A DNA stretch of 64,000 bases from Pseudomonas sp. HOU2 (GTDB taxonomy: Bacteria > Pseudomonadota > Gammaproteobacteria > Pseudomonadales > Pseudomonadaceae), in NCBI RefSeq assembly GCF_040729435.1, contig NZ_CP160398.1, forward strand, positions 5,189,001 through 5,253,000, given 5' to 3'. The position numbers were made by a program, and so were the translations under genes. Numbering within the stretch: the first letter of the stretch is position 1; each line of letters starts with the position of its first letter. Below, in pieces: positions 1-64,000 of the stretch. The notes under the pieces were generated by a model that ran no database searches, had not been told where the DNA came from, and saw only the letters and a list, made by a program, of their open reading frames with translations.

Positions 1-420
1 CACGATGCCTTTGAGTTGCAGGGCGATGTAGGGCAGGACACCAACCAGACAGATCAACGCCACCACCACCGCCAGCGACTGCGATTTGCCGTAGCGCGCG
101 GCGATGAAGTCGGCAATCGAGGTGATGTTCTCCTGCTTGCTGATCATCACCATTTTCTGCAGGACCCACGGCGCGCCCAGCAACAACAGGATCGGCCCGA
201 GGTAGATCGGCAGGAATGACCAGAGCTGTTCGGCCGCCTGACCGACCGCGCCGAAGAACGTCCAGCTAGTGCAGTAAACCGCCAGCGACAGGCTGTACAC
301 CCACGCGCGCATCCGCGGCGGCAACGGCGTGCTGCGACGGTCGCCGTAGAAGGCGATGGCGAACATGATGGCCATATAGGCGAGGGCGACGGCGGCGATC
401 AGCCCGGTGGACAACGACAT
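1..420 (-). CDS. hybrid sensor histidine kinase with SLC5 transporter-like N-terminus (partial)
   Basis: Only the first 140 codons lie in the window; the gene continues leftward. The ATG at 418-420 opens a protein with several hydrophobic segments, including the stretches YMAIMFAIAFYGDRR, YCTSWTFFGAVGQ and ITSIADFIAARYGKS. This pattern is typical of the sodium:solute symporter-like module that precedes PAS, kinase and receiver domains in CbrA-like pseudomonad sensors. The kinase part is not visible, so that assignment is inferred from the family and from synteny with PA3271 recalled from memory. It could instead be a plain SLC5 transporter. Confidence 0.7.
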   Translation of the reverse strand, partial: MSLSTGLIAAVALAYMAIMFAIAFYGDRRSTPLPPRMRAWVYSLSLAVYCTSWTFFGAVGQAAEQLWSFLPIYLGPILLLLGAPWVLQKMVMISKQENITSIADFIAARYGKSQSLAVVVALICLVGVLPYIALQLKGIV

Positions 421-570
421 GCAACACTCCCGACAAAAGACTCCCCGGCAGTCCTGCCCGGGCGGACAGTCTCGCATGAGTATGGCGGTTAGTCAGTGTC
501 GACCAAGGTCGTGGCGTGGCGGGGTGTCGCAGGTTTGAAACCGGGTGGTTTTTGGGGTGACTGGTCAGGC

Positions 571-666
571 CCCATCGCTGGCAAGCCAGCTCCCACAAGG
601 ATCTCCAGTGGGCACAGATTTTGTGAACACCACAGACCCTGTGGGAGCTGGCTTGCCAGCGATAGC
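571..666. repeat. REP inverted pair (type A)
   Basis: Two inverted copies of the unit CATCGCTGGCAAGCCAGCTC (573-597 and 640-666) flank a 42-nt spacer. The same unit recurs near 6.1, 46.2, 52.0, 55.5, 57.9 and 59.7 kb and in the array at 33-34.5 kb. It lies between the 3' end of the TetR gene and the upstream kinase gene, the usual place for pseudomonad REP/REPIN elements. Confidence 0.85.
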
Positions 667-667
667 G

Positions 668-1210
668 TCAGTCCTGTTTCAAAGCAATATCGATTAGTCG
701 ATGCAATTCATCCACCTCCAGCGCCGCCGCCGAAAACAGAATCCGGAACACCACCGGCGCCACCACCAGATTGATCAACCGATCAATGCTCGGTGCCGAC
801 TCGTCAGGGTGGCGCTCAATGATCGTCTGCAACTGCCCACCAAGAATCGTCACGCAATACCCCGGCGTGGCGCTGGCCTGCACGTCGCGCATCATGTTGC
901 GCCCCGGTTCTGAACTCATTTCGTCCAGATATTGCTCGGCCCAGGCGCGGATGTCACCGCGCAGATCACCGGTCACCGCCGGTTCGCTGTCGGGGCGCAT
1001 GCGGGCGAGGGCGACGTCGGCCAGCAGCGCCGCCAGATCTCCCCAGCGCCGATAGATGGTCGACGGCGTGACCCCGGCCCGCGCCGCAATTTGCGGGACG
1101 GTCACCGTGCTGCGCTCCTGTTCTTGCAGAAGTGCGCGGACTGCCGAATGAATCGACTCTTGCACCCGGGCACTGCGACCGCCCGGGCGTAAACCTTCTT
1201 TAATAGCCAT
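668..1210 (-). CDS. TetR/AcrR family transcriptional regulator
   Basis: This 180-aa protein has a typical TetR N-terminal helix-turn-helix at about residues 17-60 (VPQIAARAGVTPSTIYRRWG) followed by a divergent helical ligand domain. It probably represses the divergent MFS transporter gene at 1302, because the two starts are 91 bp apart and share a perfect inverted repeat at 1257-1299. The ligand is unknown; multidrug or small-aromatic sensing would be usual for this arrangement. The start at ATG 1208-1210 gives normal TetR length. Confidence 0.88.
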   Translation of the reverse strand: MAIKEGLRPGGRSARVQESIHSAVRALLQEQERSTVTVPQIAARAGVTPSTIYRRWGDLAALLADVALARMRPDSEPAVTGDLRGDIRAWAEQYLDEMSSEPGRNMMRDVQASATPGYCVTILGGQLQTIIERHPDESAPSIDRLINLVVAPVVFRILFSAAALEVDELHRLIDIALKQD

Positions 1211-1256
1211 GCGCCAGACCTTAACACAAAGAATTTGCTTTAAGCCAAAGCCGAGA

Positions 1257-1299
1257 GCACACTCCGCAAAAGCAAAAAATTAGCTTTTGCGGAGTGTGC
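1257..1299. promoter_or_regulatory. perfect 17-bp inverted repeat, likely operator, overlapping the MFS ribosome binding site
   Basis: Arms 1257-1273 and 1283-1299 are exact reverse complements separated by a 9-nt A/T spacer. The right arm contains GGAG (1291-1294), the Shine-Dalgarno of the MFS gene that starts at 1302. It could be the binding site of the divergent TetR protein. In RNA it could also fold into a hairpin that hides the ribosome binding site. The perfect symmetry is seen directly; its function is inferred. Confidence 0.7.
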
Positions 1300-1301
1300 C
1301 C

Positions 1302-2489
1302 ATGACCAGCCTTGCTTCCAACCGTGGCAGCCTGATTTTTCTGGCGATCACCTTATTGAGTTTTCTCGCCGCTTCCACAGCGCCGACACCGTTGTATCAC
1401 CTGTATCAAGATCAACTGCACTTCTCGGCAGCGGTGCTGACCCTGATTTTCGGCGTGTATGCGCTGAGTCTGCTGGCGGCGCTGTTGACGGTCGGATCGC
1501 TGTCCGATCACCTGGGACGCAAACCGGTGATTTTCACTGCCGTGCTGCTCAATGCGCTGGCAATGCTGCTGTTTATCAGCGCCGACAGTGTTGCCTGGCT
1601 GATCAGCGCCCGCGTGCTGCAAGGTTTTGCCACCGGCATGGCCACCGCTGTTCTGAGCGCGACACTGCTCGACACCGATCGCCAGCAAGGGCCGTTGATC
1701 AACAGCGTCGCTCCGTTGCTCGGCATGGCGCTGGGCAGCATGGGCTGTGGATTGCTGGCCGAATTCGCTCCGGCACCGTTGCAGTTGACGTACTGGCTGC
1801 TGCTGGCGCTGTTTGTGTTGCAGGCGGTGTATGTCTGGCGTCTGCCGGAAAGCGTCACTCCACAATCCGGGGCCTGGGCTTCGCTGCGGCCGACCTTGCA
1901 TGTGCCGGTTCAGGCGCGTTCGACCTTGTGGCGTGTGCTGCCGCTGAACACCGCAACCTGGGCCCTCGGCGGCTTTTTTGCCTCGCTGGCGCCGTCGCTG
2001 GTGCGCACTGCTACCGGTTCGACTTCGAACTTGATCGGCGGTGCTACCGTTTCGGCGCTGACCGTGACCGGGGCGCTGATGATCTTCACTTTGCGCAACC
2101 GTCCCGCCGGCAAAGCCCTGCAAATCGGCGCCAGTCTGCTGCTTGTCGGCGTGCTGCTGATTTTGCTTGGCGTGCACAGTGCCAGTCTGGCGCTGTTTTT
2201 CCTCGGTACGCTGGTCGCCGGTTGCGGCTTTGGCTCGGGTTTCCTCGGCGCGGTGCGCAGCCTGGTGCCGTTGGCCCTGCCGCATGAACGGGCCGGTTTG
2301 ATGTCGGCGTATTACGCGCTCAGTTATTTGGCGTTCTGCTTGCCGGCGTTGCTGGCTGGGCATTTGACCCGCACTTACGGTTTGCTGGTGACCACTGACG
2401 GCTACGGTGCCGGATTGATCTTCCTGGCCGTCGCCGCGCTGTTGCTCAGCCTGCGCCCGCAAACGGTCAAGGCTTGCAGCGCTCCATAA
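1302..2489 (+). CDS. MFS transporter, drug:H+ antiporter type
   Basis: This protein of about 395 aa has twelve predicted hydrophobic segments. The MFS motif A-like loop VGSLSDHLGRKPVI lies between helices 2 and 3, and motif ARVLQGFATGMATAVLSA follows. The start chosen is ATG 1302, 8 nt after GGAG, rather than the TTG at 1287, which lies inside the inverted repeat. Divergent orientation to a TetR gene suggests substrate-inducible efflux. The substrate cannot be told from the sequence. Confidence 0.88.
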   Translation: MTSLASNRGSLIFLAITLLSFLAASTAPTPLYHLYQDQLHFSAAVLTLIFGVYALSLLAALLTVGSLSDHLGRKPVIFTAVLLNALAMLLFISADSVAWLISARVLQGFATGMATAVLSATLLDTDRQQGPLINSVAPLLGMALGSMGCGLLAEFAPAPLQLTYWLLLALFVLQAVYVWRLPESVTPQSGAWASLRPTLHVPVQARSTLWRVLPLNTATWALGGFFASLAPSLVRTATGSTSNLIGGATVSALTVTGALMIFTLRNRPAGKALQIGASLLLVGVLLILLGVHSASLALFFLGTLVAGCGFGSGFLGAVRSLVPLALPHERAGLMSAYYALSYLAFCLPALLAGHLTRTYGLLVTTDGYGAGLIFLAVAALLLSLRPQTVKACSAP

Positions 2490-2540
2490 ACGTCGGGCTT
2501 TCAGTTACCTTTGGCCGGCCTTCTTTTCATGGATCGACAG

Positions 2541-2852
2541 ATGAAGATTATCCGCAGCAAGTCGTTCACCGCCGAGCGTGCCTGGGGCGCGCTGGACATC
2601 GCCAACATGAACGGCATTACCACGCGTCTGCACTGGACCGATCAGCCGTACAAATGGCACGTCAACGATGGCGAGGAAGTGTTCGTGGTGCTCGATGGTC
2701 AAGTGCAGATGCACTATCGCGAACAGGGTGAAGAAAAGCAGGTGCTGCTTGCGGTCGGTGACATCTTTTACGCCTCCGTCGGCACCGAGCACGTAGCCCA
2801 CCCGCAGGGCGCGGCGCGGATTCTGGTGATTGAAAGCGAAGGCAGTGTCTAG
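2541..2852 (+). CDS. cupin-domain protein
   Basis: A small single-domain cupin of about 103 aa. The core strand region reads YKWHVNDGEEVFVVLDG and later GDIFYASVGTEHVAHPQG. The first motif keeps one His and the Glu but has Asn where the second metal His normally lies, and the second motif keeps its His, so metal binding is possible but not of the canonical HxH kind. Starts at 2529 (MDRQMK) and 2541 (MKIIRS) are both in frame and neither has a clear Shine-Dalgarno. It follows the MFS gene in the same direction, but linkage is unproven. Role unknown. Confidence 0.78.
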   Translation: MKIIRSKSFTAERAWGALDIANMNGITTRLHWTDQPYKWHVNDGEEVFVVLDGQVQMHYREQGEEKQVLLAVGDIFYASVGTEHVAHPQGAARILVIESEGSV

Positions 2853-2857
2853 ACTCT

Positions 2858-2881
2858 TATCTGTAAAGTAGATAACAGATA
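2858..2881. promoter_or_regulatory. inverted repeat upstream of TDT transporter
   Basis: TATCTGT (2858-2864) and ACAGATA (2875-2881) form a 7-bp inverted repeat with a 10-bp spacer in an AT-rich stretch, 74 bp before the transporter start. It is a candidate operator or promoter element. No matching regulator gene is nearby. Confidence 0.35.
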
Positions 2882-2954
2882 GAGAAATTACCCGTTATAT
2901 AGATATTCGATTCGGTTCTACCATGGACTCAACCTCACCTGAGGACAGGAGTTC

Positions 2955-4109
2955 ATGATGACTTGCCCCAACATTGCCAAACCCGGCATCAAGCCGTTCC
3001 GCCAACTTCAGCATCCGCGTGAAGTGATCCGTCAATTCACCCCGAACTGGTTCGCCGCCACCATGGGCACCGGCGTGCTGGCCCTGGCGCTGGCGCAACT
3101 GCCGGTGGCGATCCCAGGGCTGCACGCGGTGGCCGAGGGTTTGTGGCTGTTCAACATTCTGTTGTTCACCTTGTTTACCTTCGCCTATGCCGCGCGCTGG
3201 ATTTTATTCTTCGATGAAGCGCGGCGGATCTTCGGTCACTCCACGGTATCGATGTTCTTTGGCACCATTCCCATGGGTTTGGCGACCATCATCAACGGTT
3301 TTCTGCTGTTCGGCCTGCCACGCTGGGGCGAGGGTGTGATTCATCTTGCCGAAGTACTGTGGTGGCTCGACGTGGCGATGTCGCTGGCCTGTGGAGTGTT
3401 GATCCCCTACATGATGTTTACCCGCCAGGAACACAGCATCGACCAGATGACGGCGGTCTGGCTGTTGCCAGTGGTGGCCGCAGAAGTGGCAGCGGCCAGC
3501 GGCGGCTTGCTCGCGCCGCATCTGGCCGATGCCCACGCGCAACTGGTGGTGCTGACCACCAGCTACGTGCTCTGGGCATTTTCCCTGCCGGTGGCGTTCA
3601 GCATTCTGACCATCCTGTTGCTGCGCATGGCGCTGCACAAACTGCCCCACGAAAACATGGCCGCCTCGAGCTGGTTGGCCCTCGGTCCGATTGGCACCGG
3701 CGCGTTGGGCATGCTGCTGCTGGGTGCTGATGCACCGGCGATCTTCGCCGCCAACGGCCTGCCGGGCATCGGTGAAATCGCTGCGGGCCTGGGGCTGGTC
3801 GCCGGCATCACCTTGTGGGGCTTCGGCTTGTGGTGGATGTTGATGGCGCTGCTGATCACCGCGCGTTACCTGCGTGACGGCATCCCGTTCAACCTTGGCT
3901 GGTGGGGCTTCACCTTCCCGCTGGGCGTGTATTCGCTGGCGACTCTCAAGCTCGCCAGCACGCTGCACCTCGGTTTTTTCAGCGTGGTCGGCTGTGTGCT
4001 GGTGAGCCTGCTGGCGGTGATGTGGCTGATCGTCGGTAAACGCACCGTGCAAGGCGCGTGGCGCGGTGAGTTGTTTGTCTCGCCATGTATTGCAGGGTTG
4101 AAGAAATAA
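2955..4109 (+). CDS. TDT family (TehA/SLAC1-like) transporter
   Basis: A 384-aa integral membrane protein with about ten hydrophobic helices. The early motif FTPNWFAATMGTGVLALAL is characteristic of the tellurite-resistance/dicarboxylate transporter family. Members move C4-dicarboxylates, sulfite or other small anions across the inner membrane; the substrate here is not determinable. An AGGAG lies just before the ATG at 2955, and a second in-frame ATG follows immediately. It stands alone behind a promoter-like AT-rich region. Confidence 0.85.
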   Translation: MMTCPNIAKPGIKPFRQLQHPREVIRQFTPNWFAATMGTGVLALALAQLPVAIPGLHAVAEGLWLFNILLFTLFTFAYAARWILFFDEARRIFGHSTVSMFFGTIPMGLATIINGFLLFGLPRWGEGVIHLAEVLWWLDVAMSLACGVLIPYMMFTRQEHSIDQMTAVWLLPVVAAEVAAASGGLLAPHLADAHAQLVVLTTSYVLWAFSLPVAFSILTILLLRMALHKLPHENMAASSWLALGPIGTGALGMLLLGADAPAIFAANGLPGIGEIAAGLGLVAGITLWGFGLWWMLMALLITARYLRDGIPFNLGWWGFTFPLGVYSLATLKLASTLHLGFFSVVGCVLVSLLAVMWLIVGKRTVQGAWRGELFVSPCIAGLKK

Positions 4110-4206
4110 CCTGAAAAGTTTAGGTAAGGTGTGGCCTGGATCGCCGATCGAGATTCCAATAAGCAGATCCAGGCCATTCTCTACCGACCTCAGGGAAACA
4201 CGGAAG

Positions 4207-6081
4207 ATGAGTCACCCCTCACAGTTCAACCTGCTTCGCACTCGGCGCTTTCTGCCGTTTTTCATCACGCAGTCGCTGGGCGCGTTCAACGATAACGTGT
4301 TCAAGCAGTCGCTGATCCTCGCCATTCTGTATCGGCTGACCATCGAAGGTGACCGTTCGATCTGGGTCAACCTGTGTGCGCTGCTGTTTATCCTGCCGTT
4401 CTTCCTGTTCTCGGCGCTCGCCGGGCAGTTCGGGGAAAAATTCGCCAAGGACGCGCTGATTCGTCTGATCAAACTCGCGGAAATCGCGATCATGGCCGTA
4501 GGATCGATCGGTTTTCTTTTCGATCACCTGTCGCTGATGCTGGTGGCGCTGTTCGCCATGGGCACCCATTCGGCGTTGTTCGGGCCGGTGAAGTATTCGA
4601 TCCTGCCGCAAGCGCTGCGTGAGGATGAACTGGTCGGCGGCAACGGGCTGGTGGAAATGGGCACGTTCCTGGCGATTCTCGCCGGGACCATCGGCGCCGG
4701 GATCATCATGTCCTCGACGCACTACGCGCCGCTGGTTTCGACCGCGATTGTCGGGATTGCGGTGCTGGGATATCTCGCCAGTCGCAGCATTCCGCGCGCG
4801 GCGGCGGCCTCGCCGGAAATGCGCCTGAACTGGAACATCTTCAGCCAGTCCTGGGCCACGCTGAAACTCGGTCTGGGCCAGACGCCGGCGGTGTCGCGCT
4901 CGATTGTCGGCAACTCGTGGTTCTGGTTTGTCGGGGCGATTTACCTGACGCAGATCCCGGCCTACGCCAAGGAGTGGATGCACGGCGACGAAACCGTGGT
5001 GACGCTGATTCTCACCGTGTTTTCGGTGGGCATTGCGCTGGGTTCGATGCTTTGCGAGAAGCTCTCGGGGCGCAAGGTCGAGATCGGCCTGGTGCCATTC
5101 GGTTCGTTCGGTCTGACCGTATTTGGCCTGCTGCTGTGGTGGCATTCCGGCGGTATCCCGGAAAGTGTCAGCGGCCACAGCTGGATTGAAGTGCTGGGCT
5201 TTGTGCACACCTGGGCGGTGCTGGTGGACATTCTCGGCCTCGGCATTTTTGGCGGCTTCTATATTGTGCCGCTGTACGCCTTGATCCAGTCGCGCACCGC
5301 CGAGAACGAGCGGGCGCGGGTGATTGCCGCGAACAACATTCTCAACGCGCTGTTCATGGTGGTCTCGGCGATCGTTTCGATCGTGTTGCTGAGTGTGGTC
5401 AAACTGTCGATTCCGCAGCTGTTCCTGGTGGTGTCGCTGCTGAACATCGGCGTCAACGCCTACATCTTCAAGATCGTCCCCGAGTTCAGCATGCGTTTCA
5501 TGATCTGGCTGCTCAGCCATTCCATGTACCGTGTCGAGCACCGTAATCTCGAAGCGATCCCGGACGAGGGCGCGGCGTTGCTGGTGTGCAACCACGTGTC
5601 GTTCGTCGATGCACTGCTGATTGGCGGCGCGGTGCGTCGGCCGATTCGCTTTGTCATGTACTACAAAATCTACAACCTGCCAGTGCTGAACTTTATCTTT
5701 CGCACGGCGGGGACGATTCCGATTGCCGGACGCAACGAAGACATCCAGATCTACGAAAAAGCCTTCACCCGGATTGCCCAGTATCTGAAGGACGGTGAGC
5801 TGGTGTGCATCTTCCCCGAAGGCAAGTTGACCACCGATGGCGAGATCAACGAGTTCAAGGGCGGCCTGACGCGGATTCTCGAAGAAACCCCGGTGCCGGT
5901 GATTCCGCTGGCGTTGCAGGGGTTGTGGGGGAGTTTCTTCAGCCGCGATCCGAACAAGGGGCTGTTCAAGCGATTGTGGTCGCGGGTGACGTTGGTGGCG
6001 GGTTCGGCGGTTGAGGTTGACGCGGCGGAACCGGCCAAATTGCAGGGGATGGTGGGGGCGTTGCGCGGGGCCGTCAGATAA
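4207..6081 (+). CDS. MFS transporter fused to 1-acylglycerol-3-phosphate O-acyltransferase
   Basis: This 624-aa protein has an N-terminal LplT-like MFS module (about residues 1-420, opening RRFLPFFITQSLGAFNDN) and a C-terminal PlsC domain. The acyltransferase motifs are NHVSFVDALL (NHX4D, about residue 458) and FPEGKLTTDG (about 537). Members flip or take up lysophospholipids and reacylate them at the inner membrane. E. coli does this with LplT and Aas, whose Aas protein adds an acyl-ACP synthetase domain that is absent here. ATG 4207 gives the conserved MSHPSQFNLL start. Confidence 0.9.
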   Translation: MSHPSQFNLLRTRRFLPFFITQSLGAFNDNVFKQSLILAILYRLTIEGDRSIWVNLCALLFILPFFLFSALAGQFGEKFAKDALIRLIKLAEIAIMAVGSIGFLFDHLSLMLVALFAMGTHSALFGPVKYSILPQALREDELVGGNGLVEMGTFLAILAGTIGAGIIMSSTHYAPLVSTAIVGIAVLGYLASRSIPRAAAASPEMRLNWNIFSQSWATLKLGLGQTPAVSRSIVGNSWFWFVGAIYLTQIPAYAKEWMHGDETVVTLILTVFSVGIALGSMLCEKLSGRKVEIGLVPFGSFGLTVFGLLLWWHSGGIPESVSGHSWIEVLGFVHTWAVLVDILGLGIFGGFYIVPLYALIQSRTAENERARVIAANNILNALFMVVSAIVSIVLLSVVKLSIPQLFLVVSLLNIGVNAYIFKIVPEFSMRFMIWLLSHSMYRVEHRNLEAIPDEGAALLVCNHVSFVDALLIGGAVRRPIRFVMYYKIYNLPVLNFIFRTAGTIPIAGRNEDIQIYEKAFTRIAQYLKDGELVCIFPEGKLTTDGEINEFKGGLTRILEETPVPVIPLALQGLWGSFFSRDPNKGLFKRLWSRVTLVAGSAVEVDAAEPAKLQGMVGALRGAVR

Positions 6082-6100
6082 TCGGTGATAGTGCTGGCCT

Positions 6101-6194
6101 CATCGCTGGCAAGCCAGCTCCCACAGGTTTTCTGGATTTACACAAGATTTGTGTTCACCGGAGATCACTGTGGGAGCTGGCTTGCCAGCGATGG
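6101..6194. repeat. REP inverted pair (type A)
   Basis: Inverted copies of the CATCGCTGGCAAGCCAGCTC unit at 6101-6126 and 6169-6194, between the convergent acyltransferase fusion and gdx genes. It may act as a bidirectional terminator or transcript stabiliser. Confidence 0.85.
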
Positions 6195-6204
6195 GGCCAG
6201 TGGC

Positions 6205-6519
6205 TTAAGCGCTGACCTTGAGGCCAATCAACCCGGTAATGATCAACGCGACACTGGCCAGCCGAATCAGCGCCATCGACTCGCCAAACAGAATGATCCC
6301 GGCAATCACCGTGCCCACGGCACCGACGCCGGTCCAGATCGCATAAGCCGTACCCAGCGGCAATTCCTTCATCGCCAGTCCCAGCAGGCCAAGGCTGATG
6401 GCCATGGCCGCAACGGTCAGTACGGTGGGGAGCGGGCGGGTGAAGCCGTCGGTGTATTTCAGGCCGACGGCCCAGCCGACTTCAAACAGGCCGGCGAAAA
6501 ACAGAATGATCCAAGACAT
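6205..6519 (-). CDS. gdx: SMR family guanidinium exporter Gdx (SugE)
   Basis: A 104-aa protein with four transmembrane helices and the small-multidrug-resistance signature. The essential Glu of helix 1 is present in [15 protein letters not shown], a form typical of the Gdx/SugE branch rather than EmrE. Gdx proteins exchange guanidinium for protons. The call is strengthened by the guanidine-II riboswitch immediately upstream (6541-6590). The Shine-Dalgarno GGAGGT (6525-6530 on the minus strand) is 5 nt before the ATG. Confidence 0.93.
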
Positions 6520-6540
6520 GAGAGACCTCCATCAATTGAC

Positions 6541-6590
6541 GGGGCCGTCCCCAGATTGATAACTCGATCGAGCCGCAGGGTCGTCCCCGC
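6541..6590 (-). ncRNA. guanidine-II (mini-ykkC) riboswitch
   Basis: In the minus-strand leader of gdx two short hairpins occur. The first (6575-6590) has a 6-bp stem closing an ACGA loop. The second (6541-6552) is GGGG-ACGG-CCCC. They are separated by 22 nt, and the Shine-Dalgarno follows the second by 10 nt. Two GC stems with ACGR loops just before a ribosome binding site is the defining pattern of mini-ykkC RNAs, which bind guanidinium in a loop-loop dimer and free the ribosome binding site. The downstream SMR exporter fits. Confidence 0.9.
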
Positions 6591-6638
6591 GTTGCGCAAT
6601 AGTCTGCCGAGCATTAATCCGGGGATCAAGCTTCCCGG

Positions 6639-7604
6639 TCAGTTGGCCGGCTGCTGCGCCAGCGCCTCACGGTCTTGTTTCTCGCTCATGCGCCGGAAGT
6701 ACGTCGAGAGCAGCGCCCCGGAAATGTTGTGCCAGACACTGAACAACGCACTCGGCACCGCCGCCAGCGGCGAGAAGTGCGCACTCGCCAGCGCCGCGCC
6801 CAACCCCGAGTTCTGCATGCCGACTTCCAGCGCCAGTGACTTGCGTTGCGCCAGCGGCAACTTGAACAGGCGTCCGGTGAAGTAACCCAGCAAGTAGCCG
6901 AAGCTGTTGTGCAGCATCACCACGACCATGATCAGCAGTCCGGATTCGGCAATCTTCGCCTGACTGGCGGCCACCACGGCGGTGACGATGATCACGATGC
7001 TGACCACCGACACCAGCGGCAACACATCCACCGCGTGGCGCACCTTGTCGCCGAGCAGGCGTTGCGCGACCACGCCGAGCACGATTGGCAGCAGCACCAC
7101 TTGCAGGATCGACCAGAACAATTCCATGAACGATACCGGCAACCACGCCGACGCCAGCAGCCAGATCAGCGCCGGGGTCAGCAGCGGGGCGAGGAGGGTG
7201 GTGACGGCGGCAATCGCCACCGACAGCGCCAGATCGCCGCGGGCCAACCAGGTCATCACGTTGGAAGAGGTGCCGCTCGGGCAGCAGCCGACCAGAATCA
7301 CCCCGACCGCGATTTCCGGCGGCAGGTGGAAGATCTGGCAGAGCAACCACGCCACACCGGGCATGATCACGAAATGCGCAACCACGCCCAAAGCCACGCG
7401 CCACGGATGGCGGGCAACGGCGGCGAAGTCGTCGAGTTTGAGGGTCAGGCCCATGCCGAACATCACCAGCCCCAGCAGCGGCACGATCGCGCCCTTGAGG
7501 CCGAGGAACCACGCCGGTTGCAGGAACGCGATTACGGCGAAAATCAGAACCCAGTAAGCGAAGGTGTTGCCGACAAAGCGGCTGAGTGCAGCCAGTGCGC
7601 GCAT
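6639..7604 (-). CDS. bile acid:sodium symporter (BASS) family transporter
   Basis: About 321 aa with nine to ten hydrophobic helices. The motif VGCCPSGTSSNVMTWLARGDLALS is diagnostic of the BASS/ASBT family. Bacterial members carry organic anions such as pantoate or keto acids with sodium; the substrate is unknown here. ATG 7604 is preferred to the upstream ATG at 7634 because AAGGAA lies at the right distance before it and it puts the protein directly into MRALAALSRFVG. It is transcribed alone, followed by gdx after a gap that holds the riboswitch. Confidence 0.87.
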   Translation of the reverse strand: MRALAALSRFVGNTFAYWVLIFAVIAFLQPAWFLGLKGAIVPLLGLVMFGMGLTLKLDDFAAVARHPWRVALGVVAHFVIMPGVAWLLCQIFHLPPEIAVGVILVGCCPSGTSSNVMTWLARGDLALSVAIAAVTTLLAPLLTPALIWLLASAWLPVSFMELFWSILQVVLLPIVLGVVAQRLLGDKVRHAVDVLPLVSVVSIVIIVTAVVAASQAKIAESGLLIMVVVMLHNSFGYLLGYFTGRLFKLPLAQRKSLALEVGMQNSGLGAALASAHFSPLAAVPSALFSVWHNISGALLSTYFRRMSEKQDREALAQQPAN

Positions 7605-7642
7605 GGCGTGTTCCTTATTATTAATGAGCACCACAAAACAAC

Positions 7643-7731
7643 TGTAGGAGTGAGCCTGCTCGCGATAGCGGTTGTTCAGTCAACATTGCGTTGAATGTCA
7701 GTTCCTCATCGCGAGCAGGCTCACTCCTACA
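7643..7731. repeat. REP inverted pair (type B)
   Basis: Inverted copies of the unit TGTAGGAGTGAGCCTGCTCG face each other across about 40 nt. The same type occurs at 30261-30349 and 48344-48434. It lies between the BASS and rdgC genes. Confidence 0.85.
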
Positions 7732-7750
7732 TTTTGGACGTTACAGGGGT

Positions 7751-8671
7751 TTAGATCCCCTGCGGAGTCTCTTCACCGCCCAACGCTTCCACCAGCGCCG
7801 GCAGGAAGTCGCCAAAGGTCAGCATCATCAGGGTGAAGCTGGCGTCCAGTTGGCCCAGCGCCTCGTCACCACCGTCCTGTTCCGCCTGATCCTGCAGCAG
7901 GTCTTCGAACTTCAGGCGTTTGACGGTCATCTTGTCGTCGAGCATGAACGACAGTTTGTCCTGCCAGGCCAGCGACAACTGGGTGACCACTTTGCCAGTG
8001 CTCAGGTGCAACTGGATTTCTTCGCTGGTCAGGTCCTGACGCTTGCAACGCACGATGCCGCCGTCTTCGTGGGTGTCGCGCAGCTCGCATTCGTCCAGAA
8101 CGAAGAAGTCCGGGGCCGCTTGCTGGGTGGTGACCCACTCGGTCATCACCGCGGTCGGCGCGGTTTTCACGGTCAGCGAACGCACGGGCAGGGTGCCTAG
8201 CACTTCACGCATTGTGGAGAGCAGGTCTTCGGCGCGTTTCGGGCTGGCCGAGTTCACCAGAATCAAGCCCTGTTTCGGCGCGATGGCGGCGAAGGTCGAC
8301 GAACGACGGATAAAGGCGCGCGGCAGGAAGGCCTGGATGATTTCATCCTTGATCTGATCGCGTTCCTTCTTATAGACCTTGCGCATCTGCTCGGCTTCGA
8401 TCTCTTCGACTTTCTCCTTGACCGCGTCGCGCACGACGCTGCCCGGCAGAATGCGTTCTTCCTTGCGCGCAGCGATCAGCAGGAAGTCACCGCTGACGTG
8501 CACCAGTGGCGCATCTTCGCCCTTGCCGAATGGCGCGACGAAACCGTAGGTGGTCAACTCCTGGCTTGCACATGGACGCGCCAGTTTGGTGGCCAGTGCA
8601 GTTTCCAGCGCCTCGGCATCGACAGGCAGGTCTTGGGTCAGGCGATAGATCAGCAGGTTTTTGAACCACAT
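7751..8671 (-). CDS. rdgC: recombination-associated protein RdgC
   Basis: The 306-aa protein begins [11 protein letters not shown] and matches RdgC along its length, including the acidic C-terminal part and [18 protein letters not shown]. RdgC is a ring-shaped DNA-binding protein of the nucleoid that restrains RecA-promoted strand exchange. ATG 8671 gives the family length (about 303 aa in E. coli); the ATG at 8695 adds eight unrelated residues. It is single and flanked by REP and tRNA genes, with an FKBP gene further on as in P. aeruginosa. Confidence 0.96.
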
Positions 8672-8781
8672 GGGGTGAGTCTCTCCTTTATACAAAGGGG
8701 GGCATTATTGTCTTCGCCGGGTCATAGGCCAACCCTTCTCTAAGCCTTTGGAAGGCCTGAGAAAATTAATTAAAAAAGTGC

Positions 8782-8810
8782 TTGCCAGAGGTTGGGTCGC
8801 TCCGTAGAAT
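8782..8810 (+). promoter_or_regulatory. sigma70-type promoter of first tRNA-Val/Asp unit
   Basis: TTGCCA (8782-8787) and TAGAAT (8805-8810) are separated by 17 bp, ending 20 bp before the tRNA-Val. A GC-rich stretch follows the -10 element, as is common at stable-RNA promoters under stringent control. Prediction only. Confidence 0.65.
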
Positions 8811-8830
8811 GCGCGCCACACCGAAGCGAA

Positions 8831-8906
8831 GGGTGATTAGCTCAGCTGGGAGAGCGTCTGCCTTACAAGCAGAATGTCGGCGGTTCGATCCCGTCATCAC
8901 CCACCA
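8831..8906 (+). tRNA. tRNA-Val(UAC), copy 1
   Basis: A 76-nt cloverleaf. Acceptor GGGTGAT pairs with ATCACCC, the anticodon loop CTTACAA gives UAC, the T arm holds GGTTCGATC, and CCA is encoded. It is identical to copy 2 at 9202. Confidence 0.98.
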
Positions 8907-8925
8907 TTCGTTTCAAGTGTTTAGC

Positions 8926-9002
8926 GCAGCGGTAGTTCAGTCGGTTAGAATACCGGCCTGTCACGCCGGGGGTCGCGGGTTCGAGTCCCGTCCGCTGCGC
9001 CA
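8926..9002 (+). tRNA. tRNA-Asp(GUC), copy 1
   Basis: A 77-nt cloverleaf. Acceptor GCAGCGG pairs with CCGCTGC, the anticodon loop CTGTCAC gives GUC, the T arm is GGGTTCGAGTCCC, and CCA is encoded. It lies 19 nt after tRNA-Val and is very probably co-transcribed with it. Confidence 0.98.
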
Positions 9003-9045
9003 TATTCGGTAACCTGGACCACTGAACGCCAGGTCACCACGGAAA

Positions 9046-9068
9046 AACTCGCTGAAGCGGGTTTTTTT
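9046..9068 (+). terminator. Rho-independent terminator after tRNA unit 1
   Basis: ACTCGC-TGAA-GCGGGT forms a short stem (one G-U pair) followed by seven T residues. It ends the first tRNA-Val/Asp transcript. Confidence 0.75.
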
Positions 9069-9175
9069 CTGTCTCAAGTTTGTACCTTGTTCCATCGGGT
9101 TTGTGTCGTTTCACCGGTTTTCGGATTTTTTTGAAAAAAACTTCAATTAAATCAACACATTACGAAAACTTGTGG

Positions 9176-9181
9176 CATAAT
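9176..9181 (+). promoter_or_regulatory. -10 element of second tRNA unit
   Basis: CATAAT lies 20 bp before the second tRNA-Val. The -35 region 17 bp upstream (CAACAC) is weak. The preceding 60 bp are very AT-rich and resemble an UP element. This promoter differs from that of copy 1, so the duplicated unit has its own promoter. Confidence 0.5.
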
Positions 9182-9201
9182 GCGCCCCGTAACGAAGCGA
9201 A

Positions 9202-9277
9202 GGGTGATTAGCTCAGCTGGGAGAGCGTCTGCCTTACAAGCAGAATGTCGGCGGTTCGATCCCGTCATCACCCACCA
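9202..9277 (+). tRNA. tRNA-Val(UAC), copy 2
   Basis: Same 76 nt as the copy at 8831, with UAC anticodon and encoded CCA. Confidence 0.98.
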
Positions 9278-9296
9278 TTCGTTTCAAGCGTTTCGC

Positions 9297-9373
9297 GCAG
9301 CGGTAGTTCAGTCGGTTAGAATACCGGCCTGTCACGCCGGGGGTCGCGGGTTCGAGTCCCGTCCGCTGCGCCA
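9297..9373 (+). tRNA. tRNA-Asp(GUC), copy 2
   Basis: Same 77 nt as the copy at 8926, with GUC anticodon and encoded CCA. The intergenic spacer to tRNA-Val is again 19 nt and nearly identical. Confidence 0.98.
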
Positions 9374-9416
9374 TATTCGGTCACCTGGACCCACTGAACG
9401 CCAGGTCACCACAGAA

Positions 9417-9437
9417 AGCCCGCCTAGTGCGGGTTTT
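9417..9437 (+). terminator. Rho-independent terminator after tRNA unit 2
   Basis: GCCCGC-CTAGT-GCGGG followed by a T tract ends the second tRNA unit. The stem differs from that of terminator 1 although the 40 nt before it are conserved. Confidence 0.8.
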
Positions 9438-9473
9438 TTGCTGTCTGCGATTTGATAATTTCTGCAATGCCTC

Positions 9474-9573
9474 TGTGGTGAGGGGATTTATCCCCGATAT
9501 CCTGCGCAGCAGGCCCAAAGTCTTCAAGCTGGGGCTGCTTCGCATCCCATCGGGGATAAATCCCCTCACCACA
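9474..9573. repeat. inverted repeat, type E
   Basis: TGTGGTGAGGGGATTTATCC at the left and its reverse complement at the right face each other about 55 nt apart. It is a further dispersed pseudomonad palindrome family, with only this copy in the window. It lies downstream of the tRNA unit and the catalase-like gene. Confidence 0.8.
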
Positions 9574-9591
9574 AATCATCTCCTCGTCTCC

Positions 9592-10758
9592 TCACTGTTC
9601 GGCATTGCGGCTGTGCCGATAGTCGCTCACCGCCTCATACACCGCTTTACGCAAGCGGTTGATCCCGCCAATCGGTCGGTGCGCTTCGATGCCAAACCAC
9701 GGATTGAACGACAGGTTGTCACACGCCAGATTCAAAGCCGGCGTGTCGAAGTCCTGCGCAGGCAGGGTGATCCGCGCGACGGTTTCGAACGCTGAATCCT
9801 GCTCGCGCCATTCGATGCTGGTGTCCTCGATCGGCATGTACTTGTTCGCATCCTGACGCTGAATCTGCAGCACAAAACACGCCGGCACCCGATCCGTCGA
9901 CAGTTGCTGGTTCAAGGCGCTGCGCAGGAAATTCGGCAGGTCGTGGTTTTGCGGGGGCAGGGTATAGGCCGGGCAATTGTCCGGATCCGGCGCAACGCGA
10001 AACTTGGCATTGGCCTCGCCAAATTTGTAAGGCGATACCGAAAAGTAGGTGGTCGCGGTCGGGCTGTTCGGGGGTGGCGACAGGGTTGCCAGGGCGATGA
10101 ACAAATGGCGGATCTGCCAGCTGCGAGGATCCCAACCGGGGAAAAACGCCATGATCTTTTTGCCGTCAGCCTGAGCCGCCACATTCTGACGATACTCGGC
10201 GACATCGCTGACAAAGAAATTCGGGTGGCTGAACATCACAAAATCTTGCTCATGGCGCTCTTGACGGTCGCCGAGCAATGGTCTGCCAGGCACATCGAGC
10301 AGTTTGATGGCCATGCCCCGGGCGTCGCGGATGCTGTCGAACTGCGGATAGGCGTTGCCATTGGACAGGCGAATCATCGCCTGCCAGGTTTTGCCCGGTT
10401 CGCTGAAAATCCCTTGGCGCAGCGCTGGCGTCAGTTCCGGCAGCACCGTAACTTCGGCTTTCACGCAACCATGGGCCTTGGCATGCGCGTCGCGCAGATA
10501 GCGCGTGCCTTCGCGGTGTTGATCGACAATGCGTACGGCGGTCTGGATCACCTCCTGGGTCATCGCCGCTTCACCGGCGGGAATCTGTTCCTGCGCCGAC
10601 ACCGGGCCGCGGTGTTGCCAGGCGAACCACGCGGTCGCGATGGCCCAGCCCAACAGGCCGATAATCAGCAATGCCAGCAGGGCGTTGCCTAGCAGGCGCC
10701 CCAGCCACAACCAGACGCGGGCGAGCATCGACGGTCTTTTGTACGGGGTGATCATCAT
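9592..10758 (-). CDS. membrane-anchored catalase-like haem protein
   Basis: 388 aa: one N-terminal transmembrane helix (about residues 20-46), then a catalase-fold domain. The motif RDAHAKAHGCVKAE holds the distal His region of small catalase-like proteins (SrpA type), and the C-terminus NPWFGIEAHRPIGGINRLRK is the conserved end of this clade. The domain is probably periplasmic and acts on peroxide. Its start overlaps the stop of the di-haem peroxidase gene (ATGA at 10755-10758), so the two are translationally coupled and probably work together. Confidence 0.85.
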   Translation of the reverse strand: MMITPYKRPSMLARVWLWLGRLLGNALLALLIIGLLGWAIATAWFAWQHRGPVSAQEQIPAGEAAMTQEVIQTAVRIVDQHREGTRYLRDAHAKAHGCVKAEVTVLPELTPALRQGIFSEPGKTWQAMIRLSNGNAYPQFDSIRDARGMAIKLLDVPGRPLLGDRQERHEQDFVMFSHPNFFVSDVAEYRQNVAAQADGKKIMAFFPGWDPRSWQIRHLFIALATLSPPPNSPTATTYFSVSPYKFGEANAKFRVAPDPDNCPAYTLPPQNHDLPNFLRSALNQQLSTDRVPACFVLQIQRQDANKYMPIEDTSIEWREQDSAFETVARITLPAQDFDTPALNLACDNLSFNPWFGIEAHRPIGGINRLRKAVYEAVSDYRHSRNAEQ

Positions 10759-12572
10759 GGCAATTGCGCCTCCAGTGGTCCGCCCAGTACTTTCAAGTAT
10801 TCCAGCAAGGCCCAGCGTTCTTCGGGTTGCAGCAGTCGGCCGATAACCCCATTGCCGCGCTCGCCGGCGCGGAATTCGTGACCGCTGTTGTGGTTGCCGG
10901 AGATTCGCGTGTCGAACAGGAAACCATTGGTAAAGGCTTCGGTGCGATAGCCCAGATGGCGGGGGTCGTATTCGAACGATCCTTTATAGAAAGTCGTGGC
11001 GCGCTCATCCTCCGGCGACAGCAATTGATAAAGGCTCGGCACCGAACCGTTGTGAAGGAACGGCGCGGTGGCCCAGACACCGGCCAATGGCCTGGCCTTG
11101 TAGGCAAGTTTTTCGCGTACGCCGATCGGCAGGCCGAAACCATCGAGTTGCGGTTTCTCCTGCGCGGTGACGCCAGCCTCGCGATAGGCACGGTTTTCGA
11201 CGAACGCGGTGACATAGGCCAGGCCCTTGGCCACCGATAGCTGATTCAGATCCAGTGGTTCGGTGGGCTTCGGATGCAGTTTCACATCCATCTGCTCCAG
11301 CTCCTTCAGATCCCATTGCAGCGGCGTCAGGTCGAAACGGTGGTTGGCAATGTTGGTTGCGGCATTCGGATCGGTGCCGATCACGTCCACCGGCAGCATG
11401 TGCAAGTGCTGCACCCAGCGCTCGCCCTCCTGAGTCTGGCGTGGCACGTGGCAACCGGCGCAGTTTTCGGCAAACAGCGCTCGCCCCTTGGCGGCCAGCG
11501 GTTTATCGATAGCACCCAGCACATCCTCCGGCCAGGCGGGTGGTTGCAGGCGTTGCAGGGTTTCTTCGATCTTGTGCAGATCACGCACGCGCACACTCGA
11601 CGCGTAACGTGCATCGCCCTGCAGTGGCTGGCCGTTGCTGTCGAAGAAATTCAACGTGGCGCCGACGCCCAGCGCTTCACCGATGTTGCGCGCCATCGGT
11701 TGCTGCGCCGAGCCGTTCCATTGCACCCAATCGAAGGTCCACATGTCCCACAGTTGCGGGTAGTCCACCGGGGCGTCGGCCACGCGGTAGTTGCTGGGGG
11801 AGATCGCGTCGCCGAAGGTGGCGTTGGCGATGCGGCCGAAGGCATCGGTGCGTCCCGGGCCTTCCTCGGTCGGGTAGAGGCCGCGATGAGTGTCGTTCCA
11901 GGCGACTTTGAGGAAGGTGTTCAGCGACTCCTTGAAGTCCTTGCGCAGTTGCTCGTGGCGCAGGTCGTAGTCGTTGCCCAGCACAGTGCGAGCGAAACGT
12001 TCGAACTTCCACGGGTTGTAGTAGGTCGAGGTCAGACTGGCGACCAATGCCTGTCCGAAACTGCCACCGCGCAAGGTAGGAACGCTGGAAGGCAAGACAT
12101 GTTGCGCCGAACCGCCGTCAATCCGCACGGCCTGGCCGTTGAAGCGCAATTCGCCGGTGTGGCAGGCGGCGCAGGTGATATCGAGAAATTGCTCGGTGCC
12201 GCCGGGGTTCTGATGACGGGCAAAGCCGACCGGCAGATTGCCGGGGTTGCTCGACGTGGCTTTCTGCTGTGGATCGACCAGAAAACCGAAGCGTGCGAGG
12301 TATTCCGGGGACGCGAAACGCTGCTGCGAGAAGGGCAGTTCCAGCGCCTCGAACCACTCATAGCGCAGGCCTTTGACCTGTGTGCCCTGCGGCGTGAAGT
12401 AGTAAGTCTGGCGTTCCTCCTCACTCCACTGCTGCAGGTAATGCACCTGTCGGGCCGGGGTATAGAAGGGCAGTTTCGGGTTGGCGACGTAGTACAGAAT
12501 CACGGCCAGGACCAAGCCCAGCAGTACCACGATCAAAGTCAGCACACGGAATAAGAGGCGCAAGATAAACAT
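10755..12572 (-). CDS. di-haem cytochrome c peroxidase-like protein
   Basis: 605 aa with an N-terminal membrane anchor (LTLIVVLLGLVLAVILYYV) and two c-type haem sites: CAACH at about residue 145 and CAGCH at about 375. The protein is longer than classical cytochrome c peroxidases (about 330 aa). Haems would be attached in the periplasm and reduce a peroxide or related oxidant. It is the first gene of a two-gene operon with the catalase-like protein. It may equally be a di-haem oxidoreductase with another substrate. Confidence 0.85.
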   Translation of the reverse strand: MFILRLLFRVLTLIVVLLGLVLAVILYYVANPKLPFYTPARQVHYLQQWSEEERQTYYFTPQGTQVKGLRYEWFEALELPFSQQRFASPEYLARFGFLVDPQQKATSSNPGNLPVGFARHQNPGGTEQFLDITCAACHTGELRFNGQAVRIDGGSAQHVLPSSVPTLRGGSFGQALVASLTSTYYNPWKFERFARTVLGNDYDLRHEQLRKDFKESLNTFLKVAWNDTHRGLYPTEEGPGRTDAFGRIANATFGDAISPSNYRVADAPVDYPQLWDMWTFDWVQWNGSAQQPMARNIGEALGVGATLNFFDSNGQPLQGDARYASSVRVRDLHKIEETLQRLQPPAWPEDVLGAIDKPLAAKGRALFAENCAGCHVPRQTQEGERWVQHLHMLPVDVIGTDPNAATNIANHRFDLTPLQWDLKELEQMDVKLHPKPTEPLDLNQLSVAKGLAYVTAFVENRAYREAGVTAQEKPQLDGFGLPIGVREKLAYKARPLAGVWATAPFLHNGSVPSLYQLLSPEDERATTFYKGSFEYDPRHLGYRTEAFTNGFLFDTRISGNHNSGHEFRAGERGNGVIGRLLQPEERWALLEYLKVLGGPLEAQLP

Positions 12573-12833
12573 CCTTGTCGAGTTGTTGCGCTGTTATGCC
12601 TCAGCTGTTGCAGGTGCGGCAAGTGGCCATTACGTCAACTGTCATAGGAAGTCCCACCAGTCCTTGTCAGCTCCAGATGACAGAAGCTTCATCGTCCCTT
12701 GGCCCGAATGCGTTTTAATCCCTGAACTTATCAGACATTTCCTGCTCTCATGCCGGTAGCCATTGGTCGTGGCGGCCTGATAAGCTCGCGGCTTTACTCG
12801 ATTGCCCTTTCGGCGCATGAACAAGGAAATAGC

Positions 12834-13550
12834 ATGAAACAGCATCGGTTGGCGGCGGCGGTAGCCCTGGTTAGCCTGGTCCTCGCGGGTTGTGATTCGC
12901 AGACCAGCGTAGAGCTGAAAACCCCGGCGCAAAAAGCTTCCTACGGTATCGGCCTGAATATGGGCAAGAGCCTTGCTCAGGAAGGCATGGATGATCTGGA
13001 CTCCAAAGCGGTAGCCCAGGGCATCGAAGATGCCGTCGGCAAGAAAGAACAGAAGCTGAAAGATGAAGAACTGGTTGAAGCCTTCGCCGCACTGCAAAAG
13101 CGTGCTGAAGAGCGTATGGCCAAGATGAGCGAAGAGTCGGCAGCCGCTGGCAAGAAATTCCTCGAAGAAAACGGCAAGAAGCCTGGTGTCACCACCACTG
13201 CTTCCGGTCTGCAGTACGAAGTGGTCAAGAAAGCCGACGGCCCACAGCCCAAGCCTACCGACGTAGTGACTGTTCACTACACTGGCAAGCTGACCAACGG
13301 CACCGTGTTCGACAGTTCGGTTGAACGTGGCAGCCCGATCGATCTGCCGGTCAGCGGCGTGATCCCGGGTTGGGTTGAAGGTCTGCAACTGATGCACGTT
13401 GGCGAGAAGTACAAACTGTACATCCCTAGCGATCTGGCTTACGGCGCGCAATCGCCAAGCCCGGCAATCCCGGCCAACTCGGTTCTGGTTTTCGACCTGG
13501 AACTGCTGGCCATCAAGGATCCAGCCAAAGAAGACGCTGCCGCCAAGTAA
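12834..13550 (+). CDS. FKBP-type peptidyl-prolyl isomerase, lipoprotein
   Basis: 238 aa starting MKQHRLAAAVALVS with lipobox LAGC, so it is lipid-anchored to the envelope. Residues about 25-120 form the helical FKBP_N dimerisation domain (Mip/FkpA type) and about 130-230 the FKBP domain (VVTVHYTGKLTNGTVFDSS, LYIPSDLAYGA). It assists folding of exported proteins. ATG 12834 has AAGGAA upstream; an in-frame ATG at 12750 would bury the signal peptide. Synteny with rdgC matches P. aeruginosa. Confidence 0.93.
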   Translation: MKQHRLAAAVALVSLVLAGCDSQTSVELKTPAQKASYGIGLNMGKSLAQEGMDDLDSKAVAQGIEDAVGKKEQKLKDEELVEAFAALQKRAEERMAKMSEESAAAGKKFLEENGKKPGVTTTASGLQYEVVKKADGPQPKPTDVVTVHYTGKLTNGTVFDSSVERGSPIDLPVSGVIPGWVEGLQLMHVGEKYKLYIPSDLAYGAQSPSPAIPANSVLVFDLELLAIKDPAKEDAAAK

Positions 13551-13570
13551 TCGGCTGTAGCTTCGAAGAC

Positions 13571-13596
13571 GACGCCTCGCTTATGCGGGGCGTTGT
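13571..13596 (+). terminator. terminator after FKBP gene
   Basis: CGCCTCGC-TTAT-GCGGGGCG forms an 8-bp stem 20 nt after the stop codon, followed by TTGTTG. The T tract is poor, so confidence is moderate. Confidence 0.55.
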
Positions 13597-13801
13597 TGCA
13601 TCTGGACAATGCTGGCGGTAAACAGAGCGAACGGATGGCGCTTACAGCAGTCCTAGAGATTGAGGCCGCCAGCGCTAGACGTCCTGAGCCGCCAAGTCAA
13701 TGAAATATTGGGGTTTTTTATGTGAGTAAAAAACGCCCGATCTGAGCGCGGCCCTTATAAAACGGGGCTTTCAGCGCTGAAATGCAGCTCTGTTCACAAG
13801 G

Positions 13802-13824
13802 TTATCCACAATTTGTGTGGATAA
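13802..13824. promoter_or_regulatory. inverted pair of consensus DnaA boxes
   Basis: TTATCCACA (13802-13810) and its exact inverse TGTGGATAA (13816-13824) are separated by 5 bp, and the symmetry extends one base outward on each side. Both are perfect DnaA boxes. They lie 20 bp before the YkvA start, near its probable promoter and ribosome binding site. Whether DnaA binds here is untested. Confidence 0.6.
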
Positions 13825-13844
13825 CATTTCAACGGGAGAAATAG

Positions 13845-14300
13845 ATGAAAGCGCCGTGGAATTTCGCCCGATTTCTGCCCCTCGCCGGTCGATTGCTGGC
13901 GCGTGGGCGTCTGCCGACCCTGTTGTTCGCCGTGGCGAGCAAAGGAGCGGCGCAAGGCAATCGGCTTGGCAAACTCAAGGATGATCTGCGTTTGCTCCAG
14001 GCGTTGTGTCTGGCTTACTGGCGTGGCGAATACCGGACGATCAGCCCGAAAGCCATCGTCTCGGTGGTGGCGGGTCTGATGTACTTCCTCAGCCCGGTGG
14101 ATGCGATTCCGGATTTCATCCCTGTGTTCGGTATGCTCGATGACATCGCCGTTCTGGCCTGGCTGATGAAAACCCTCGATGATGAGCTCAATGCTTTTCG
14201 GCTCTGGCGCAACCGGCAGCAGCCGGAAAAACTCGCGGTGGTCGAGCGCCTGCCCGACACCCCCGAGCAACTTCAGCTTCAGGGCCCGAAAAAGCCTTGA
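13845..14300 (+). CDS. YkvA family (DUF1232) protein
   Basis: 151 aa. The DUF1232 core lies at about residues 65-105 and includes LMYFLSPVDAIPDFIPVFGMLDD, the family signature with the conserved D-x-I-P-D. Members are small proteins of unknown function with one or two hydrophobic segments. GGGAG precedes the ATG. The start lies 20 bp after the inverted DnaA boxes, an unusual promoter feature for this family. Confidence 0.88.
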   Translation: MKAPWNFARFLPLAGRLLARGRLPTLLFAVASKGAAQGNRLGKLKDDLRLLQALCLAYWRGEYRTISPKAIVSVVAGLMYFLSPVDAIPDFIPVFGMLDDIAVLAWLMKTLDDELNAFRLWRNRQQPEKLAVVERLPDTPEQLQLQGPKKP

Positions 14301-14413
14301 TTCATTCCTGCCTGGATACAGATAGATACCCCCCGCGACCTTGGCCGCTGTTAGGATTACACTTCTAGGGAAAAGTGCCGACTCGCTAAGTGTTGTTGTC
14401 CTACGGGGTAGTC

Positions 14414-14755
14414 ATGGATATTCAGATAATTGCACGCGATGGCGAACCCGAGTATGCGGTTCTGCCATGGGTCCAGTATCAGGCTCTACTGAAAGCAGCA
14501 GGCATCAACGAAACACCGCAACAGCAGGCGCCAACGCCCGCTGTCGCAACGCCGGACCCGATTCTTCCAGGTCTGGATCAACTACGCAGTTTGCGCGAAG
14601 GGAAGGGCATCGCCATTGAGGCGCTGGCCCGCACGGTAGGCATCAGCCCGTCTTATCTGGCCATGATTGAAAGTGGCGAGCGTCAGCCTGACGCCGCGAT
14701 TCGCCGCAGCCTGGCCTGGGAACTGACGGTGCCCGGTTGGAGGGATGAATCGTGA
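14414..14755 (+). CDS. helix-turn-helix (XRE-type) protein
   Basis: 113 aa: an N-terminal part MDIQIIARDGEPEYAVLPW resembling the antitoxin-like domain of some regulators, then an HTH at about residues 55-105 (IAIEALARTVGISPSYLAMI). It is the first gene of a tight three-gene operon: its stop overlaps the GTG of the next gene, and the third starts right after that. The small size and N-terminal domain recall HigA/MqsA-like antitoxins, but no toxin is recognised beside it. A transcription factor role is likely. Confidence 0.8.
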   Translation: MDIQIIARDGEPEYAVLPWVQYQALLKAAGINETPQQQAPTPAVATPDPILPGLDQLRSLREGKGIAIEALARTVGISPSYLAMIESGERQPDAAIRRSLAWELTVPGWRDES

Positions 14756-15123
14756 GCGTACGCATCAGTCGTCAACATTGGGACGGATTGCTGGGGGAGC
14801 TGGATCAGGCGCGCAGGCAGCGCCATCTGTTGACCTATCGAGCCTTGCTCGAACGTTTGCAACTGCCGACGCCGGCGATGCAGACGCTGACCGCGGCACT
14901 TGAGCATCTGGCCGCACTGGATGCCAAGGCCGAGCAGCCATTGCGCAGTTCGCTGGTGATCAGCCAGGGTGCCAGCCGTTTGCCACGTACCGGTTTTTTT
15001 GAGTGTGTCGAACGTCTGGGGCGCTTTTCCGGGCCATCCGATGGTGTCGCGGCTGCCTCCTGGCATGCGTCGGAAGTGGTCAGGGTGTTCGAATACGAGT
15101 ACCCGGAATCGGCGGAGGCCTGA
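14752..15123 (+). CDS. conserved hypothetical protein in HTH/Sel1 operon
   Basis: 123 aa starting at GTG 14752, which overlaps the upstream stop (GTGA). The sequence is soluble, helical in the first 60 residues, and ends with an acidic tail (EYEYPESAEA). No motif is recognised. Tight overlap with the HTH gene, and no gap to the Sel1 gene, says the three proteins are made together. Confidence 0.72.
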   Translation: MSVRISRQHWDGLLGELDQARRQRHLLTYRALLERLQLPTPAMQTLTAALEHLAALDAKAEQPLRSSLVISQGASRLPRTGFFECVERLGRFSGPSDGVAAASWHASEVVRVFEYEYPESAEA

Positions 15124-15522
15124 GTGTTCTTGCGACTCAAGGCGTCGGCCAGTTACTGGTTGGCCCGTAGGCTGTTTCACTGGTCGTGGTTTGTCCGCCA
15201 GCCCAGAGGCTGGCGCTGGCTCGAAGGGCAGTTTGCGCGCATGGCCAATCTCGGCGATGTCGGCGCGCAAAGCTTTTATGGGCACATTCTGACGTTTCGC
15301 GGGGTTGGCCTGGGTGCCCGCGAAGAGGGTGTGCGGCTGTTGCGTCTGGCGGCGCTCGCCGGTGATGGCAAAGCGGCTTATCAGGTCGGCGTGATCAGCT
15401 TGGCCGGTACTCCGAGCAAGGCGCCGGATCCGACCGAAGCGGCGCGCTGGTGGACGCTGGCCGCCAAGGCCGGTCACCCGTTGGCCGAGCTCAAACTCAA
15501 AGAGTTGAGCGCTCGGGATTAA
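15124..15522 (+). CDS. Sel1-repeat protein
   Basis: 132 aa starting at GTG 15124, directly after the previous stop. Two to three Sel1-like repeats occur from about residue 40 (GDVGAQSFYGHI, GDGKAAYQVGVISL, DPTEAARWWTLAAKAGHP). Sel1 repeats form a solenoid for protein binding. There is no signal peptide, so it is cytoplasmic. Its partner is probably encoded in the same operon. Confidence 0.8.
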   Translation: MFLRLKASASYWLARRLFHWSWFVRQPRGWRWLEGQFARMANLGDVGAQSFYGHILTFRGVGLGAREEGVRLLRLAALAGDGKAAYQVGVISLAGTPSKAPDPTEAARWWTLAAKAGHPLAELKLKELSARD

Positions 15523-15550
15523 ACCCGGTAATCATTTTGTATCGCTCGAT

Positions 15551-15584
15551 AAACGTGGCGTGAGGGAAACCTCACGCCACGTTT
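15551..15584. terminator. 15-bp perfect hairpin with GAAA loop
   Basis: Arms 15551-15565 and 15570-15584 are exact complements closing a GAAA tetraloop. It lies 29 nt after the Sel1 stop. There is only GTTTGCGTTT after it, not a full T tract, so it is either an imperfect terminator or a stable 3' end structure. Confidence 0.6.
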
Positions 15585-15720
15585 GCGTTTATCGCCATAC
15601 GTTTTGTAGTAATTGGTCTTTTGCAGATTAGTCCTACAGTAAACGCCTACTCGCCTGACTTCTTTCCTGATTGATCCCCCGCAAAGTCCCCGCGCCTAAT
15701 TTTTGCGCGAGGGAACGCTC

Positions 15721-15768
15721 ATGTTTGACCCGGTTTTTCATTCCACCCCGCATCGTCGCGTGCGCTGA
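15721..15768 (+). other. short ORF overlapping the Rhs start (leader, or broken N-terminus)
   Basis: ATG 15721, behind a good GAGGGAA, encodes the 15-residue peptide MFDPVFHSTPHRRVR and stops in TGATG, so its stop overlaps the Rhs start codon. The Rhs ATG itself has no Shine-Dalgarno. Either translation is coupled through this leader, or a one-base loss has shifted the original N-terminus out of frame; the Rhs frame is open back to 15729. Confidence 0.45.
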
Positions 15769-18700
15769 TGGAAGCCGTCAGCCGTATCGAGCAGGAACTC
15801 GACAGCTTCCCTGACACCCTCAACCTCTATCGCCAGCAGCTTGAACATTGGTTCAGCAAGGCGGCCGACCAAGTCAGCCACGCGGCGGATCTGCCGTCGC
15901 TGATGGGCATGGAGCGGGTCATCCGCTTCGGCGATCGCCTCACCGCGGTCAGCACGGGCGACAGTGAGTTTTCCTCCAGCGTCGTGCAGTGCCCGAAAAG
16001 CGGGGTACTGGCGATCGAGAGCAAATTCGAGTCGGTGTACGACATTCCACTGGGCGACATCGTGGTGGATGTGGTGGCGGTGGATGATGGCCAAACCTCC
16101 CCCGTCGCACTTGATGCGCAAGGCCGGGGAACATTCACCGGTACGCCAGGCAAGTTCTATCGCGTGCAGGTGCACAGCGACGTTACCCCGGAGCAGATCG
16201 AGGCGCTGTTCCAGTCCTACGACGGCTTGACTGGCGAGCTGGATGGCTGGCTGCGCAGCGAGTGGCAGGAGTTCAAGCCGCAGTGGTCGCAGTCGGTGGC
16301 GACGGCGGCGGGTAACGGCATGCTCGCCGGGAGTTGGGCGGCGATCGAGGGGGTGTGGGACAGCATCGGCATGCTGTCGGAGATTCTGCGGGACCCCGGC
16401 AAGTTTGCTGAGCGATTGGGGCGTGGTGCGGAGGATCTGATCGAGCTGGCGAAAACCGCTCCGGATGTCATGCAGAAGCTGCAGTTGCTGGTCAGCGATG
16501 AGGCGGCGCTGTGTTTGCTGCTGCGCAGTGCGAGTCTCTGGCTGGAGATGCTGCCACCCAGCCAGATCGCCGGCAAAACCGCTGAAACGGCGTCGATGAT
16601 GATCGTGCAGGTGCTGATCGATGTGCTGATTGGCGTTGTGTTGACATTCGTCGGGGCCGGCGCCGGGATCGCTTATCTCACCCTGCGTCTGGCGGATCGC
16701 GCCGCCCAGTTGCTCGCGGTTGTGAAACGCCTGGTCAGGGCGATGTTCGGCATCGTCAACACGTTCATCCATTACGTCGACCAGTACAAAACTGTCGCCG
16801 CGCGGGGCATTGCCGCCGGGGTGAAAAAGGGCCGCATGCAACTGCGCTGGGATGCGAAACGCAATGCCGCCCTGAAGAAAAACGAGCCTCACGATAACGC
16901 TCCCGATCAAGCGAAAAACCCCAACGGCGACAGCGCCGATTGCGCACCGCTGACCTGCACCAACGGCTGTCCGGTGTCGATGGTCACCGGTGAAGAATTG
17001 CTGACCCTGACCGACGGCACGCTCGATGGGGTGTTGCCGTTCGAATTCACCCGGCTGTACCGCACCAGCGCGGTGGAGATCGATGTCGGGCTGGGGTTTG
17101 GCTGGAGTCATTCGCTGGCGCATCGGCTGGAGTTCGATGGCGAGGTGGTGATCTGGGTCGATCACGAAAACCGCCGCACGCGGTTTCCGTTGCCCAGCGT
17201 TGAACGGCCGGCGATTCACAACAGCCTGTCGCGGGCGGCGATTTTTCTCGGCGATGAGCCGGAGGAACTGATCCTCGCGTTGGCGGGGGATGCGGCGCGG
17301 TTTTATCACTTTCGCGCCGGGCGGTTGGTGGCGGTCAGTGATGCGTATGGCAATCGTCTGACGGTGCATCGCGATTTTTCCGAGCGTGTGCAGCGTCTGG
17401 ATAACGGCGCAGGCCGGTCGCTGCTGTTGCGCTACGACCGGGCGCATCTGGTGGCGGTTGATTACCAGGTGTTCGAGGCTGATGGCTGGCGCACCGAGCA
17501 AACGCTGGTCAGTTATTGCTACGACGCCCGTCAGCGGTTGTTGGCCGCGACCAACGCCGTCGGTGACAGCGAACGTTACGACTACGACGACCAGCACGTC
17601 ATCCTGCAGCGGCAACTGACCGGCGGCGCGAGCTTTTTCTGGGAGTGGCAGCGCTCGGGCAAGGCGGCGCGTTGCGTGCGCCATTGGGCCTCGTTCGCGC
17701 AGATGAACACGCGGTATGTCTGGGACGACGACGGTCGTGTCACGGTGCATTACGTCGATGGCACCGAAGAAACCTACGTCCACGATGACAGCGCACGGCT
17801 GGTGCGCAAGGTCGAGGCCGATGGTGGTGAGCACCTCAAGGCTTATGACGACGCGGGGCGGCTGATCGCCGAGCAGGATCCGCTGGGCGCGGTCACCGAA
17901 TACCGCTACGACGACGTCGGACGTTTGGTGGCGCTGATTCCGCCGGACGACGAGCCAACGTCCTACGAGTACCGCAACGGTTTCCTGCACAGCCGGTCTC
18001 GCGGCGAGGCAGTGTGGACATTTCGGCGCAACGCCGAGGGCGATGTCACCGAGGCGGTCGATCCTGACGGTCAGGTCACTCATTACTACTACGACACGCG
18101 TGGGCAGTTGCTGTCGATCCGCTATCCGGACAGCAGCCGGCACAAGTTGTCGTGGAACGACCTCGGCCAACTGACTGAAGAGACCCTGCCCGACGGTGGT
18201 GTGCGGCGCTTTTCCTACGACGCGCTGGGGCGACGGACCACCACTTGCGACGAACACGGCGCGATCACCCACCAGCAGTGGGACGCTGTTGGCCGACTGG
18301 TCCAAACGACTTTGCCTACAGGCGCCACTCGCGCCTACAGCTACGGCGCCTACGGCCAGGTCACTGCCGAGCGCGACGAGCTCGGGCACATCACCCGCTA
18401 CGAGTATGACGACGACCTGCACCTCGTCTCGCGCAAGATCAATCCCGACGGCACCCGGGTGCAGTACCGCTACGACCATGCGCAGTTGTTGCTCACGGAA
18501 ATCGAGAACGAGTCCGGGGAAAAGTACTGCCTGGACTACACGCCCACCGGATTGATCCGACAGGAAACCGGCTTCGACGGCCGGCGCACCGCGTACGCCT
18601 ACGACCGCAACGGGCACCTGCTGGAGAAGACCGAGTTCGGCGATGACGGCTCGACGCTGGTCACGGCCTACGCGCGTGATGCGGCCGGGCGTCTGCTGCT

Positions 18701-20411
18701 CAAGACCCTGCCGGACGGGGTGGAGGTGGCTTACACCTACGACCGACTGGGCCGTTTGACCGGGGTCGATGACGGTCAAAAGCATCCGCTGGCCTTTGAA
18801 TACGACCGACAAGACCGGCTGATCACCGAGCATCAGGGCTGGGGCACCTTGCGTTATGCCTATGACGCCTGCGGCCAGCTCAAACGCCAGCGTCTGCCGG
18901 ACAACAGCAAGCTCGATTACCACTACGCCAAGGGCGGCGCGCTGACCGCGATCGACCTCAATGGCGCGCGGCTGAGCAGCCACGTCTACCAATCCGGTCG
19001 CGAACAACAACGGCAACAAGGCCTGCTGCGCAGCGACTATGCCTACGACGAGCAGGGCCGTTTGCTGGCCCACGCTGTAGGCCATCAGCACGACTCGCTG
19101 TATCGCCGCGATTATGCCTACAGCGCCAACGGCAACCTCGAGCATATTGCCGACAGCCGCCACGGCCAGCGCACCTATGGCTATGACGCCCTCGACCGCT
19201 TGATCCGCGTGCGTCACTCGCGCGACGAACTGCCGGAATCCTTCGCCCACGATCCGGCCGGCAACCTGCTGATGCAGGACCGCCCCGGCCCCACGCGGAT
19301 CAAGGGCAACCGCCTGCTGATGCAAGGCGATCGGCACTACGACTACGACGCCTTCGGCAACCTGATCCGCGAACGTCGTGGCCGCGATCAGCAACTCGTC
19401 ACCGAATACCGCTACGACTGCCAGCACCGCCTGATCGGCCTGACCCGCGCCGACGGCCAGACCGCGACCTACCAATACGACGCCTTCGGCCGCCGCATCC
19501 GCAAAACCGTCGACGGCATCAGCACCGAGTTCTTCTGGCAAGGCGACCACCTCGTCGCCGAAAGCAGCCCGACGCACCACCGCAGCTACGTCTACGAACC
19601 CGGCACCTTCCGCCCCCTGGCGCTGCTCGACGGCAAAGGCCCGAAAAAGGCCTGCCCGTTCTACTACCAACTCGACCACCTCGGCACCCCGCAGGAACTG
19701 ACCGACTACAGCGGCGAAATCGTCTGGTCGGCGCAATACGACGCCTACGGAAAAGTCGCCGCCATCACCCTCGCCGGCGAGGACTACCTGGACCAGCCGC
19801 TGCGCTTTCAGGGGCAGTATTTCGATGCGGAAAGTGGGCTGCATTACAACCGGCATCGGTATTACGACCCGCGATTGGGGCGGTATCTGACGCCGGATCC
19901 GATCAAGTTGGCGGGTGGACTCAACCAGTACCAGTACACGCCGAATCCGACGGGGTGGGTGGATCCGTTGGGGTTGGCTTGCAATCCGTGTCCGGGGGCA
20001 ATACAAGCTGATGGGCCTTACAGCGAGATTGTGCCAGGTGGCGGCTTGGCTACGCATGAGGCTCAGGGCGGACACCTAATAATCAAACATATTGGTAGAA
20101 CGGATGCGCAGTTAGCCCAAAGATTAATGGCGGAGCCACATATTCCAGCAGCTTCTACATTTTCCGATCGCGCCGGAGCAGAGGCCGCTGTTTCAGAGGC
20201 TTTGAGGGTGAATACGCAAAAGGTGCAGGATTTTTTAAATAGCAAAAAAGGAAAGACTACTATCACCCATCATCTCAACCAGCCAGTAGGAGTGAGTTTA
20301 CTCAATGGTGCCACACATCCTCAGTCGGCACTAAAGCTCCTGCTAGTTCTGAAAAAAGCCCCTACACTTCCTTTGGGATATTTTTTGCTGACCGGATTTC
20401 CAGAGCTATGA
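15768..20411 (+). CDS. Rhs polymorphic toxin with RNase A-like C-terminal tip
   Basis: 1547 aa. Residues about 1-260 are a helical N-terminal part, about 264-315 carry hydrophobic segments, about 385-450 hold the DUF6531-type entry (CTNGCPVSMVTGEELL), and YD repeats then run to about 1350. The core ends at DPLGLA (about residue 1400), the usual self-cleavage boundary. The tip of about 145 aa, with GGHLIIKHIGRTDAQLAQRL and AASTFSDRAGAEAAV, resembles the CdiA-CT RNase A-like toxin domain (PF18431). GC falls sharply after about 20000. The stop overlaps the immunity gene. No PAAR domain or VgrG gene is visible. Confidence 0.9.
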   Translation: MEAVSRIEQELDSFPDTLNLYRQQLEHWFSKAADQVSHAADLPSLMGMERVIRFGDRLTAVSTGDSEFSSSVVQCPKSGVLAIESKFESVYDIPLGDIVVDVVAVDDGQTSPVALDAQGRGTFTGTPGKFYRVQVHSDVTPEQIEALFQSYDGLTGELDGWLRSEWQEFKPQWSQSVATAAGNGMLAGSWAAIEGVWDSIGMLSEILRDPGKFAERLGRGAEDLIELAKTAPDVMQKLQLLVSDEAALCLLLRSASLWLEMLPPSQIAGKTAETASMMIVQVLIDVLIGVVLTFVGAGAGIAYLTLRLADRAAQLLAVVKRLVRAMFGIVNTFIHYVDQYKTVAARGIAAGVKKGRMQLRWDAKRNAALKKNEPHDNAPDQAKNPNGDSADCAPLTCTNGCPVSMVTGEELLTLTDGTLDGVLPFEFTRLYRTSAVEIDVGLGFGWSHSLAHRLEFDGEVVIWVDHENRRTRFPLPSVERPAIHNSLSRAAIFLGDEPEELILALAGDAARFYHFRAGRLVAVSDAYGNRLTVHRDFSERVQRLDNGAGRSLLLRYDRAHLVAVDYQVFEADGWRTEQTLVSYCYDARQRLLAATNAVGDSERYDYDDQHVILQRQLTGGASFFWEWQRSGKAARCVRHWASFAQMNTRYVWDDDGRVTVHYVDGTEETYVHDDSARLVRKVEADGGEHLKAYDDAGRLIAEQDPLGAVTEYRYDDVGRLVALIPPDDEPTSYEYRNGFLHSRSRGEAVWTFRRNAEGDVTEAVDPDGQVTHYYYDTRGQLLSIRYPDSSRHKLSWNDLGQLTEETLPDGGVRRFSYDALGRRTTTCDEHGAITHQQWDAVGRLVQTTLPTGATRAYSYGAYGQVTAERDELGHITRYEYDDDLHLVSRKINPDGTRVQYRYDHAQLLLTEIENESGEKYCLDYTPTGLIRQETGFDGRRTAYAYDRNGHLLEKTEFGDDGSTLVTAYARDAAGRLLLKTLPDGVEVAYTYDRLGRLTGVDDGQKHPLAFEYDRQDRLITEHQGWGTLRYAYDACGQLKRQRLPDNSKLDYHYAKGGALTAIDLNGARLSSHVYQSGREQQRQQGLLRSDYAYDEQGRLLAHAVGHQHDSLYRRDYAYSANGNLEHIADSRHGQRTYGYDALDRLIRVRHSRDELPESFAHDPAGNLLMQDRPGPTRIKGNRLLMQGDRHYDYDAFGNLIRERRGRDQQLVTEYRYDCQHRLIGLTRADGQTATYQYDAFGRRIRKTVDGISTEFFWQGDHLVAESSPTHHRSYVYEPGTFRPLALLDGKGPKKACPFYYQLDHLGTPQELTDYSGEIVWSAQYDAYGKVAAITLAGEDYLDQPLRFQGQYFDAESGLHYNRHRYYDPRLGRYLTPDPIKLAGGLNQYQYTPNPTGWVDPLGLACNPCPGAIQADGPYSEIVPGGGLATHEAQGGHLIIKHIGRTDAQLAQRLMAEPHIPAASTFSDRAGAEAAVSEALRVNTQKVQDFLNSKKGKTTITHHLNQPVGVSLLNGATHPQSALKLLLVLKKAPTLPLGYFLLTGFPEL

Positions 20412-20716
20412 ATCACGAACTCCCAGAGCTTCACGACTTTTTTGGGGCCTACTTTCATCAAGACTGGCTAATAGAGTACGACACCCCCGATGAAATTATT
20501 GCTGACTTCTTACAAACTTCCGATCCGGAAATAATACTTTCTGTCTGTAAAGAGCTGCAATTCTTGCTGAGTCAAAATAAAGATGAGTTGGCGTTAAGGG
20601 ACTACTTGTTAAGAAAACTCAGTTGCTACTACTGCTATTGGAATGAGTGGGCTTCCGGCCAAGAATGGTTAAATTACGTGCTAGCTGTGCTGCAAAATGG
20701 AAAAAAATTAGAGTGA
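20408..20716 (+). CDS. immunity protein for the Rhs RNase A-like toxin (CdiI-like)
   Basis: 102 aa, acidic, AT-rich in codons, starting in ATGA overlap with the Rhs stop. The opening LPELHDFFGAYFHQDWLIEYDTP matches what I recall of the CdiI_2-type immunity family. Position directly after a toxin tip is the universal layout of polymorphic toxin systems, so the role of binding and neutralising the RNase tip is inferred from place as well as from sequence. Confidence 0.82.
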   Translation: MNHELPELHDFFGAYFHQDWLIEYDTPDEIIADFLQTSDPEIILSVCKELQFLLSQNKDELALRDYLLRKLSCYYCYWNEWASGQEWLNYVLAVLQNGKKLE

Positions 20717-20890
20717 AGTGCTCTTGTAATAATTTCTGAAGTTGTATCTAGACAATTTTTGCAGGTTTGGAAAATGGTTGTGTTGTCTTTTCAAGAAAGT
20801 TAAGGGCTTAAGAATTAGAGAAATGTCAAAAAAATCTGTATGAGCTAGCTCTAGCTGAATATCAATCCAAAGGTTGTTTTGTGTGGAAAG

Positions 20891-22681
20891 TCAACGCTGG
20901 CCAATCAGTTGCGGCAGTTGAAGATCGGCAGCACTGAGACTATCAATCACATGCACGCTATACCCCGGAACATTCTTCGCATGGTGCTTCGCCTGCGAAG
21001 CCATCTCCGCCAGCTGACTCGCATCCAGTTCGGCGCAGGCTGCGGGGTGCAGGTGGACGACGCCGATGGACAGTGACAGCAACGGGAATTCCTGCCGCAC
21101 ACCCTGACGATTCGGCGCGATGAAGCAGCCGGCCTCCAGGTGTTCCGGGCGATAGAAGCGCCGGCATTGGCTTTGGAAGTCGTCGAGCAGTTGGTTGAGG
21201 CGTTTGCGCCAGTCTTCCGGGCCGAGCACCAGCAGGAAGTCGTCGCCGCCGATGTGGCCGACGAAGTCGCGGGACGGGTCGACGCGTTCGTTCAGGCATT
21301 GCGCCAGGCACAGCAGGACTTCGTCGCCACGGCCGTAGCCGTAGATGTCGTTGAAGGGTTTGAAGCTGTCGATGTCGACGTAGCAGATGATCGATTCGCG
21401 GCCCTGTTGCAGCAGGCGGGTCAGGCATTGCTGGATCGGCACGTTGCCGGGCAGCAGGGTCAACGGGTTGGCGTAGCGCGCCTGCTGGATTTTCAGTTCG
21501 GTGATCAGTTTGAGCACGTCGATCACCCGACCGAGGCCGAGATAACCGCCGTTGAGGGTGATGATGAAATCTTCTTCGATGCGTTGCCGGGCGCGGCTGG
21601 TGATCAGGCGGCTGACCTGTTGCAGCGACTGGCTCATCTCCACGGCGAGGAAGTCGTCGTTCATCAGGCGGCTGATCGGTTTGCGCGCGAACAGGTCGGT
21701 GGCGAACGGTTTGAGCAGTGCGTCGGACAACGAATGCCGGTGGACGATGCCGCACGGCTGACCCTGTTCGTCGAGCACCGCCAGTGAGTTCAGATTGGCC
21801 TGGCGGCGGAAGGCCTCCAGCACCGTGGCGGTCGGTGTGTCGCGATGCACCGCGGGTTGCTCGTTGAGCAGGGCGCTGAGGTCGCTGCCTTCGTCGTTCA
21901 ACGCCACGGTGCTGCTGTCGTGTTTCGGCATCAGGGCCCGCGCATCGCGGGGTGGATGTTCCTGAGGGCGGCCGAGCAGGTAACCCTGCACCAGATCGAC
22001 GCCCATCTCGGTCAGCACCGCCAGTTCTTCCGGCAACTCTATGCCCTCGGCAATCACCTGCGCCCGCGAAGCCTTGGCGATTTGCAGGATCGAGCCGACG
22101 AACTCGCGCTTCAGCGCATCCTGATGAATGCCGTCGATGAAGTGGCGGTCGATTTTCACATAGTCCGGACGCAGCTCCGACCATAGACGCAAGCTCGAAT
22201 AGCCGGCACCCAAGTCATCCAATGCAATCGAAAAGCCCATCGCCCGATAGTGATGCAGGGCGGTTTGCAGCAACTGGAAATCGTCGATCGGCGTCTGTTC
22301 GGTAAGTTCGATCACTACTTGGCTGGGTGGAATGCCGAAATCCTGCAGCAGTTGCAGAGTCCGTCCCGGTTGGTGCGCGGCTTCGAGCAGGGACTCCGGG
22401 GATACGTTGAGGAACAGCTTGCCCGGCAGTTGCTGCTCGTTGAAACGACGGCAGGCAGACTGGCGGCAGGCAATCTCCAGTTCGCTCAGGCGACCGGCCT
22501 GGCGGGCCACCGCGAACAGGGCGATAGGCGAGTGCAGGGGACTGTTGGACGGGCCGCGGGTGAGGGCTTCGTAGCCGAGGATGCGGCGCTCGGAGAGACA
22601 GATGATCGGCTGGAACAGACTGTGCAAACCGCTTTGAGTCAGGATCGAGCTCAAGGCACTCAGCTGTTCGGTCGTGGTCAT
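20891..22681 (-). CDS. EAL-CBS-GGDEF cyclic-di-GMP enzyme
   Basis: 596 aa. An N-terminal EAL phosphodiesterase domain (about 1-250) has YEALTRG, ELTEQT, DDLGAGYSS and AEGIE intact. A CBS pair spans about 265-390. A C-terminal GGDEF domain (about 410-570) has GGDDF at the active loop, so both making and breaking of cyclic-di-GMP are possible. The CBS pair probably senses a nucleotide. There is no membrane segment. It lies downstream of prc in the same direction, but a strong terminator separates them. Confidence 0.9.
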   Translation of the reverse strand: MTTTEQLSALSSILTQSGLHSLFQPIICLSERRILGYEALTRGPSNSPLHSPIALFAVARQAGRLSELEIACRQSACRRFNEQQLPGKLFLNVSPESLLEAAHQPGRTLQLLQDFGIPPSQVVIELTEQTPIDDFQLLQTALHHYRAMGFSIALDDLGAGYSSLRLWSELRPDYVKIDRHFIDGIHQDALKREFVGSILQIAKASRAQVIAEGIELPEELAVLTEMGVDLVQGYLLGRPQEHPPRDARALMPKHDSSTVALNDEGSDLSALLNEQPAVHRDTPTATVLEAFRRQANLNSLAVLDEQGQPCGIVHRHSLSDALLKPFATDLFARKPISRLMNDDFLAVEMSQSLQQVSRLITSRARQRIEEDFIITLNGGYLGLGRVIDVLKLITELKIQQARYANPLTLLPGNVPIQQCLTRLLQQGRESIICYVDIDSFKPFNDIYGYGRGDEVLLCLAQCLNERVDPSRDFVGHIGGDDFLLVLGPEDWRKRLNQLLDDFQSQCRRFYRPEHLEAGCFIAPNRQGVRQEFPLLSLSIGVVHLHPAACAELDASQLAEMASQAKHHAKNVPGYSVHVIDSLSAADLQLPQLIGQR

Positions 22682-22697
22682 GGCAATCTCTGGCGAT

Positions 22698-22749
22698 AAA
22701 AAAAGGACTGGGAGCGTTCTCGATGAAGAGAGCCGCTCCCAGTCCTTTA
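22698..22749 (-). terminator. strong terminator after prc
   Basis: On the minus strand AAAGGACTGGGAGCG pairs with CGCTCCCAGTCCTTT, with a shorter inner stem, and runs into seven U residues. It lies between prc and the EAL-CBS-GGDEF gene. Confidence 0.85.
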
Positions 22750-22815
22750 TTGCACGACAGAATGATGACTGTTTGATGACGATCCAGGGAGCGTCAGCAC
22801 TAAATTGCCATCATC

Positions 22816-24900
22816 TTACTTCTTGGCCACCTGATTGCTCAGCTTCAGGTAATCCAGCAGAACGCGCCCGGTCTCGCTCAGGTAGGCGTCGTCCTCGGGT
22901 TTGACCTTGTCCGGCTCGGCCGCCGCAAGTGCGTCGTCGTCTTCTTTCTTCAGCTCTTTGAGCGGCTCTTCGCCTTTTGCCTTGCGACGGATGTTCTCCA
23001 TCGCCAGTTGCTTGGCATCGATGTCCGCATGCTGGGCACGACGGTCGGCTTCGTTGAGGCTGACGGTTTTTTCTTCCATCAGCTTCTGCGCCAAGGCCAG
23101 CTTGTCACGGATGAACACGAACTCGGCATCCTTGGAGCTGCGTGCGTCATGCTCGGATTTGAGCTGCGCCAGGTACGGCTTGAACGGATCGACCGCAGGT
23201 TTGATCGCCGCCTTGATGGTGTCCCACGGCATGGCTTCCGGCAGGGCGCTCTCGCCGATTTCCTTGGTGTCGATGATCGACGGGTAGTCGATGTCCGGCA
23301 GTACGCCCTGATGCTGGGTGCTCTGCCCGGAAACCCGGTAGAACTTGGCCAGGGTCAGTTTCAGCTCGCCATGGTTCAGCGGCTGAATGGTCTGCACGGT
23401 GCCTTTGCCAAAGGTCTGGCCACCGATGATCAATGCGCGATGGTAGTCCTGCATGGCGCCGGCGAAAATCTCCGAAGCCGAGGCGGACAGGCGGTTGACC
23501 AGCAGTGCCATCGGGCCTTTGTAGAACGCACCCGGGTTTTCATCTTCCAGCACATCGACGCGGCCATCGGCGTTACGCACGAGGACGGTCGGGCCTTTGT
23601 CGATGAACAGGCTGGTCAGCTCGGTGGCTTCCTGCAGGGACCCGCCGCCGTTGTTGCGCAGGTCGATGACCACGCCGTCGACTTTCTCTTTCTGCAGTTC
23701 GGTCAGCAGTTTCTTGACGTCACGGGTGGTGCTCTTGTAGTCCGGATCACCGGCACGGAACGCCTTGAAGTCGAGGTAGAAGGCCGGAATCTCGATGATG
23801 CCGAGCTTGTAGTCCTTGCCGTCCTGTTTCAGGTTCAGCACGGATTTTTTCACCGCCTGGTCTTCAAGCTTCACCGCTTCACGGGTGATCGGCACGATCT
23901 TGCTGGTCTGGTCGTTCGGCGCATTGCTGGCCGGAATCACTTCCAGGCGCACCACGGTGCCTTTCGGGCCGCGGATCAGCTTGACCACTTCGTCGAGGCG
24001 CCAGCCCACCACATCGACCATCTCTTTGTTGCCTTGGGCAACGCCGATGATCTTGTCGGCCGGTGCGACCTGCTTGGTCTTGTCGGCCGGACCTGCCGGC
24101 ACCAGACGCACGACTTTCACTTGATCATTGTCGCTCTGCAACACAGCGCCGATGCCCTCGAGGGACAGGCTCATGTTGATGTCGAAGTTCTCCGCGTTAT
24201 CCGGCGACAGATAGTTGGTGTGCGGGTCGTAGGACATGGCGAAGGTGTTGATGTACGCCTGGAAGATGTCTTCCGCGCGGGTCTGGTCCAGACGCGCCAG
24301 TTGGTTCTTGTAGCGCTTGGTCAGGGTTTCCTGGATCTGCTTGGAATCCTTGCCGGCAATCTTCTGCCGCAGCACTTCGTCCTTGACGCGTTTGCGCCAC
24401 AGGTCGTCGAGTTCAGCGGTGGATTTGAGCCAAGGGGCGTCCTTGCGATCGATCAGCAAGGTCTCCTTGGTGGTGAAGTCCATCTTGTCGACGCCCTTGT
24501 TCAGCTCCGCAATGGCGAAGTCCAGACGCGCCTTGACGCGGTCCAGATAGCGCTTGTAGATGGTGAACCCGGCGTTGAGGTCGCCGCTCTTGAGGAAGTC
24601 GTCGAACTGGGTCTTCCACTTGTCGAATTCGGCGATGTCGCTGGCCATGAAGTAGCTGCGCGACGGGTCCAGCAGCTTGATGTAGCTGTCGTAGATGATC
24701 ACCGAGCGCGCATCATCGAGCGGCGGCTTGCTGTAGTGGTGACGCTTGAGCAACTCGACGACGTTGAGACTGGCGATCACTTCGTCGCGGTCAGGCTGCA
24801 AGTTGTCCCAGCTGTTGGCTGCGAATGTTTTGCCCGACATCGGCAACAGGCCGATACCGATGAAAAGAGCGAGGGCGGTGCTGGGGAGCAAATGCTTCAT
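22816..24900 (-). CDS. prc: tail-specific carboxy-terminal processing protease Prc
   Basis: About 694 aa with a signal peptide (MKHLLPSTALALFIGIGLLP). An N-terminal DUF3340-like region, a PDZ domain at about 240-330 and an S41 peptidase domain follow. The catalytic Ser lies in SASASEIFAGAMQD (about residue 473) and the Lys in GGQTFGKGTVQT (about 497). It is a periplasmic protease cutting proteins from the C-terminus. The P. aeruginosa counterpart (PA3257, algO) influences alginate control through MucA. The ATG at 24933 is in frame too; 24900 is chosen for the signal peptide. Confidence 0.93.
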   Translation of the reverse strand: MKHLLPSTALALFIGIGLLPMSGKTFAANSWDNLQPDRDEVIASLNVVELLKRHHYSKPPLDDARSVIIYDSYIKLLDPSRSYFMASDIAEFDKWKTQFDDFLKSGDLNAGFTIYKRYLDRVKARLDFAIAELNKGVDKMDFTTKETLLIDRKDAPWLKSTAELDDLWRKRVKDEVLRQKIAGKDSKQIQETLTKRYKNQLARLDQTRAEDIFQAYINTFAMSYDPHTNYLSPDNAENFDINMSLSLEGIGAVLQSDNDQVKVVRLVPAGPADKTKQVAPADKIIGVAQGNKEMVDVVGWRLDEVVKLIRGPKGTVVRLEVIPASNAPNDQTSKIVPITREAVKLEDQAVKKSVLNLKQDGKDYKLGIIEIPAFYLDFKAFRAGDPDYKSTTRDVKKLLTELQKEKVDGVVIDLRNNGGGSLQEATELTSLFIDKGPTVLVRNADGRVDVLEDENPGAFYKGPMALLVNRLSASASEIFAGAMQDYHRALIIGGQTFGKGTVQTIQPLNHGELKLTLAKFYRVSGQSTQHQGVLPDIDYPSIIDTKEIGESALPEAMPWDTIKAAIKPAVDPFKPYLAQLKSEHDARSSKDAEFVFIRDKLALAQKLMEEKTVSLNEADRRAQHADIDAKQLAMENIRRKAKGEEPLKELKKEDDDALAAAEPDKVKPEDDAYLSETGRVLLDYLKLSNQVAKK

Positions 24901-25038
24901 GCTGATTCGACGCGGGGACAATTGATAACGCATATTAGGCCGTCTTTGAAGTCGCCGGTTCTACGAGAGCCGGTCGCATAATGCAAAAAGCCCGGCGCTA
25001 CAGCTTCGGGCTCAGTCCAGACTCACTATGGAGGCACT

Positions 25039-26001
25039 GTGAAGGCATTGCAAGGCGTTGAAGGTCAAGTGGCATGGCTTGAAGAGCCGAGTCCGGTATG
25101 TGATGCAGGGCAAGTGCGCATTCGCGTGGCGGCGGCGGGCCTTAATCGCGCCGATTTATTACAGAAAGCCGGGCTTTATCCACCACCGCCCGGTGCCAGT
25201 CAGGTGCTCGGTCTTGAGTGCTCCGGGGTGATCAGCGAGGTCGGCGCCGGTTCGTCCTGGCAGGTCGGCGACCGCGTCTGCGCCTTGTTGGCCGGGGGCG
25301 GGATGGCTGAAGAAGTGGTCGTCGACGGACGGCACGTGCTGCCGGTGCCCGAGGGCGTTTCGTTGATCGAGGCCGCTGCATTACCCGAGGTTTATGCAAC
25401 GGTCTGGCTGAACGTGTTTCAACTGGCGGCGCTGAAACCCGGCGAAAAGGTTCTCCTGCACGCCGGTGCCAGTGGAATTGGTTCAGCCGCCATTCAGCTG
25501 TGCAAGGCGTTCGGCAATCCCTCTTGGGTCAGCGTCGGGTCTGCCGAGCGCTTGGCCTACTGTGAGGCACTGGGCGCCCAGGGCGGCGTGATACGCAGCG
25601 ATGATCTGGAGAGCCTGCGCGACTTCGGGCCGTTTGACGTGATTCTTGATCCGGTGGGCGGCAACTACGCCGCGCTGAACCTCAAACTGACGGCACTGGA
25701 CGGACGCTGGGTGCTGATCGGTTTGATGGGCGGGCGTGAGGCGAAACTGGACCTGGCGCAGGTGCTGGGCAAGCGCGTGCAGTTGCTCGGTTCGACGTTG
25801 CGCAGTCGCGACGATCAGTTCAAGGCCGACCTGCTCAGTGACCTGGGACAGCATGTGTGGCCGCTGTTTGCCGAAGGACGGTTGAGCCCGCAACTGGCAA
25901 AAACCTTCGCGGTGAAAGACGCCGAAGCGGCGTTTGCCGAATTGGCGAGCAATACGGTTTCGGGGAAGGTGGTGCTGGTGATTGACGACAGCCTGAGCTG
26001 A
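25039..26001 (+). CDS. zinc-less quinone oxidoreductase (MDR family)
   Basis: 320 aa starting at GTG 25039 after GGAGG. The fold is GroES-like plus Rossmann, with GLNRADLLQKAGLYPPPPGASQVLGLE at the start and the NADPH loop HAGASGIGSAAIQLCKAFG at about 145-165. It resembles PIG3/QorA-type NADPH:quinone reductases. It is divergent from prc; the position matches PA3256. It reduces quinones or enones in the cytoplasm; the physiological substrate is unknown. Confidence 0.88.
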   Translation: MKALQGVEGQVAWLEEPSPVCDAGQVRIRVAAAGLNRADLLQKAGLYPPPPGASQVLGLECSGVISEVGAGSSWQVGDRVCALLAGGGMAEEVVVDGRHVLPVPEGVSLIEAAALPEVYATVWLNVFQLAALKPGEKVLLHAGASGIGSAAIQLCKAFGNPSWVSVGSAERLAYCEALGAQGGVIRSDDLESLRDFGPFDVILDPVGGNYAALNLKLTALDGRWVLIGLMGGREAKLDLAQVLGKRVQLLGSTLRSRDDQFKADLLSDLGQHVWPLFAEGRLSPQLAKTFAVKDAEAAFAELASNTVSGKVVLVIDDSLS

Positions 26002-26013
26002 TTGGAAGGGCAA

Positions 26014-26096
26014 GATCAAAAGATCGCAGCCTGCGGCAGCTCCTACAGTGGGAGGGTGTACACCTTGTAGGAGCTGCCGCAGGCTGCGATCTTTGT
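26014..26096. repeat. inverted pair (type C)
   Basis: AGATCGCAGCCTGCGGCAGC and its inverse face each other over a short spacer and end in TTTGTTTTT. It lies between convergent genes and could end both transcripts. Same type at 38435, 39894 and 41830. Confidence 0.85.
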
Positions 26097-26098
26097 TT

Positions 26099-26752
26099 TT
26101 ACTTCCAGAGATGGATCGGCCAGCCGGATTTTTCGGCATGCTCCAGCAGCGCCGGATCCGGATTTACTACATGCGGGAAATCCACCTTCAGCAGCAACGG
26201 CAAGTCATTGCGTGAGTCGGAGTAGAAACTCGCGCCTTCCAGATTCTCTTCCTCGGCGTCCAGCCATTCCAGCAGGCGGGTGATCTTGCCTTCGCGGTAG
26301 GTCAGCGTGCCGACGGTCTGGCCCGTGTAAACGCCGTGCGCGACTTCCAGTTCGATGCCGAGAATTTCGTCGATGCCCAAGCGCTCGGCAATCGGTTTGA
26401 CCAGGTGCGTGCCGGAAGCCGAGATCACCAGAATCCGGTCACCGGCCTTGCGGTGGGCGGCGATGGTTTTGGTCGCGTCGCTGAAGATGATCGGTTCGAT
26501 GAAGTCTTCCACCCACGGGCCGACCAGATGCTCCACCTCTTCCGGGGTACGGCCGATCATCGGCTCCAGGCTGAACGCCATGAATTCTTCCATGCGCAAT
26601 TTGCCATGGCTGTAGGCGTCCATCAGCTCGTTGTTCTTGCGCATGAACGACTCGGGATCGACCCAGCCCAGGCGCCCCATCTGCTCGCTCCAGAGGGTGG
26701 CGCAGTCGCCGTGGATCAGGGTTTCGTCCAGATCAAAAATTGCCAGGGCCAT
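26099..26752 (-). CDS. HAD-superfamily phosphatase, subfamily IB (SerB-like)
   Basis: 217 aa with motif I FDLDETLIHGD, motif II VISASGTHLVKP and motif III region YSDSRNDLPLL. The cap is helical. HAD-IB proteins of this size dephosphorylate phosphoserine-like or histidinol phosphate-like substrates. It lies 34 bp after the ABC operon in the same direction and could be co-transcribed with it, which would fit a role in handling phosphoester nutrients, but this is inference. Confidence 0.87.
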   Translation of the reverse strand: MALAIFDLDETLIHGDCATLWSEQMGRLGWVDPESFMRKNNELMDAYSHGKLRMEEFMAFSLEPMIGRTPEEVEHLVGPWVEDFIEPIIFSDATKTIAAHRKAGDRILVISASGTHLVKPIAERLGIDEILGIELEVAHGVYTGQTVGTLTYREGKITRLLEWLDAEEENLEGASFYSDSRNDLPLLLKVDFPHVVNPDPALLEHAEKSGWPIHLWK

Positions 26753-26786
26753 CAGTGCAGTTCTCTCTTCAACGTCAGCAAAGTCA

Positions 26787-27776
26787 TCAGGCTACCTCAC
26801 ACAGGGCCGTCGGATCGATGGAAAGCGCCAGACGCTGACCGTCGGGATGCAGATCCGCCGCCGAGCGGTTGAGCACGTCCACCACCAGTTCCACGCCACG
26901 CGCCTCGACTCGATAGCGGATCACGTTACCGAGCAGGCTGTGACTGCGGATCTGCGCGTCGAGTTCGCCATTGAGGCTCAGCTCGATGGCTTCCGGGCGA
27001 ATCGCGATGCGGTGGTTGATCGGCCGTTGCAGCAGCTTCGAGGCGCTGTCGGCGTCGAGCAGGTTGTAGTTGCCGATGAAGCCCGCAGCGAACAGATCCA
27101 CCGGCGCGGTGTAGAGGGTTTCGGCATCGCCGCTCTGCACGATCTTCCCCTGGTTCATCAGGAAAATCCGGTCGGACATGGTCAGCGCTTCCTCCTGATC
27201 GTGGGTGACGAAAATCGTGGTCAGACCGAGTTCGCGCTGGATCTGCCGGATCTGCTCGCGCAGGTGTTTGCGAATCCGCGCATCCAGCGCCGACAGCGGT
27301 TCATCCAGCAGCAGTAAGCGTGGGCGAGTCACCAGCGAGCGGGCGAGGGCCACGCGCTGGCACTGACCGCCGGAGAGCTGGTGCGGATAACGGCTGGCGA
27401 AATCGTTGAGCTCGACCAGTTTCAGTACTTCGGCGACGCGCTTGTGGCTGTCGTCGGCATTGACCTTTTGCATGCGCAGGCCGAAGGCGACGTTCTGTTC
27501 GACGGTCATGTTGGGGAACAGCGCGTAGCTCTGGAACACCATGCCGATCCCGCGTTTCTGCGGGCTCAGCGGCACGATGTCGACGCCATCGAGCAGGATC
27601 TTGCCGCCATCCACCGGCGTCAGCCCGGCAATGCAGCGCAGCAGCGTGGACTTGCCGCAACCGGACGGGCCGAGCAGGGTGACGAACTCGCCCTTGTTGA
27701 TCTCGCAGTTGATGTCGCTGAACACCGTGGTGCCCGCGTAGTTTTTCTTCAGGTTCTGGACGCTGACATAGCTCAT
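26787..27776 (-). CDS. ABC transporter ATP-binding protein (phosphonate/iron-type importer)
   Basis: 329 aa. Walker A GPSGCGKST, signature LSGGQCQRVALAR, Walker B LLLLDEPLSALD and the H-loop FVTHDQEEALTMSD are intact. A C-terminal TOBE-like regulatory domain follows. It energises the importer made of the two permeases and the binding protein of the same operon. Its start overlaps the stop of the upstream permease gene by 4 bp. The closest named systems are the 2-aminoethylphosphonate PhnSTUV type and Fe(III) FbpC type. Confidence 0.9.
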   Translation of the reverse strand: MSYVSVQNLKKNYAGTTVFSDINCEINKGEFVTLLGPSGCGKSTLLRCIAGLTPVDGGKILLDGVDIVPLSPQKRGIGMVFQSYALFPNMTVEQNVAFGLRMQKVNADDSHKRVAEVLKLVELNDFASRYPHQLSGGQCQRVALARSLVTRPRLLLLDEPLSALDARIRKHLREQIRQIQRELGLTTIFVTHDQEEALTMSDRIFLMNQGKIVQSGDAETLYTAPVDLFAAGFIGNYNLLDADSASKLLQRPINHRIAIRPEAIELSLNGELDAQIRSHSLLGNVIRYRVEARGVELVVDVLNRSAADLHPDGQRLALSIDPTALCEVA

Positions 27777-28573
27777 TCGCTTTTGTCCTTGTTCAAGATG
27801 TTGGCGATCCAGGTCAGGACCAGCACGAAAAAGAAGTACGAGATCACCAGCGCACTGGTGAAGTGGCCGCTGCTGTTGCGCATGTTGTTCAGGTACACCT
27901 GCAGGGTTTCGTAGCGCGTGCCGACCAGGATGTTGGCGAACACGAACTCACCGAACAGGAACGAGAACGACAGCAGCAACGCGACCATCAGGCCTTTGCG
28001 CAGGTTTGGCAGCACCACCAGAAACGCCGCCTGAAAGGTGCTGGCGCCGAGCAGTTGCGCGGCGTCCATCAGGTCGCGCAGGTTGATCGCCTGCAGGTTG
28101 TTGGTGATCGCCCGGTACATGAACGGCAGCGCCACGGTGAAGTAGCAACCGATCAGAATCCACGGCGTGCCGACCATCGCCAGCGGCCCGGAACCATAGA
28201 GTTGCAACAGCCCGACCGACGACACCACTGGCGGCACCGCGAAGGGCAGCAGGATCAGGATGTTCATCAGCGCATCGAGTTTCGGGAAGTGGTAATGCAC
28301 CACGAACAGCAGCGGCAGGATCAGCACCACCGACAGCACCAGCGCGCCGACGCACACCAGCAGCGACTGGCCGAAGGCATGCAGAAAGCGCGGGTCGCTC
28401 CACAGCTGGAGGTACCACTTGAAGGTGAAACCGCTGGGCAGGATGGTCGCCGACCAGCTGCTGGCGATCGAGTAGATCAGCGTGCCCACCAGCGGCAGCA
28501 GCAGGATCGCGAACAACAGATAAACCACGACGCGGTGATAGACACCGGCCGGGCCGGATTCAGCGCGAGACAT
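27773..28573 (-). CDS. ABC transporter permease (second subunit)
   Basis: 266 aa with six hydrophobic helices and the EAA loop region LLGASTFQAAFLVVLPNLRKGL. It forms the inner-membrane channel with the permease encoded at 28560-29396. The two permease genes overlap by 14 bp and the ATPase gene overlaps this one by 4 bp, so the three subunits are translationally coupled. Confidence 0.9.
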   Translation of the reverse strand: MSRAESGPAGVYHRVVVYLLFAILLLPLVGTLIYSIASSWSATILPSGFTFKWYLQLWSDPRFLHAFGQSLLVCVGALVLSVVLILPLLFVVHYHFPKLDALMNILILLPFAVPPVVSSVGLLQLYGSGPLAMVGTPWILIGCYFTVALPFMYRAITNNLQAINLRDLMDAAQLLGASTFQAAFLVVLPNLRKGLMVALLLSFSFLFGEFVFANILVGTRYETLQVYLNNMRNSSGHFTSALVISYFFFVLVLTWIANILNKDKSE

Positions 28574-29396
28574 GGTAGCTCCTCTTCAACAGCAGTTGAT
28601 GCACGACGGTGACAATGGTCATCAACGCCACCAGCACCACAGCCAGGGCGCTGGCCAGATTCGGATCCAGCGAAATATCCCCGGAAACCATCGCCGCGAT
28701 GCGGATCGGCAGCACGTTGAAGTTACCGGTGGTCAAGGCGTACACCGTCGCGTAGGCACCGAGGGCGTTGGCCAGCAGGATCACGAAGGTGCCGAGCAGC
28801 GCCGGGGTCAGTACCGGCAGGCCAATGTGGCGCCAGAATTGCCAGCCGTTGGCGCCGAGCAGCGCGGCGGATTCGCGCCAGTCTTCACGCAAGGCGTCGA
28901 AGGCCGGGTAGAGCAGCAGCACGCCGAGGGGAATCTGGAAATAGGTGTAGAGGATGATCAGACCGGTTTTCGAATACAGGTTGAAGTCCTGAATGATCCC
29001 CGCCTGCTTGAGCATGATGGTGATGCTGCCGTTGAACCCGAGCAGGATGATGAATGCGAAGGCCAGCGGCACACCGGCGAAGTTGCTGGTCATGTTGGCG
29101 AAGGCATTCACGAAGTTGCGCAGTTTCGAGTCGACCCGGCGCAATGAATACGCCCCGAGCACGGCGATGATGATGCCGAACACACTGGACCAGAAACTGA
29201 TCTCCAGGCTGTACTGGATCGCCTGCAGATAGAACTTCGAACTGAAGATCTTGCTGAAGTTGGCAAAGCCCCAGCCGAACTCTTCCGACTGCAGGCTGTT
29301 GATCATCACCCAGACCAGCGGGGCGATTTCGAACACGATAAAGAACAGCGCAAACGGCACCAGACACAGGGCCGCCAGCCATTTGCCGCGAGTCAT
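28560..29396 (-). CDS. ABC transporter permease (first subunit)
   Basis: About 278 aa, six helices, with the EAA loop AALLGANGWQFWRHIGLPVLTPAL. ATG 29396 (MTRGKWLAALCLVP) is preferred over an ATG at 29423 that would overlap the phosphodiesterase gene and add nine hydrophilic residues. It pairs with the permease at 27773. The gene order is phosphodiesterase, permease, permease, ATPase. Confidence 0.88.
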   Translation of the reverse strand: MTRGKWLAALCLVPFALFFIVFEIAPLVWVMINSLQSEEFGWGFANFSKIFSSKFYLQAIQYSLEISFWSSVFGIIIAVLGAYSLRRVDSKLRNFVNAFANMTSNFAGVPLAFAFIILLGFNGSITIMLKQAGIIQDFNLYSKTGLIILYTYFQIPLGVLLLYPAFDALREDWRESAALLGANGWQFWRHIGLPVLTPALLGTFVILLANALGAYATVYALTTGNFNVLPIRIAAMVSGDISLDPNLASALAVVLVALMTIVTVVHQLLLKRSYHVSR

Positions 29397-29401
29397 GGCA
29401 T

Positions 29402-30208
29402 TCACTTGAGCAGCTCCCGGCACACAGGTTTGTCGTGGGGCACGCCGAGCAGTTCGCAGACGGTGCCGCAGATCTCGGTCTGCTTCGGTGTGGCGTCAGC
29501 GTTGAGGCTGAAGGCGTTGCCGAGGACGAACAGCGGCACCTGGCGTTCTTCCGGCAGCAGGCCGTTGTGCGAGCGGTCGTTGTTCATGCCGTGATCGGCA
29601 GTCACCAGCACTTGATAACCGGCGTCGAGCCAGCCTTGCAGGTAATCGGCGAGGATGATGTCGGCCGAGCGCGCGCTGTTGCGGTATTGCGCGGAGTCGA
29701 GGCCGTGCTTGTGGCCGGCGTCGTCGATGTTCATCGGGTGGATCAGCAAAAAATTCGGCGCATGGCGCAGGCGCAGGCTTTCCGCGTCGGCGAACAGGTG
29801 CGAATCCGGGTAGTGGTCACTCCAGTAGAAGTGGCCGTGCTGGATCGGTAGCGCTGGATCGTCGGTATGACGGTCGCGGGCCGCTACGAACGGTGAGCGG
29901 TTGTACAGCTCGCTGACCCAGTGATAGGCCGCAGCAGCGGTTTTCAGGCCGGCGTCGCGGGCGTAGTGATAGATGCTGCGCTGGTTGGACAGGCGCGCAA
30001 CGTTGTTGTGGACGATACCGCTGTCGATCGGCGGTACGCCGGTGAGAATGCATTCGTAAAGCGGTCGGGACAGGGCCGGCAACTCGCACTCCAACTGATA
30101 GAGCGCGGCGCGTCCTGCGCCAACGTAAGCCTGCAGATGCCCCATGGCGTGACGCGCGACCTCGTAATTGAGACCGTCGAGCACGACAAGGATGACGTTG
30201 TGCTTCAT
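29402..30208 (-). CDS. alkaline phosphatase superfamily phosphodiesterase/nucleotide pyrophosphatase
   Basis: 268 aa. The metal site and nucleophile regions are LVVLDGLNYEV near the N-terminus and VTADHGMNNDRSHNG near residue 205, the pattern of the nucleotide pyrophosphatase/phosphodiesterase branch. No signal peptide is seen, so it is cytoplasmic and would act on an imported substrate. It lies between the binding protein and permease genes of the uptake operon, which suggests that the transported compound is a phosphodiester, phosphonate ester or similar. The exact substrate is unknown. Confidence 0.82.
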   Translation of the reverse strand: MKHNVILVVLDGLNYEVARHAMGHLQAYVGAGRAALYQLECELPALSRPLYECILTGVPPIDSGIVHNNVARLSNQRSIYHYARDAGLKTAAAAYHWVSELYNRSPFVAARDRHTDDPALPIQHGHFYWSDHYPDSHLFADAESLRLRHAPNFLLIHPMNIDDAGHKHGLDSAQYRNSARSADIILADYLQGWLDAGYQVLVTADHGMNNDRSHNGLLPEERQVPLFVLGNAFSLNADATPKQTEICGTVCELLGVPHDKPVCRELLK

Positions 30209-30260
30209 AGGGGCAAAAACTCCGCGAAAACAGGAAATTTCAGATTCAACCTGGATCCCC

Positions 30261-30349
30261 GTGGGAGCGAGCCTGCTCGCGAAAGCGGTGGTTCATTCAA
30301 CAATGATGTTGACCGCGATACCGTCTTCGCGAGCAGGCTCGCTCCCACA
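30261..30349. repeat. REP inverted pair (type B) inside ABC operon
   Basis: GTGGGAGCGAGCCTGCTCGC and its inverse face each other. It lies between the binding-protein gene and the phosphodiesterase gene. A palindrome here may stabilise the upstream mRNA and raise binding protein over membrane subunits. Confidence 0.85.
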
Positions 30350-30389
30350 TTTGGATCTTCGACCAATCACACGATGGTGATTCGTCGTC

Positions 30390-31457
30390 TTACTTCATCT
30401 CTACGATGACTTCTTCGTTCCACTTCTGCGGCAGGGCCTTGGAGGTTTTTTCCCAGGCGTCGGCGTCCTTGATCGGCGTGACTTTCTTGTACTGCTCGTT
30501 TGGCAGCAGCTTGGCTTTCACGTCTTCCGGCAGTTGCAGATGTTCGGCACGGATCGGACGGGCGTTGCCGCGAGCGAGGTTGGTCTGGCCGGCGTCGCTG
30601 AAGATGTATTCGCGGGTCAGCTTGGCGGCGTTCGGGTTTTTCGCGTACTTGTTGATGATGGTGGTGTAGCCGGAAATCACCGAGCCGTCGGACGGGATCA
30701 GCACCACGTAGTCATCCGGGTTGGCCATCTTGGCCTTGTAGCTCAGGCCGTTGAAGTCCCAGACCACGCCGACTTCGATCTCGCCTTTTTCCATCGTGGC
30801 GATGGTCGGGTTGGCCATCGACAGGCGACCCTGCTTGGCGATGTCTGCAAACAGCAGCAGCGCCGGCTGGATGTTCTTCTCGTCGCCACCGTTGGCCAGG
30901 GCTGCGGCCAGTACACCGTTGGCGGCTTGCGCGGCGGTGCTCACGTCACCGATGGAAACCTTGTACTTGCCGCCTTTGAGGTCAGCCCATTTGGTCGGGA
31001 CTTCGGAGCCGTGCAGCAGCTTCTTGTTGACGATGAAGGCGATGGTGCCGGTGTAGGCCAGTGCCCAGTTGCCGTCCTTGTCCTTGGCCCAGTCCGGGAC
31101 CTGATCCCAGGTACTTGGCTTGTACGGTTGCACCACGCCTTGCTTGACTGCGATCGGGCCGAACGCCGCGCCGACGTCGCCGATGTCGGCGGTGGCGTTG
31201 TCTTTTTCAGCGGCGAACTTGGCGATTTCCTGGGCCGAGCTCATGTCAGTGTCGATGTGTTTCAGGCCGTAGGTCTTGGCCAGGTCTTCCCAGGTGCCTT
31301 TCCAGTTGGCCCAGTCATCGGGCATGCCGACGCTGTTGACGGCGCCTTCCGCTTTCGCAGCGGCTTCGAGGGTTTTCAAGTCGGTGCCGGCGGCCATGGC
31401 CGAGGTGCACATTGCAATGGTCGAGCCTAACAGTGTTGCCAGGAAAAGCTGTTTCAT
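30390..31457 (-). CDS. ABC transporter periplasmic substrate-binding protein
   Basis: 355 aa with a signal peptide ending near AMAAG (residue 24). The mature part is a type-2 periplasmic binding fold of the spermidine/iron/2-aminoethylphosphonate class (LKTLEAAAKAEGAVNSVGMPDDWANW). It is the first gene of the operon and the farthest upstream. Likely operators of the divergent GntR/UTRA protein lie before it at 31504-31515 and 31618-31624. The ligand is unknown; a phosphonate or phosphoester is inferred from the operon content. Confidence 0.88.
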   Translation of the reverse strand: MKQLFLATLLGSTIAMCTSAMAAGTDLKTLEAAAKAEGAVNSVGMPDDWANWKGTWEDLAKTYGLKHIDTDMSSAQEIAKFAAEKDNATADIGDVGAAFGPIAVKQGVVQPYKPSTWDQVPDWAKDKDGNWALAYTGTIAFIVNKKLLHGSEVPTKWADLKGGKYKVSIGDVSTAAQAANGVLAAALANGGDEKNIQPALLLFADIAKQGRLSMANPTIATMEKGEIEVGVVWDFNGLSYKAKMANPDDYVVLIPSDGSVISGYTTIINKYAKNPNAAKLTREYIFSDAGQTNLARGNARPIRAEHLQLPEDVKAKLLPNEQYKKVTPIKDADAWEKTSKALPQKWNEEVIVEMK

Positions 31458-31503
31458 TCCGAAGCTCCTTGGTCGTGTTCAACGCTGCGATTGCGGTTTG
31501 TGT

Positions 31504-31515
31504 TGGTCTAGGTCA
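31504..31515. promoter_or_regulatory. candidate GntR/UTRA operator upstream of binding-protein gene
   Basis: TGGTCTAGGTCA starts 46 bp upstream of the binding-protein start. It shares TGGTCTAG with the site at 31784-31795, and a half-site TGGTCTA is present on the minus strand at 31618-31624. HutC/PhnF-type regulators bind palindromes of this form (PhnF of M. smegmatis: TGGTATAGACCA). The rest of the 352-bp divergent region holds no gene. Confidence 0.55.
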
Positions 31516-31783
31516 GCAATACCTGAGCCAATTTAAGGGGGCTGGATGACACTTTGATGTCGGCGGTCGCCCGGCAGGCCTTTTATTGGCCCGATTTCGG
31601 CGCTTGCCCGGTAAGCGTAGACCAAGGTCAAAGCCCCGGCGGACAAGGGACTTGGCCGATGTATTGCAAGTCATGAGAGCGACCGTCGGGCGGGTTTGTC
31701 ATCTCTCGGTCATCTGCACTGCCTAGGCTTGCAACCCATGGAAACGGCTTGCAGGCCGTACGGTTTTTGCCCCGAAACAGTGC

Positions 31784-31795
31784 TGGTCTAGTCCA
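31784..31795. promoter_or_regulatory. candidate GntR/UTRA operator upstream of its own gene
   Basis: TGGTCTAGTCCA lies 14 bp before the regulator start and extends to CTGGTCTAGTCCAG (31783-31796), a near-perfect palindrome. Its place over the probable promoter suggests autorepression. Confidence 0.6.
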
Positions 31796-31809
31796 GATAG
31801 GTAACGTTA

Positions 31810-32523
31810 ATGCGCGATGAGGCAACAAAAGCGGTGACAGCGATTGGTCAGGTGCTGCAGGAGCAACTTGATCACGGTCTGCTCGCGCCCGGGAGCAAGT
31901 TGCCGGCCGAGCGCAAGCTCAGTGAGTTGTTCGGCACTACACGGATTACGGTGCGCGAGGCGTTGTTGCAACTGGAGGCGCAGGGGCAGATTTATCGCGA
32001 GGAGCGCCGTGGCTGGTTCGTTTCGCCGCCACGTCTGGCATACAACCTGATGCAGCGCAGTCACTTTCACGCGATGGTCAGTGCGCAGGGGCGGGTGCCG
32101 TCGACCGAGGTGATTTCGGCGCGGTTGCAGCCGGCGTCGGTGGCGGTGTGTGCATTGTTGCAGTTGCCTGCTTTGTCGAGCGTGATTCAGATTTGTCGGT
32201 CGCGGCGGATTGATGGGCGGCTGGTGTTGTATGTCGAGCATTATCTGAATCCGCAGTATTTTCCGGGGATTCTGGGGTTTGATTTGAATCAGTCGATGAC
32301 CGAGTTGTATGCGCGGCATTACGATTTGCGCTATGGGCGGGTGCGGTTCGAGATTGTGCCGACGTCATTGTCGGTGGATGCGGCGGCAGCTTTGCGGGTG
32401 TCTGTCGGGAGTCCGGGGTTACGGATTGCTCGGGTCAATTATGATCAGCATGAGCGGTTGATTGATTGTGATCTGGAGTTTTGGCGGCATGATGCGATTC
32501 ACGTTGGTGTAGATGTTGTTTGA
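31810..32523 (+). CDS. GntR family regulator with UTRA domain (HutC/PhnF subfamily)
   Basis: 237 aa: winged HTH at about residues 10-75 (LPAERKLSELFGTTRITVREALLQLEAQG) and a UTRA ligand domain from about 90 (FEIVPTSLSVDAAAALRVSVG near the end). UTRA proteins sense small metabolites such as phosphonates, sugar phosphates or urocanate. It is divergent from the ABC operon, with three copies of TGGTCTA between them, so it probably represses both. No Shine-Dalgarno is clear before ATG 31810. Confidence 0.9.
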   Translation: MRDEATKAVTAIGQVLQEQLDHGLLAPGSKLPAERKLSELFGTTRITVREALLQLEAQGQIYREERRGWFVSPPRLAYNLMQRSHFHAMVSAQGRVPSTEVISARLQPASVAVCALLQLPALSSVIQICRSRRIDGRLVLYVEHYLNPQYFPGILGFDLNQSMTELYARHYDLRYGRVRFEIVPTSLSVDAAAALRVSVGSPGLRIARVNYDQHERLIDCDLEFWRHDAIHVGVDVV

Positions 32524-32931
32524 GCGTTTGGCCTTGGCGGCCTCTGGGCCGACCAGGCTGTTGGGTTCTGCGTGAATATCCGTTTCTTCGGGTGCTGCCG
32601 CTGACGGTTTCGCTCTTACAGCGAGTCCCTTTGGCAAACGCCCCAAAGGAACCAAAGGTCTGTGCCCTGACGTTCGGCCCGCTCGCTAAAGCTCGGGGTT
32701 CCTTCGCTCCGGGATCGATCCGGGCGCATCGCCTCCGGTTTGCTTCGCTGCACCTCCTCTCGATGTGTTCGACTTCGTCGAACGGTCGCTTCGCTCCCAC
32801 CCCCGGATCAATCCCTCCGCTCAGCCTGCCGACGGGCCGGTGAGTCAAGATCAAGAGCTTTCGGCGAGCTGACACTCGGCCATTTGAGTGGTGAAGAGCC
32901 TGCGGTCGGCTTTTGCTTTTCTGTAGGAGTG
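32524..32931. other. gene-free block of dispersed pseudomonad intergenic sequence
   Basis: No ORF here has convincing coding character. The block contains small palindromes such as GTTCGAC-TTC-GTCGAAC (32768-32784) and GGATCGATCC near 32711. I recall very similar GC-rich text (GGATCGATCCGGGCGCATCG and neighbours) scattered between genes of fluorescent pseudomonads, often annotated as false hypothetical proteins. It is best seen as a repeat, origin unknown. Confidence 0.5.
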
Positions 32932-33144
32932 AGCCTGCTCGCGATGGCGGCCTGAAAGCCGACCAATCACCAACTTCCTGCACTCAATCCAACTGTGGGA
33001 GCTGGCCTGCCAGTGGTGGTGACCTCTCAGCCGACCAATCTCCAACAGCCCACACCCAATCCACTGTGGGAGCGAGCTTGCTCGCGAAGGCGGCCTGACA
33101 GCCGACCAATCTCCAACTGCCTGCACCCAATCCCACTGTGGGAG
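32932..33144. repeat. REP tandem array, left part
   Basis: TGTRGGAG starts at 32932, 32994, 33065 and 33137, giving steps of 62, 71 and 72 bp. Each unit has a REP palindrome (type A or B) plus a conserved tail with GCCGACCAATCTCCAAC. The fourth unit is cut after 8 bp by the insertion element and continues at 34322. Confidence 0.88.
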
Positions 33145-33151
33145 ATTCTAT

Positions 33152-33173
33152 GGTTGAGGGAAAGCCCTCAACC
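33152..33173. terminator. hairpin at the transposase 3' end
   Basis: GGTTGAGGG-AAAG-CCCTCAACC forms a 9-bp perfect stem that spans the transposase stop codon, 7 bp inside the right end of the element. There is no T tract. It may stop read-through or belong to the element end recognised in recombination. Confidence 0.5.
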
Positions 33174-34115
33174 GGCCTTCGGTTGATATTCGCTTTGCCC
33201 CTTGAGCAGAGCGAATACCACCCGCGCAAGCTTTCGAGCCAGTATCACCAGTGCCTGTGTCGTGCTGAAGCCTCGGGCTCTTTGCTCCTCGTAGAAGCCT
33301 TTCCAGGCTGGCGTACGACTGGCCGACATGGCTGCGTTATGCAGCAGTCGACGAGCTTCCGGATCTCCACGCTTGGTCAGGCTTCGGCGACCATCCTTCT
33401 GCCCCGACTGTGACACTCGTAAATCCATCCCCAAAAACGCGATGAATGCATCTGCATTCCTGAAATCACCCCGTTGAAACGCAACAATCAAACGGGCTCC
33501 AGTCAAAAAACCAACGCCTTCGACTTTCGTGCATCGCTTCAGTTGGGCAAGCAAACCGGCTTCTTTCAACTGCTCGTTGATCATCTTCTCGACCAATGTC
33601 TCAAGCCTCTGCATTGAAGCCACTTGCTCGGCAAACGCGCTTTTAAGCAGCGGCTCATTTTTCCAACTTTGCACCAAGCCAACGCGCGCCTGAACCAGCG
33701 CTGCGCGACGACGAAAAAGGCTCAAGAGTCGGCGATACAGCGGCGATGGCGGAATCCAGGGATGCAGTTCTTCGTATTCATTTTTCAGATAACGGGCAAG
33801 CAGTTTGGCGTCCAGCGCGTCGGTTTTAGCGCGAACATTCACTCCTTTGCGGTAATGACTCAGCTCGTAGCCACCGACCATGTAAATCGTGCACCCGGCT
33901 TCATGGGCCAGATCGGCGAACGCCAAGTGATAGATATTGGTCGATTCAATGGCCAGATCAACCGGTGCAGGCAAGGCTTTCAGCCATTTCTCGATCGCTG
34001 CCTTGTCATTGGAAATAGTCTCGAGCAGATCCAGCTCGGCCTGATAGATGACCAGCTCATTCTTGGCGACATCCACGCCCACGATTGGCTTGGAAACAGA
34101 AACCGACATTGCCAT
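33168..34115 (-). CDS. IS110-family transposase (DEDD recombinase)
   Basis: 315 aa. The N-terminal RuvC-like DEDD domain opens VGVDVAKNELVIYQ and has IESTNIYHLAFADL and VRAKTDALDAKLLARYL. The C-terminal Transposase_20 domain has VGFLTGARLIVAF and AMSASRTPAWKGFYEEQRARG, where the nucleophilic Ser of this family lies. It looks complete. GGGGGGTG precedes ATG 34115. The 204-nt region upstream inside the element encodes the predicted bridge RNA. Confidence 0.93.
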   Translation of the reverse strand: MAMSVSVSKPIVGVDVAKNELVIYQAELDLLETISNDKAAIEKWLKALPAPVDLAIESTNIYHLAFADLAHEAGCTIYMVGGYELSHYRKGVNVRAKTDALDAKLLARYLKNEYEELHPWIPPSPLYRRLLSLFRRRAALVQARVGLVQSWKNEPLLKSAFAEQVASMQRLETLVEKMINEQLKEAGLLAQLKRCTKVEGVGFLTGARLIVAFQRGDFRNADAFIAFLGMDLRVSQSGQKDGRRSLTKRGDPEARRLLHNAAMSASRTPAWKGFYEEQRARGFSTTQALVILARKLARVVFALLKGQSEYQPKAG

Positions 34116-34144
34116 TGAACACCCCCCGAGATATGGTTTTGAAC

Positions 34145-34308
34145 ACTTGAAGGGATCACCCAGGGGCGCAGGCTTGTTCCTATCGTCGGTCTAGCCAGAT
34201 GCATTCTTTATCGGCGCTTGGGTGAAAGGAGGAGGGGCGAAATCTCCCACGGATCTGTACTGCGTCAACAGTCAGAATCTGGCTTTGTCCCTCCTCCTCC
34301 CTTCAAGT
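34145..34308 (-). ncRNA. predicted IS110 bridge RNA (target and donor loops)
   Basis: ACTTGAAGGGA (34145-34155) pairs with 34298-34308 and encloses two stem-loops. The 5' loop (34228-34297, stem GGAGGAGGG/CCCTCCTCC) has a guide reading AAGCCAG (34279-34285 complement), equal to the REP left half next to the core CT, and a guide GTGGGAG (34244-34250 complement), complementary to CT plus CCCAC of the right half. The 3' loop (34156-34225, stem TCACCCA/TGGGTGA) has AGAAT (34203-34207), equal to the element right end, and ACAAG (34173-34177), complementary to CTTGT of the left end. This is the target/donor guide layout described for IS621. Confidence 0.82.
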
Positions 34309-34321
34309 CTCAGCATACAAG

Positions 34322-34558
34322 CTGGCTTGCCAGCGATGGTGGCCTGACAGCCGACCAATCTCTCACTGCCTGCACCCAATCTCTCTGTGGGAGCTGGCCT
34401 GCCAGTGATGGTGACCTCCCAGCCGACCAATCTCCAACTGCCTGCACTCAATCCAACTGTGGGAGCTGGCTTGCCAGCGATGGCGCCCTGACAGCCGACC
34501 AATCTCTAACAGGCTGCACACGGTCAAATGTGGGAGCGAGCCTGCTCGCGAAGGCGCC
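34322..34558. repeat. REP tandem array, right part
   Basis: It begins with the remaining 64 bp of the interrupted unit and continues with TGTGGGAG at 34386, 34458 and 34529 (steps 72 and 71). Units alternate between type A (CTGGCTTGCCAG) and type B (CGAGCCTGCTCG) palindromes with the common tail GCCGACCAATCTCYAAC. Confidence 0.88.
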
Positions 34559-34576
34559 CACACTGTCACTTCATCT

Positions 34577-35911
34577 CTACTTGCCCGCCCCGGCATTGGC
34601 ATACAAATAATCCGTCGCCAGCGACGCCATCGTCCTCACCCCAACCACCAGCGCCGACTCGTCCACAAAGAACCCCGGATTGTGATTCGGCGCCGCCTTG
34701 CTCATGTCCTGATCCCGTGGCGTCACCCCGAGGAACACAAACAGCCCCGGCACTTCCTTGGCAAAGAACGAGAAGTCTTCCGCGCCGCCCACCAGCGGTG
34801 CATTGACCACGTCATCCTTGGCTGCCCACTTCAACGTCGGCAGCATTTTTTCCGTCAGTGTCGGGTTGTTGATCGTAGGGTCGTATTTTTCGATGATGGT
34901 CACGTCGGCTTTCGCGCCGCCGCTTTCGGCGATTTTTTCGATGGTCTGGCGCACGTCGGCGTGGAGTTTCTGACGGATGCCGTAGTCGTAGGAGCGGATG
35001 GTGCCGCTCATGTCCACGGATTCGGGAATGATGTTGTAGCGAGTGCCGCCGTTGATGGTGCCGATGCTGACCACCGACGGATAGGATGAGATGTCGGTGC
35101 GGCGGCTGACCACGGTTTGCAGGCCGACGATGGTTTGTGCGCCGACGGTGATCGGGTCGATGCCGTCCCAGGGGCGGCCGGCGTGGGTTTGTTTGCCGAG
35201 GATTTTGATGCGCAGGTCGTCGGAGCTGGCCAGGGTGGCGCCTGGACGGTAGGCGATCTGGCCGGCGGGGACGCCGGCCCAGACGTGGAGGCCGAAGACG
35301 GCGTCGGGTTTGGGTGATTTCATCACGCCTTCTTCGACCATCATTTTCGCGCCCCAGGTGTTTTTGCCGTCGGGGATGAAGTCGCTCGGGCCTTCTTCGG
35401 CGGGCTGGAAGTAGAACACCACGGTGCCCGGCAGAGTGTCGCGCAAGCCTGTGAGAATTTTCGCCGTACTCAGCAGGATCGCGGTGTGGGCGTCGTGGCC
35501 GCAGGCGTGCATCACGTCGACTTCTTTGCCCAGATAGGTGCCTTTGGCTTTCGAGGCGAAGGGCAGGTCGGCGACTTCCTTGACCGGCAATGCGTCCATG
35601 TCGGCGCGCAGAGCCACGGTCGGGCCGGGCAGGGCGCCCTTGAGGATGGCGACCACGCCGGTGCGGGCGACGTTGGTTTTGACTTCCAGGCCCATCGCCT
35701 TCAGTTGTCTGGCGACCAGTTCCGCGGTGCGTGTCTCGGTGTTGCCCAGTTCCGGATGCGCGTGGATGTCGCGGCGGGTTTCCAGCAGTTGCGGTTCAAG
35801 TGCCTTGGCCTGCGTGGCGATCTGTTCGCGGGTGCTGTCCAGGGTGGCGGCGCTGGCGGTGCCGGCCAGCAGGGTGAGCAGAACGGTCTGGGCGATACGT
35901 GTCAGCTGCAT
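34577..35911 (-). CDS. exported M20 family amidohydrolase/peptidase
   Basis: 444 aa with signal peptide (LLTLLAGTASAA). M20D metal ligands are seen in HACGHDAHTAILL, PAEEGPSDF and VGGAEDFSFFAKEVPG, and the dimerisation domain in THAGRPWDGIDP. The family includes hippurate hydrolases, IAA-amino acid hydrolases and N-acyl-amino acid deacylases. Export to the periplasm is unusual for the best-known members but common in pseudomonads. It is a single gene between the REP array and the MscS gene; substrate unknown. Confidence 0.87.
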   Translation of the reverse strand: MQLTRIAQTVLLTLLAGTASAATLDSTREQIATQAKALEPQLLETRRDIHAHPELGNTETRTAELVARQLKAMGLEVKTNVARTGVVAILKGALPGPTVALRADMDALPVKEVADLPFASKAKGTYLGKEVDVMHACGHDAHTAILLSTAKILTGLRDTLPGTVVFYFQPAEEGPSDFIPDGKNTWGAKMMVEEGVMKSPKPDAVFGLHVWAGVPAGQIAYRPGATLASSDDLRIKILGKQTHAGRPWDGIDPITVGAQTIVGLQTVVSRRTDISSYPSVVSIGTINGGTRYNIIPESVDMSGTIRSYDYGIRQKLHADVRQTIEKIAESGGAKADVTIIEKYDPTINNPTLTEKMLPTLKWAAKDDVVNAPLVGGAEDFSFFAKEVPGLFVFLGVTPRDQDMSKAAPNHNPGFFVDESALVVGVRTMASLATDYLYANAGAGK

Positions 35912-35977
35912 CGGGTTTCTCCATGGTTATTGTTTTTCTGGCTTCCCTGCCTGTGACCCGAGTGTCTGCGCGAAGTG

Positions 35978-38131
35978 CTATTCCTTCGGCTGGCCACCGC
36001 CGGCAGTGATGACCTGCACGCTCATGCGCGGCGTCGCCAGATCGAGTCCGGCTTCGTCCAGATGGCGCTTGAGCGACAGGTTGAACGCTCGGGAAACTTC
36101 CCATTGTTTGATCGGTGCAGTCTTGAAGCGGGCGCGCAGGATCGCGCTGCCGGATTCGAAACTTTCCACGCCCTGAATCTCCAGCGGCGACCAGATGTTG
36201 CGCCGCTGCAGCGGGTCGGTGCGCATTTTCTGGCCGACTTCGCGCATCAGTTTGATCGCGTCGTCGATTTCCATGTTGTACGGCACCGCCACCCGGAAGA
36301 TCGCGTAGCCGAACTCGCGGGAGTAGTTCTTGATGCTTTTGATTTCGCTGAACGGGATGGTGTGGACGATGCCGTCGATGTCGCGCAGGCGCACGGTGCG
36401 GATGGTCAGGCCTTCGACGGTGCCGAGGTGGCCGCCGACATCCACGTAATCGTCGATCGCCAGCGAGTCTTCGATGATGATGAACAGACCGGTGATCAGG
36501 TCCGCCACCAGCGACTGCGCACCGAAACCGATGGCCAGACCGATGACACCGGCACCGGCCAGCAGTGGCGTGACGTTCATGCCCATGTTCGCCAGGGCGA
36601 CGATCAGCGCGATGATGAAGATCGCCACGAACAGCACGTTGCGGATCAGCGGCATCATCGTCTGCGCGCGGGCATTCGCCAGGCCTTTGCGCGAGCGGGT
36701 GAGGGCGTGGTGCACGGCGGTGTCGGCGAGGATCCAGATCAGCCAGGAGAAAATCAGCGTACCGATCAGGCTGAACAGTTTGACGCTGACATCGTGCCCT
36801 TCGCCCTCGGCAAACCCGATCAGCGACTTGCCCCATACGCGCAGGCCGAGCTCGATGAAGGTCAGCCACACCAGCAGGTGGGCGAGGGTGTAGAAGAAGC
36901 TTTTCAGGCGTTCCGAATACAGCGCATGACGCTTCGGCCCGCGCTGCGGTTTGAGCGAGTGACGGCGCACGAGGCCGTTGATCACCATGCACATCACCAG
37001 CAGCACCGTGCAGATCAGCGACTGACGCAGGGCGGTGCTGGTGTCGCCGGCGGAGACGAAGGTGGCGAACAGCGAGATGCCGACCAGCACCAGCGCCGGC
37101 ACGTACCAGAAGGTGCCGAGGATATCGATGGTGTCGCTGAGGGCGCGGCGGGTCAGGCGGCGGGACAATGGCTGGTTGCGGATCAGGTGCGCGATCGGCC
37201 GGCGGAAACGCAGGATGAACAGCCCGGTGAACAGCGCCGCGAGCACGTTGGTGATGGTCGCGGTGGTGTGCGCCAGGTGCACGCCGAGGCCTTCGACCAG
37301 GCGCGGGTCACTCAGCGCTTCACCGAACGCGGCGAAGCTGCCGATCAGCCACAACGGACGGAACGCCTGATGCCGCAGGATGTACAGCGCCCGATGCCGG
37401 TGCGGACCGTCGAGCAGCGAGAAGGCGATCACGCAGATCGCCGAGAAACAGGTGCCGACCACCAGCGCATAAGCCAGCACCATCGCCAGGCTTTTACCCA
37501 GCGACGATGGCAGCGCGTAGCTCATGTACACGGTGATGACCAACGCAATCAGCCACGGCCCGAGCTTGCGCAGGGCGAAGCGCAGCATGTCGAGGGCCTT
37601 GGGGTGTTGCGGCAGTTCTTCGGTCAGGCCGAAACGCATGCGCACTCGGTGGCCGAGCCAGATCAGCGCGGCGGCGAGCAGGCTCCAGACCATCAGGATC
37701 ACCGCGAAGCCGAAGATGATCGGCAGCCATTCGCTGGCCGGCAACATCAGGTTATCGAGTTCGTCCCTGGCCAGATCGAACTCGTCGGACCAGCGGGTCA
37801 GCGGGCTGTCGTCACCGGAGAACTGCTTCTCGAAACTGGCCAGGGTGCCGCCGATCAGGCCCAGCACGCCTTCTTCCGGTGAGGCCTGGGCTTTCTTGGT
37901 GGCGTCGCGCAGCTTTTTCAGGTCGCTCAGCAACTGTGCGCGTTGCTTGTCGTTTTCCAGCGACTTGATGACTTCATCCAGCGACTGGCCCAGCGGCTCC
38001 TGCGCCTCCGGCTGCGTCTTGGTGGAGTTGAGCAGCCCCGGCAAGCCGACCGCATGGGCAGGGGCCAGCGGCAGCAGCGTCATCAGGCAGACAAGGAACA
38101 GGCAGGGCAGTGCAAACAGACGAGCGAACAC
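35978..38131 (-). CDS. large MscS-family mechanosensitive channel
   Basis: About 717 aa. GTG 38131 starts the signal-like segment LFALPCLFLVCLMTLLPLAPAHA; the longer reading frame to 38275 lacks a fitting start. A periplasmic helical region, about eight to ten membrane helices and the MscS channel domain follow, with pore helix LLAGAGVIGLAIGFGAQSLVADL and the beta domain DDYVDVGGHLGTVEGLTIR. It resembles MscK/YbiO-type channels that release solutes on hypo-osmotic shock. Confidence 0.87.
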   Translation of the reverse strand: MFARLFALPCLFLVCLMTLLPLAPAHAVGLPGLLNSTKTQPEAQEPLGQSLDEVIKSLENDKQRAQLLSDLKKLRDATKKAQASPEEGVLGLIGGTLASFEKQFSGDDSPLTRWSDEFDLARDELDNLMLPASEWLPIIFGFAVILMVWSLLAAALIWLGHRVRMRFGLTEELPQHPKALDMLRFALRKLGPWLIALVITVYMSYALPSSLGKSLAMVLAYALVVGTCFSAICVIAFSLLDGPHRHRALYILRHQAFRPLWLIGSFAAFGEALSDPRLVEGLGVHLAHTTATITNVLAALFTGLFILRFRRPIAHLIRNQPLSRRLTRRALSDTIDILGTFWYVPALVLVGISLFATFVSAGDTSTALRQSLICTVLLVMCMVINGLVRRHSLKPQRGPKRHALYSERLKSFFYTLAHLLVWLTFIELGLRVWGKSLIGFAEGEGHDVSVKLFSLIGTLIFSWLIWILADTAVHHALTRSRKGLANARAQTMMPLIRNVLFVAIFIIALIVALANMGMNVTPLLAGAGVIGLAIGFGAQSLVADLITGLFIIIEDSLAIDDYVDVGGHLGTVEGLTIRTVRLRDIDGIVHTIPFSEIKSIKNYSREFGYAIFRVAVPYNMEIDDAIKLMREVGQKMRTDPLQRRNIWSPLEIQGVESFESGSAILRARFKTAPIKQWEVSRAFNLSLKRHLDEAGLDLATPRMSVQVITAGGGQPKE

Positions 38132-38208
38132 TAGGCGGTCAACCTCGCAAAGGGGCGAATTGAGCGAGTGTACGAGGCAGCCGGAATCAATGCGAGCCGG
38201 GCGCCGAT

Positions 38209-38385
38209 TTATTCGTTGAGTTTGGCGAGGATCTTGTAGACCACGGTCGCCAGGATCATCAGCATGCCGATCCACATGGCGAAGACACCGGCGTTCTTGT
38301 CGCGGAAGTTGAAGCCGATGGCGAGCAGGATCATCCCGGACAGGATCGGGACGAGCATGGCGTGGAAGGAGGACATCGAAATCAT
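38209..38385 (-). CDS. small membrane protein, 58 aa
   Basis: A short ORF from ATG 38385 to TAA 38209. It encodes two hydrophobic segments (AMLVPILSGMILLAIGF and AMWIGMLMILATVVY) joined by a charged loop FRDKNAG. The codon choice is typical of the genome and it sits tightly before the MscS gene on the same strand. Function unknown. It is in the class of small inner-membrane proteins often missed by gene finders. Confidence 0.72.
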   Translation of the reverse strand: MISMSSFHAMLVPILSGMILLAIGFNFRDKNAGVFAMWIGMLMILATVVYKILAKLNE

Positions 38386-38434
38386 GGAGACTGCCTTGTC
38401 ATAGGGGATGATTTAAGTCTAGGTCGCTTTCGAC

Positions 38435-38522
38435 CTGTAGGAGCTGCCGAAGGCTGCGATCTTTGCTTTTGATCTACCAAAACACAAGATCAAAAGATCG
38501 CAGCCTGCGGCAGCTCCTACAG
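38435..38522. repeat. inverted pair (type C)
   Basis: CTGTAGGAGCTGCCGAAGGC and a near-inverse copy are joined by a short AT-rich loop. It lies between the small membrane protein gene and apeB. Confidence 0.85.
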
Positions 38523-38535
38523 GGGGGCGATCAGC

Positions 38536-39825
38536 TTACGGTAGTTCGCGGCTGGCGTAGAACGCGCTCAGCACTTTGACCAGGTGCGCCAGGTCGTGGC
38601 TGCCGCACAGTTCGCGGATCGAGTGCATGGCGAAGGTCGGCAGGCCGATGTCGACGGTGCGCACGCCCAGGTGGCTGGCGGTGATCGGGCCGATGGTCGA
38701 GCCGCAGCCCATGTCGCTGCGCACCACGAAGCTCTGCACCGGTACTTCTTCGGCCATGCACAGGTGGCGGAAGAACCCGGCGGTTTCGCTGTTGGTGGCG
38801 TAGCGCTGGTTGCTGTTGACCTTGATCACCGGGCCGGCATTGAGTTTCGGGCCGTGGTTGGCGTCGTGCTTCTCGGCGTAGTTCGGGTGCACGCCATGGG
38901 CGTTGTCAGCCGAGACCAGCAGCGATTTCTGGATGGTGCGGACGAACTCGTCACCTTCCGGCAGCAGACGGCGCAGGGTCTGTTCGAGCATCGGGCCATC
39001 GGCACCGCAGGCCGAGCAGGAGCCGACTTCTTCGTGATCGTTGCACACCAGCACGCAGGTTTCTTCGCTGTCGGCAGTGAGCAGAGCTTGCAGGCCGGCG
39101 TAGCAGGACAACAGGTTGTCGAGGCGCGCGCCGGCAATGAAGTCGCCATGCAGGCCGATGATTGCCGCGCTTTGGGTGTCGTAGAAACTCAGCTCGTAAT
39201 CCAGCACCACGTCGGCGTTCAGACCATGTTCGCGAGCCAGCTGATCAGTCAGTACCGCGCGGAAGTCGACGCGCTCGTCACCGGCGAACTGCGCGAGGAT
39301 CGGCGGCAGCTCGGTCTGCGCGTTGATCGCCCAGCCCTGATTGGCTTCACGATTGAGGTGAATGGCCAGATTGGGAATGATTGCAATCGGTGCCTTGAAG
39401 TCGATCAGCTGGCTTTCGACCTTGCCGTCGCGGCGGAAGGTGACGCGCCCGGCCAGCGACAGGTCGCGGTCGAACCACGGTGCCAGCAGCGCGCCGCCGT
39501 AGACTTCAACGCCCAGTTGCCAGAAGCCCTGACGTTGCAGTTCCGGTTGCGGCTTGACCCGCAGGCACGGGCTGTCGGTATGGGCGCCGACCAGACGGAT
39601 GCCGTCGTGCAGCGGCGAGTTGCGGCCCATTTTGATCGCGACGATCGAGGAGTCGTTACGGGTGACGTAGTAACGGCCGTTGGCCTCGGTGGTCCACGGC
39701 TCGCGCTCGTCGAGGCGCACGTAACCGGCGGCCTCCAGACGCTGAACAAGGCTGGCGGTGGCGTGGAACGGGGTAGGGGAGGCCTTGAGGAAGTCGATCA
39801 GGCCTTGGTTCAACTCTTCGCGCAT
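38536..39825 (-). CDS. apeB: M18 family aminopeptidase
   Basis: 429 aa, the usual length. Metal-site motifs [32 protein letters not shown] and the C-terminal CGSHDL are present. M18 enzymes are large tetrahedral complexes that remove N-terminal acidic or neutral residues in the cytoplasm. Conserved beside the RluA/min genes, as in P. aeruginosa (PA3247). Confidence 0.95.
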
Positions 39826-39893
39826 AAGAAGCTCCAGACAGCAATGGGCGGGAGTTTAACGCATCGGCCAGCGAATTGAATCCGGAGCGGATT

Positions 39894-39982
39894 CCTGTAG
39901 GCGCTGCGGCACGCTGCGATCTTTTGATTTTGATTTCAACGAACAGAATCAAAAGATCGCAGCGTGCCGCAGCTCCTACAGG
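39894..39982. repeat. inverted pair (type C)
   Basis: CCTGTAGGCGCTGCGGCACG and its near-inverse face each other across an AT-rich loop between apeB and the glycosyltransferase-like gene. Confidence 0.85.
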
Positions 39983-39992
39983 ATGGTGGTGT

Positions 39993-41093
39993 TCAGCGGG
40001 CGGAGGCTACGCGTTTTTTCAGGTAGTTCATGATGACTTTTTCATCCTCCGGTTTATCCGGACGCGGCAGCTGTTGCGGCCAGGGCTTCTGGCTCAGCAG
40101 TTTTTTCTGCCGGCTTTCGTCCCAACGGAGTATTTCTCGCGAGGCGCATTCCCACCATTCGTGGCGGCAGGCGCTGTAGTACGGATCTTCCGGCGCCGCG
40201 CTGCCGTACAGCAGGTCGCGACCGACCTTGCGCAGCGTGCCGCTCTGGTGGCGCAGCTTCCATTTGATTTTCAATCGGCGCCAGGCCGACGGGAACGGTT
40301 TGACCCGTGGCACATCGCTGCACAGATCCACCAGGCGCTGGCTGAACTGCTCGCCGTGCTGGGAGAAGAAGTATGTCTGCATCGCGTGAAAGAAACGTTT
40401 TTCTGCGAAGTAGTGGTAGACGTGTTTGCGCGCCTCCACCACCTGGCGTTCGCGCATGGCGTACGACAGGGCGATCTGTTCGATGGTGTGGATTTCGAAG
40501 CCGCCGAGTGTCCATTCATCAATCAGGCGGATCGACCTTTCGAATAGCGCCGAGTCGCTGTCGGTCACACCGCACAAACCGCTGTTGTAGAGCTTGAAAC
40601 CGTTATCCGGTGTCACGCCGTGGCGGCGCAGGTCGCGACCGAGTTTTTGATAGTCGGGACGCTGGTGCACATCTTTCCAGTCGTACTCGAAGCGATCCAT
40701 CACCGAGCGGTTCGGCTCGATGAATTTGAACAGTTGACTGGGGTGGCGGGTGAACAGGGTGTCGGTGTCGACGAACAAGGTCTTTTCCGCCCACTGCATG
40801 CCTGCGGCAATGGCGCAGGCCTTGCGGCGGTGATGATAGCCGTGGGTGCCTTGCCAGCGGGTCAGGGTCGCGTCGTCCAGCAGCACCGTGTCGACCGGCC
40901 AGCCCGCATAGTCGTCGGGGCGATCGGTGAGAATGCGGATGGCCGGTCGCTCGCCGTTTTTGGCTTGGGACAGCGCGGTCAGGATGCTGAACTTGGCTTC
41001 GCGCCGGTACACATCCTGATTGCCGTAAATCAGGTAAAGCAGTTGATGACGAACTTTCGTGAGGGGGGTTACCAGGGAATCAATACAACTCAT
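39993..41093 (-). CDS. glycosyltransferase-like protein with DxD motif
   Basis: 366 aa, soluble, basic C-terminal half. LFVDTDTLFTRHPSQLF (about residue 105) is a DxD nucleotide-sugar motif in a GT-A type fold (GT8-like). The later half has a Trp/Tyr-rich region of unknown role. It lies between apeB and the RluA gene, an insertion relative to P. aeruginosa as I recall it, and may be a strain-group gene that modifies a surface glycan. Function is inferred only from the fold motif. Confidence 0.62.
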   Translation of the reverse strand: MSCIDSLVTPLTKVRHQLLYLIYGNQDVYRREAKFSILTALSQAKNGERPAIRILTDRPDDYAGWPVDTVLLDDATLTRWQGTHGYHHRRKACAIAAGMQWAEKTLFVDTDTLFTRHPSQLFKFIEPNRSVMDRFEYDWKDVHQRPDYQKLGRDLRRHGVTPDNGFKLYNSGLCGVTDSDSALFERSIRLIDEWTLGGFEIHTIEQIALSYAMRERQVVEARKHVYHYFAEKRFFHAMQTYFFSQHGEQFSQRLVDLCSDVPRVKPFPSAWRRLKIKWKLRHQSGTLRKVGRDLLYGSAAPEDPYYSACRHEWWECASREILRWDESRQKKLLSQKPWPQQLPRPDKPEDEKVIMNYLKKRVASAR

Positions 41094-41143
41094 CCGAAAA
41101 CAAAATCCTTGTACAAAAAAACGCGCTGCCGCTCAGGCAACGC

Positions 41144-41779
41144 TTAAAACGGTGCCGGGCATTCGAAGCGCAGACGCTCGCCGGTTTGCGGGTGGGTGAA
41201 GCTCAGCATGCTGGCGTGCAGGCACAGACGCGGCCACGCGGCCAGGGCCTGTTCGTGGGCGTAGAGCCCGTCGCCCAGCAGCGGGTGACCGATGGACAGC
41301 ATGTGCACTCGCAACTGGTGCGAGCGCCCGGTGATCGGCGTCAGCTCGACGCGGCACCAATCGCCGCAACGTTCCAGTACGCGCCAGAAGGTCAGCGCAT
41401 GCTTGCCGAATTCGTGGTCGACCACGTGTCTTGGTTTGGTCGGTGGATCGTAACGCAGGGGCAGGTCGATGCTGCCGCTGTCCAGTTCCGGCTGACCCCA
41501 GGCCAGGGCGGTGTAGGCCTTTTCGGTTTCACGGTCGTGAAACTGCCGCGACAGTTCGCGGTGGGTGTCGGCGTCGCGGGCCAGCAGAATGATGCCGGAG
41601 GTTTCCCAGTCCAGGCGATGGACGATGCGTGCTTCCGGGTAGCCGTTTTCCTGCAGGCGGGTGATCAGGCAGTCCTTGTTGTCGTCGGCGCGACCGGGCA
41701 CCGAGAGCAGCAAGGTCGGTTTGTCGACCACCAGTACGGCGGCGTCCTGATGAATGATGCGGATGTTGGACAACGGCAT
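41144..41779 (-). CDS. RluA-family pseudouridine synthase
   Basis: 211 aa, catalytic domain only, without S4 domain. The catalytic Asp is in RIVHRLDWETSGI (about residue 56), and TGRSHQLRVHM and GDGLYAHEQA follow. It isomerises uridine in rRNA or tRNA; the target position is not determinable from sequence. It corresponds in place to PA3246 next to minE. Confidence 0.9.
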   Translation of the reverse strand: MPLSNIRIIHQDAAVLVVDKPTLLLSVPGRADDNKDCLITRLQENGYPEARIVHRLDWETSGIILLARDADTHRELSRQFHDRETEKAYTALAWGQPELDSGSIDLPLRYDPPTKPRHVVDHEFGKHALTFWRVLERCGDWCRVELTPITGRSHQLRVHMLSIGHPLLGDGLYAHEQALAAWPRLCLHASMLSFTHPQTGERLRFECPAPF

Positions 41780-41829
41780 TAAAACAGCCTCGTAACAAAT
41801 GCCAACGGCGGCTCAGACTGCTGATAACC

Positions 41830-41902
41830 CTGTAGGAGCTGCCGAAGGCTGCGATCTTTTGATATTGAAGATCAAAAGATCGCAGCCTTCGGCAGCTCCT
41901 AC
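41830..41902. repeat. inverted pair (type C)
   Basis: CTGTAGGAGCTGCCGAAGGC and its exact inverse are separated by a short AT loop. It lies between the RluA gene and minE, whose transcripts run in the same direction. Confidence 0.87.
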
Positions 41903-41947
41903 ACGAGCATCAACAGCCCGAGCCGCCGTAGCGACTGCCGGATCGAC

Positions 41948-42202
41948 TCAGCGATCGGGCAGGGTGATGTTGAGTTCCAGAATCGAGCAACTGCCCTGGC
42001 TTTCCAGTGCAACGTGTACATCGTCGTTGCCGATGTTGACGTACTTGCGGATCACGTCGACCAGTTCCTTCTGCAAGGCTGGCAGGTAATCCGGCGTGCT
42101 GCGCTGGCCGCGCTCATGCGCCACGATGATCTGTAGACGCTCTTTCGCTACCGAGGCGGTACTTGGCTTTTTGTTGGCACGAAAGAAGTCAAAAAGGTTC
42201 AT
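41948..42202 (-). CDS. minE: cell division topological specificity factor MinE
   Basis: 84 aa with the anti-MinCD helix [17 protein letters not shown] and the topological domain [18 protein letters not shown]. It drives MinD ATPase and pole-to-pole oscillation, so that FtsZ assembles at midcell. The start overlaps the minD stop (TAATG), indicating coupled translation. Confidence 0.98.
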
Positions 42203-43014
42203 TACCTACCTCCAAACAGGCGCTCGAAGAATCCCTTCTTCGTAACATCGAGGAAACGATGTTCTTTTTCTTTGCCCAGCAGACGATCAACGGCATCGCT
42301 GTAGGCCTGACCGGCATCGCTCTGGTCGTCGAGAATCACTGGAACGCCCGAGTTGGAAGCCTTCAGGACCGCCTGCGACTCAGGGATGACGCCCAGCAGG
42401 GTCACGGCCAGAATTTCCTTCACGTCTTCGACGCCCAGCATTTCGCCATCGCTGACGCGCTGTGGGTTGTAACGGGTCAGCAGGAGGTGTTCCTTGATCG
42501 GCTCTTCGCCGAGTTCGGCACGACGCGATTTGCTGGCCAGCAGGCCGAGCATGCGGTCCGAATCTCGTACCGAGGACACTTCCGGGTTGGTCACGATGAT
42601 CGCTTCGTCGGCGAAATACATGGCCAGGTGCGCACCTTTCTCGATGCCCGCCGGGGAGTCGCAGACCACGAAGTCGAAGTCTTCCTTCAACTGCATCAGG
42701 ACTTTTTCCACGCCTTCCTGGGTCAGCGCGTCTTTGTCGCGGGTCTGGCTGGCGGCCAGCACGTAGAGGTTTTCCAGGCGCTTGTCTTTGATCAGCGCCT
42801 GCTGCAGGTTGGCTTCGCCGTTGACCACGTTGACGAAGTCGTACACCACGCGACGCTCGCAACCCATGATCAGGTCGAGGTTACGCAGGCCCACGTCGAA
42901 GTCGACGATCACTGTTTTGTGGCCGCGCAGAGCGAGGCCGGTACCGATAGCGGCGCTGGTGGTGGTCTTACCCACACCACCCTTGCCGGATGTAACCACG
43001 AGAATCTTGGCCAA
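42202..43014 (-). CDS. minD: septum site-determining ATPase MinD
   Basis: 270 aa. The deviant Walker [11 protein letters not shown] is at the N-terminus, and the amphipathic membrane helix ([12 protein letters not shown]) at the C-terminus. It binds membrane in the ATP form and recruits MinC. minC lies 199 bp upstream, so minDE may also have a promoter of its own. Confidence 0.98.
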
Positions 43015-43213
43015 GGTGTTTCACCCCTAAGGAAGAAGGACTTTTTAGCCCCTGAAAAACATCTCTTGAAAACTACTGCAGTCGGACAGCCTTGGCTGGA
43101 ATTCGGCGCAAGTCGCAATTGCCGGGGGCAAACGCTGCTTGATCCTTTTTCCTACTTCGTTTGAGCCGTTTTCGCTACGTTTTAGAGATGCTTGGAAAAT
43201 GCGGCAGTATCCG

Positions 43214-43951
43214 TTAAAGCCGAATGATGTTCAACACGTCGGCCGACAGGCTGACCTGGACGCCGGAGCCCCACAGTGGATCGCGGCGCAAATCTTCGGA
43301 AACCTTGTAATGCCCGGCGATGGAGATCAGTTCAGCGCTCAATTGCTGACAGAAAATCCGGGCCTTGGTGTCGCCTTTGACGCCGGCCAGTGCGCGACCG
43401 CGCATCGGGCCGTATACATGGATGTTGCCATCGGCCAGAAGTTCCGCCCCCGGACTGACCGAGGACACCACCACCAGATCGCCACCCTGGGCATATATCT
43501 GTTGGCCACCACGTACTGGCGTAGTGATAACGCGGGTCGCTTTGACGGTCGGCTCCGGCGGCTTTTCCGGCTTCTTTTTGACTTCCGGTTCCGGCGCTTC
43601 CAGCGGTCGCTCACGAGCGCCGGACGGCGGCAGCACCGGGATGTCGATGGCGATGGCGGCGGCGATATCTTCGATACGGCTGGCGCGGATCGCCAGGGTG
43701 CGCAGGCCATGCTGGCGGCACACGCGCATCAGGCCGGGCAGATCGACCGCGCCTTCGCCGGGCGGCAGTTTGTCCAGCGCCAGGACCAGCGGCGCATTGC
43801 TGAAGAAATTCGGCGCCTGGGCGACTTTGGCGGCCAGTTGCCGATCAAGGCTGTCGAGGTCGTTGCGGGACAGTTCCAGCACCGTGATGGCCAGCATGCT
43901 GCCCTTCAACTGGAACACGGGATCTCGGTCTGGCGATTCGTTTTGGCTCAT
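43214..43951 (-). CDS. minC: septum formation inhibitor MinC
   Basis: 245 aa from ATG 43951 ([20 protein letters not shown]). The N-terminal FtsZ-inhibiting domain is joined by a Pro/Glu/Lys-rich linker (about residues 112-135) to the beta-helical MinD-binding domain with [21 protein letters not shown] longer frame to 44017 has no fitting start. Divergent from the lipid A acyltransferase gene across a 117-bp promoter region. Confidence 0.96.
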
Positions 43952-44068
43952 ATCGGCATACAACGGCTTGTCACTAAAAGTGCCGAGACTTATAACGAGA
44001 ACGCCCGCGAGCCGCAAGCCGGGTCGAACGATGTAGAATGCGCGGCCACTGAATTTACGGAAGCTTTA

Positions 44069-45004
44069 ATGGATCGCCCGCGTTTTCGAAGAGCCTATCT
44101 TTCTCCCCGCTTCTGGCCGCTCTGGTGCGGTCTGGGGCTGTTGTGGCTGGTCGTGCAGTTGCCGTATGCGGTTTTACTGACGATCGGTCGAATCCTGGGC
44201 GCGTTGATGTATCGCGTGGCCGGCGACCGGCGGCGCATCGCCAAGCGCAATCTCGAGCTGTGCTTCCCGGAAAAATCCGCTGCCGAGCGCAAACGCCTGC
44301 TCAAGGAAAACTTCGCCTCCACCGGCATCGCGTTTTTTGAAATGGCGATGAGCTGGTGGTGGTCGCGCGAGCGTCTGGCCAAACTGGCGCATGTCGAAGG
44401 CCTGGAGCATCTGCAAAACGCCCAGCGCGAGGGCAAGGGCGTGATCCTGATGGCTGCGCACTTCACCACCCTGGAAATCGGCGCGGCGCTGCTCGGTCAG
44501 CAGCACACCATCGATGGCATGTACCGCGAGCACAAGAACCCGTTGTTCGACTTCGTCCAGCGTCGGGGCCGTGAGCGGCACAATCTCGATTCGCTGGCGG
44601 TGGAGCGTGACGACGTGCGTGGCATGCTCAAGCTGCTGCGTTCGGGCCGGGCGATCTGGTACGCACCGGATCAGGACTATGGCGCCAAGCAAAGCATCTT
44701 CGTGCCGCTGTTCGGCATTCAGGCAGCGACCGTGACCGCGACCACCAAATTCGCCCGCTTGGGTAAAGCGTTGGTGGTGCCGTTCACTCAGGAGCGTCTG
44801 GCGGACGGCAGCGGTTACCGGCTGGTGATCCATCCGCCGCTGGAAGACTTCCCGGGCGAGACCGAAGAGGCCGACTGCATCCGCATCAACCAATGGGTGG
44901 AAAGTGCATTGCGCGCCTGCCCTGAGCAATACTTGTGGGCGCACCGCCGCTTCAAGAGCCGTCCACCGGGCGAGCCGAAGCTTTACCCGAAACGGCGCGG
45001 CTGA
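44069..45004 (+). CDS. htrB: lipid A biosynthesis lauroyl acyltransferase (LpxL/HtrB)
   Basis: 311 aa with one N-terminal membrane helix. HX4D motif HFTTLEIG, then APDQDYGAKQSIFVPLFG. It adds a secondary acyl chain to Kdo2-lipid A or its precursor at the inner membrane. GGAAG precedes ATG 44069; the open frame extends upstream without start signals. It is divergent from minC, as in P. aeruginosa PA3242. It could be the second acyltransferase paralogue (LpxM-like) instead. Confidence 0.9.
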   Translation: MDRPRFRRAYLSPRFWPLWCGLGLLWLVVQLPYAVLLTIGRILGALMYRVAGDRRRIAKRNLELCFPEKSAAERKRLLKENFASTGIAFFEMAMSWWWSRERLAKLAHVEGLEHLQNAQREGKGVILMAAHFTTLEIGAALLGQQHTIDGMYREHKNPLFDFVQRRGRERHNLDSLAVERDDVRGMLKLLRSGRAIWYAPDQDYGAKQSIFVPLFGIQAATVTATTKFARLGKALVVPFTQERLADGSGYRLVIHPPLEDFPGETEEADCIRINQWVESALRACPEQYLWAHRRFKSRPPGEPKLYPKRRG

Positions 45005-45039
45005 TTCACTCACCCTTTCAAGCACCATGGAGCGTTGCG

Positions 45040-46212
45040 ATGAGCCCAGCTGAACCGGTCACAGGTTTGATTCTTTCCGGCGGCGGGGCTCGGGCGGCGT
45101 ATCAGGTGGGGGTGCTGGCGGCGATTGCCGAATTGCTGCCGCTGGGTGCGGACAACCCGTTTCCGGTGATCGTCGGCACCTCGGCCGGGGCGATCAACGC
45201 GGTCAGCCTCGCCAGTGGCGCCAGCGATTTTCGCGCGGCCATCGAACGCCTGACCCTGTTCTGGCAGGGCTTTCGCAGCCATCGAGTGTTGCGCAGCGAC
45301 TGGCCGGGAGTGATCCGGCAGGCCAGCCGCTTTGTCAGTCACAGCCTGCTCGGCATGGGCCGACACCTGCCGGTGGCGTTGCTCAACAGTTCGCCGCTGC
45401 GCGACCTGCTCAATGAAAAACTGCACATGCCCGGCATCGCCGAGTCCATCGCGCGCAAGCAATTGCATGCGGTGGCGGTGACCGCGTTCGGCTACGAGTC
45501 GGGACAGGCAGTGACCTTCTATCAGGGCGGCGGCAAGATCGATGCGTGGTTGCGCCATCGACGCATCGGCGTGCCGGCGCAATTGTCGGTGGACCATTTG
45601 CTGGCCAGTTCGGCGATCCCGTTGCTGTTTGCCCCGGTGAAAATCGGCGAGGAATATTTCGGTGACGGCGCAGTGCGGCAATCGGCACCGATCAGCCCGG
45701 CGCTGCACCTGGGCGCGAGTCGGGTGCTGGTGGTGGGCGTCAGCGGCAACCCGCGGGGTTTCGATCCGCAGCAACCGCTGGAGCGTGCCTACACCGGGCA
45801 GCAGCCAACGCTGGCGCAGATTGGCGGACACATGCTCAACAGCACGTTCATTGACAGTCTGGAGAGCGACATCGAATTGCTGCAGCGCCTCAACCAGTTC
45901 AGCCACCTGATGCCCGAGGGCACGCCGACCCGCGAGCTGGGCGTGGCGCCGGTGGAGGTGCTGGTGATTTCGCCGAGCCAGCCGATCGATGAAATCGCGG
46001 CGCGCCATCGTCAGGAATTGCCGGCGGCGTTGCGTCTGTTTTTGCGTGGGCCGGGAGCGACCAAGACCAGTGGGGCAGGGGTGCTGAGTTATCTGCTGTT
46101 CGAGGCGGGGTATTGCAGCGAGCTGATCGACCTGGGACGGCGCGATGCGTTGGCCAAGCGTGAGGAACTGTGCCGGTTTCTGGGGATCAGCGAAGTGGTC
46201 GTTCCCACATGA
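45040..46212 (+). CDS. patatin-like phospholipase family protein
   Basis: 390 aa. The oxyanion motif GLILSGGGARAAYQVG, nucleophile GTSAGAIN and catalytic Asp GDGAVRQ form a complete Ser-Asp dyad. A DUF3336-like C-terminal half follows. It has no signal peptide, so it acts inside the cell, probably as an esterase/phospholipase A. It follows the lipid A acyltransferase gene by 35 bp and is probably co-transcribed, which suggests a link to envelope lipid turnover. Confidence 0.9.
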   Translation: MSPAEPVTGLILSGGGARAAYQVGVLAAIAELLPLGADNPFPVIVGTSAGAINAVSLASGASDFRAAIERLTLFWQGFRSHRVLRSDWPGVIRQASRFVSHSLLGMGRHLPVALLNSSPLRDLLNEKLHMPGIAESIARKQLHAVAVTAFGYESGQAVTFYQGGGKIDAWLRHRRIGVPAQLSVDHLLASSAIPLLFAPVKIGEEYFGDGAVRQSAPISPALHLGASRVLVVGVSGNPRGFDPQQPLERAYTGQQPTLAQIGGHMLNSTFIDSLESDIELLQRLNQFSHLMPEGTPTRELGVAPVEVLVISPSQPIDEIAARHRQELPAALRLFLRGPGATKTSGAGVLSYLLFEAGYCSELIDLGRRDALAKREELCRFLGISEVVVPT

Positions 46213-46229
46213 AGTCTGCGGTGCGGCAA

Positions 46230-46320
46230 ATCGCTGGCAAGCCAGCTCCCACAGGTTTTTGGGTGGGCACAAAAAAGTGAACGACACATAACCCTGTGGG
46301 AGCTGGCTTGCCAGCGATGG
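46230..46320. repeat. REP inverted pair (type A)
   Basis: TCGCTGGCAAGCCAGCTCCC and its inverse face each other between the convergent patatin and Tsx-like genes. Confidence 0.87.
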
Positions 46321-46350
46321 CGTCCTCGCAGACGCCATCTACACCCGTCA

Positions 46351-47136
46351 TCAGAAGTGGAACTTCACCAGGAAGCTGGTCACGTTCTGATTGGTGGTAA
46401 AGCCACGGGTGTCGTCGATCCCGTACTTGTCTTTCCAGTAGTCGTATTCCACACCGACGTACAGTTGCTTCTCGCCGAAATGCAGCGCCTTGCCCAGGTC
46501 GTATTTGACCTGTGGGTTGAAGTGCAGGTTGGCGTGGTATTCGCCTTTGCTGTTGACGTCGTTGTCGACCACCCAGTCCATGTAACCGTCGATCAGCACG
46601 TTCGAGCTGCCGACCGGGATGGTGTAGGACCAGACCGGGGTGATCTGCCAGACGTTGTCACCCGGACGCGAGCCGTCGGTGTGACGCTGGTAGAAGTTCA
46701 GCTGGAAGTAGTCGAAACCCGGGATCGCCAGGTCAAAACCTGGACCGATCAGGTACGACTCGACGTCGCCTTCACCGAACTCGTAAGTCATCGCCAGCAG
46801 CACGTCCTTGATCGGGCCGAATTCGAGCTTCTGGTCCAGTACCTTGCCCAGCGAGATGCGCGGCTGGAACTCACCGTAATAGGTGTTGTTGCCGACGCCG
46901 CCATCCGGCTTGCCGTTGTAGAAGATCTTGTCAATGAACAGGAAGTTATCCCCGTACTTCCAGGCATCGGCGTGCTCGAAGGTGACGGTCTGCTGGATCG
47001 CCGGATTGACCTTGAAGTCTTTGCCGTAGAGGTAGGTCAGGCTGTTGTTCTGCCATTGCAGCAGGCCATCGGCCATGGCCTCGCCGCCGGCCAGCATCGA
47101 TCCCGCGAGCATCAGGCTGGTGCACATACGTTTCAT
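46351..47136 (-). CDS. Tsx-like nucleoside-specific outer membrane channel, copy 1
   Basis: 261 aa with signal peptide (LMLAGSMLAGGEAMA). It has amphipathic beta strands and ends in F (VKFHF), the usual last residue of a barrel. The motif LEFGPIKDVLLAMTYEFGEG belongs to the OmpK/Tsx family (PF03502). It shares most of its length with the gene at 47510. It probably carries nucleosides or purines across the outer membrane, which fits the purine catabolism genes beside it. Confidence 0.87.
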   Translation of the reverse strand: MKRMCTSLMLAGSMLAGGEAMADGLLQWQNNSLTYLYGKDFKVNPAIQQTVTFEHADAWKYGDNFLFIDKIFYNGKPDGGVGNNTYYGEFQPRISLGKVLDQKLEFGPIKDVLLAMTYEFGEGDVESYLIGPGFDLAIPGFDYFQLNFYQRHTDGSRPGDNVWQITPVWSYTIPVGSSNVLIDGYMDWVVDNDVNSKGEYHANLHFNPQVKYDLGKALHFGEKQLYVGVEYDYWKDKYGIDDTRGFTTNQNVTSFLVKFHF

Positions 47137-47509
47137 TCGGTTGCTCCCAAAGTAGGTGTTCCACGTTTATTTTTTTAAGATCGGCGCTCTGGTGTGGCGC
47201 CTTTTTTCGTTGCTGCAAAAGTCATCCGACCGGTCAGCTTTGATGCTGTTAGCAAGAGCTGAGCCAAGGCTTTCGAAAAGCAAAAAAACGCCCTTTCGGC
47301 TGCTGAAAAACAGTCGATTGAGCGTGTTTTCGGGATGCCTCGGTACTGACCGGGGCCGGGATAAGTTGGCCCGTTGGTCAGGAATTAAATCCGGGCTTTT
47401 TTTTAGACCGAATTCAAGAGGCCGCGGAGAATACTGACTCCTCGGCCAGGTCTCAAGTGCCCCGCAACAGAGCACCGACGACAGGTATGGGGCACGGTTG
47501 CGGGCCATC
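47137..47509. other. 373-bp spacer between the two Tsx-like genes
   Basis: No credible ORF. GGCGC (47183-47187) and GCGCC (47197-47201) followed by six T residues look like a terminator on the plus strand, where no gene is read. An inverted repeat GTGCCCC (47457-47463) / GGGGCAC (47489-47495) lies just after the second Tsx stop and may end its transcript. Both the regulatory region of copy 1 and the 3' end of copy 2 must lie here. Confidence 0.5.
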
Positions 47510-48295
47510 TTAGAAATGCACCTTCACCAGCAGGCTGGCGGTGTTCTGATTGGTGTCGAAGCTGTGGGTGCTTTCGATCCCGTATTTGTTTTTCCAGTAA
47601 CTGTATTCGGTGCCGACATACAGCTGTTTCTGGCTCCAGCCCAGGGCTTTGCCGAGGTCGTATTTGATCTGCGGATTGATGTGCAGGTTGGCGTGGTAGG
47701 TGCCGCGCGAGTTCTGATCGTTGTCGACCACCCAGTCCAGATAGCCGTCGATCAACAGGTCGGAATTACCCAGCGGCACGCTGTAAGACCAGCCCGGGGT
47801 GATCTGCCAGACGCCATCGCCGGGGCGCGGGCCTTCGGTCTGGCGGCGGAAGATGTTCAGGGTCACGTAATTGAAACCGGGCACTTTCAGGTCGAAGCCG
47901 GGGCCGATCAGGTAGGCCTCGCTGTCGCCTTCGCCGTACTCGTAGGTCATTGCCAGCAGCACATCCTTGATCGGGCCGAACTCGAGCTTGCGATCGAAGA
48001 TCTTGCCGAACGAGAAGCGTGGGGTGAATTCGCCGTAGAAAGTGTGCGGGCCTTTGTTCGCGTCTTCTTTGCCGTTGTAGAAGATCTTGTCGACGAACAG
48101 GAAGTTGTCGCCGTACTTCCACTTGTCGGCGTGTTCGAACGTCACCGTCTGCTGGATCGACGGGTTGATCGCGAAGTTCTTGCCGTACAGGTAGCTCAGG
48201 CTGTTGGTCTGCCACAGCAGTAAATCGCCGGCCATGGCCTGACTCGCGGCCAGCAGGCCGCCACTCAACAGAACGTTGGTTTGCGTGCGAATCAT
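47510..48295 (-). CDS. Tsx-like nucleoside-specific outer membrane channel, copy 2
   Basis: 261 aa from ATG 48295 after GAGGGAG; a longer frame to 48385 runs through a REP and is not a gene. Signal peptide NVLLSGGLLAASQAMA. About two thirds identical to copy 1 by eye, same length, ending VKVHF. A recent tandem duplication followed by divergence is likely. Location next to the urate permease suggests purine/urate uptake. Confidence 0.87.
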   Translation of the reverse strand: MIRTQTNVLLSGGLLAASQAMAGDLLLWQTNSLSYLYGKNFAINPSIQQTVTFEHADKWKYGDNFLFVDKIFYNGKEDANKGPHTFYGEFTPRFSFGKIFDRKLEFGPIKDVLLAMTYEYGEGDSEAYLIGPGFDLKVPGFNYVTLNIFRRQTEGPRPGDGVWQITPGWSYSVPLGNSDLLIDGYLDWVVDNDQNSRGTYHANLHINPQIKYDLGKALGWSQKQLYVGTEYSYWKNKYGIESTHSFDTNQNTASLLVKVHF

Positions 48296-48343
48296 TGGTT
48301 GCTCCCTCTTGTTTTTATTTTTAAGGCGCAGAGCTGTTGACCC

Positions 48344-48434
48344 TTGTAGGAGTGAGCCTGCTCGCGATGGCGTTCTTTCAATCAACTCATGTGTTGAATG
48401 TCATACCGTCATCGCGAGCAGGCTCACTCCTACA
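48344..48434. repeat. REP inverted pair (type B)
   Basis: TTGTAGGAGTGAGCCTGCTC and its inverse face each other between the permease and Tsx-like genes. Confidence 0.85.
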
Positions 48435-48453
48435 GGGGGGTAGCGTTTTTCAG

Positions 48454-49812
48454 TTAATGCTGATGTGCATGGCAGTCGTTGATCGCTGCGCGTTCCTTGC
48501 CGCCAAGAATGTTGAACAACAGATTCAGCGTCAGCGCGCTGAGGGTGGCCATGGCGATGCCGCTGTGGGTGATCGGGCTCATCCACATTGGCAGATGCGC
48601 GAAGAACTCCGGACGCACCACCGGGATCAGGCCCATGCCGATGCTCACCGCCACCAGCAACTGGTTGCGGCGGTCACCGATGTCCGCCTCTTGCAGGATC
48701 TTGATCCCGGTGGCGGCGACCATGCCGAACATCGCAATCGCCGCACCGCCCAGCACTGCTGGCGGAATCGACGCGACAAGAAATGCCGCTTTTGGCAGCA
48801 GGCTCAGCACGATCAGCAGACCACCGGCAACGATGGTCACCGAACGGCAGCGCACGCCGGTCATCTGCACCAGGCCGATGTTCTGCGCGAAGGAGGAGTG
48901 GGTGAAGGTGTTGAAGAAACCGGCCACGAACGAGGCGCCGGCATCGCACAGCAGGCCGCGACGCAGCATGCGTGGGCAGACTTCCTGACCGGTGATCTTG
49001 CCCAGTGCAAGGAACATCCCGGTGGACTCGACGAAGATGATCACCACCACCAGGCACATCGACAGGATCGGCGCCAGTTCGAATTTCGGCATGCCGAAGT
49101 GCAGCGGGGTGACAAACTGAACCCACGGCGCGTTGGCCATGCCGCTCAGGTCCACCATGCCGATCGCGCCGCACAGCACGTAGCCGAAACACATGCCGAT
49201 CAGTACGGAAATATTGACCCAGAAGCCGCGCATGAAGCGGTGGATCAGCAGAATGGTCGCCAGCACCAGAGCGGCGATGGCCAGATAAACCGGGGAGCCG
49301 AATTGCGCAGCGGCGGCACCGCCACCGGCCCAGTTCACGGCCACGGGGAACAGCGACAGACCGATCGAGGTGATGACCGTGCCGGTCACCAGCGGTGGGA
49401 AGAAACGTACGACCTTGGACATGAACGGCGCGATGAGCATGCCGAAGAACCCGGCGGCGATCGTGGCACCGAAGATCCCCTGCAGACCGATACCGGGCAT
49501 GCCGGCCATGGCAACCATGCTGCCGACCGCCGCGAAACTGGCGCCCATCATCACCGGCATGCGGATGCCCATCGGGCCGATCCCTAAGGACTGCACGATG
49601 GTGGCGATGCCGGCGACCAGCAGGTCGGCGTTGATCAGGAAGGCGATTTCTTCACGACTCAGGCCAGCGGCCTGTCCGATGATCAACGGCACCGCGATGG
49701 CACCGCCGTACATCAGCAGAACATGTTGCAAACCGACCAGGATCAGTTGCAAAAGGGGCAAACGCTGAATGGCGGGTGCGTCGGGGATGCGCGCTTTGGA
49801 CAGCTCGGACAT
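48454..49812 (-). CDS. NCS2 family urate/xanthine permease
   Basis: 452 aa, 12-14 helices. It has the NAT signature region QNIGLVQMTGVRCRSV near residue 310 and the early motif VGLQHVLLMYGGAIAVPLI. Members of the UacT/XanQ branch import urate or xanthine with protons. It lies next to puuD and the urate-degradation genes, so urate is the likely substrate. It ends with a His-rich tail (CHAHQH). Confidence 0.9.
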   Translation of the reverse strand: MSELSKARIPDAPAIQRLPLLQLILVGLQHVLLMYGGAIAVPLIIGQAAGLSREEIAFLINADLLVAGIATIVQSLGIGPMGIRMPVMMGASFAAVGSMVAMAGMPGIGLQGIFGATIAAGFFGMLIAPFMSKVVRFFPPLVTGTVITSIGLSLFPVAVNWAGGGAAAAQFGSPVYLAIAALVLATILLIHRFMRGFWVNISVLIGMCFGYVLCGAIGMVDLSGMANAPWVQFVTPLHFGMPKFELAPILSMCLVVVIIFVESTGMFLALGKITGQEVCPRMLRRGLLCDAGASFVAGFFNTFTHSSFAQNIGLVQMTGVRCRSVTIVAGGLLIVLSLLPKAAFLVASIPPAVLGGAAIAMFGMVAATGIKILQEADIGDRRNQLLVAVSIGMGLIPVVRPEFFAHLPMWMSPITHSGIAMATLSALTLNLLFNILGGKERAAINDCHAHQH

Positions 49813-49910
49813 GCAACACCTCGGATCTTTTTTATTCTTGTGATTGAACAGCTGCCGGGTGGCTCACAGCTGTCCTTTTGCATCATTGATATTTGTGGCT
49901 GCAGAGATTT

Positions 49911-50020
49911 TTTGTGGCGAGGGAGCTTGCTCCCGCTGGACTGCGCAGCAGTCCCTGCTCTTCAGGCAAAGAGAGGGGCCGCTTCGCGACCCAGCGGGAG
50001 CAAGCTCCCTCGCCACAAAA
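49911..50020. repeat. inverted pair (type D)
   Basis: TTTGTGGCGAGGGAGCTTGC and its inverse enclose a spacer with a second short inverted repeat (CTGCGCAGCAG). Same family at 63735-63868. Confidence 0.85.
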
Positions 50021-50049
50021 GCCTGCTTTTACACAGGCTTTTGTCTGGC

Positions 50050-51372
50050 TCAGTTGGTCTGCGCTCCCTGCGCGATCCATGCACCGATCAGGTCACGTTC
50101 CTGCTGGGTCATCTGAGTGATGTTGCCCAATGGCATGATCTGCGTGGTGATGGCTTGCGCCTGGATCCGCGCCGCGTTCTGGCGGATCTGCTCGGGGGTG
50201 TCGAACATCACACCGGCGGGCGCCGCGCTGAACAACGGGCTGGTCGGTTTGGCCGAATGGCAGACCGCGCAGCGTTCCTGGATCACGTTGTGCACCTTGT
50301 CGAACGCAGGACCTGCGTTGGACGCTTGCGCCGGTGCCGCAGCAGGGGCAGCCGGAGCGGCTGGCGCTGCAGGTGCCGCCGCTTCAGCCGGTTTCGCGCC
50401 ACCGCCCAGTGCCGTTTCCGGCAGTGGCTGGTACTCGATTTTCGCGGGTGCCTTGGCCACGTCCGGTGCGGTCGGCATCGGCGCAGGGCCGGTGACGTAC
50501 GCCAGGGTGATCATGCCCACCGCTGCCACGGGCAGGGTCCAGGCAAACTTGTGGCTGTCGTGACGGGTGTTGAAGTAGTGACGCACCAACACCGCCAACA
50601 CTGCGATCCCGGCCAGGATCAACCAGTTGTACTGGCTGCCATAAGTGCTTGGGAAGTGGTTACTGATCATGATGAACAGCACCGGCAGGGTGAAGTAGTT
50701 GTTGTGACGCGAACGCAGCAAGCCCTTGGCTGGCAGCGCCGGGTCCGGCGTGCGGTTCTCGGCAATCGCCGCGACCAGTGCACGCTGCGCTGGCATGATG
50801 ATGCGGAACACGTTGCCGACCATGATGGTGCCGATGATCGCGCCGACGTGCAGGTACGCACCACGACCGCTGAACACCTTGCTGAAGCCATACGCCGCGC
50901 CGATGATCAGCACGAACAGGATGAAGCCGAGCAGGGCGGGTTTCTTGCCAAGGGCCGAATCGCAGAGGAAGTCGTAGATGAACCAGCCGGCGATCAGCGA
51001 ACCGATGCCGATGGCCACGCCTTCAGGGCCGGTCAGGCCGCTGCCGGGTGCCACGAGGTAGAGCACGGGGTTGGAGTAGAACACCACGCACAGCAGCGCG
51101 ATCCCCGACATCCAGGTGAAGTAGGCTTCCCATTTGAACCAGTGCAGGTTCTCCGGCATCGACGGTGGGGCCAGTTTGTATTTTTCCAGGTGATAGATAC
51201 CGCCGCCGTGGATCGCCCACAGATCACCGGCCAGACCGGTTTTCGGGTTGACGCGGTTGAGGTTGTTCTCCAGCCAGACGAAGTAGAACGACGCGCCGAT
51301 CCAGGCCACGCCAGTGATCATGTGAACCCAGCGCACGCTCAGGTTCAGCCATTCCAACAGATGTGCTTCCAC
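50050..51372 (-). CDS. puuD: urate hydroxylase PuuD (membrane urate oxidase with cytochrome c)
   Basis: 440 aa: eight helices, an Ala/Pro-rich linker (about residues 325-365) and a C-terminal cytochrome c with CAVCH at about 377. PuuD oxidises urate to 5-hydroxyisourate and passes electrons to the respiratory chain, replacing soluble uricase. Neighbours uraH and uraD encode the next two steps, so the pathway is complete. Confidence 0.95.
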   Translation of the reverse strand: MEAHLLEWLNLSVRWVHMITGVAWIGASFYFVWLENNLNRVNPKTGLAGDLWAIHGGGIYHLEKYKLAPPSMPENLHWFKWEAYFTWMSGIALLCVVFYSNPVLYLVAPGSGLTGPEGVAIGIGSLIAGWFIYDFLCDSALGKKPALLGFILFVLIIGAAYGFSKVFSGRGAYLHVGAIIGTIMVGNVFRIIMPAQRALVAAIAENRTPDPALPAKGLLRSRHNNYFTLPVLFIMISNHFPSTYGSQYNWLILAGIAVLAVLVRHYFNTRHDSHKFAWTLPVAAVGMITLAYVTGPAPMPTAPDVAKAPAKIEYQPLPETALGGGAKPAEAAAPAAPAAPAAPAAAPAQASNAGPAFDKVHNVIQERCAVCHSAKPTSPLFSAAPAGVMFDTPEQIRQNAARIQAQAITTQIMPLGNITQMTQQERDLIGAWIAQGAQTN

Positions 51373-51423
51373 AGTCTTTACCTCTCGCCTGTCACTCTTG
51401 TTGTCGAGTGATCAGACCTTCTC

Positions 51424-51927
51424 TTATTGGTGGGGGGCGAGGATCAAACGCTCATCCTCTTTGAAAAAATGCTCATCGCAGTTATTGCCTGTGCCACTGC
51501 GATCAACCACCAGGAAGTCATCCCGCTTTTCGATCGTCAGCACCGGGTGGTGCCAGACGCCGCGATGGTAATTGATGCCCTGCCTGCCGTTGGTGACGAA
51601 GGCGCGGACCAAGCCTGATACAGGTTCATCGCCAAGTGGCGCGACCACGATCAGAAAGGGGTTGCCGAGCAGCGGAATGAAAGCCTGGCTGCCCAGCGGA
51701 TGGCGTTCCAGCATGCTCACGGTCAGCGGCATGTCCTGCGCGTCGGCGCGGAAGATGCTGATGATCGCGTTGTCCTCAGGCGTAGCGGTTTCGACCGTCG
51801 CCAGTTTGTGGAAGCGCATGGTCGAACCGTTGTTGATCATGAAGTGGTCGCTGCCGTCGGTTTCGATCACGTCACCGAAGGGGGCGAAGGCTTCTTTGGT
51901 CAGCGGTTCAATCTGTAGTGTGCGCAT
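51424..51927 (-). CDS. allA: ureidoglycolate lyase AllA
   Basis: 167 aa, cupin-like fold. The N-terminus MRTLQIEPLTKEAFAPFGDV and the metal/substrate region GINYHRGVWHHPVL are characteristic. It cleaves ureidoglycolate to glyoxylate and urea, the last step of the allantoate branch. ATG 51927 is preferred over a longer frame to 51990. It lies 123 bp after alc and just before puuD. Confidence 0.95.
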   Translation of the reverse strand: MRTLQIEPLTKEAFAPFGDVIETDGSDHFMINNGSTMRFHKLATVETATPEDNAIISIFRADAQDMPLTVSMLERHPLGSQAFIPLLGNPFLIVVAPLGDEPVSGLVRAFVTNGRQGINYHRGVWHHPVLTIEKRDDFLVVDRSGTGNNCDEHFFKEDERLILAPHQ

Positions 51928-51966
51928 GCTGTTCTTTTCCGAATTCTGTGTTGTTAGAACTATCGC

Positions 51967-52039
51967 CATCGCGGGCAAGCCCGCTCCCACAGTGGACTGT
52001 GGCGTTCACAAAACCTGTGGGAGCTGGCTTGCCAGCGAT
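51967..52039. repeat. REP inverted pair (type A)
   Basis: CATCGCGGGCAAGCCCGCTC, a compensated variant, faces the standard unit at 52015-52039. The base changes in the first arm keep its own hairpin paired. It lies between alc and allA. Confidence 0.85.
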
Positions 52040-52050
52040 TGGGTTCAACC

Positions 52051-53046
52051 TTATTTAGCGACCTTGCCGAGTACGCGCAGGCGGCTCACACCACCGTCCG
52101 GGAACACGTTCAGACGGATGTGGGTGATCGGGCCCAGTGCCTTGATCTGCTCGACGAAGGTGTGTTCGGCGTGCATTTCCAGCTTCTGGCTCGGCAGCAG
52201 TTCACGCCAGAACAGCGACTGGGTTTCGATCTGGCTGTCGGTGCCGCCCTTGACGAACGCGCCCTGGATCGAGCAGGTGTCCGGGTAGTTACCCTTGAAG
52301 TGCAGGGTGTCGACGATGATTTTTTCGATTTCGCCCGGGTGGCCCAGCGCGACGATCACCCAGTCATTGCCCGGGGTGCGACGACGTGCGGTTTCCCAGC
52401 CGTCGCCCATGTTGATGCCACGGCCCGGGTTGAGGATGTTGCTCATGCGGCCGAAGTGTTCGTCGGAGCAGGCGAGGGCGCGGCCACCGTTAAGGGCTGC
52501 AGCCAGGTCGACTTGCTCGTTATCGCCAATCGCGGACCAGTCGCGGAACGGAATGCCGTACACGCGCAGACGGGCGACACCGCCGTCCGGGTAGATGTTG
52601 AAGCGCAGGTGGCTGAACGCTTGGTCGTTGCTGATTTCGTGGTAGTGGTGGCTGTTGCCTTGCAGCTCGACGGCCGACAGCACTTCAGTCCACTGGGTGT
52701 TTTCGTCCGGCTCGCCCGAGGCCAGGAAGCACGCTTCCAGCGAGGCCGATGGCGGGAAGTTGCCGGTGAAGAATGAGGTGTCGATGTCCACGCCCTTGAT
52801 CGAGCCCGGTACGCCCAGGCGGATTACCGCGCTGTCGTAGCCTTCGAAGCGCTTGCGACGCGATTCCCAGCCGTCCATCCACTTGCCGTTGTCGTCGAAC
52901 ACACCCTCCTTCCACACGGCCGGGGTCGGCTGAAACAGACGATTGGCGTCTGCGAACCAGTCATCGGTGACCGAGATGATTTTGGTGCCCAGACGGGCAT
53001 CGGCCAGGTTGACGAACTTCTCGAAAGGTACGGCGTAAGCTTTCAT
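52051..53046 (-). CDS. alc: allantoicase
   Basis: 331 aa made of two repeated jelly-roll domains ([15 protein letters not shown] at about 170 and [15 protein letters not shown] near the end). It hydrolyses allantoate to ureidoglycolate and urea. The gene starts 88 bp after uraD in the same direction. Confidence 0.97.
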
Positions 53047-53134
53047 TCTTCTTGTCTGCCTTTAATAAGTTGGCTGGGGATGCTTGCAAGACCCTGGGTA
53101 CTCTCCGCGTCTGATGTACTCGGGTCAGGCTTCG

Positions 53135-53650
53135 CTAAAGAGTCAGTAAACGGAACAGGGCGATCTTGTTGATCTCCGCCAGCGCGCATTTGAATTCGGT
53201 GTCGACCGAGTTGTGAATGCGCGTTTCGAACGCCGCGAGGATCTGATGCCGGTTGCTGCCTTTTACCGCCATGATGAAGGGAAACTTGAACTTGGCCTTG
53301 TAGGCGTCGTTCAGCTCGGTGAAGCGCTGAAACTCTTCGGCCGTGCATTGGTGAATACCGGCGCCCGCCTGTTCATTGGTGCTGGCTTCGGTCAGTTGGC
53401 CCTGGACGGCGGCTTTGCCGGCCAGGTCCGGGTGAGCGTTGATCAGTGCCAGTTGACTGGCGTGATCGGCGCTCAACAGGATGTCGCTCATGCGCTGGTG
53501 CAGGGTTTCGATCTCGTCGATCGATGCGTCCACGCCCAGGTCGTAAGCCTTCTCGGCCACCCATGGCGAATGTTCGTAGATGTCGGCGAAGGCTTTGACG
53601 AAAGCGTCGCGGCTCAGGGTCGACGGTTGCAGGGTTTGAAAGCGGCTCAT
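53135..53650 (-). CDS. uraD: OHCU decarboxylase UraD
   Basis: 171 aa, all helical. The substrate-site regions are INAHPDLAGKAAVQGQLT and FPFIMAVKGSNRHQILAAFE. It decarboxylates 2-oxo-4-hydroxy-4-carboxy-5-ureidoimidazoline to S-allantoin. The start overlaps the puuE stop (ATGA at 53647-53650), so puuE and uraD are coupled. Confidence 0.97.
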   Translation of the reverse strand: MSRFQTLQPSTLSRDAFVKAFADIYEHSPWVAEKAYDLGVDASIDEIETLHQRMSDILLSADHASQLALINAHPDLAGKAAVQGQLTEASTNEQAGAGIHQCTAEEFQRFTELNDAYKAKFKFPFIMAVKGSNRHQILAAFETRIHNSVDTEFKCALAEINKIALFRLLTL

Positions 53651-54573
53651 TTAGCGGCCCCTTGGTACGGGTGGGTTTCGTGCCAGTGACGCGCGATGTC
53701 GACGCGACGGCTGAACCACACCTGTTCATGACTTTTGGCGTATTCGATGAAGCGCTTGAGCGACGCCAGACGCGCCGGACGGCCGATCAACCGGCAGTGC
53801 AGACCGATCGAAAGCATCTTCGGCGCTTCGGCGCCCTCGGCGTACAGTACGTCGAACGCGTCTTTGAGGTATTCGAAGAAATCGTCGCCCTTGTTGAAAC
53901 CCTGCACCTGGGTAAAGCGCATGTCGTTGGTGTCGAGGGTGTACGGGATCACCAGGTGCGGCTTGCCGGTCGGGTTGTTCGGTTCCCAGTAGGGCAGGTC
54001 GTCGTCGTAGGTGTCGCAGTCGTAGAGGAAACCGCCTTCTTCCATCACCAGGCGTCGGGTGTTCGGGCCGGTGCGGCCGGTGTACCAGCCCAGTGGGCGC
54101 TCGCCGGTGAGTTCGGTGAGGATGCGGATCGCTTCGAGCATGTGCTCGCGCTCCTGCGCCTCGTCCATGTACTGGTAGTCGATCCAGCGGTAGCCGTGGC
54201 TGCAGATCTCGTGACCGGCTTCGACCATCGCGCGGATCACATCCGGGTGGCGCTGGGCGGCCATGGCCACGGCGAAGATGGTCAGCGGAATGTCGAATTC
54301 CTTGAACAGTTTCAGAATCCGCCATACGCCGGCGCGGCTGCCATACTCGTAAAGCGATTCCATGCTCATGTTGCGCGCGCCTTGCAGCGGCTGGGCGGCA
54401 ACCATTTCGGAGAGGAAGGCTTCGGATTCTTTGTCGCCGTGCAGAATGTTGCGCTCGCCGCCTTCTTCGTAATTGAGCACGAAGGACAGGGCGAGGCGCG
54501 CGTTGCCCGGCCAGTGTGGGTGAGGAGGGTTACTGCCGTAACCGATCAGGTCGCGTGGGTAGTCAGCGCTCAC
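53647..54573 (-). CDS. puuE: allantoinase PuuE (polysaccharide deacetylase-type)
   Basis: 308 aa from GTG 54573, with AAGGAAG 5 nt upstream; the longer frame to 54621 has no ribosome binding site. NodB-like barrel with HEICSHGYRWIDY and WYTGRTGPNTRRL. It opens the allantoin ring to give allantoate without the metal centre of classical allantoinase. It is the first gene of the minus-strand urate operon, with operator-like TTGTATACAA upstream. Confidence 0.96.
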   Translation of the reverse strand: MSADYPRDLIGYGSNPPHPHWPGNARLALSFVLNYEEGGERNILHGDKESEAFLSEMVAAQPLQGARNMSMESLYEYGSRAGVWRILKLFKEFDIPLTIFAVAMAAQRHPDVIRAMVEAGHEICSHGYRWIDYQYMDEAQEREHMLEAIRILTELTGERPLGWYTGRTGPNTRRLVMEEGGFLYDCDTYDDDLPYWEPNNPTGKPHLVIPYTLDTNDMRFTQVQGFNKGDDFFEYLKDAFDVLYAEGAEAPKMLSIGLHCRLIGRPARLASLKRFIEYAKSHEQVWFSRRVDIARHWHETHPYQGAAK

Positions 54574-54647
54574 TGCAGTCTTCCTTCTTATTCGTTGACA
54601 GGTTTGTGTAACGGCCTGCACAGGCTGGCGTCACAGCGATGGGCTGA

Positions 54648-54657
54648 TTGTATACAA
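54648..54657. promoter_or_regulatory. palindrome TTGTATACAA upstream of puuE
   Basis: A perfect 10-bp palindrome 75 bp before the puuE start. Variants TTGTGTACAA occur at 54854-54863 and 57755-57764, each before a purine gene. It has the shape of a GntR (FadR/HutC-like) operator. The rest of the 421-bp divergent region has no gene. Confidence 0.6.
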
Positions 54658-54853
54658 CTTTATTCGCAATTTGTAAGCCTGAATTTTCGCATTTTTCACC
54701 GACTGTCATCTTTTGCTGCTAATGGCATAAACCTGCAAGAAACCTGCCTGATCAGTCAGCTAATGGCTGTGAGGTTCAATAGCCAGGCGCTTTAGGCGCA
54801 GATCCGCAGTAAACACCCGAATGGCGAGGGTGATGCGAAAAATGTCGTTTTTA

Positions 54854-54863
54854 TTGTGTACAA
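54854..54863. promoter_or_regulatory. TTGTGTACAA upstream of uraH
   Basis: Near-palindrome within ATTGTGTACAAT, 131 bp before the uraH start, in an AT-rich stretch that could be its promoter. Same motif as at 54648 and 57755. Confidence 0.55.
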
Positions 54864-54994
54864 TTTTTTTGAAAAGTGTCTTAATCAGTCGCTCGCCGCA
54901 ACTTTTCGTGCTCCGAATCGGTGCGGTCTCCTTTTTACCTGACTTCGGGAGGCGCGAAGTCTGACTGCTCTTTGCGGCCAGGCGCGCAGAATCA

Positions 54995-55348
54995 ATGGGA
55001 CGTTTGACAACACACGTTTTGGACGCTGCACACGGTTGCCCGGGCAGCTCGATCAAGGTCGAGCTGTACCGCGTTGAAGGTTCGCACCTGGAATTGGTCG
55101 CCAGTGCGATAACCAACAGCGATGGCCGGGTCGATGCGCCGCTGCTGCAAGGCGATGACTACCGCACCGGGGTCTATCAGGTGCAGTTCCATGCCGGCGA
55201 TTACTACCGCGCCCGTGGCGTGCAACTGCCGGAACCGGCGTTCCTCGACGTGGTGGTGCTGCGTTTCGGCATCTCCGCCGAGCAGGATCATTACCACGTA
55301 CCCCTGCTGATCTCGCCTTACAGCTATTCCACCTATCGGGGCAGCTGA
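54995..55348 (+). CDS. uraH: 5-hydroxyisourate hydrolase (transthyretin-like)
   Basis: 117 aa. The N-terminal LTTHVLDAAHGCPG and C-terminal YHVPLLISPYSYSTYRGS with the YRGS end are diagnostic. It hydrolyses the unstable product of PuuD to OHCU, the UraD substrate. Transcribed away from puuE. No signal peptide, so it is cytoplasmic. Confidence 0.97.
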   Translation: MGRLTTHVLDAAHGCPGSSIKVELYRVEGSHLELVASAITNSDGRVDAPLLQGDDYRTGVYQVQFHAGDYYRARGVQLPEPAFLDVVVLRFGISAEQDHYHVPLLISPYSYSTYRGS

Positions 55349-55406
55349 CCCCCAAGCAGCTGCCCCCACCGGGAAGCGACTGCGCATATAGCTTCTTTGG
55401 TCTTTC

Positions 55407-55433
55407 GCCCGCTCACACTGCGGGCTTTTTTTC
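55407..55433 (+). terminator. Rho-independent terminator after uraH
   Basis: GCCCGC-TCACACT-GCGGGC followed by seven T residues. Confidence 0.9.
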
Positions 55434-55464
55434 GGCCCTGAAAAAGTGGTGTCTGGTCTGACGC

Positions 55465-55554
55465 CATCGCTGGCAAGCCAGCTCCCACAGTGTCCGGGTC
55501 GTACACGAAAAATGTGAAGACCCCCGAACCTGTGGGAGCTGGCTTGCCAGCGAT
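55465..55554. repeat. REP inverted pair (type A)
   Basis: CATCGCTGGCAAGCCAGCTC and its inverse between the convergent uraH and LysE-type genes. Confidence 0.87.
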
Positions 55555-55558
55555 GCTT

Positions 55559-56185
55559 TTAACGGCTCAACAGAGAAGCAGCGCCAGCCCCACTGAACAA
55601 CCCGGCACTCACCCGGTTGAACCAGCTCTGCCCCTTGCCGCTACGCAGATAGCGCGCCGCACCATGCGCACCCAGCCCGTAAGCCAGTTTGCAGCACAGG
55701 TCGAGCACCACCCAGGTCGCGATCATGATCAGCAACTGCGGCAGGAACGGTTGTTGGGCGCTAAGGAACTGCGGCAGAAACGCGGCGAAAAACAGAATGT
55801 CCTTCGGATTGCTCGCGCCCAACACAAAGGCCCGGCCGAACAGTGTGCGAAAACGCGGCACTGGCGCGGCCTGCGGCACTTCGGCACCCACCGACGGCTG
55901 ACGCGATTGCTGCCAGCTCTGCCAGGCGAGATAGAACAGGTACAGCGCGCCAACGATTTTCAGTGCGCTGAACAATTGCTCCGACGCCAGCAGCAGGGCG
56001 CCAAGCCCCAATGCCGACGCACTGAGCAGGCAGATTGAAGCAATCACACCACCGAGAAACGCCGGGTAAGAGCGGCGCAGACCGTAATTCAGACTGTTGC
56101 TGATCATCAGCAATGACAGCGGCCCCGGAATCAGGATCACCACCAGTGCAGCGCCGCTGAACAGCAGCCAGGTTTCCAGACTCAT
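55559..56185 (-). CDS. LysE/RhtB family exporter
   Basis: 208 aa, six hydrophobic segments. GPLSLLMISNSLNYGLRRS is the family's N-terminal signature, and GASNPKDILFFAAFLPQFL follows. It exports amino acids or their analogues; substrate unknown. A strong AAAGGAGG lies before ATG 56185; the longer frame to 56320 overlaps the permease gene. It follows that gene after a terminator. Confidence 0.88.
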   Translation of the reverse strand: MSLETWLLFSGAALVVILIPGPLSLLMISNSLNYGLRRSYPAFLGGVIASICLLSASALGLGALLLASEQLFSALKIVGALYLFYLAWQSWQQSRQPSVGAEVPQAAPVPRFRTLFGRAFVLGASNPKDILFFAAFLPQFLSAQQPFLPQLLIMIATWVVLDLCCKLAYGLGAHGAARYLRSGKGQSWFNRVSAGLFSGAGAASLLSR

Positions 56186-56220
56186 CACTTTCCTCCTTTT
56201 TGTTGTATTGAAAAATGCAC

Positions 56221-56253
56221 AAAAGCCCCACCCCGTGAGGGTGAGGCTGTTTT
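56221..56253 (-). terminator. terminator after purine permease
   Basis: AGCCCCACCC and GGGTGAGGCT pair around CGTGA with one C/A mismatch. On the minus strand the hairpin is followed by TTTTGTGC. It lies 22 nt after the permease stop. Confidence 0.65.
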
Positions 56254-56274
56254 GAAGCCTGAACCGCGTAGCGC

Positions 56275-57624
56275 TTACAGGAAGATGAACTTGGCGATGA
56301 AGATCGCGCAGAGCACCCACAGGCTCACGGAAATTTCCTTGTACTTGCCGGCACCGGCTTTCAACGCCACGTAGGTGATGAAGCCCAGCGCGATGCCGTC
56401 GGCGACTGAGAAGGTCAGCGGCATCATGATCGCGGTGACGATTGCCGGAATTGCATCAGTGGCTTCGTCCCACTCGATATGGGCCATGCCGCCCATCATC
56501 AGCATCGCGACGTAAATCAGCGCACCGGCGGTGGCGTAAGCCGGAATCATCCCGGCCAGCGGTGCGAAAAACATCGCGGCTATAAATAGCACACCTACGG
56601 TGACGGCGGTAAGACCAGTCCGACCACCAGCGGCTACACCCGCGGCACTTTCCACATAGCTGGTGACGGGCGGAACGCCGACCACCGCGCCGAAGACGCT
56701 GGAGGCGCTGTCGGCTTTCATGGCGCGGGAAAGGTTTTCGATACGCCCGTCAGCGTTGACCAGATTGGCGCGCTGGGCGACGCCCATCAGGGTGCCGGCG
56801 GTGTCGAACATGTGCACGAAGAGGAAGGCCAGCACCACGCTGATCATGCTGACGTTGAACACACCGGCGACGTTCATCGCCATGAAGGTCGGCGCCAGGC
56901 TTGGCGGGGTCGACATGATCCCTTCGTAGTGCACGATGCCCAGGCCCCAACCGGCGAGGGTCACGGTGATGATGCTGATGAGGATCGCACCGAAGACTTT
57001 GTGGTAGCTGAGGATCGCGATCATCAGGAAGCAGATCGCCGCCAGCAGCGGGCCGGGTTCACGCAGGGAGCCGAGTTTGATCAGGGTGGCCGGGCTGTCG
57101 ACGACAATGCCCGCGGTTTTCAGGCCGATCAGTCCGAGGAACAGACCGACGCCAGCGCCCATCGCAAAGCGCAGGCTGACCGGGATGCTGTTGAGCAGCC
57201 ATTCGCGAATCCGCGAGAAGGTCAGGATCATGAACAGCACACCGGAAACGAACACCGCACCGAGCGCGGTTTCCCAGTTGTAGCCCATGGTGCCGACCAC
57301 GGTGTAGGTAAAGAATGCGTTGAGGCCCATGCCCGGCGCCAGGCCCACCGGCCAGTTGGCGTACAGGCCCATCAGCAGGCAGCCGAGTGCGGCAGCGATG
57401 CAGGTGGCGACGAAGGCTGCACCGTGATCGATCCCGGCATCGGCCATGATGTTCGGGTTGACGAAGATGATGTAAGCCATGGTGATGAAGGTTGTCAGAC
57501 CGGCAATCAGCTCGGTCTTCACCGTGGTGCCATGCAAGCTGAGTTTGAAGATGCGCTCCAGCACGCCGGTGCGTAAGGGCGGTGAGAGTTCCAGCGTCGA
57601 TGCTTCGGATTTGCGGCTTTCCAC
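56275..57624 (-). CDS. AzgA/PbuG-type adenine/guanine/hypoxanthine permease
   Basis: 449 aa, NCS2 superfamily but AzgA branch: TELIAGLTTFITMAYIIFVNP near the start and VGVPPVTSYVESAAGVAAGG at about 320. It imports purine bases with protons. The operator-like TTGTGTACAA at 57755 is 131 bp upstream. It would supply purine bases to the same pathway as the urate genes. Confidence 0.92.
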   Translation of the reverse strand: MESRKSEASTLELSPPLRTGVLERIFKLSLHGTTVKTELIAGLTTFITMAYIIFVNPNIMADAGIDHGAAFVATCIAAALGCLLMGLYANWPVGLAPGMGLNAFFTYTVVGTMGYNWETALGAVFVSGVLFMILTFSRIREWLLNSIPVSLRFAMGAGVGLFLGLIGLKTAGIVVDSPATLIKLGSLREPGPLLAAICFLMIAILSYHKVFGAILISIITVTLAGWGLGIVHYEGIMSTPPSLAPTFMAMNVAGVFNVSMISVVLAFLFVHMFDTAGTLMGVAQRANLVNADGRIENLSRAMKADSASSVFGAVVGVPPVTSYVESAAGVAAGGRTGLTAVTVGVLFIAAMFFAPLAGMIPAYATAGALIYVAMLMMGGMAHIEWDEATDAIPAIVTAIMMPLTFSVADGIALGFITYVALKAGAGKYKEISVSLWVLCAIFIAKFIFL

Positions 57625-57754
57625 AGCGAGTACTCCTCAAGAGTTTTATTGTTATTTCCAGGGCCGGACCCATGAGGGGTGGCAGCAGCCCTTTGAGGCA
57701 TACGCGAATTTGTTGACCATGCGGTCAGGAACTCGCACGCAGTGGATTATGCTT

Positions 57755-57764
57755 TTGTGTACAA
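57755..57764. promoter_or_regulatory. TTGTGTACAA upstream of purine permease
   Basis: Third copy of the motif seen at puuE and uraH, in an AT-rich promoter-like stretch. The other bases of 57625-57939 hold a REP pair and no gene. Confidence 0.55.
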
Positions 57765-57836
57765 ATAAAGCAAATATTGTTTTTGGTTTTGTTTACGAAA
57801 GGTCAGGCGATAGGGATATATCGCCTTCAGAGACCC

Positions 57837-57926
57837 CATCGCTGGCAAGCCAGCTCCCACAGGGTTCGTGGGTTTCTTCACATCTGTGTACGCCGCTGCC
57901 CTAGTGGGAGCTGGCTTGCCAGCGAT
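57837..57926. repeat. REP inverted pair (type A)
   Basis: CATCGCTGGCAAGCCAGCTC and its inverse lie between the purine permease promoter and the MarR gene's 3' end. Confidence 0.87.
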
Positions 57927-57939
57927 GAGGCCAGTCCAG

Positions 57940-58386
57940 TCAATCCAGATGTGACTGAGTGCTCCCAAGCGCCATATTCACCGCCAGCCACCCATTCACC
58001 GCCGCCTCCCCAGCTTCAGCAAACACCCGCTCGAGCAACTTCACCTGTTCACGCCGTAACGCCTGCTCAAACTTCGCACCTTCAACGGTCAATTCCAGCA
58101 GACGTTTACGCTTGTCCGCCTCCGACGCCACGCTCTCCACCAGATGCATTTCCTGCAACTGGCGCAACGGCATGTTCAGCGCCTGTTTGCTCACGCCGAG
58201 CAATCCCAACAACTCCTTCACACTCAAATTCGGATAACGCGCGATGAAAAACACAATTCGCTGATGCACCCGGGACAGGCCACGGCGCTCGAGCATTTCA
58301 TCGGCTTTGGCGGTGAACGCCTGATAGCCGAAGAAAAACGCTTCCATCGCCTGTTGCTGGCTGGCAGGGTTTTTAAGGTCAAGCAT
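57940..58386 (-). CDS. MarR family transcriptional regulator
   Basis: About 148 aa. The winged HTH is at about residues 45-105 (LSVKELLGLLGVSKQALNMPLRQLQEMHLVE), with a basic wing DKRKRLLEL. It is divergent from an aminotransferase gene, with an inverted repeat GTCAA-gcagt-TTGAC between them, so it probably regulates both. ATG 58386 is used; an in-frame TTG at 58404 is possible. Confidence 0.85.
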   Translation of the reverse strand: MLDLKNPASQQQAMEAFFFGYQAFTAKADEMLERRGLSRVHQRIVFFIARYPNLSVKELLGLLGVSKQALNMPLRQLQEMHLVESVASEADKRKRLLELTVEGAKFEQALRREQVKLLERVFAEAGEAAVNGWLAVNMALGSTQSHLD

Positions 58387-58419
58387 GTTGACGTACTCGC
58401 TCAAGCTGTCGTAGTTTCG

Positions 58420-58434
58420 GTCAAGCAGTTTGAC
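58420..58434. promoter_or_regulatory. candidate MarR operator
   Basis: GTCAA and TTGAC form a perfect 5-bp inverted repeat with a 5-bp spacer, midway between the divergent MarR and aminotransferase starts. TCAAGC is repeated at 58401. Size and place fit a MarR dimer site. Confidence 0.5.
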
Positions 58435-58468
58435 TCATTTTTCCCAGACCTCGCTACCGGTGACTCCC

Positions 58469-59635
58469 ATGGCTTTTTCCGAACGTGTCTCGCGCCTTAA
58501 AAGTTCTCTGATCCGTGAAATTCTTGCCGCCGCCCAGCGCCCGGAAGTGATGTCGTTCGCCGGTGGTCTGCCGGCCGAAGCCATGTTGCCGAAAGTCGAA
58601 TGGTCCGAGATGCCGCTGTCCCTTGGCCAATACGGCATGAGCGAAGGCGAGCCGGCGCTGCGTGAAACGCTGGCGGCGCAGGCGCGAGCGTTGGGTCTGG
58701 ACTGCACGGCGAGCCAAGTGCTGGTGGTCAGCGGTTCCCAGCAGACCCTCGATCTGGCGGCCAAGTTGTACATCGACAAAGGCACCGAAATTCTTCTGGA
58801 GGCGCCAACCTACCTGGCCGCGTTGCAGATCTTCCAGCTGTTCGGCGCCGATTGCCTGACCGTGCCGCAAGAGGCCGATGGCCCGAATCTGGCCCAACTG
58901 CGCAGTCGGCTGGAGCAGCATCGCCCGGCGTTCATCTACCTGATTCCGACATTCCAGAACCCGTCCGCCGTGCGCTACAGCGAAGCCAAGCGCGCCGCCG
59001 TCGCCGCGTTGCTCGACGAATTCGGTGTGACCCTGATCGAAGACGAGCCGTACCGCGAACTGACGTTCGATGGCGGCAGCGCCAAACCGATTGCCGGGTG
59101 CCTGAAAAAGGCCAGCTGGATCTACACCGGCACGGTGTCGAAAACCTTGCTGCCGGGTTTGCGCGTCGGCTACCTGATTGCCAGCCCGGATCTGTTCCCG
59201 CATCTGCTCAAGCTCAAGCAATCGGCGGATCTGCACACCAATCGCATCGGCCAGTGGCAGGCGCTGCAGTGGATCGGCACGGAAAAATATCAGCAGCATT
59301 TGAGTGAATTGCGTGGCTTCTATCGCGAGCGCCGCGATGCGTTTCAAGCGGCGCTGGAAAGGCATTTTTCCGATCTGGCGGACTGGAACATGCCGCAGGG
59401 TGGGTTGTTTTTCTGGCTGACCTTGAAGCAGCCGCTGGATACGCGAACTTTGCTGAACGAGGCGCTGGCCAATGATGTGGCGTTCATGCCGGGTGAGCCG
59501 TTCTTTCCCGAACCGGATAAAAACCTCGGGCACCTGCGATTGAATTTCAGCCACATCGACCCGGCGCGACTGGATGAGGGGCTCAATCGTCTGGCGGCGG
59601 TGGTGAGGCAGGCGCAACTTGAGAAAGCGGCCTGA
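58469..59635 (+). CDS. PLP-dependent aminotransferase, class I/II (2-aminoadipate-like)
   Basis: 388 aa. The PLP lysine is in YTGTVSKTLLPGLRVGYL (about residue 231), and the aspartate region is TLIEDEPYRELTFDG. It resembles the LysN/2-aminoadipate and valine-pyruvate type enzymes, normally fused to a GntR domain in MocR proteins but here free-standing. ATG 58469 opens MAFSERVSRLKSS. It is regulated with the divergent MarR gene by inference. Substrate unknown. Confidence 0.87.
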   Translation: MAFSERVSRLKSSLIREILAAAQRPEVMSFAGGLPAEAMLPKVEWSEMPLSLGQYGMSEGEPALRETLAAQARALGLDCTASQVLVVSGSQQTLDLAAKLYIDKGTEILLEAPTYLAALQIFQLFGADCLTVPQEADGPNLAQLRSRLEQHRPAFIYLIPTFQNPSAVRYSEAKRAAVAALLDEFGVTLIEDEPYRELTFDGGSAKPIAGCLKKASWIYTGTVSKTLLPGLRVGYLIASPDLFPHLLKLKQSADLHTNRIGQWQALQWIGTEKYQQHLSELRGFYRERRDAFQAALERHFSDLADWNMPQGGLFFWLTLKQPLDTRTLLNEALANDVAFMPGEPFFPEPDKNLGHLRLNFSHIDPARLDEGLNRLAAVVRQAQLEKAA

Positions 59636-59641
59636 AAAACG

Positions 59642-59672
59642 AATAAACCGGCTTGAGGGCCGGTTTATTTTT
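59642..59672 (+). terminator. terminator after aminotransferase gene
   Basis: AAACCGGC-TTGAGG-GCCGGTTTA followed by TTTTT, 8 nt past the stop codon. Confidence 0.85.
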
Positions 59673-59702
59673 GTCTGAGTAATGTGCTGTTCTTGCGGTC
59701 CT

Positions 59703-59776
59703 TATCGCTGGCAAGCCAGCTCCCACAGGTTTTGTGAACGCCACAGATTATTGTGGGAGCTGGCTTGCCAGCGATG
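59703..59776. repeat. REP inverted pair (type A)
   Basis: TATCGCTGGCAAGCCAGCTC and its inverse between the convergent aminotransferase and glutaredoxin-like genes. Confidence 0.87.
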
Positions 59777-59802
59777 GGGCCATAAGCAACACAACATCAA
59801 TA

Positions 59803-60174
59803 TCAGACCGCAGCAAACCGCTTATCCAGATAATCAATAATCACCTTGGACTCATACATCCACGTCGTCTGCCCATTTTCTTCAATGCGCAGGCACGGCA
59901 CCTTGATCTTGCCGCCCTGATCCAACAGCGTCTGGCGATCCTGTTCATTGTTCTTCGCGTCCTTCAGTGCGACCGGCACATTCAGGCGACGCAGCGTACG
60001 ACGGGTTTTCACGCAGAACGGGCAGGCGTGGAACTGATACAGGGTCAGGCCTTTGGCGGCGGCGTTGACTTGCGCCTGTACCTCGGCCGGGCGCTGTTTC
60101 TTGCCCGGGCGGGTGATGAAGTCAATGAAAATGATCAGTTGGCCAAGGCCGACACGAAGCGCTTTTACGAACAC
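59803..60174 (-). CDS. glutaredoxin-like protein with N-terminal hydrophobic segment
   Basis: 123 aa. Residues 1-25 contain a hydrophobic segment (VGLGQLIIFIDFI) followed by a basic stretch, so it is probably membrane-tethered. A glutaredoxin/GST-N domain follows, with CPFC at about residue 52 and the conserved VPCLRI cis-Pro. It would reduce disulfides or glutathione adducts. Single gene, ends facing the aminotransferase gene. Confidence 0.87.
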   Translation of the reverse strand: MFVKALRVGLGQLIIFIDFITRPGKKQRPAEVQAQVNAAAKGLTLYQFHACPFCVKTRRTLRRLNVPVALKDAKNNEQDRQTLLDQGGKIKVPCLRIEENGQTTWMYESKVIIDYLDKRFAAV

Positions 60175-60233
60175 GTTGAAAGCCTCACGGTGCGAAGAGA
60201 GAAGGGCGCGCAGCTTACCCGATTTTTCACAGG

Positions 60234-60267
60234 CGAAAAAAAACCGGCGATCAACGCCGGTTTTTTT
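60234..60267. terminator. terminator after folE (bidirectional)
   Basis: AAACCGGCG-ATCAA-CGCCGGTTT is flanked by A and T runs on both sides, so it can stop transcription either way. It lies 11 nt past the folE stop. Confidence 0.9.
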
Positions 60268-60277
60268 CTGCAGCCGA

Positions 60278-60823
60278 TTACTTGATCAGGCTGAGGAACT
60301 CGCTGCGAGTCGCCGCGTTTTCGCGGAACTCACCGAGCATCACCGAAGTGATCATCGACGAATTCTGTTTCTCGACACCGCGCATCATCATGCACATGTG
60401 CTTGGCCTCGATCACCACGGCCACGCCCAGTGCTCCGGTGACTTGCATCACCGCATCAGCGATCTGGCGGCTGAGGTTTTCCTGGATCTGCAGGCGGCGG
60501 GCGTACATGTCGACGATTCGCGCGACCTTCGACAGGCCCAGCACCTTGCCGCTCGGGATATACGCGACGTGGGCCTTGCCGATGAACGGCAGCAGGTGGT
60601 GTTCGCACAGCGAGTACAACTCGATGTCCTTGACCAGCACCATTTCGCTGTTGTCGGAGCTGAACAGGGCACCGTTGGTGACCTCTTCGAGCGTCTGTTC
60701 ATAACCGCGGCAGAGGTACTGCATGGCTTTGGCGGCACGCTTTGGCGTGTCGAGCAGGCCCTCGCGGGACACGTCCTCGCCCAGTTGGCCGAGAATCGCG
60801 GTGTAATTCTGTTCCAGGGACAT
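60278..60823 (-). CDS. folE: GTP cyclohydrolase I (type IA)
   Basis: 181 aa from ATG 60823; the frame is open further but without start signals. Zn and active-site motifs [20 protein letters not shown] and [14 protein letters not shown] are intact. It converts GTP to 7,8-dihydroneopterin triphosphate for folate and queuosine. Pseudomonads often carry two folE genes, and this short form is one. The Smr-domain gene lies upstream on the same strand. Confidence 0.95.
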
Positions 60824-60900
60824 GAAACTACCTGTGGGGATTTTCGCAAAGGGCAAGGGTACGGTGGCGGACACAACCCTGCAAGTTCGGTGTAACGCGA

Positions 60901-61458
60901 TTATTCGTCGCGGCCTTCCATCATCGTGCGTTTGAGCATCACGTACACCGCGCCCGCACCGCCGTGTTTCGCCTGGCACGAGGTGAAGCCGAGCACTTGC
61001 GGATGCTGGCGCAGCCAGGTGTTGACGTGGCTTTTGATCATCGGCCGCTTGCCGTCCAGGCGCACGGCCTTGCCGTGGGTGACGCGCACGCAGCGGATTT
61101 CGAATCTGGTCGCTTCGGCGAGAAAGGCCCAGAGGGTCTCGCGGGCTTTTTCGACGGTCATGCCGTGCAGGTCGAGGCTGCCTTCGAACGGGATCTGGCC
61201 GACCTTGAGCTTGCGCATCTGGCTTTCCTGCACCCCGTCTCGGGCCCACATCAACTCGTCTTCGGGGCCGACGTCGATCACGAACTGATCGGACAGGCCA
61301 TCCACGGTGGTGGTCTCGGTGCGCACGGTGGCGGACTGGCGCAGTTTGGCGATCTGCGCGCGGTCGGCCTTGGGTTTGCCGGTGTCGGCGCGGTCGTGCT
61401 TGATCGGCTTGACGCCTTGGATCGCACTTTTGAACAGGGAAAAATCGTCGTCTTGCAT
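60901..61458 (-). CDS. Smr-domain protein (SmrB/YfcN type)
   Basis: 185 aa. A basic N-terminal part is followed by the Smr domain at about residues 95-175 with [27 protein letters not shown] and the [10 protein letters not shown] end. SmrB in E. coli is an endonuclease that cuts mRNA between collided ribosomes. The HGK and DLHG motifs are both kept, so activity is plausible. ATG 61458 opens [12 protein letters not shown]. Confidence 0.9.
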
Positions 61459-61532
61459 GTCAGCCTCCGCGAAGGGCGGCCAGTTTACCCAAGTCGAAAC
61501 AAAACGGCCCGGCAAAAAGCCAGGCCATCACC

Positions 61533-61853
61533 TCAGTCGTGTTTTTTCATCAGGTGCGGGGACATGTTCAGCTCCCGCGATTGCCGGGCGCGGCGCCGGC
61601 ATCGACGCCACAGGGCCACACCGAAGTACAGGAACAACAAGCCGACCGCGAGAATGATCGCCGACCCCGTCGGCGTGGCATTCAAATCGCCGAGCGCTGG
61701 CGGGCGCCCCAGCAGGCTGGCGGCACCGGCCATCGCCAGCAGCACACCGAACGTCGCCAGAATGGCGGCGATCGCTGCGCCGAATCGAAAACGCCAGTTG
61801 CTTTGGCCTTTGGGCCGCAAGCGGCGTGCGTCAAATCCATCGGATAACTTCAT
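61533..61853 (-). CDS. small two-helix membrane protein
   Basis: 106 aa from ATG 61853 (MKLSDGFDARRL). Two hydrophobic helices (about residues 25-50 and 65-82) are joined by a Pro-containing loop; both ends are basic, so termini are cytoplasmic. No domain is recognised. It lies between the isochorismatase-fold gene and the Smr gene, all in the same direction. Confidence 0.68.
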   Translation of the reverse strand: MKLSDGFDARRLRPKGQSNWRFRFGAAIAAILATFGVLLAMAGAASLLGRPPALGDLNATPTGSAIILAVGLLFLYFGVALWRRCRRRARQSRELNMSPHLMKKHD

Positions 61854-61983
61854 TCCGACCTTCCTCAATGGGTATCGGCCCTTCGACCGGGAGTTGACCG
61901 GGTTGTTCCTGAGGCTAAGGCAATTGCAGCAAATGCGAGGCTTTTGCGGATGAGCGGCGCGGTGAGCCGCTCATCAGAGCAGA

Positions 61984-62574
61984 TCAGATCAGATCTTGCG
62001 TCAGGGCGAGGGTGGCGAAGTTGTCGGCCATGATCGCCATTTCCGCTTCCTGGACCACGGCGGCGCTGAGCACGCGGCCCTTGAACGGCAGGTCGCGGGT
62101 GGCGCAGGCGTCTTCGACCAGGGTGCAACGGAAGCCCAGGTTCTTTGCCGCACGCACGGTGGTGCTGACGCTGGAGTGGCTCATGAAGCCGCAGACGATC
62201 AGGTCCAGCGAGCCAAGATTCTGCAGACGGTCCAGCAGTTCGGTGCCGTGGAACGCACTCGGCAGCAGTTTGCCGATGATGGTTTCATCACCCTGCGGCT
62301 CAAGGCCAGGGATGAACTCGCCGCGCTCGCCCTGCGGGTCGAACAGGCCACCGACGGTGCCGAGATGACGCACGTGCACGATCGGCCGACCGGCTGCACG
62401 GGCCGCAGCGACCAGTTGTTTGATGTTCGCGACGGCCGCGTCCATGCCGCTCAGGGCCAGCGGGCCACTGAGGTACTCTTTCTGGGCATCGATGATGACC
62501 ACGGTGGCATGGCTCAGGGTGGCCGCTGCGTAACCGCGGCCGCTGAGTTGAAACATCGTTTTTGGAACGGACAT
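61984..62574 (-). CDS. isochorismatase-fold protein with Ser in place of catalytic Cys
   Basis: 196 aa. The catalytic Asp (VVIIDAQKEYL) and Lys (IIGKLLPSAF) are present. The third residue, Cys in GxMTHxCV, is Ser here: GFMSHSSVSTTVRAAKNLG (about residues 135-153). Cysteine hydrolases of this family need that Cys for amide cleavage, while true isochorismatases do not. It may therefore act on a vinyl ether or be inactive. The start is ATG 62574. Confidence 0.85.
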   Translation of the reverse strand: MSVPKTMFQLSGRGYAAATLSHATVVIIDAQKEYLSGPLALSGMDAAVANIKQLVAAARAAGRPIVHVRHLGTVGGLFDPQGERGEFIPGLEPQGDETIIGKLLPSAFHGTELLDRLQNLGSLDLIVCGFMSHSSVSTTVRAAKNLGFRCTLVEDACATRDLPFKGRVLSAAVVQEAEMAIMADNFATLALTQDLI

Positions 62575-62812
62575 TCGGGGCTCCTTGGGGTGGGGCTTTT
62601 GCGGCATTGTCCTCTGGCTGAGCGGTTCTGTGAACCGCTACCATCGTAGGCAGCGTCGTTATTGGCCTGCAGCCTTGTCAAGTTACACGTTCTGTTCAAT
62701 GGCTGATGCAAAAATCAGAAAAGTCCTACTGTCGCTCGACTGATTTTCCTGCGTCGTCGGCGCGCGTTTTGGCTGGTAGAATCGCCAGTCGTTTTTTCTG
62801 GAGTTCTGCCCC

Positions 62813-63721
62813 GTGATCACTTCCCGACTTCGTACCCTGCGCGACCACATCCGTTGGGCCGTCAGCCGCTTCCATGGGGAGGATCTGTTTTTCGGCCACG
62901 GCACCGACAACGCCTGGGATGAAGCCCGGCAGCTTGTGCTCGGAGCCTTGCACCTGCCGTGGGAGATCGCCGACAGCTACCTCGACTGTGCGCTGGAAGA
63001 CGACGAACTGGTCAACCTGCAACGCCTGCTCAAGCGCCGCATCGAAGAGCGCATCCCGACTGCGTACCTGTTGGGCGAAGCGTGGTTCTGCGGCATGTCG
63101 TTCATCGTCGATGAGCGCGTGCTGATTCCGCGTTCGCCGATTGGCGAGTTGATCGAAAACCGCTTTGCGCCGTGGATCGGCGACGAGCCTGCGCGGATCC
63201 TCGACCTGTGCACCGGCTCCGGCTGCATCGGTATTGCCTGCGCCTACGAGTTCCAGAACGCCGAAGTGGTGCTGGCGGACCTGTCGTTCGAAGCGCTGGA
63301 AGTGGCCAACCAGAACATCGAGCGCCATGGCGTCGATGAGCGCGTGTACACCGTGCAGGGCGATGGTTTCGATGGTTTGCCGGGGCAGCGTTTCGACCTG
63401 ATCGTGTCGAACCCGCCGTACGTTGACGCAGAAGATTTTGCCGACATGCCGGACGAATACCAGCACGAACCGGAGCTGGGCCTGGCCTGCGGTGATGATG
63501 GCTTGAACCTGGTACGGCGGATGCTCGCCGAAGCGGCGGATCACCTGACCGAGAAGGGGCTGTTGATCGTTGAGGTGGGCAACAGCCAGGTGCACGTCGA
63601 AGCGCTGTACCCGGAAGTCGACTTCGCCTGGCTCGATTTCGAGCGCGGCGGGCATGGCGTGTTCATGTTGACCGCAGAACAGTGCCGCAATCATCAGGCG
63701 CTGTTCGCTTCCCGCGTTTGA
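62813..63721 (+). CDS. prmB: ribosomal protein L3 glutamine methyltransferase PrmB
   Basis: 302 aa from GTG 62813. The SAM-binding motif is [18 protein letters not shown] and the glutamine-binding motif [11 protein letters not shown]. The N-terminal helical domain matches PrmB rather than PrmC. It methylates a Gln of ribosomal protein L3. Single gene followed by a type D palindrome. Confidence 0.95.
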
Positions 63722-63734
63722 CCTGACTGACTTC

Positions 63735-63868
63735 TGTGGCGAGGGAGCTTGCTCCCGCTGGTCTGCGAAGCAGACCCAAAATATGCAATGACGGTGCACC
63801 AGGCATACCGCATGCGCATGTTTTACGACTGCTTCGCAGCCGAGCGGGAGCAAGCTCCCTCGCCACAG
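63735..63868. repeat. inverted pair (type D)
   Basis: TGTGGCGAGGGAGCTTGCTC and its inverse enclose a spacer of about 80 nt with an inner inverted repeat (CTGCGAAGCAG). Between convergent prmB and the gene at the window edge. Confidence 0.85.
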
Positions 63869-63881
63869 GTCATCGCTGATT

Positions 63882-64000
63882 TCAGCGGTGCGTAGCAATC
63901 CAGATCAACAACCCCGCCTGAAACACCGCAAACGCCACCAGACACGTAATGGTGAAGCGCAGCCCGGCGTCTTCACGCTTGAACTTGCTGACTTTGTCTT
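63882..64000 (-). CDS. C-terminus of a membrane protein (partial)
   Basis: The last 39 codons of a gene that begins beyond the window. The visible part DKVSKFKREDAGLRFTI is followed by one hydrophobic helix (CLVAFAVFQAGLLIWIA) and a short basic end THR. No family is recognised. Codon use fits the genome. Confidence 0.55.
   Translation of the reverse strand, partial: DKVSKFKREDAGLRFTITCLVAFAVFQAGLLIWIATHR

Follow-up and report, generated by a model that had tools for sequence, protein, structure and literature searches.

An IS110-group insertion sequence of Pseudomonas sp. HOU2 with a predicted bridge RNA whose guides agree with its REP target and its own ends

We analyzed a stretch of 64,000 nucleotides (the window) that lies in the 6.05-Mb one-contig chromosome of Pseudomonas sp. 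HOU2, and found an insertion sequence of the IS110 group that looks functional and whose leader very probably encodes a bridge RNA, with loops that would pair with the REP target and with the element's own joined ends. This reading draws on features present in the sequence, namely the anatomy of the element and its leader, the agreement of the guides with both target and donor, an agreement among relatives that goes beyond host composition, and the family and catalytic residues of the recombinase.

The element, its recombinase and its insertion site

The element and its site consist of the following features:
33145..34319, minus strand: IS110-group element, CT core on either side, 1175 bp plus one core (junctions read in the sequence)
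33168..34115, minus strand: DEDD/serine recombinase gene, 315 amino acids (open frame, domain and profile matches, catalytic residues)
34320..34321, minus strand: CT core of the left junction, which reads AAGCCAG-CT-TGTATGC
33143..33144, minus strand: CT core of the right junction, which reads ATAGAAT-CT-CCCAC
34322..34328, minus strand: left half of the REP target, AAGCCAG (read in the sequence)
33138..33142, minus strand: right half of the REP target, CCCAC (read in the sequence)

On the minus strand, a REP is split by the element at the CT core, in the form AAGCCAG-CT-[TGTATGC ... ATAGAAT]-CT-CCCAC. The uninterrupted 14-mer that joins the two halves, AAGCCAGCTCCCAC, occurs 511 times genome-wide, and its reversed control does not occur (0). 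Only two full copies of the element are present in the HOU2 genome; the second shows no difference across the 1,173 bases that were searched (33145-34317), and its flanks are again AAGCCAG and CCCAC. A REP-pair array surrounds the element (window positions 32535-33108 and 34337-34501), with a 21-nt unit that appears seven times; five spacings of this unit are 71-72 nt or are broken only by the element.

The noncoding ends measure 204 nt upstream of the transposase gene, tnp (34116-34319), and 23 nt downstream of it (33145-33167). Under the rule that separates the IS110 and IS1111 groups by end lengths and RNA position (PMC11208160), this arrangement, in which the left end is long, the right end short and the RNA placed upstream of tnp, is that of the IS110 group.

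The predicted protein matched PF01548 with 70.9 bits (cut-off 29) and PF02371 with 66.5 bits (cut-off 21.3), and has the RuvC-like DEDD domain and the Transposase_20 domain by which the IS110 family is recognized; the NCBIfam profile NF033542 ('IS110 family RNA-guided transposase') gave 170.1 bits (cut-off 140). Its solved relatives by sequence were only IS621 and ISCro4, with IS621 the best (E 6.7e-17). Given an inferred two-residue numbering offset, by which the PDB chain is taken as two ahead of the paper's IS621 numbering, E57, D99, D102 and S237 align with E60, D102, D105 and S241 of IS621. These four residues and D15, which together form the catalytic D, E, D, D, S set of the family, are invariant across 14 relatives; for D15, which falls outside the IS621 alignment, this invariance is the sole evidence. 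A plasmid search by protein yielded no close named element: 1,302 records matched, the best place in each with less than 60% identity, and the 15 listed had 27.9-29.8%. The recombinase (33168-34115) also matched the NCBIfam TIGR-Tas endonuclease weakly (30.9 bits, cut-off 100), which is consistent with a distant link between the two families.

Predicted bridge RNA and its guides

The leader upstream of the recombinase gene contains the following features:
34145..34308, minus strand: predicted bridge RNA, with a closing stem and two loops that would bind target and donor (fold z -4.42; a related leader is alike)
34145-34155 and 34298-34308, minus strand: closing arms, 11 bp (read in the sequence)
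34254-34262 with 34269-34276, minus strand: inner stem with one bulge (read in the sequence)
34279..34285, minus strand: left target guide (LTG), AAGCCAG (sequence; target agreement in relatives)
34244..34250, minus strand: right target guide (RTG), GTGGGAG, predicted to pair with CT+CCCAC (sequence; relatives)
34203..34207, minus strand: left donor guide (LDG), AGAAT (sequence; donor loops of relatives)
34173..34177, minus strand: right donor guide (RDG), ACAAG, predicted to pair with CT+TGT (sequence; donor loops of relatives)

The predicted fold of positions 34130-34325 (minus strand) comprises the closing stem and two stem-loops with a folding energy of -74.7 kcal/mol (z -4.42), and equal stability was reached in none of 200 shuffles. 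An earlier note on this DNA had described the closing arms, the two stem-loops and the inner 8-bp bulged stem, all of which we recovered in place. It had further read AAGCCAG as the REP bases left of the CT core, GTGGGAG as the complement of CT+CCCAC, AGAAT as the right end before CT and ACAAG as the complement of CT+TGT, and each of these readings was reproduced at the positions listed above. The two loops have the layout of a bridge RNA, in which LTG and LDG carry the sequence of the left top strands, and RTG and RDG complement the core and the right side. Extended to 7 nt, the left donor guide reads AAAGAAU, with one mismatch to the right end ATAGAAT.

We computed how often such guides arise in dinucleotide shuffles of the leader (163 nt, 34146-34308). 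Both target 7-mers appeared in order in 21 of 100,000 shuffles, both donor 5-mers in 1,949 of 100,000, and all four guides in 0 of 100,000, in line with the earlier claim that the four in order are unlikely by chance. Because the ordered pair arises this frequently, the donor 5-mers alone are weak evidence, and as their matches had been picked in the earlier note, the shuffle test applies to a named pattern. That note had also suggested fold and covariation over homologues as a check. In an element with 53% protein identity, the leader showed the same predicted fold (z -3.22), but the consensus fold of 31 leaders had double-sided changes in only 4 of 33 pairs, which is not strong covariation evidence. 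Rfam gave nothing at E up to 1 within 33000-34700.

For the mode of action, we infer transcription, the circle, its promoter, cleavage and strand exchange from IS621. By this analogy, the recombinase would excise the element in the form of a circle closed at CT, with the predicted junction ATAGAAT-CT-TGTATGC; the joined ends would create a promoter that drives the bridge RNA; and the RNA-protein complex would carry the circle to a REP of the form AAGCCAG-CT-CCCAC and recombine at CT. In related elements, the target guide differs in step with the occupied REP subtype. The predicted promoter at the circle junction is a weak match (TTTCCC-17-TATGCT).

Relation to known elements

The earlier note presented a REP-programmed IS110 element, read from the genome, as the new part. 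Its guides to the REP and to its own ends are upheld by fold, relatives and shuffles, but the novelty is not. IS621, the type example for bridge RNA recombination, targets REPs, which hold 144 of its 173 mapped E. coli insertion sites (PMC11208160), and in 2006 ISPpu9 (7/7), ISPpu10 (7/7) and ISPa11 (6/6) were reported in Pseudomonas REPs (PMC1525189). As stated in the caption to Extended Data Fig. 10 of PMC11208160 (2024), the boundaries of ISPpu10 and ISPa11 were inspected for loop pairing with targets and donors, and the guides are shown there; the same paper computed covariation over 5,511 target-RNA pairs, and the ISPa11 RNA was sequenced in PMC11187229. In light of these precedents (IS621, ISPpu9, ISPpu10 and ISPa11), RNA-guided IS110 elements that target REPs are already a known kind, and the general view of the IS110 mechanism is unchanged by the present one.

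The element is like IS621 in its recombinase family, in an RNA gene upstream of tnp, in the CT core, in a REP target and in two loops that each carry the left guide and then the right guide (PMC11208160, PMC11208158). Unlike in IS621, another REP sequence is targeted, RTG is 7 nt with the core (4 in IS621) and LTG is without the core C. The separate 5' stem-loop of IS621 (PMC11208160) is absent from the predicted folds of our leader and of the related one, in both of which the leader's 5' end is paired with its 3' end instead. ISPpu9 and ISPpu10 of P. putida, compared here by published description only, are likewise of the IS110 family, lie in Pseudomonas REPs and show a direct repeat of 2 bp, which in ISPpu9 is AG (PMC1525189, PMC8450116); ISPpu9 also has antisense and downstream small RNAs. 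RNA-guided REP targeting is shared with ISPa11 of P. aeruginosa (PMC11187229), which belongs to the IS1111 group and has its RNA downstream of tnp, in contrast to the upstream position in this element. In P. putida KT2440, orphan copies of the ssr9 of ISPpu9 are flanked by the element's end boxes and occupy non-REP sites (PMC8450116), and these may represent non-autonomous IS110 elements that consist of the RNA alone and have a different target.

What appears to be new beyond the known kind is a clear natural record, drawn from the sequences of relatives, of guides that differ with the REP subtype. No report of guides switching among REP subtypes was found in the titles and abstract openings of the open-licence literature, preprints aside. 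Since a genome has up to hundreds of near-identical REP sites of several subtypes, each insertion amounts to a natural choice test between guides. The pairing rules of bridge RNAs, such as positional wobble tolerance, are checkable against natural insertions, and the comparison yields a collection of recombinase-RNA pairs for which the targets are given.

Guides, REP subtypes and host repeats

Relatives were collected from 80 loci of named genomes, the HOU2 genome and 398 genomes of the genus, at least 56 of which had a match at E up to 1e-40 (at most 5 candidates were scored per genome); the part of the genus matches that was used comprised 30 loci and 109 fetched stretches. Among 241 protein hits, 29 failed end-finding or length, which left 212 elements with both ends; 26 with flanks identical to another row were removed to give 186, and 6 with an unparseable guide or N to give 180. 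The element ends were constant, with TGTATG in 180/180 and ATAGAAT in 178/180, the other two (L053 and L120) being mis-parsed right ends. However variable the left guide was among these elements, the target varied along with it: guide AAGGCTCG was found at AGGCTCG (36/47), AAAGCCCG at AAGCCCG (20/28), AAAGCTCG at AAGCTCG (14/19), AAAGCCAG at AAGCCAG (14/18) and TTAGTTCG at AAGTTCG (5/5, all from one genome). The right guide GTGGGAG was at CTCCCAC in 169 of 174 elements, at CTCCTAC in 4 and at CTCTCAC in 1, and GTAGGAG was at CTCCTAC in 6 of 6, from only two genomes.

The exact 7-nt LTG equaled the target in 86 of 180 elements, compared with a mean of 26.5 and a maximum of 42 in 5,000 shuffles, and by genome-guide group the agreement was 30/59, compared with 8.7 shuffled. 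Exact agreement fell with distance from this element: 17 of 18 groups agreed in the closest clade (at least 82% identity; 5.8 expected from shuffling, p 5e-5), 7 of 11 at 70-82% identity (p 0.06) and 6 of 30 below 70% (p 0.007). The proposition that homologous loops follow their own targets, on which the earlier note had staked its reading, was borne out in the closest clade; over all 180 elements exact agreement was under half, yet well above the shuffled level. The closest clade itself includes counter-examples, namely L023 (guide AAGCCAG at AGGCTCG), L054 (guide AAGCCCG at TTGGTAG) and the zanjan group, in which only 2 of 4 copies agreed. The recombinase tree (29 genes, at least 70% identity) requires at least 9 guide changes and at least 9 target changes; independent, well-supported pairs that differ in guide type number only 3, and their targets agree in 3/3 (p 0.25), too small a number for a test. 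Taken over all relatives, the guide varies with the target, more weakly at larger distance.

Distant relatives with 43-48% protein identity (L077, L080-L083 and L091) were found in Methyloversatilis genomes and a Nevskiaceae MAG; their sites are likewise REP-like and contain CT and either CCCAC or CCTAC. In Pseudomonas sp. DTU12.3 (L024 and L076), two copies of a 94% identical relative are adjacent and oppositely oriented, and each is flanked by REP half-sites of its own.

To control for the host, we tallied REPs of four classes across 44 genomes. Of the 79 elements whose guide belongs to one of these classes, seven lay in other sequences and were excluded; among the remaining 72, 58 copies were in the REP class of their guide, compared with 39.0 from host composition, and 0 of 200,000 simulations reached 58. 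With one copy per group, 18.0 of 24 were in the guide's class (12.05 expected, P 0.0025), and this became 21.2 compared with 14.1 (P 0.0002) when rG-dT at -6 was counted as a match. Copies whose guide was not of the host's commonest class were in their own class in 15 of 26 cases (6.4 expected, P 1e-4). HOU2 also has a second IS110 element, 52% identical, with guide AGACTCG, of which 6 copies are at AGGCTCG and 1 at AAGCTCG; all 7/7 are in a REP subtype other than that of the present element. AGGCTCG is the rarest of the four REP classes in HOU2 (5.7%), and the probability of at least 6 of 7 copies there is 2.4e-7; comparing the two HOU2 elements in a simple 2 x 2 Fisher test gave p 0.028.

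These comparisons bear on two other readings, both of which we consider very improbable. In one, the agreement comes from shared ancestry and host repeat make-up, in that the elements and REPs of one species resemble each other. The guide is indeed the host's commonest class in 14 of 24 genome-guide groups, and independent supported switches are as few as stated above; however, minority-class guides still reach their own class, and the one-copy-per-group test and the second HOU2 element argue against it as well. Host REP make-up as the sole cause is rejected on the host-composition and one-copy-per-group tests. In the other, the protein itself recognizes the REP, and the structured leader merely regulates translation, with incidental REP matches. 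The leader lies within the 5' untranslated region, and that of the ISPpu9 tnp hinders translation (PMC8450116), but guides and targets differ together among near relatives, two elements of one genome use different REP subtypes, and the four guides together were not reproduced by shuffling. Somewhat less improbable, though still unlikely, is that the anatomy is correct while this copy is just a silent remnant, unable to move any longer: a genome with just two full copies would fit such a remnant, but the identity of the two over 1,173 bases, the open frame and the retained catalytic residues would not.

Returning to the bridge RNA, we give even chances to a more specific proposal, in which LTG would be a fast-changing address that tracks the REP subtype, the two elements would divide the REPs between them, and a guide with G at -6 would be a generalist (through rG-dT) and one with A a specialist. 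If this is the case, retargeting and mismatch rules would be readable from genomes alone. IS621 is reported to tolerate an rG-dT pair (PMC11208160), and the signs of G-T wobble tolerance in natural guides are partial, in counts where same-genome copies may be non-independent. Guide AGGCTCG was at AAGCTCG (rG-dT) in 7/23 (5.5 expected if blind), and guide AAGCTCG was at AGGCTCG (rA-dC) in 0/14 (4.7 expected, P 0.001). Contrary to simple wobble, guide AAGCTCG at AAGCCCG (rU-dG) was depleted (3/17, 7.2 expected), and in 14 of 15 copies with guide AGACTCG an A faces C. Also at odds with such a rule, guide AAGCCAG at AAGCCCG (rA-dG) was not clearly depleted (3/12, 4.5 expected), and a longer guide, read as AAGCTCGT, was at AGGCTCG in 7/9. 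As AGACTCG mismatches AGGCTCG at one base, the choice of target does not need perfect pairing.

Donor loops also varied across the 180 elements, with unchanged element ends: the left guide was AGAAT in 109 and GGAAT in 63 (8 unparsed), and the right guide ACAAG in 132 and GCAAG in 43 (5 unparsed). The G forms, GGAAT and GCAAG, would pair with T by wobble.

At about 5724031-5724107 of HOU2, a left end of the second IS110 element is present without its transposase; it starts at the CT core and extends as far as the right target guide, GTGGGAG, where it joins a REP that likewise starts with GTGGGAG. The junction looks like a deletion between the guide DNA and a neighboring REP, by homology or by the recombinase. 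Among 398 genomes, only HOU2 itself has the exact guide-REP junction pattern.
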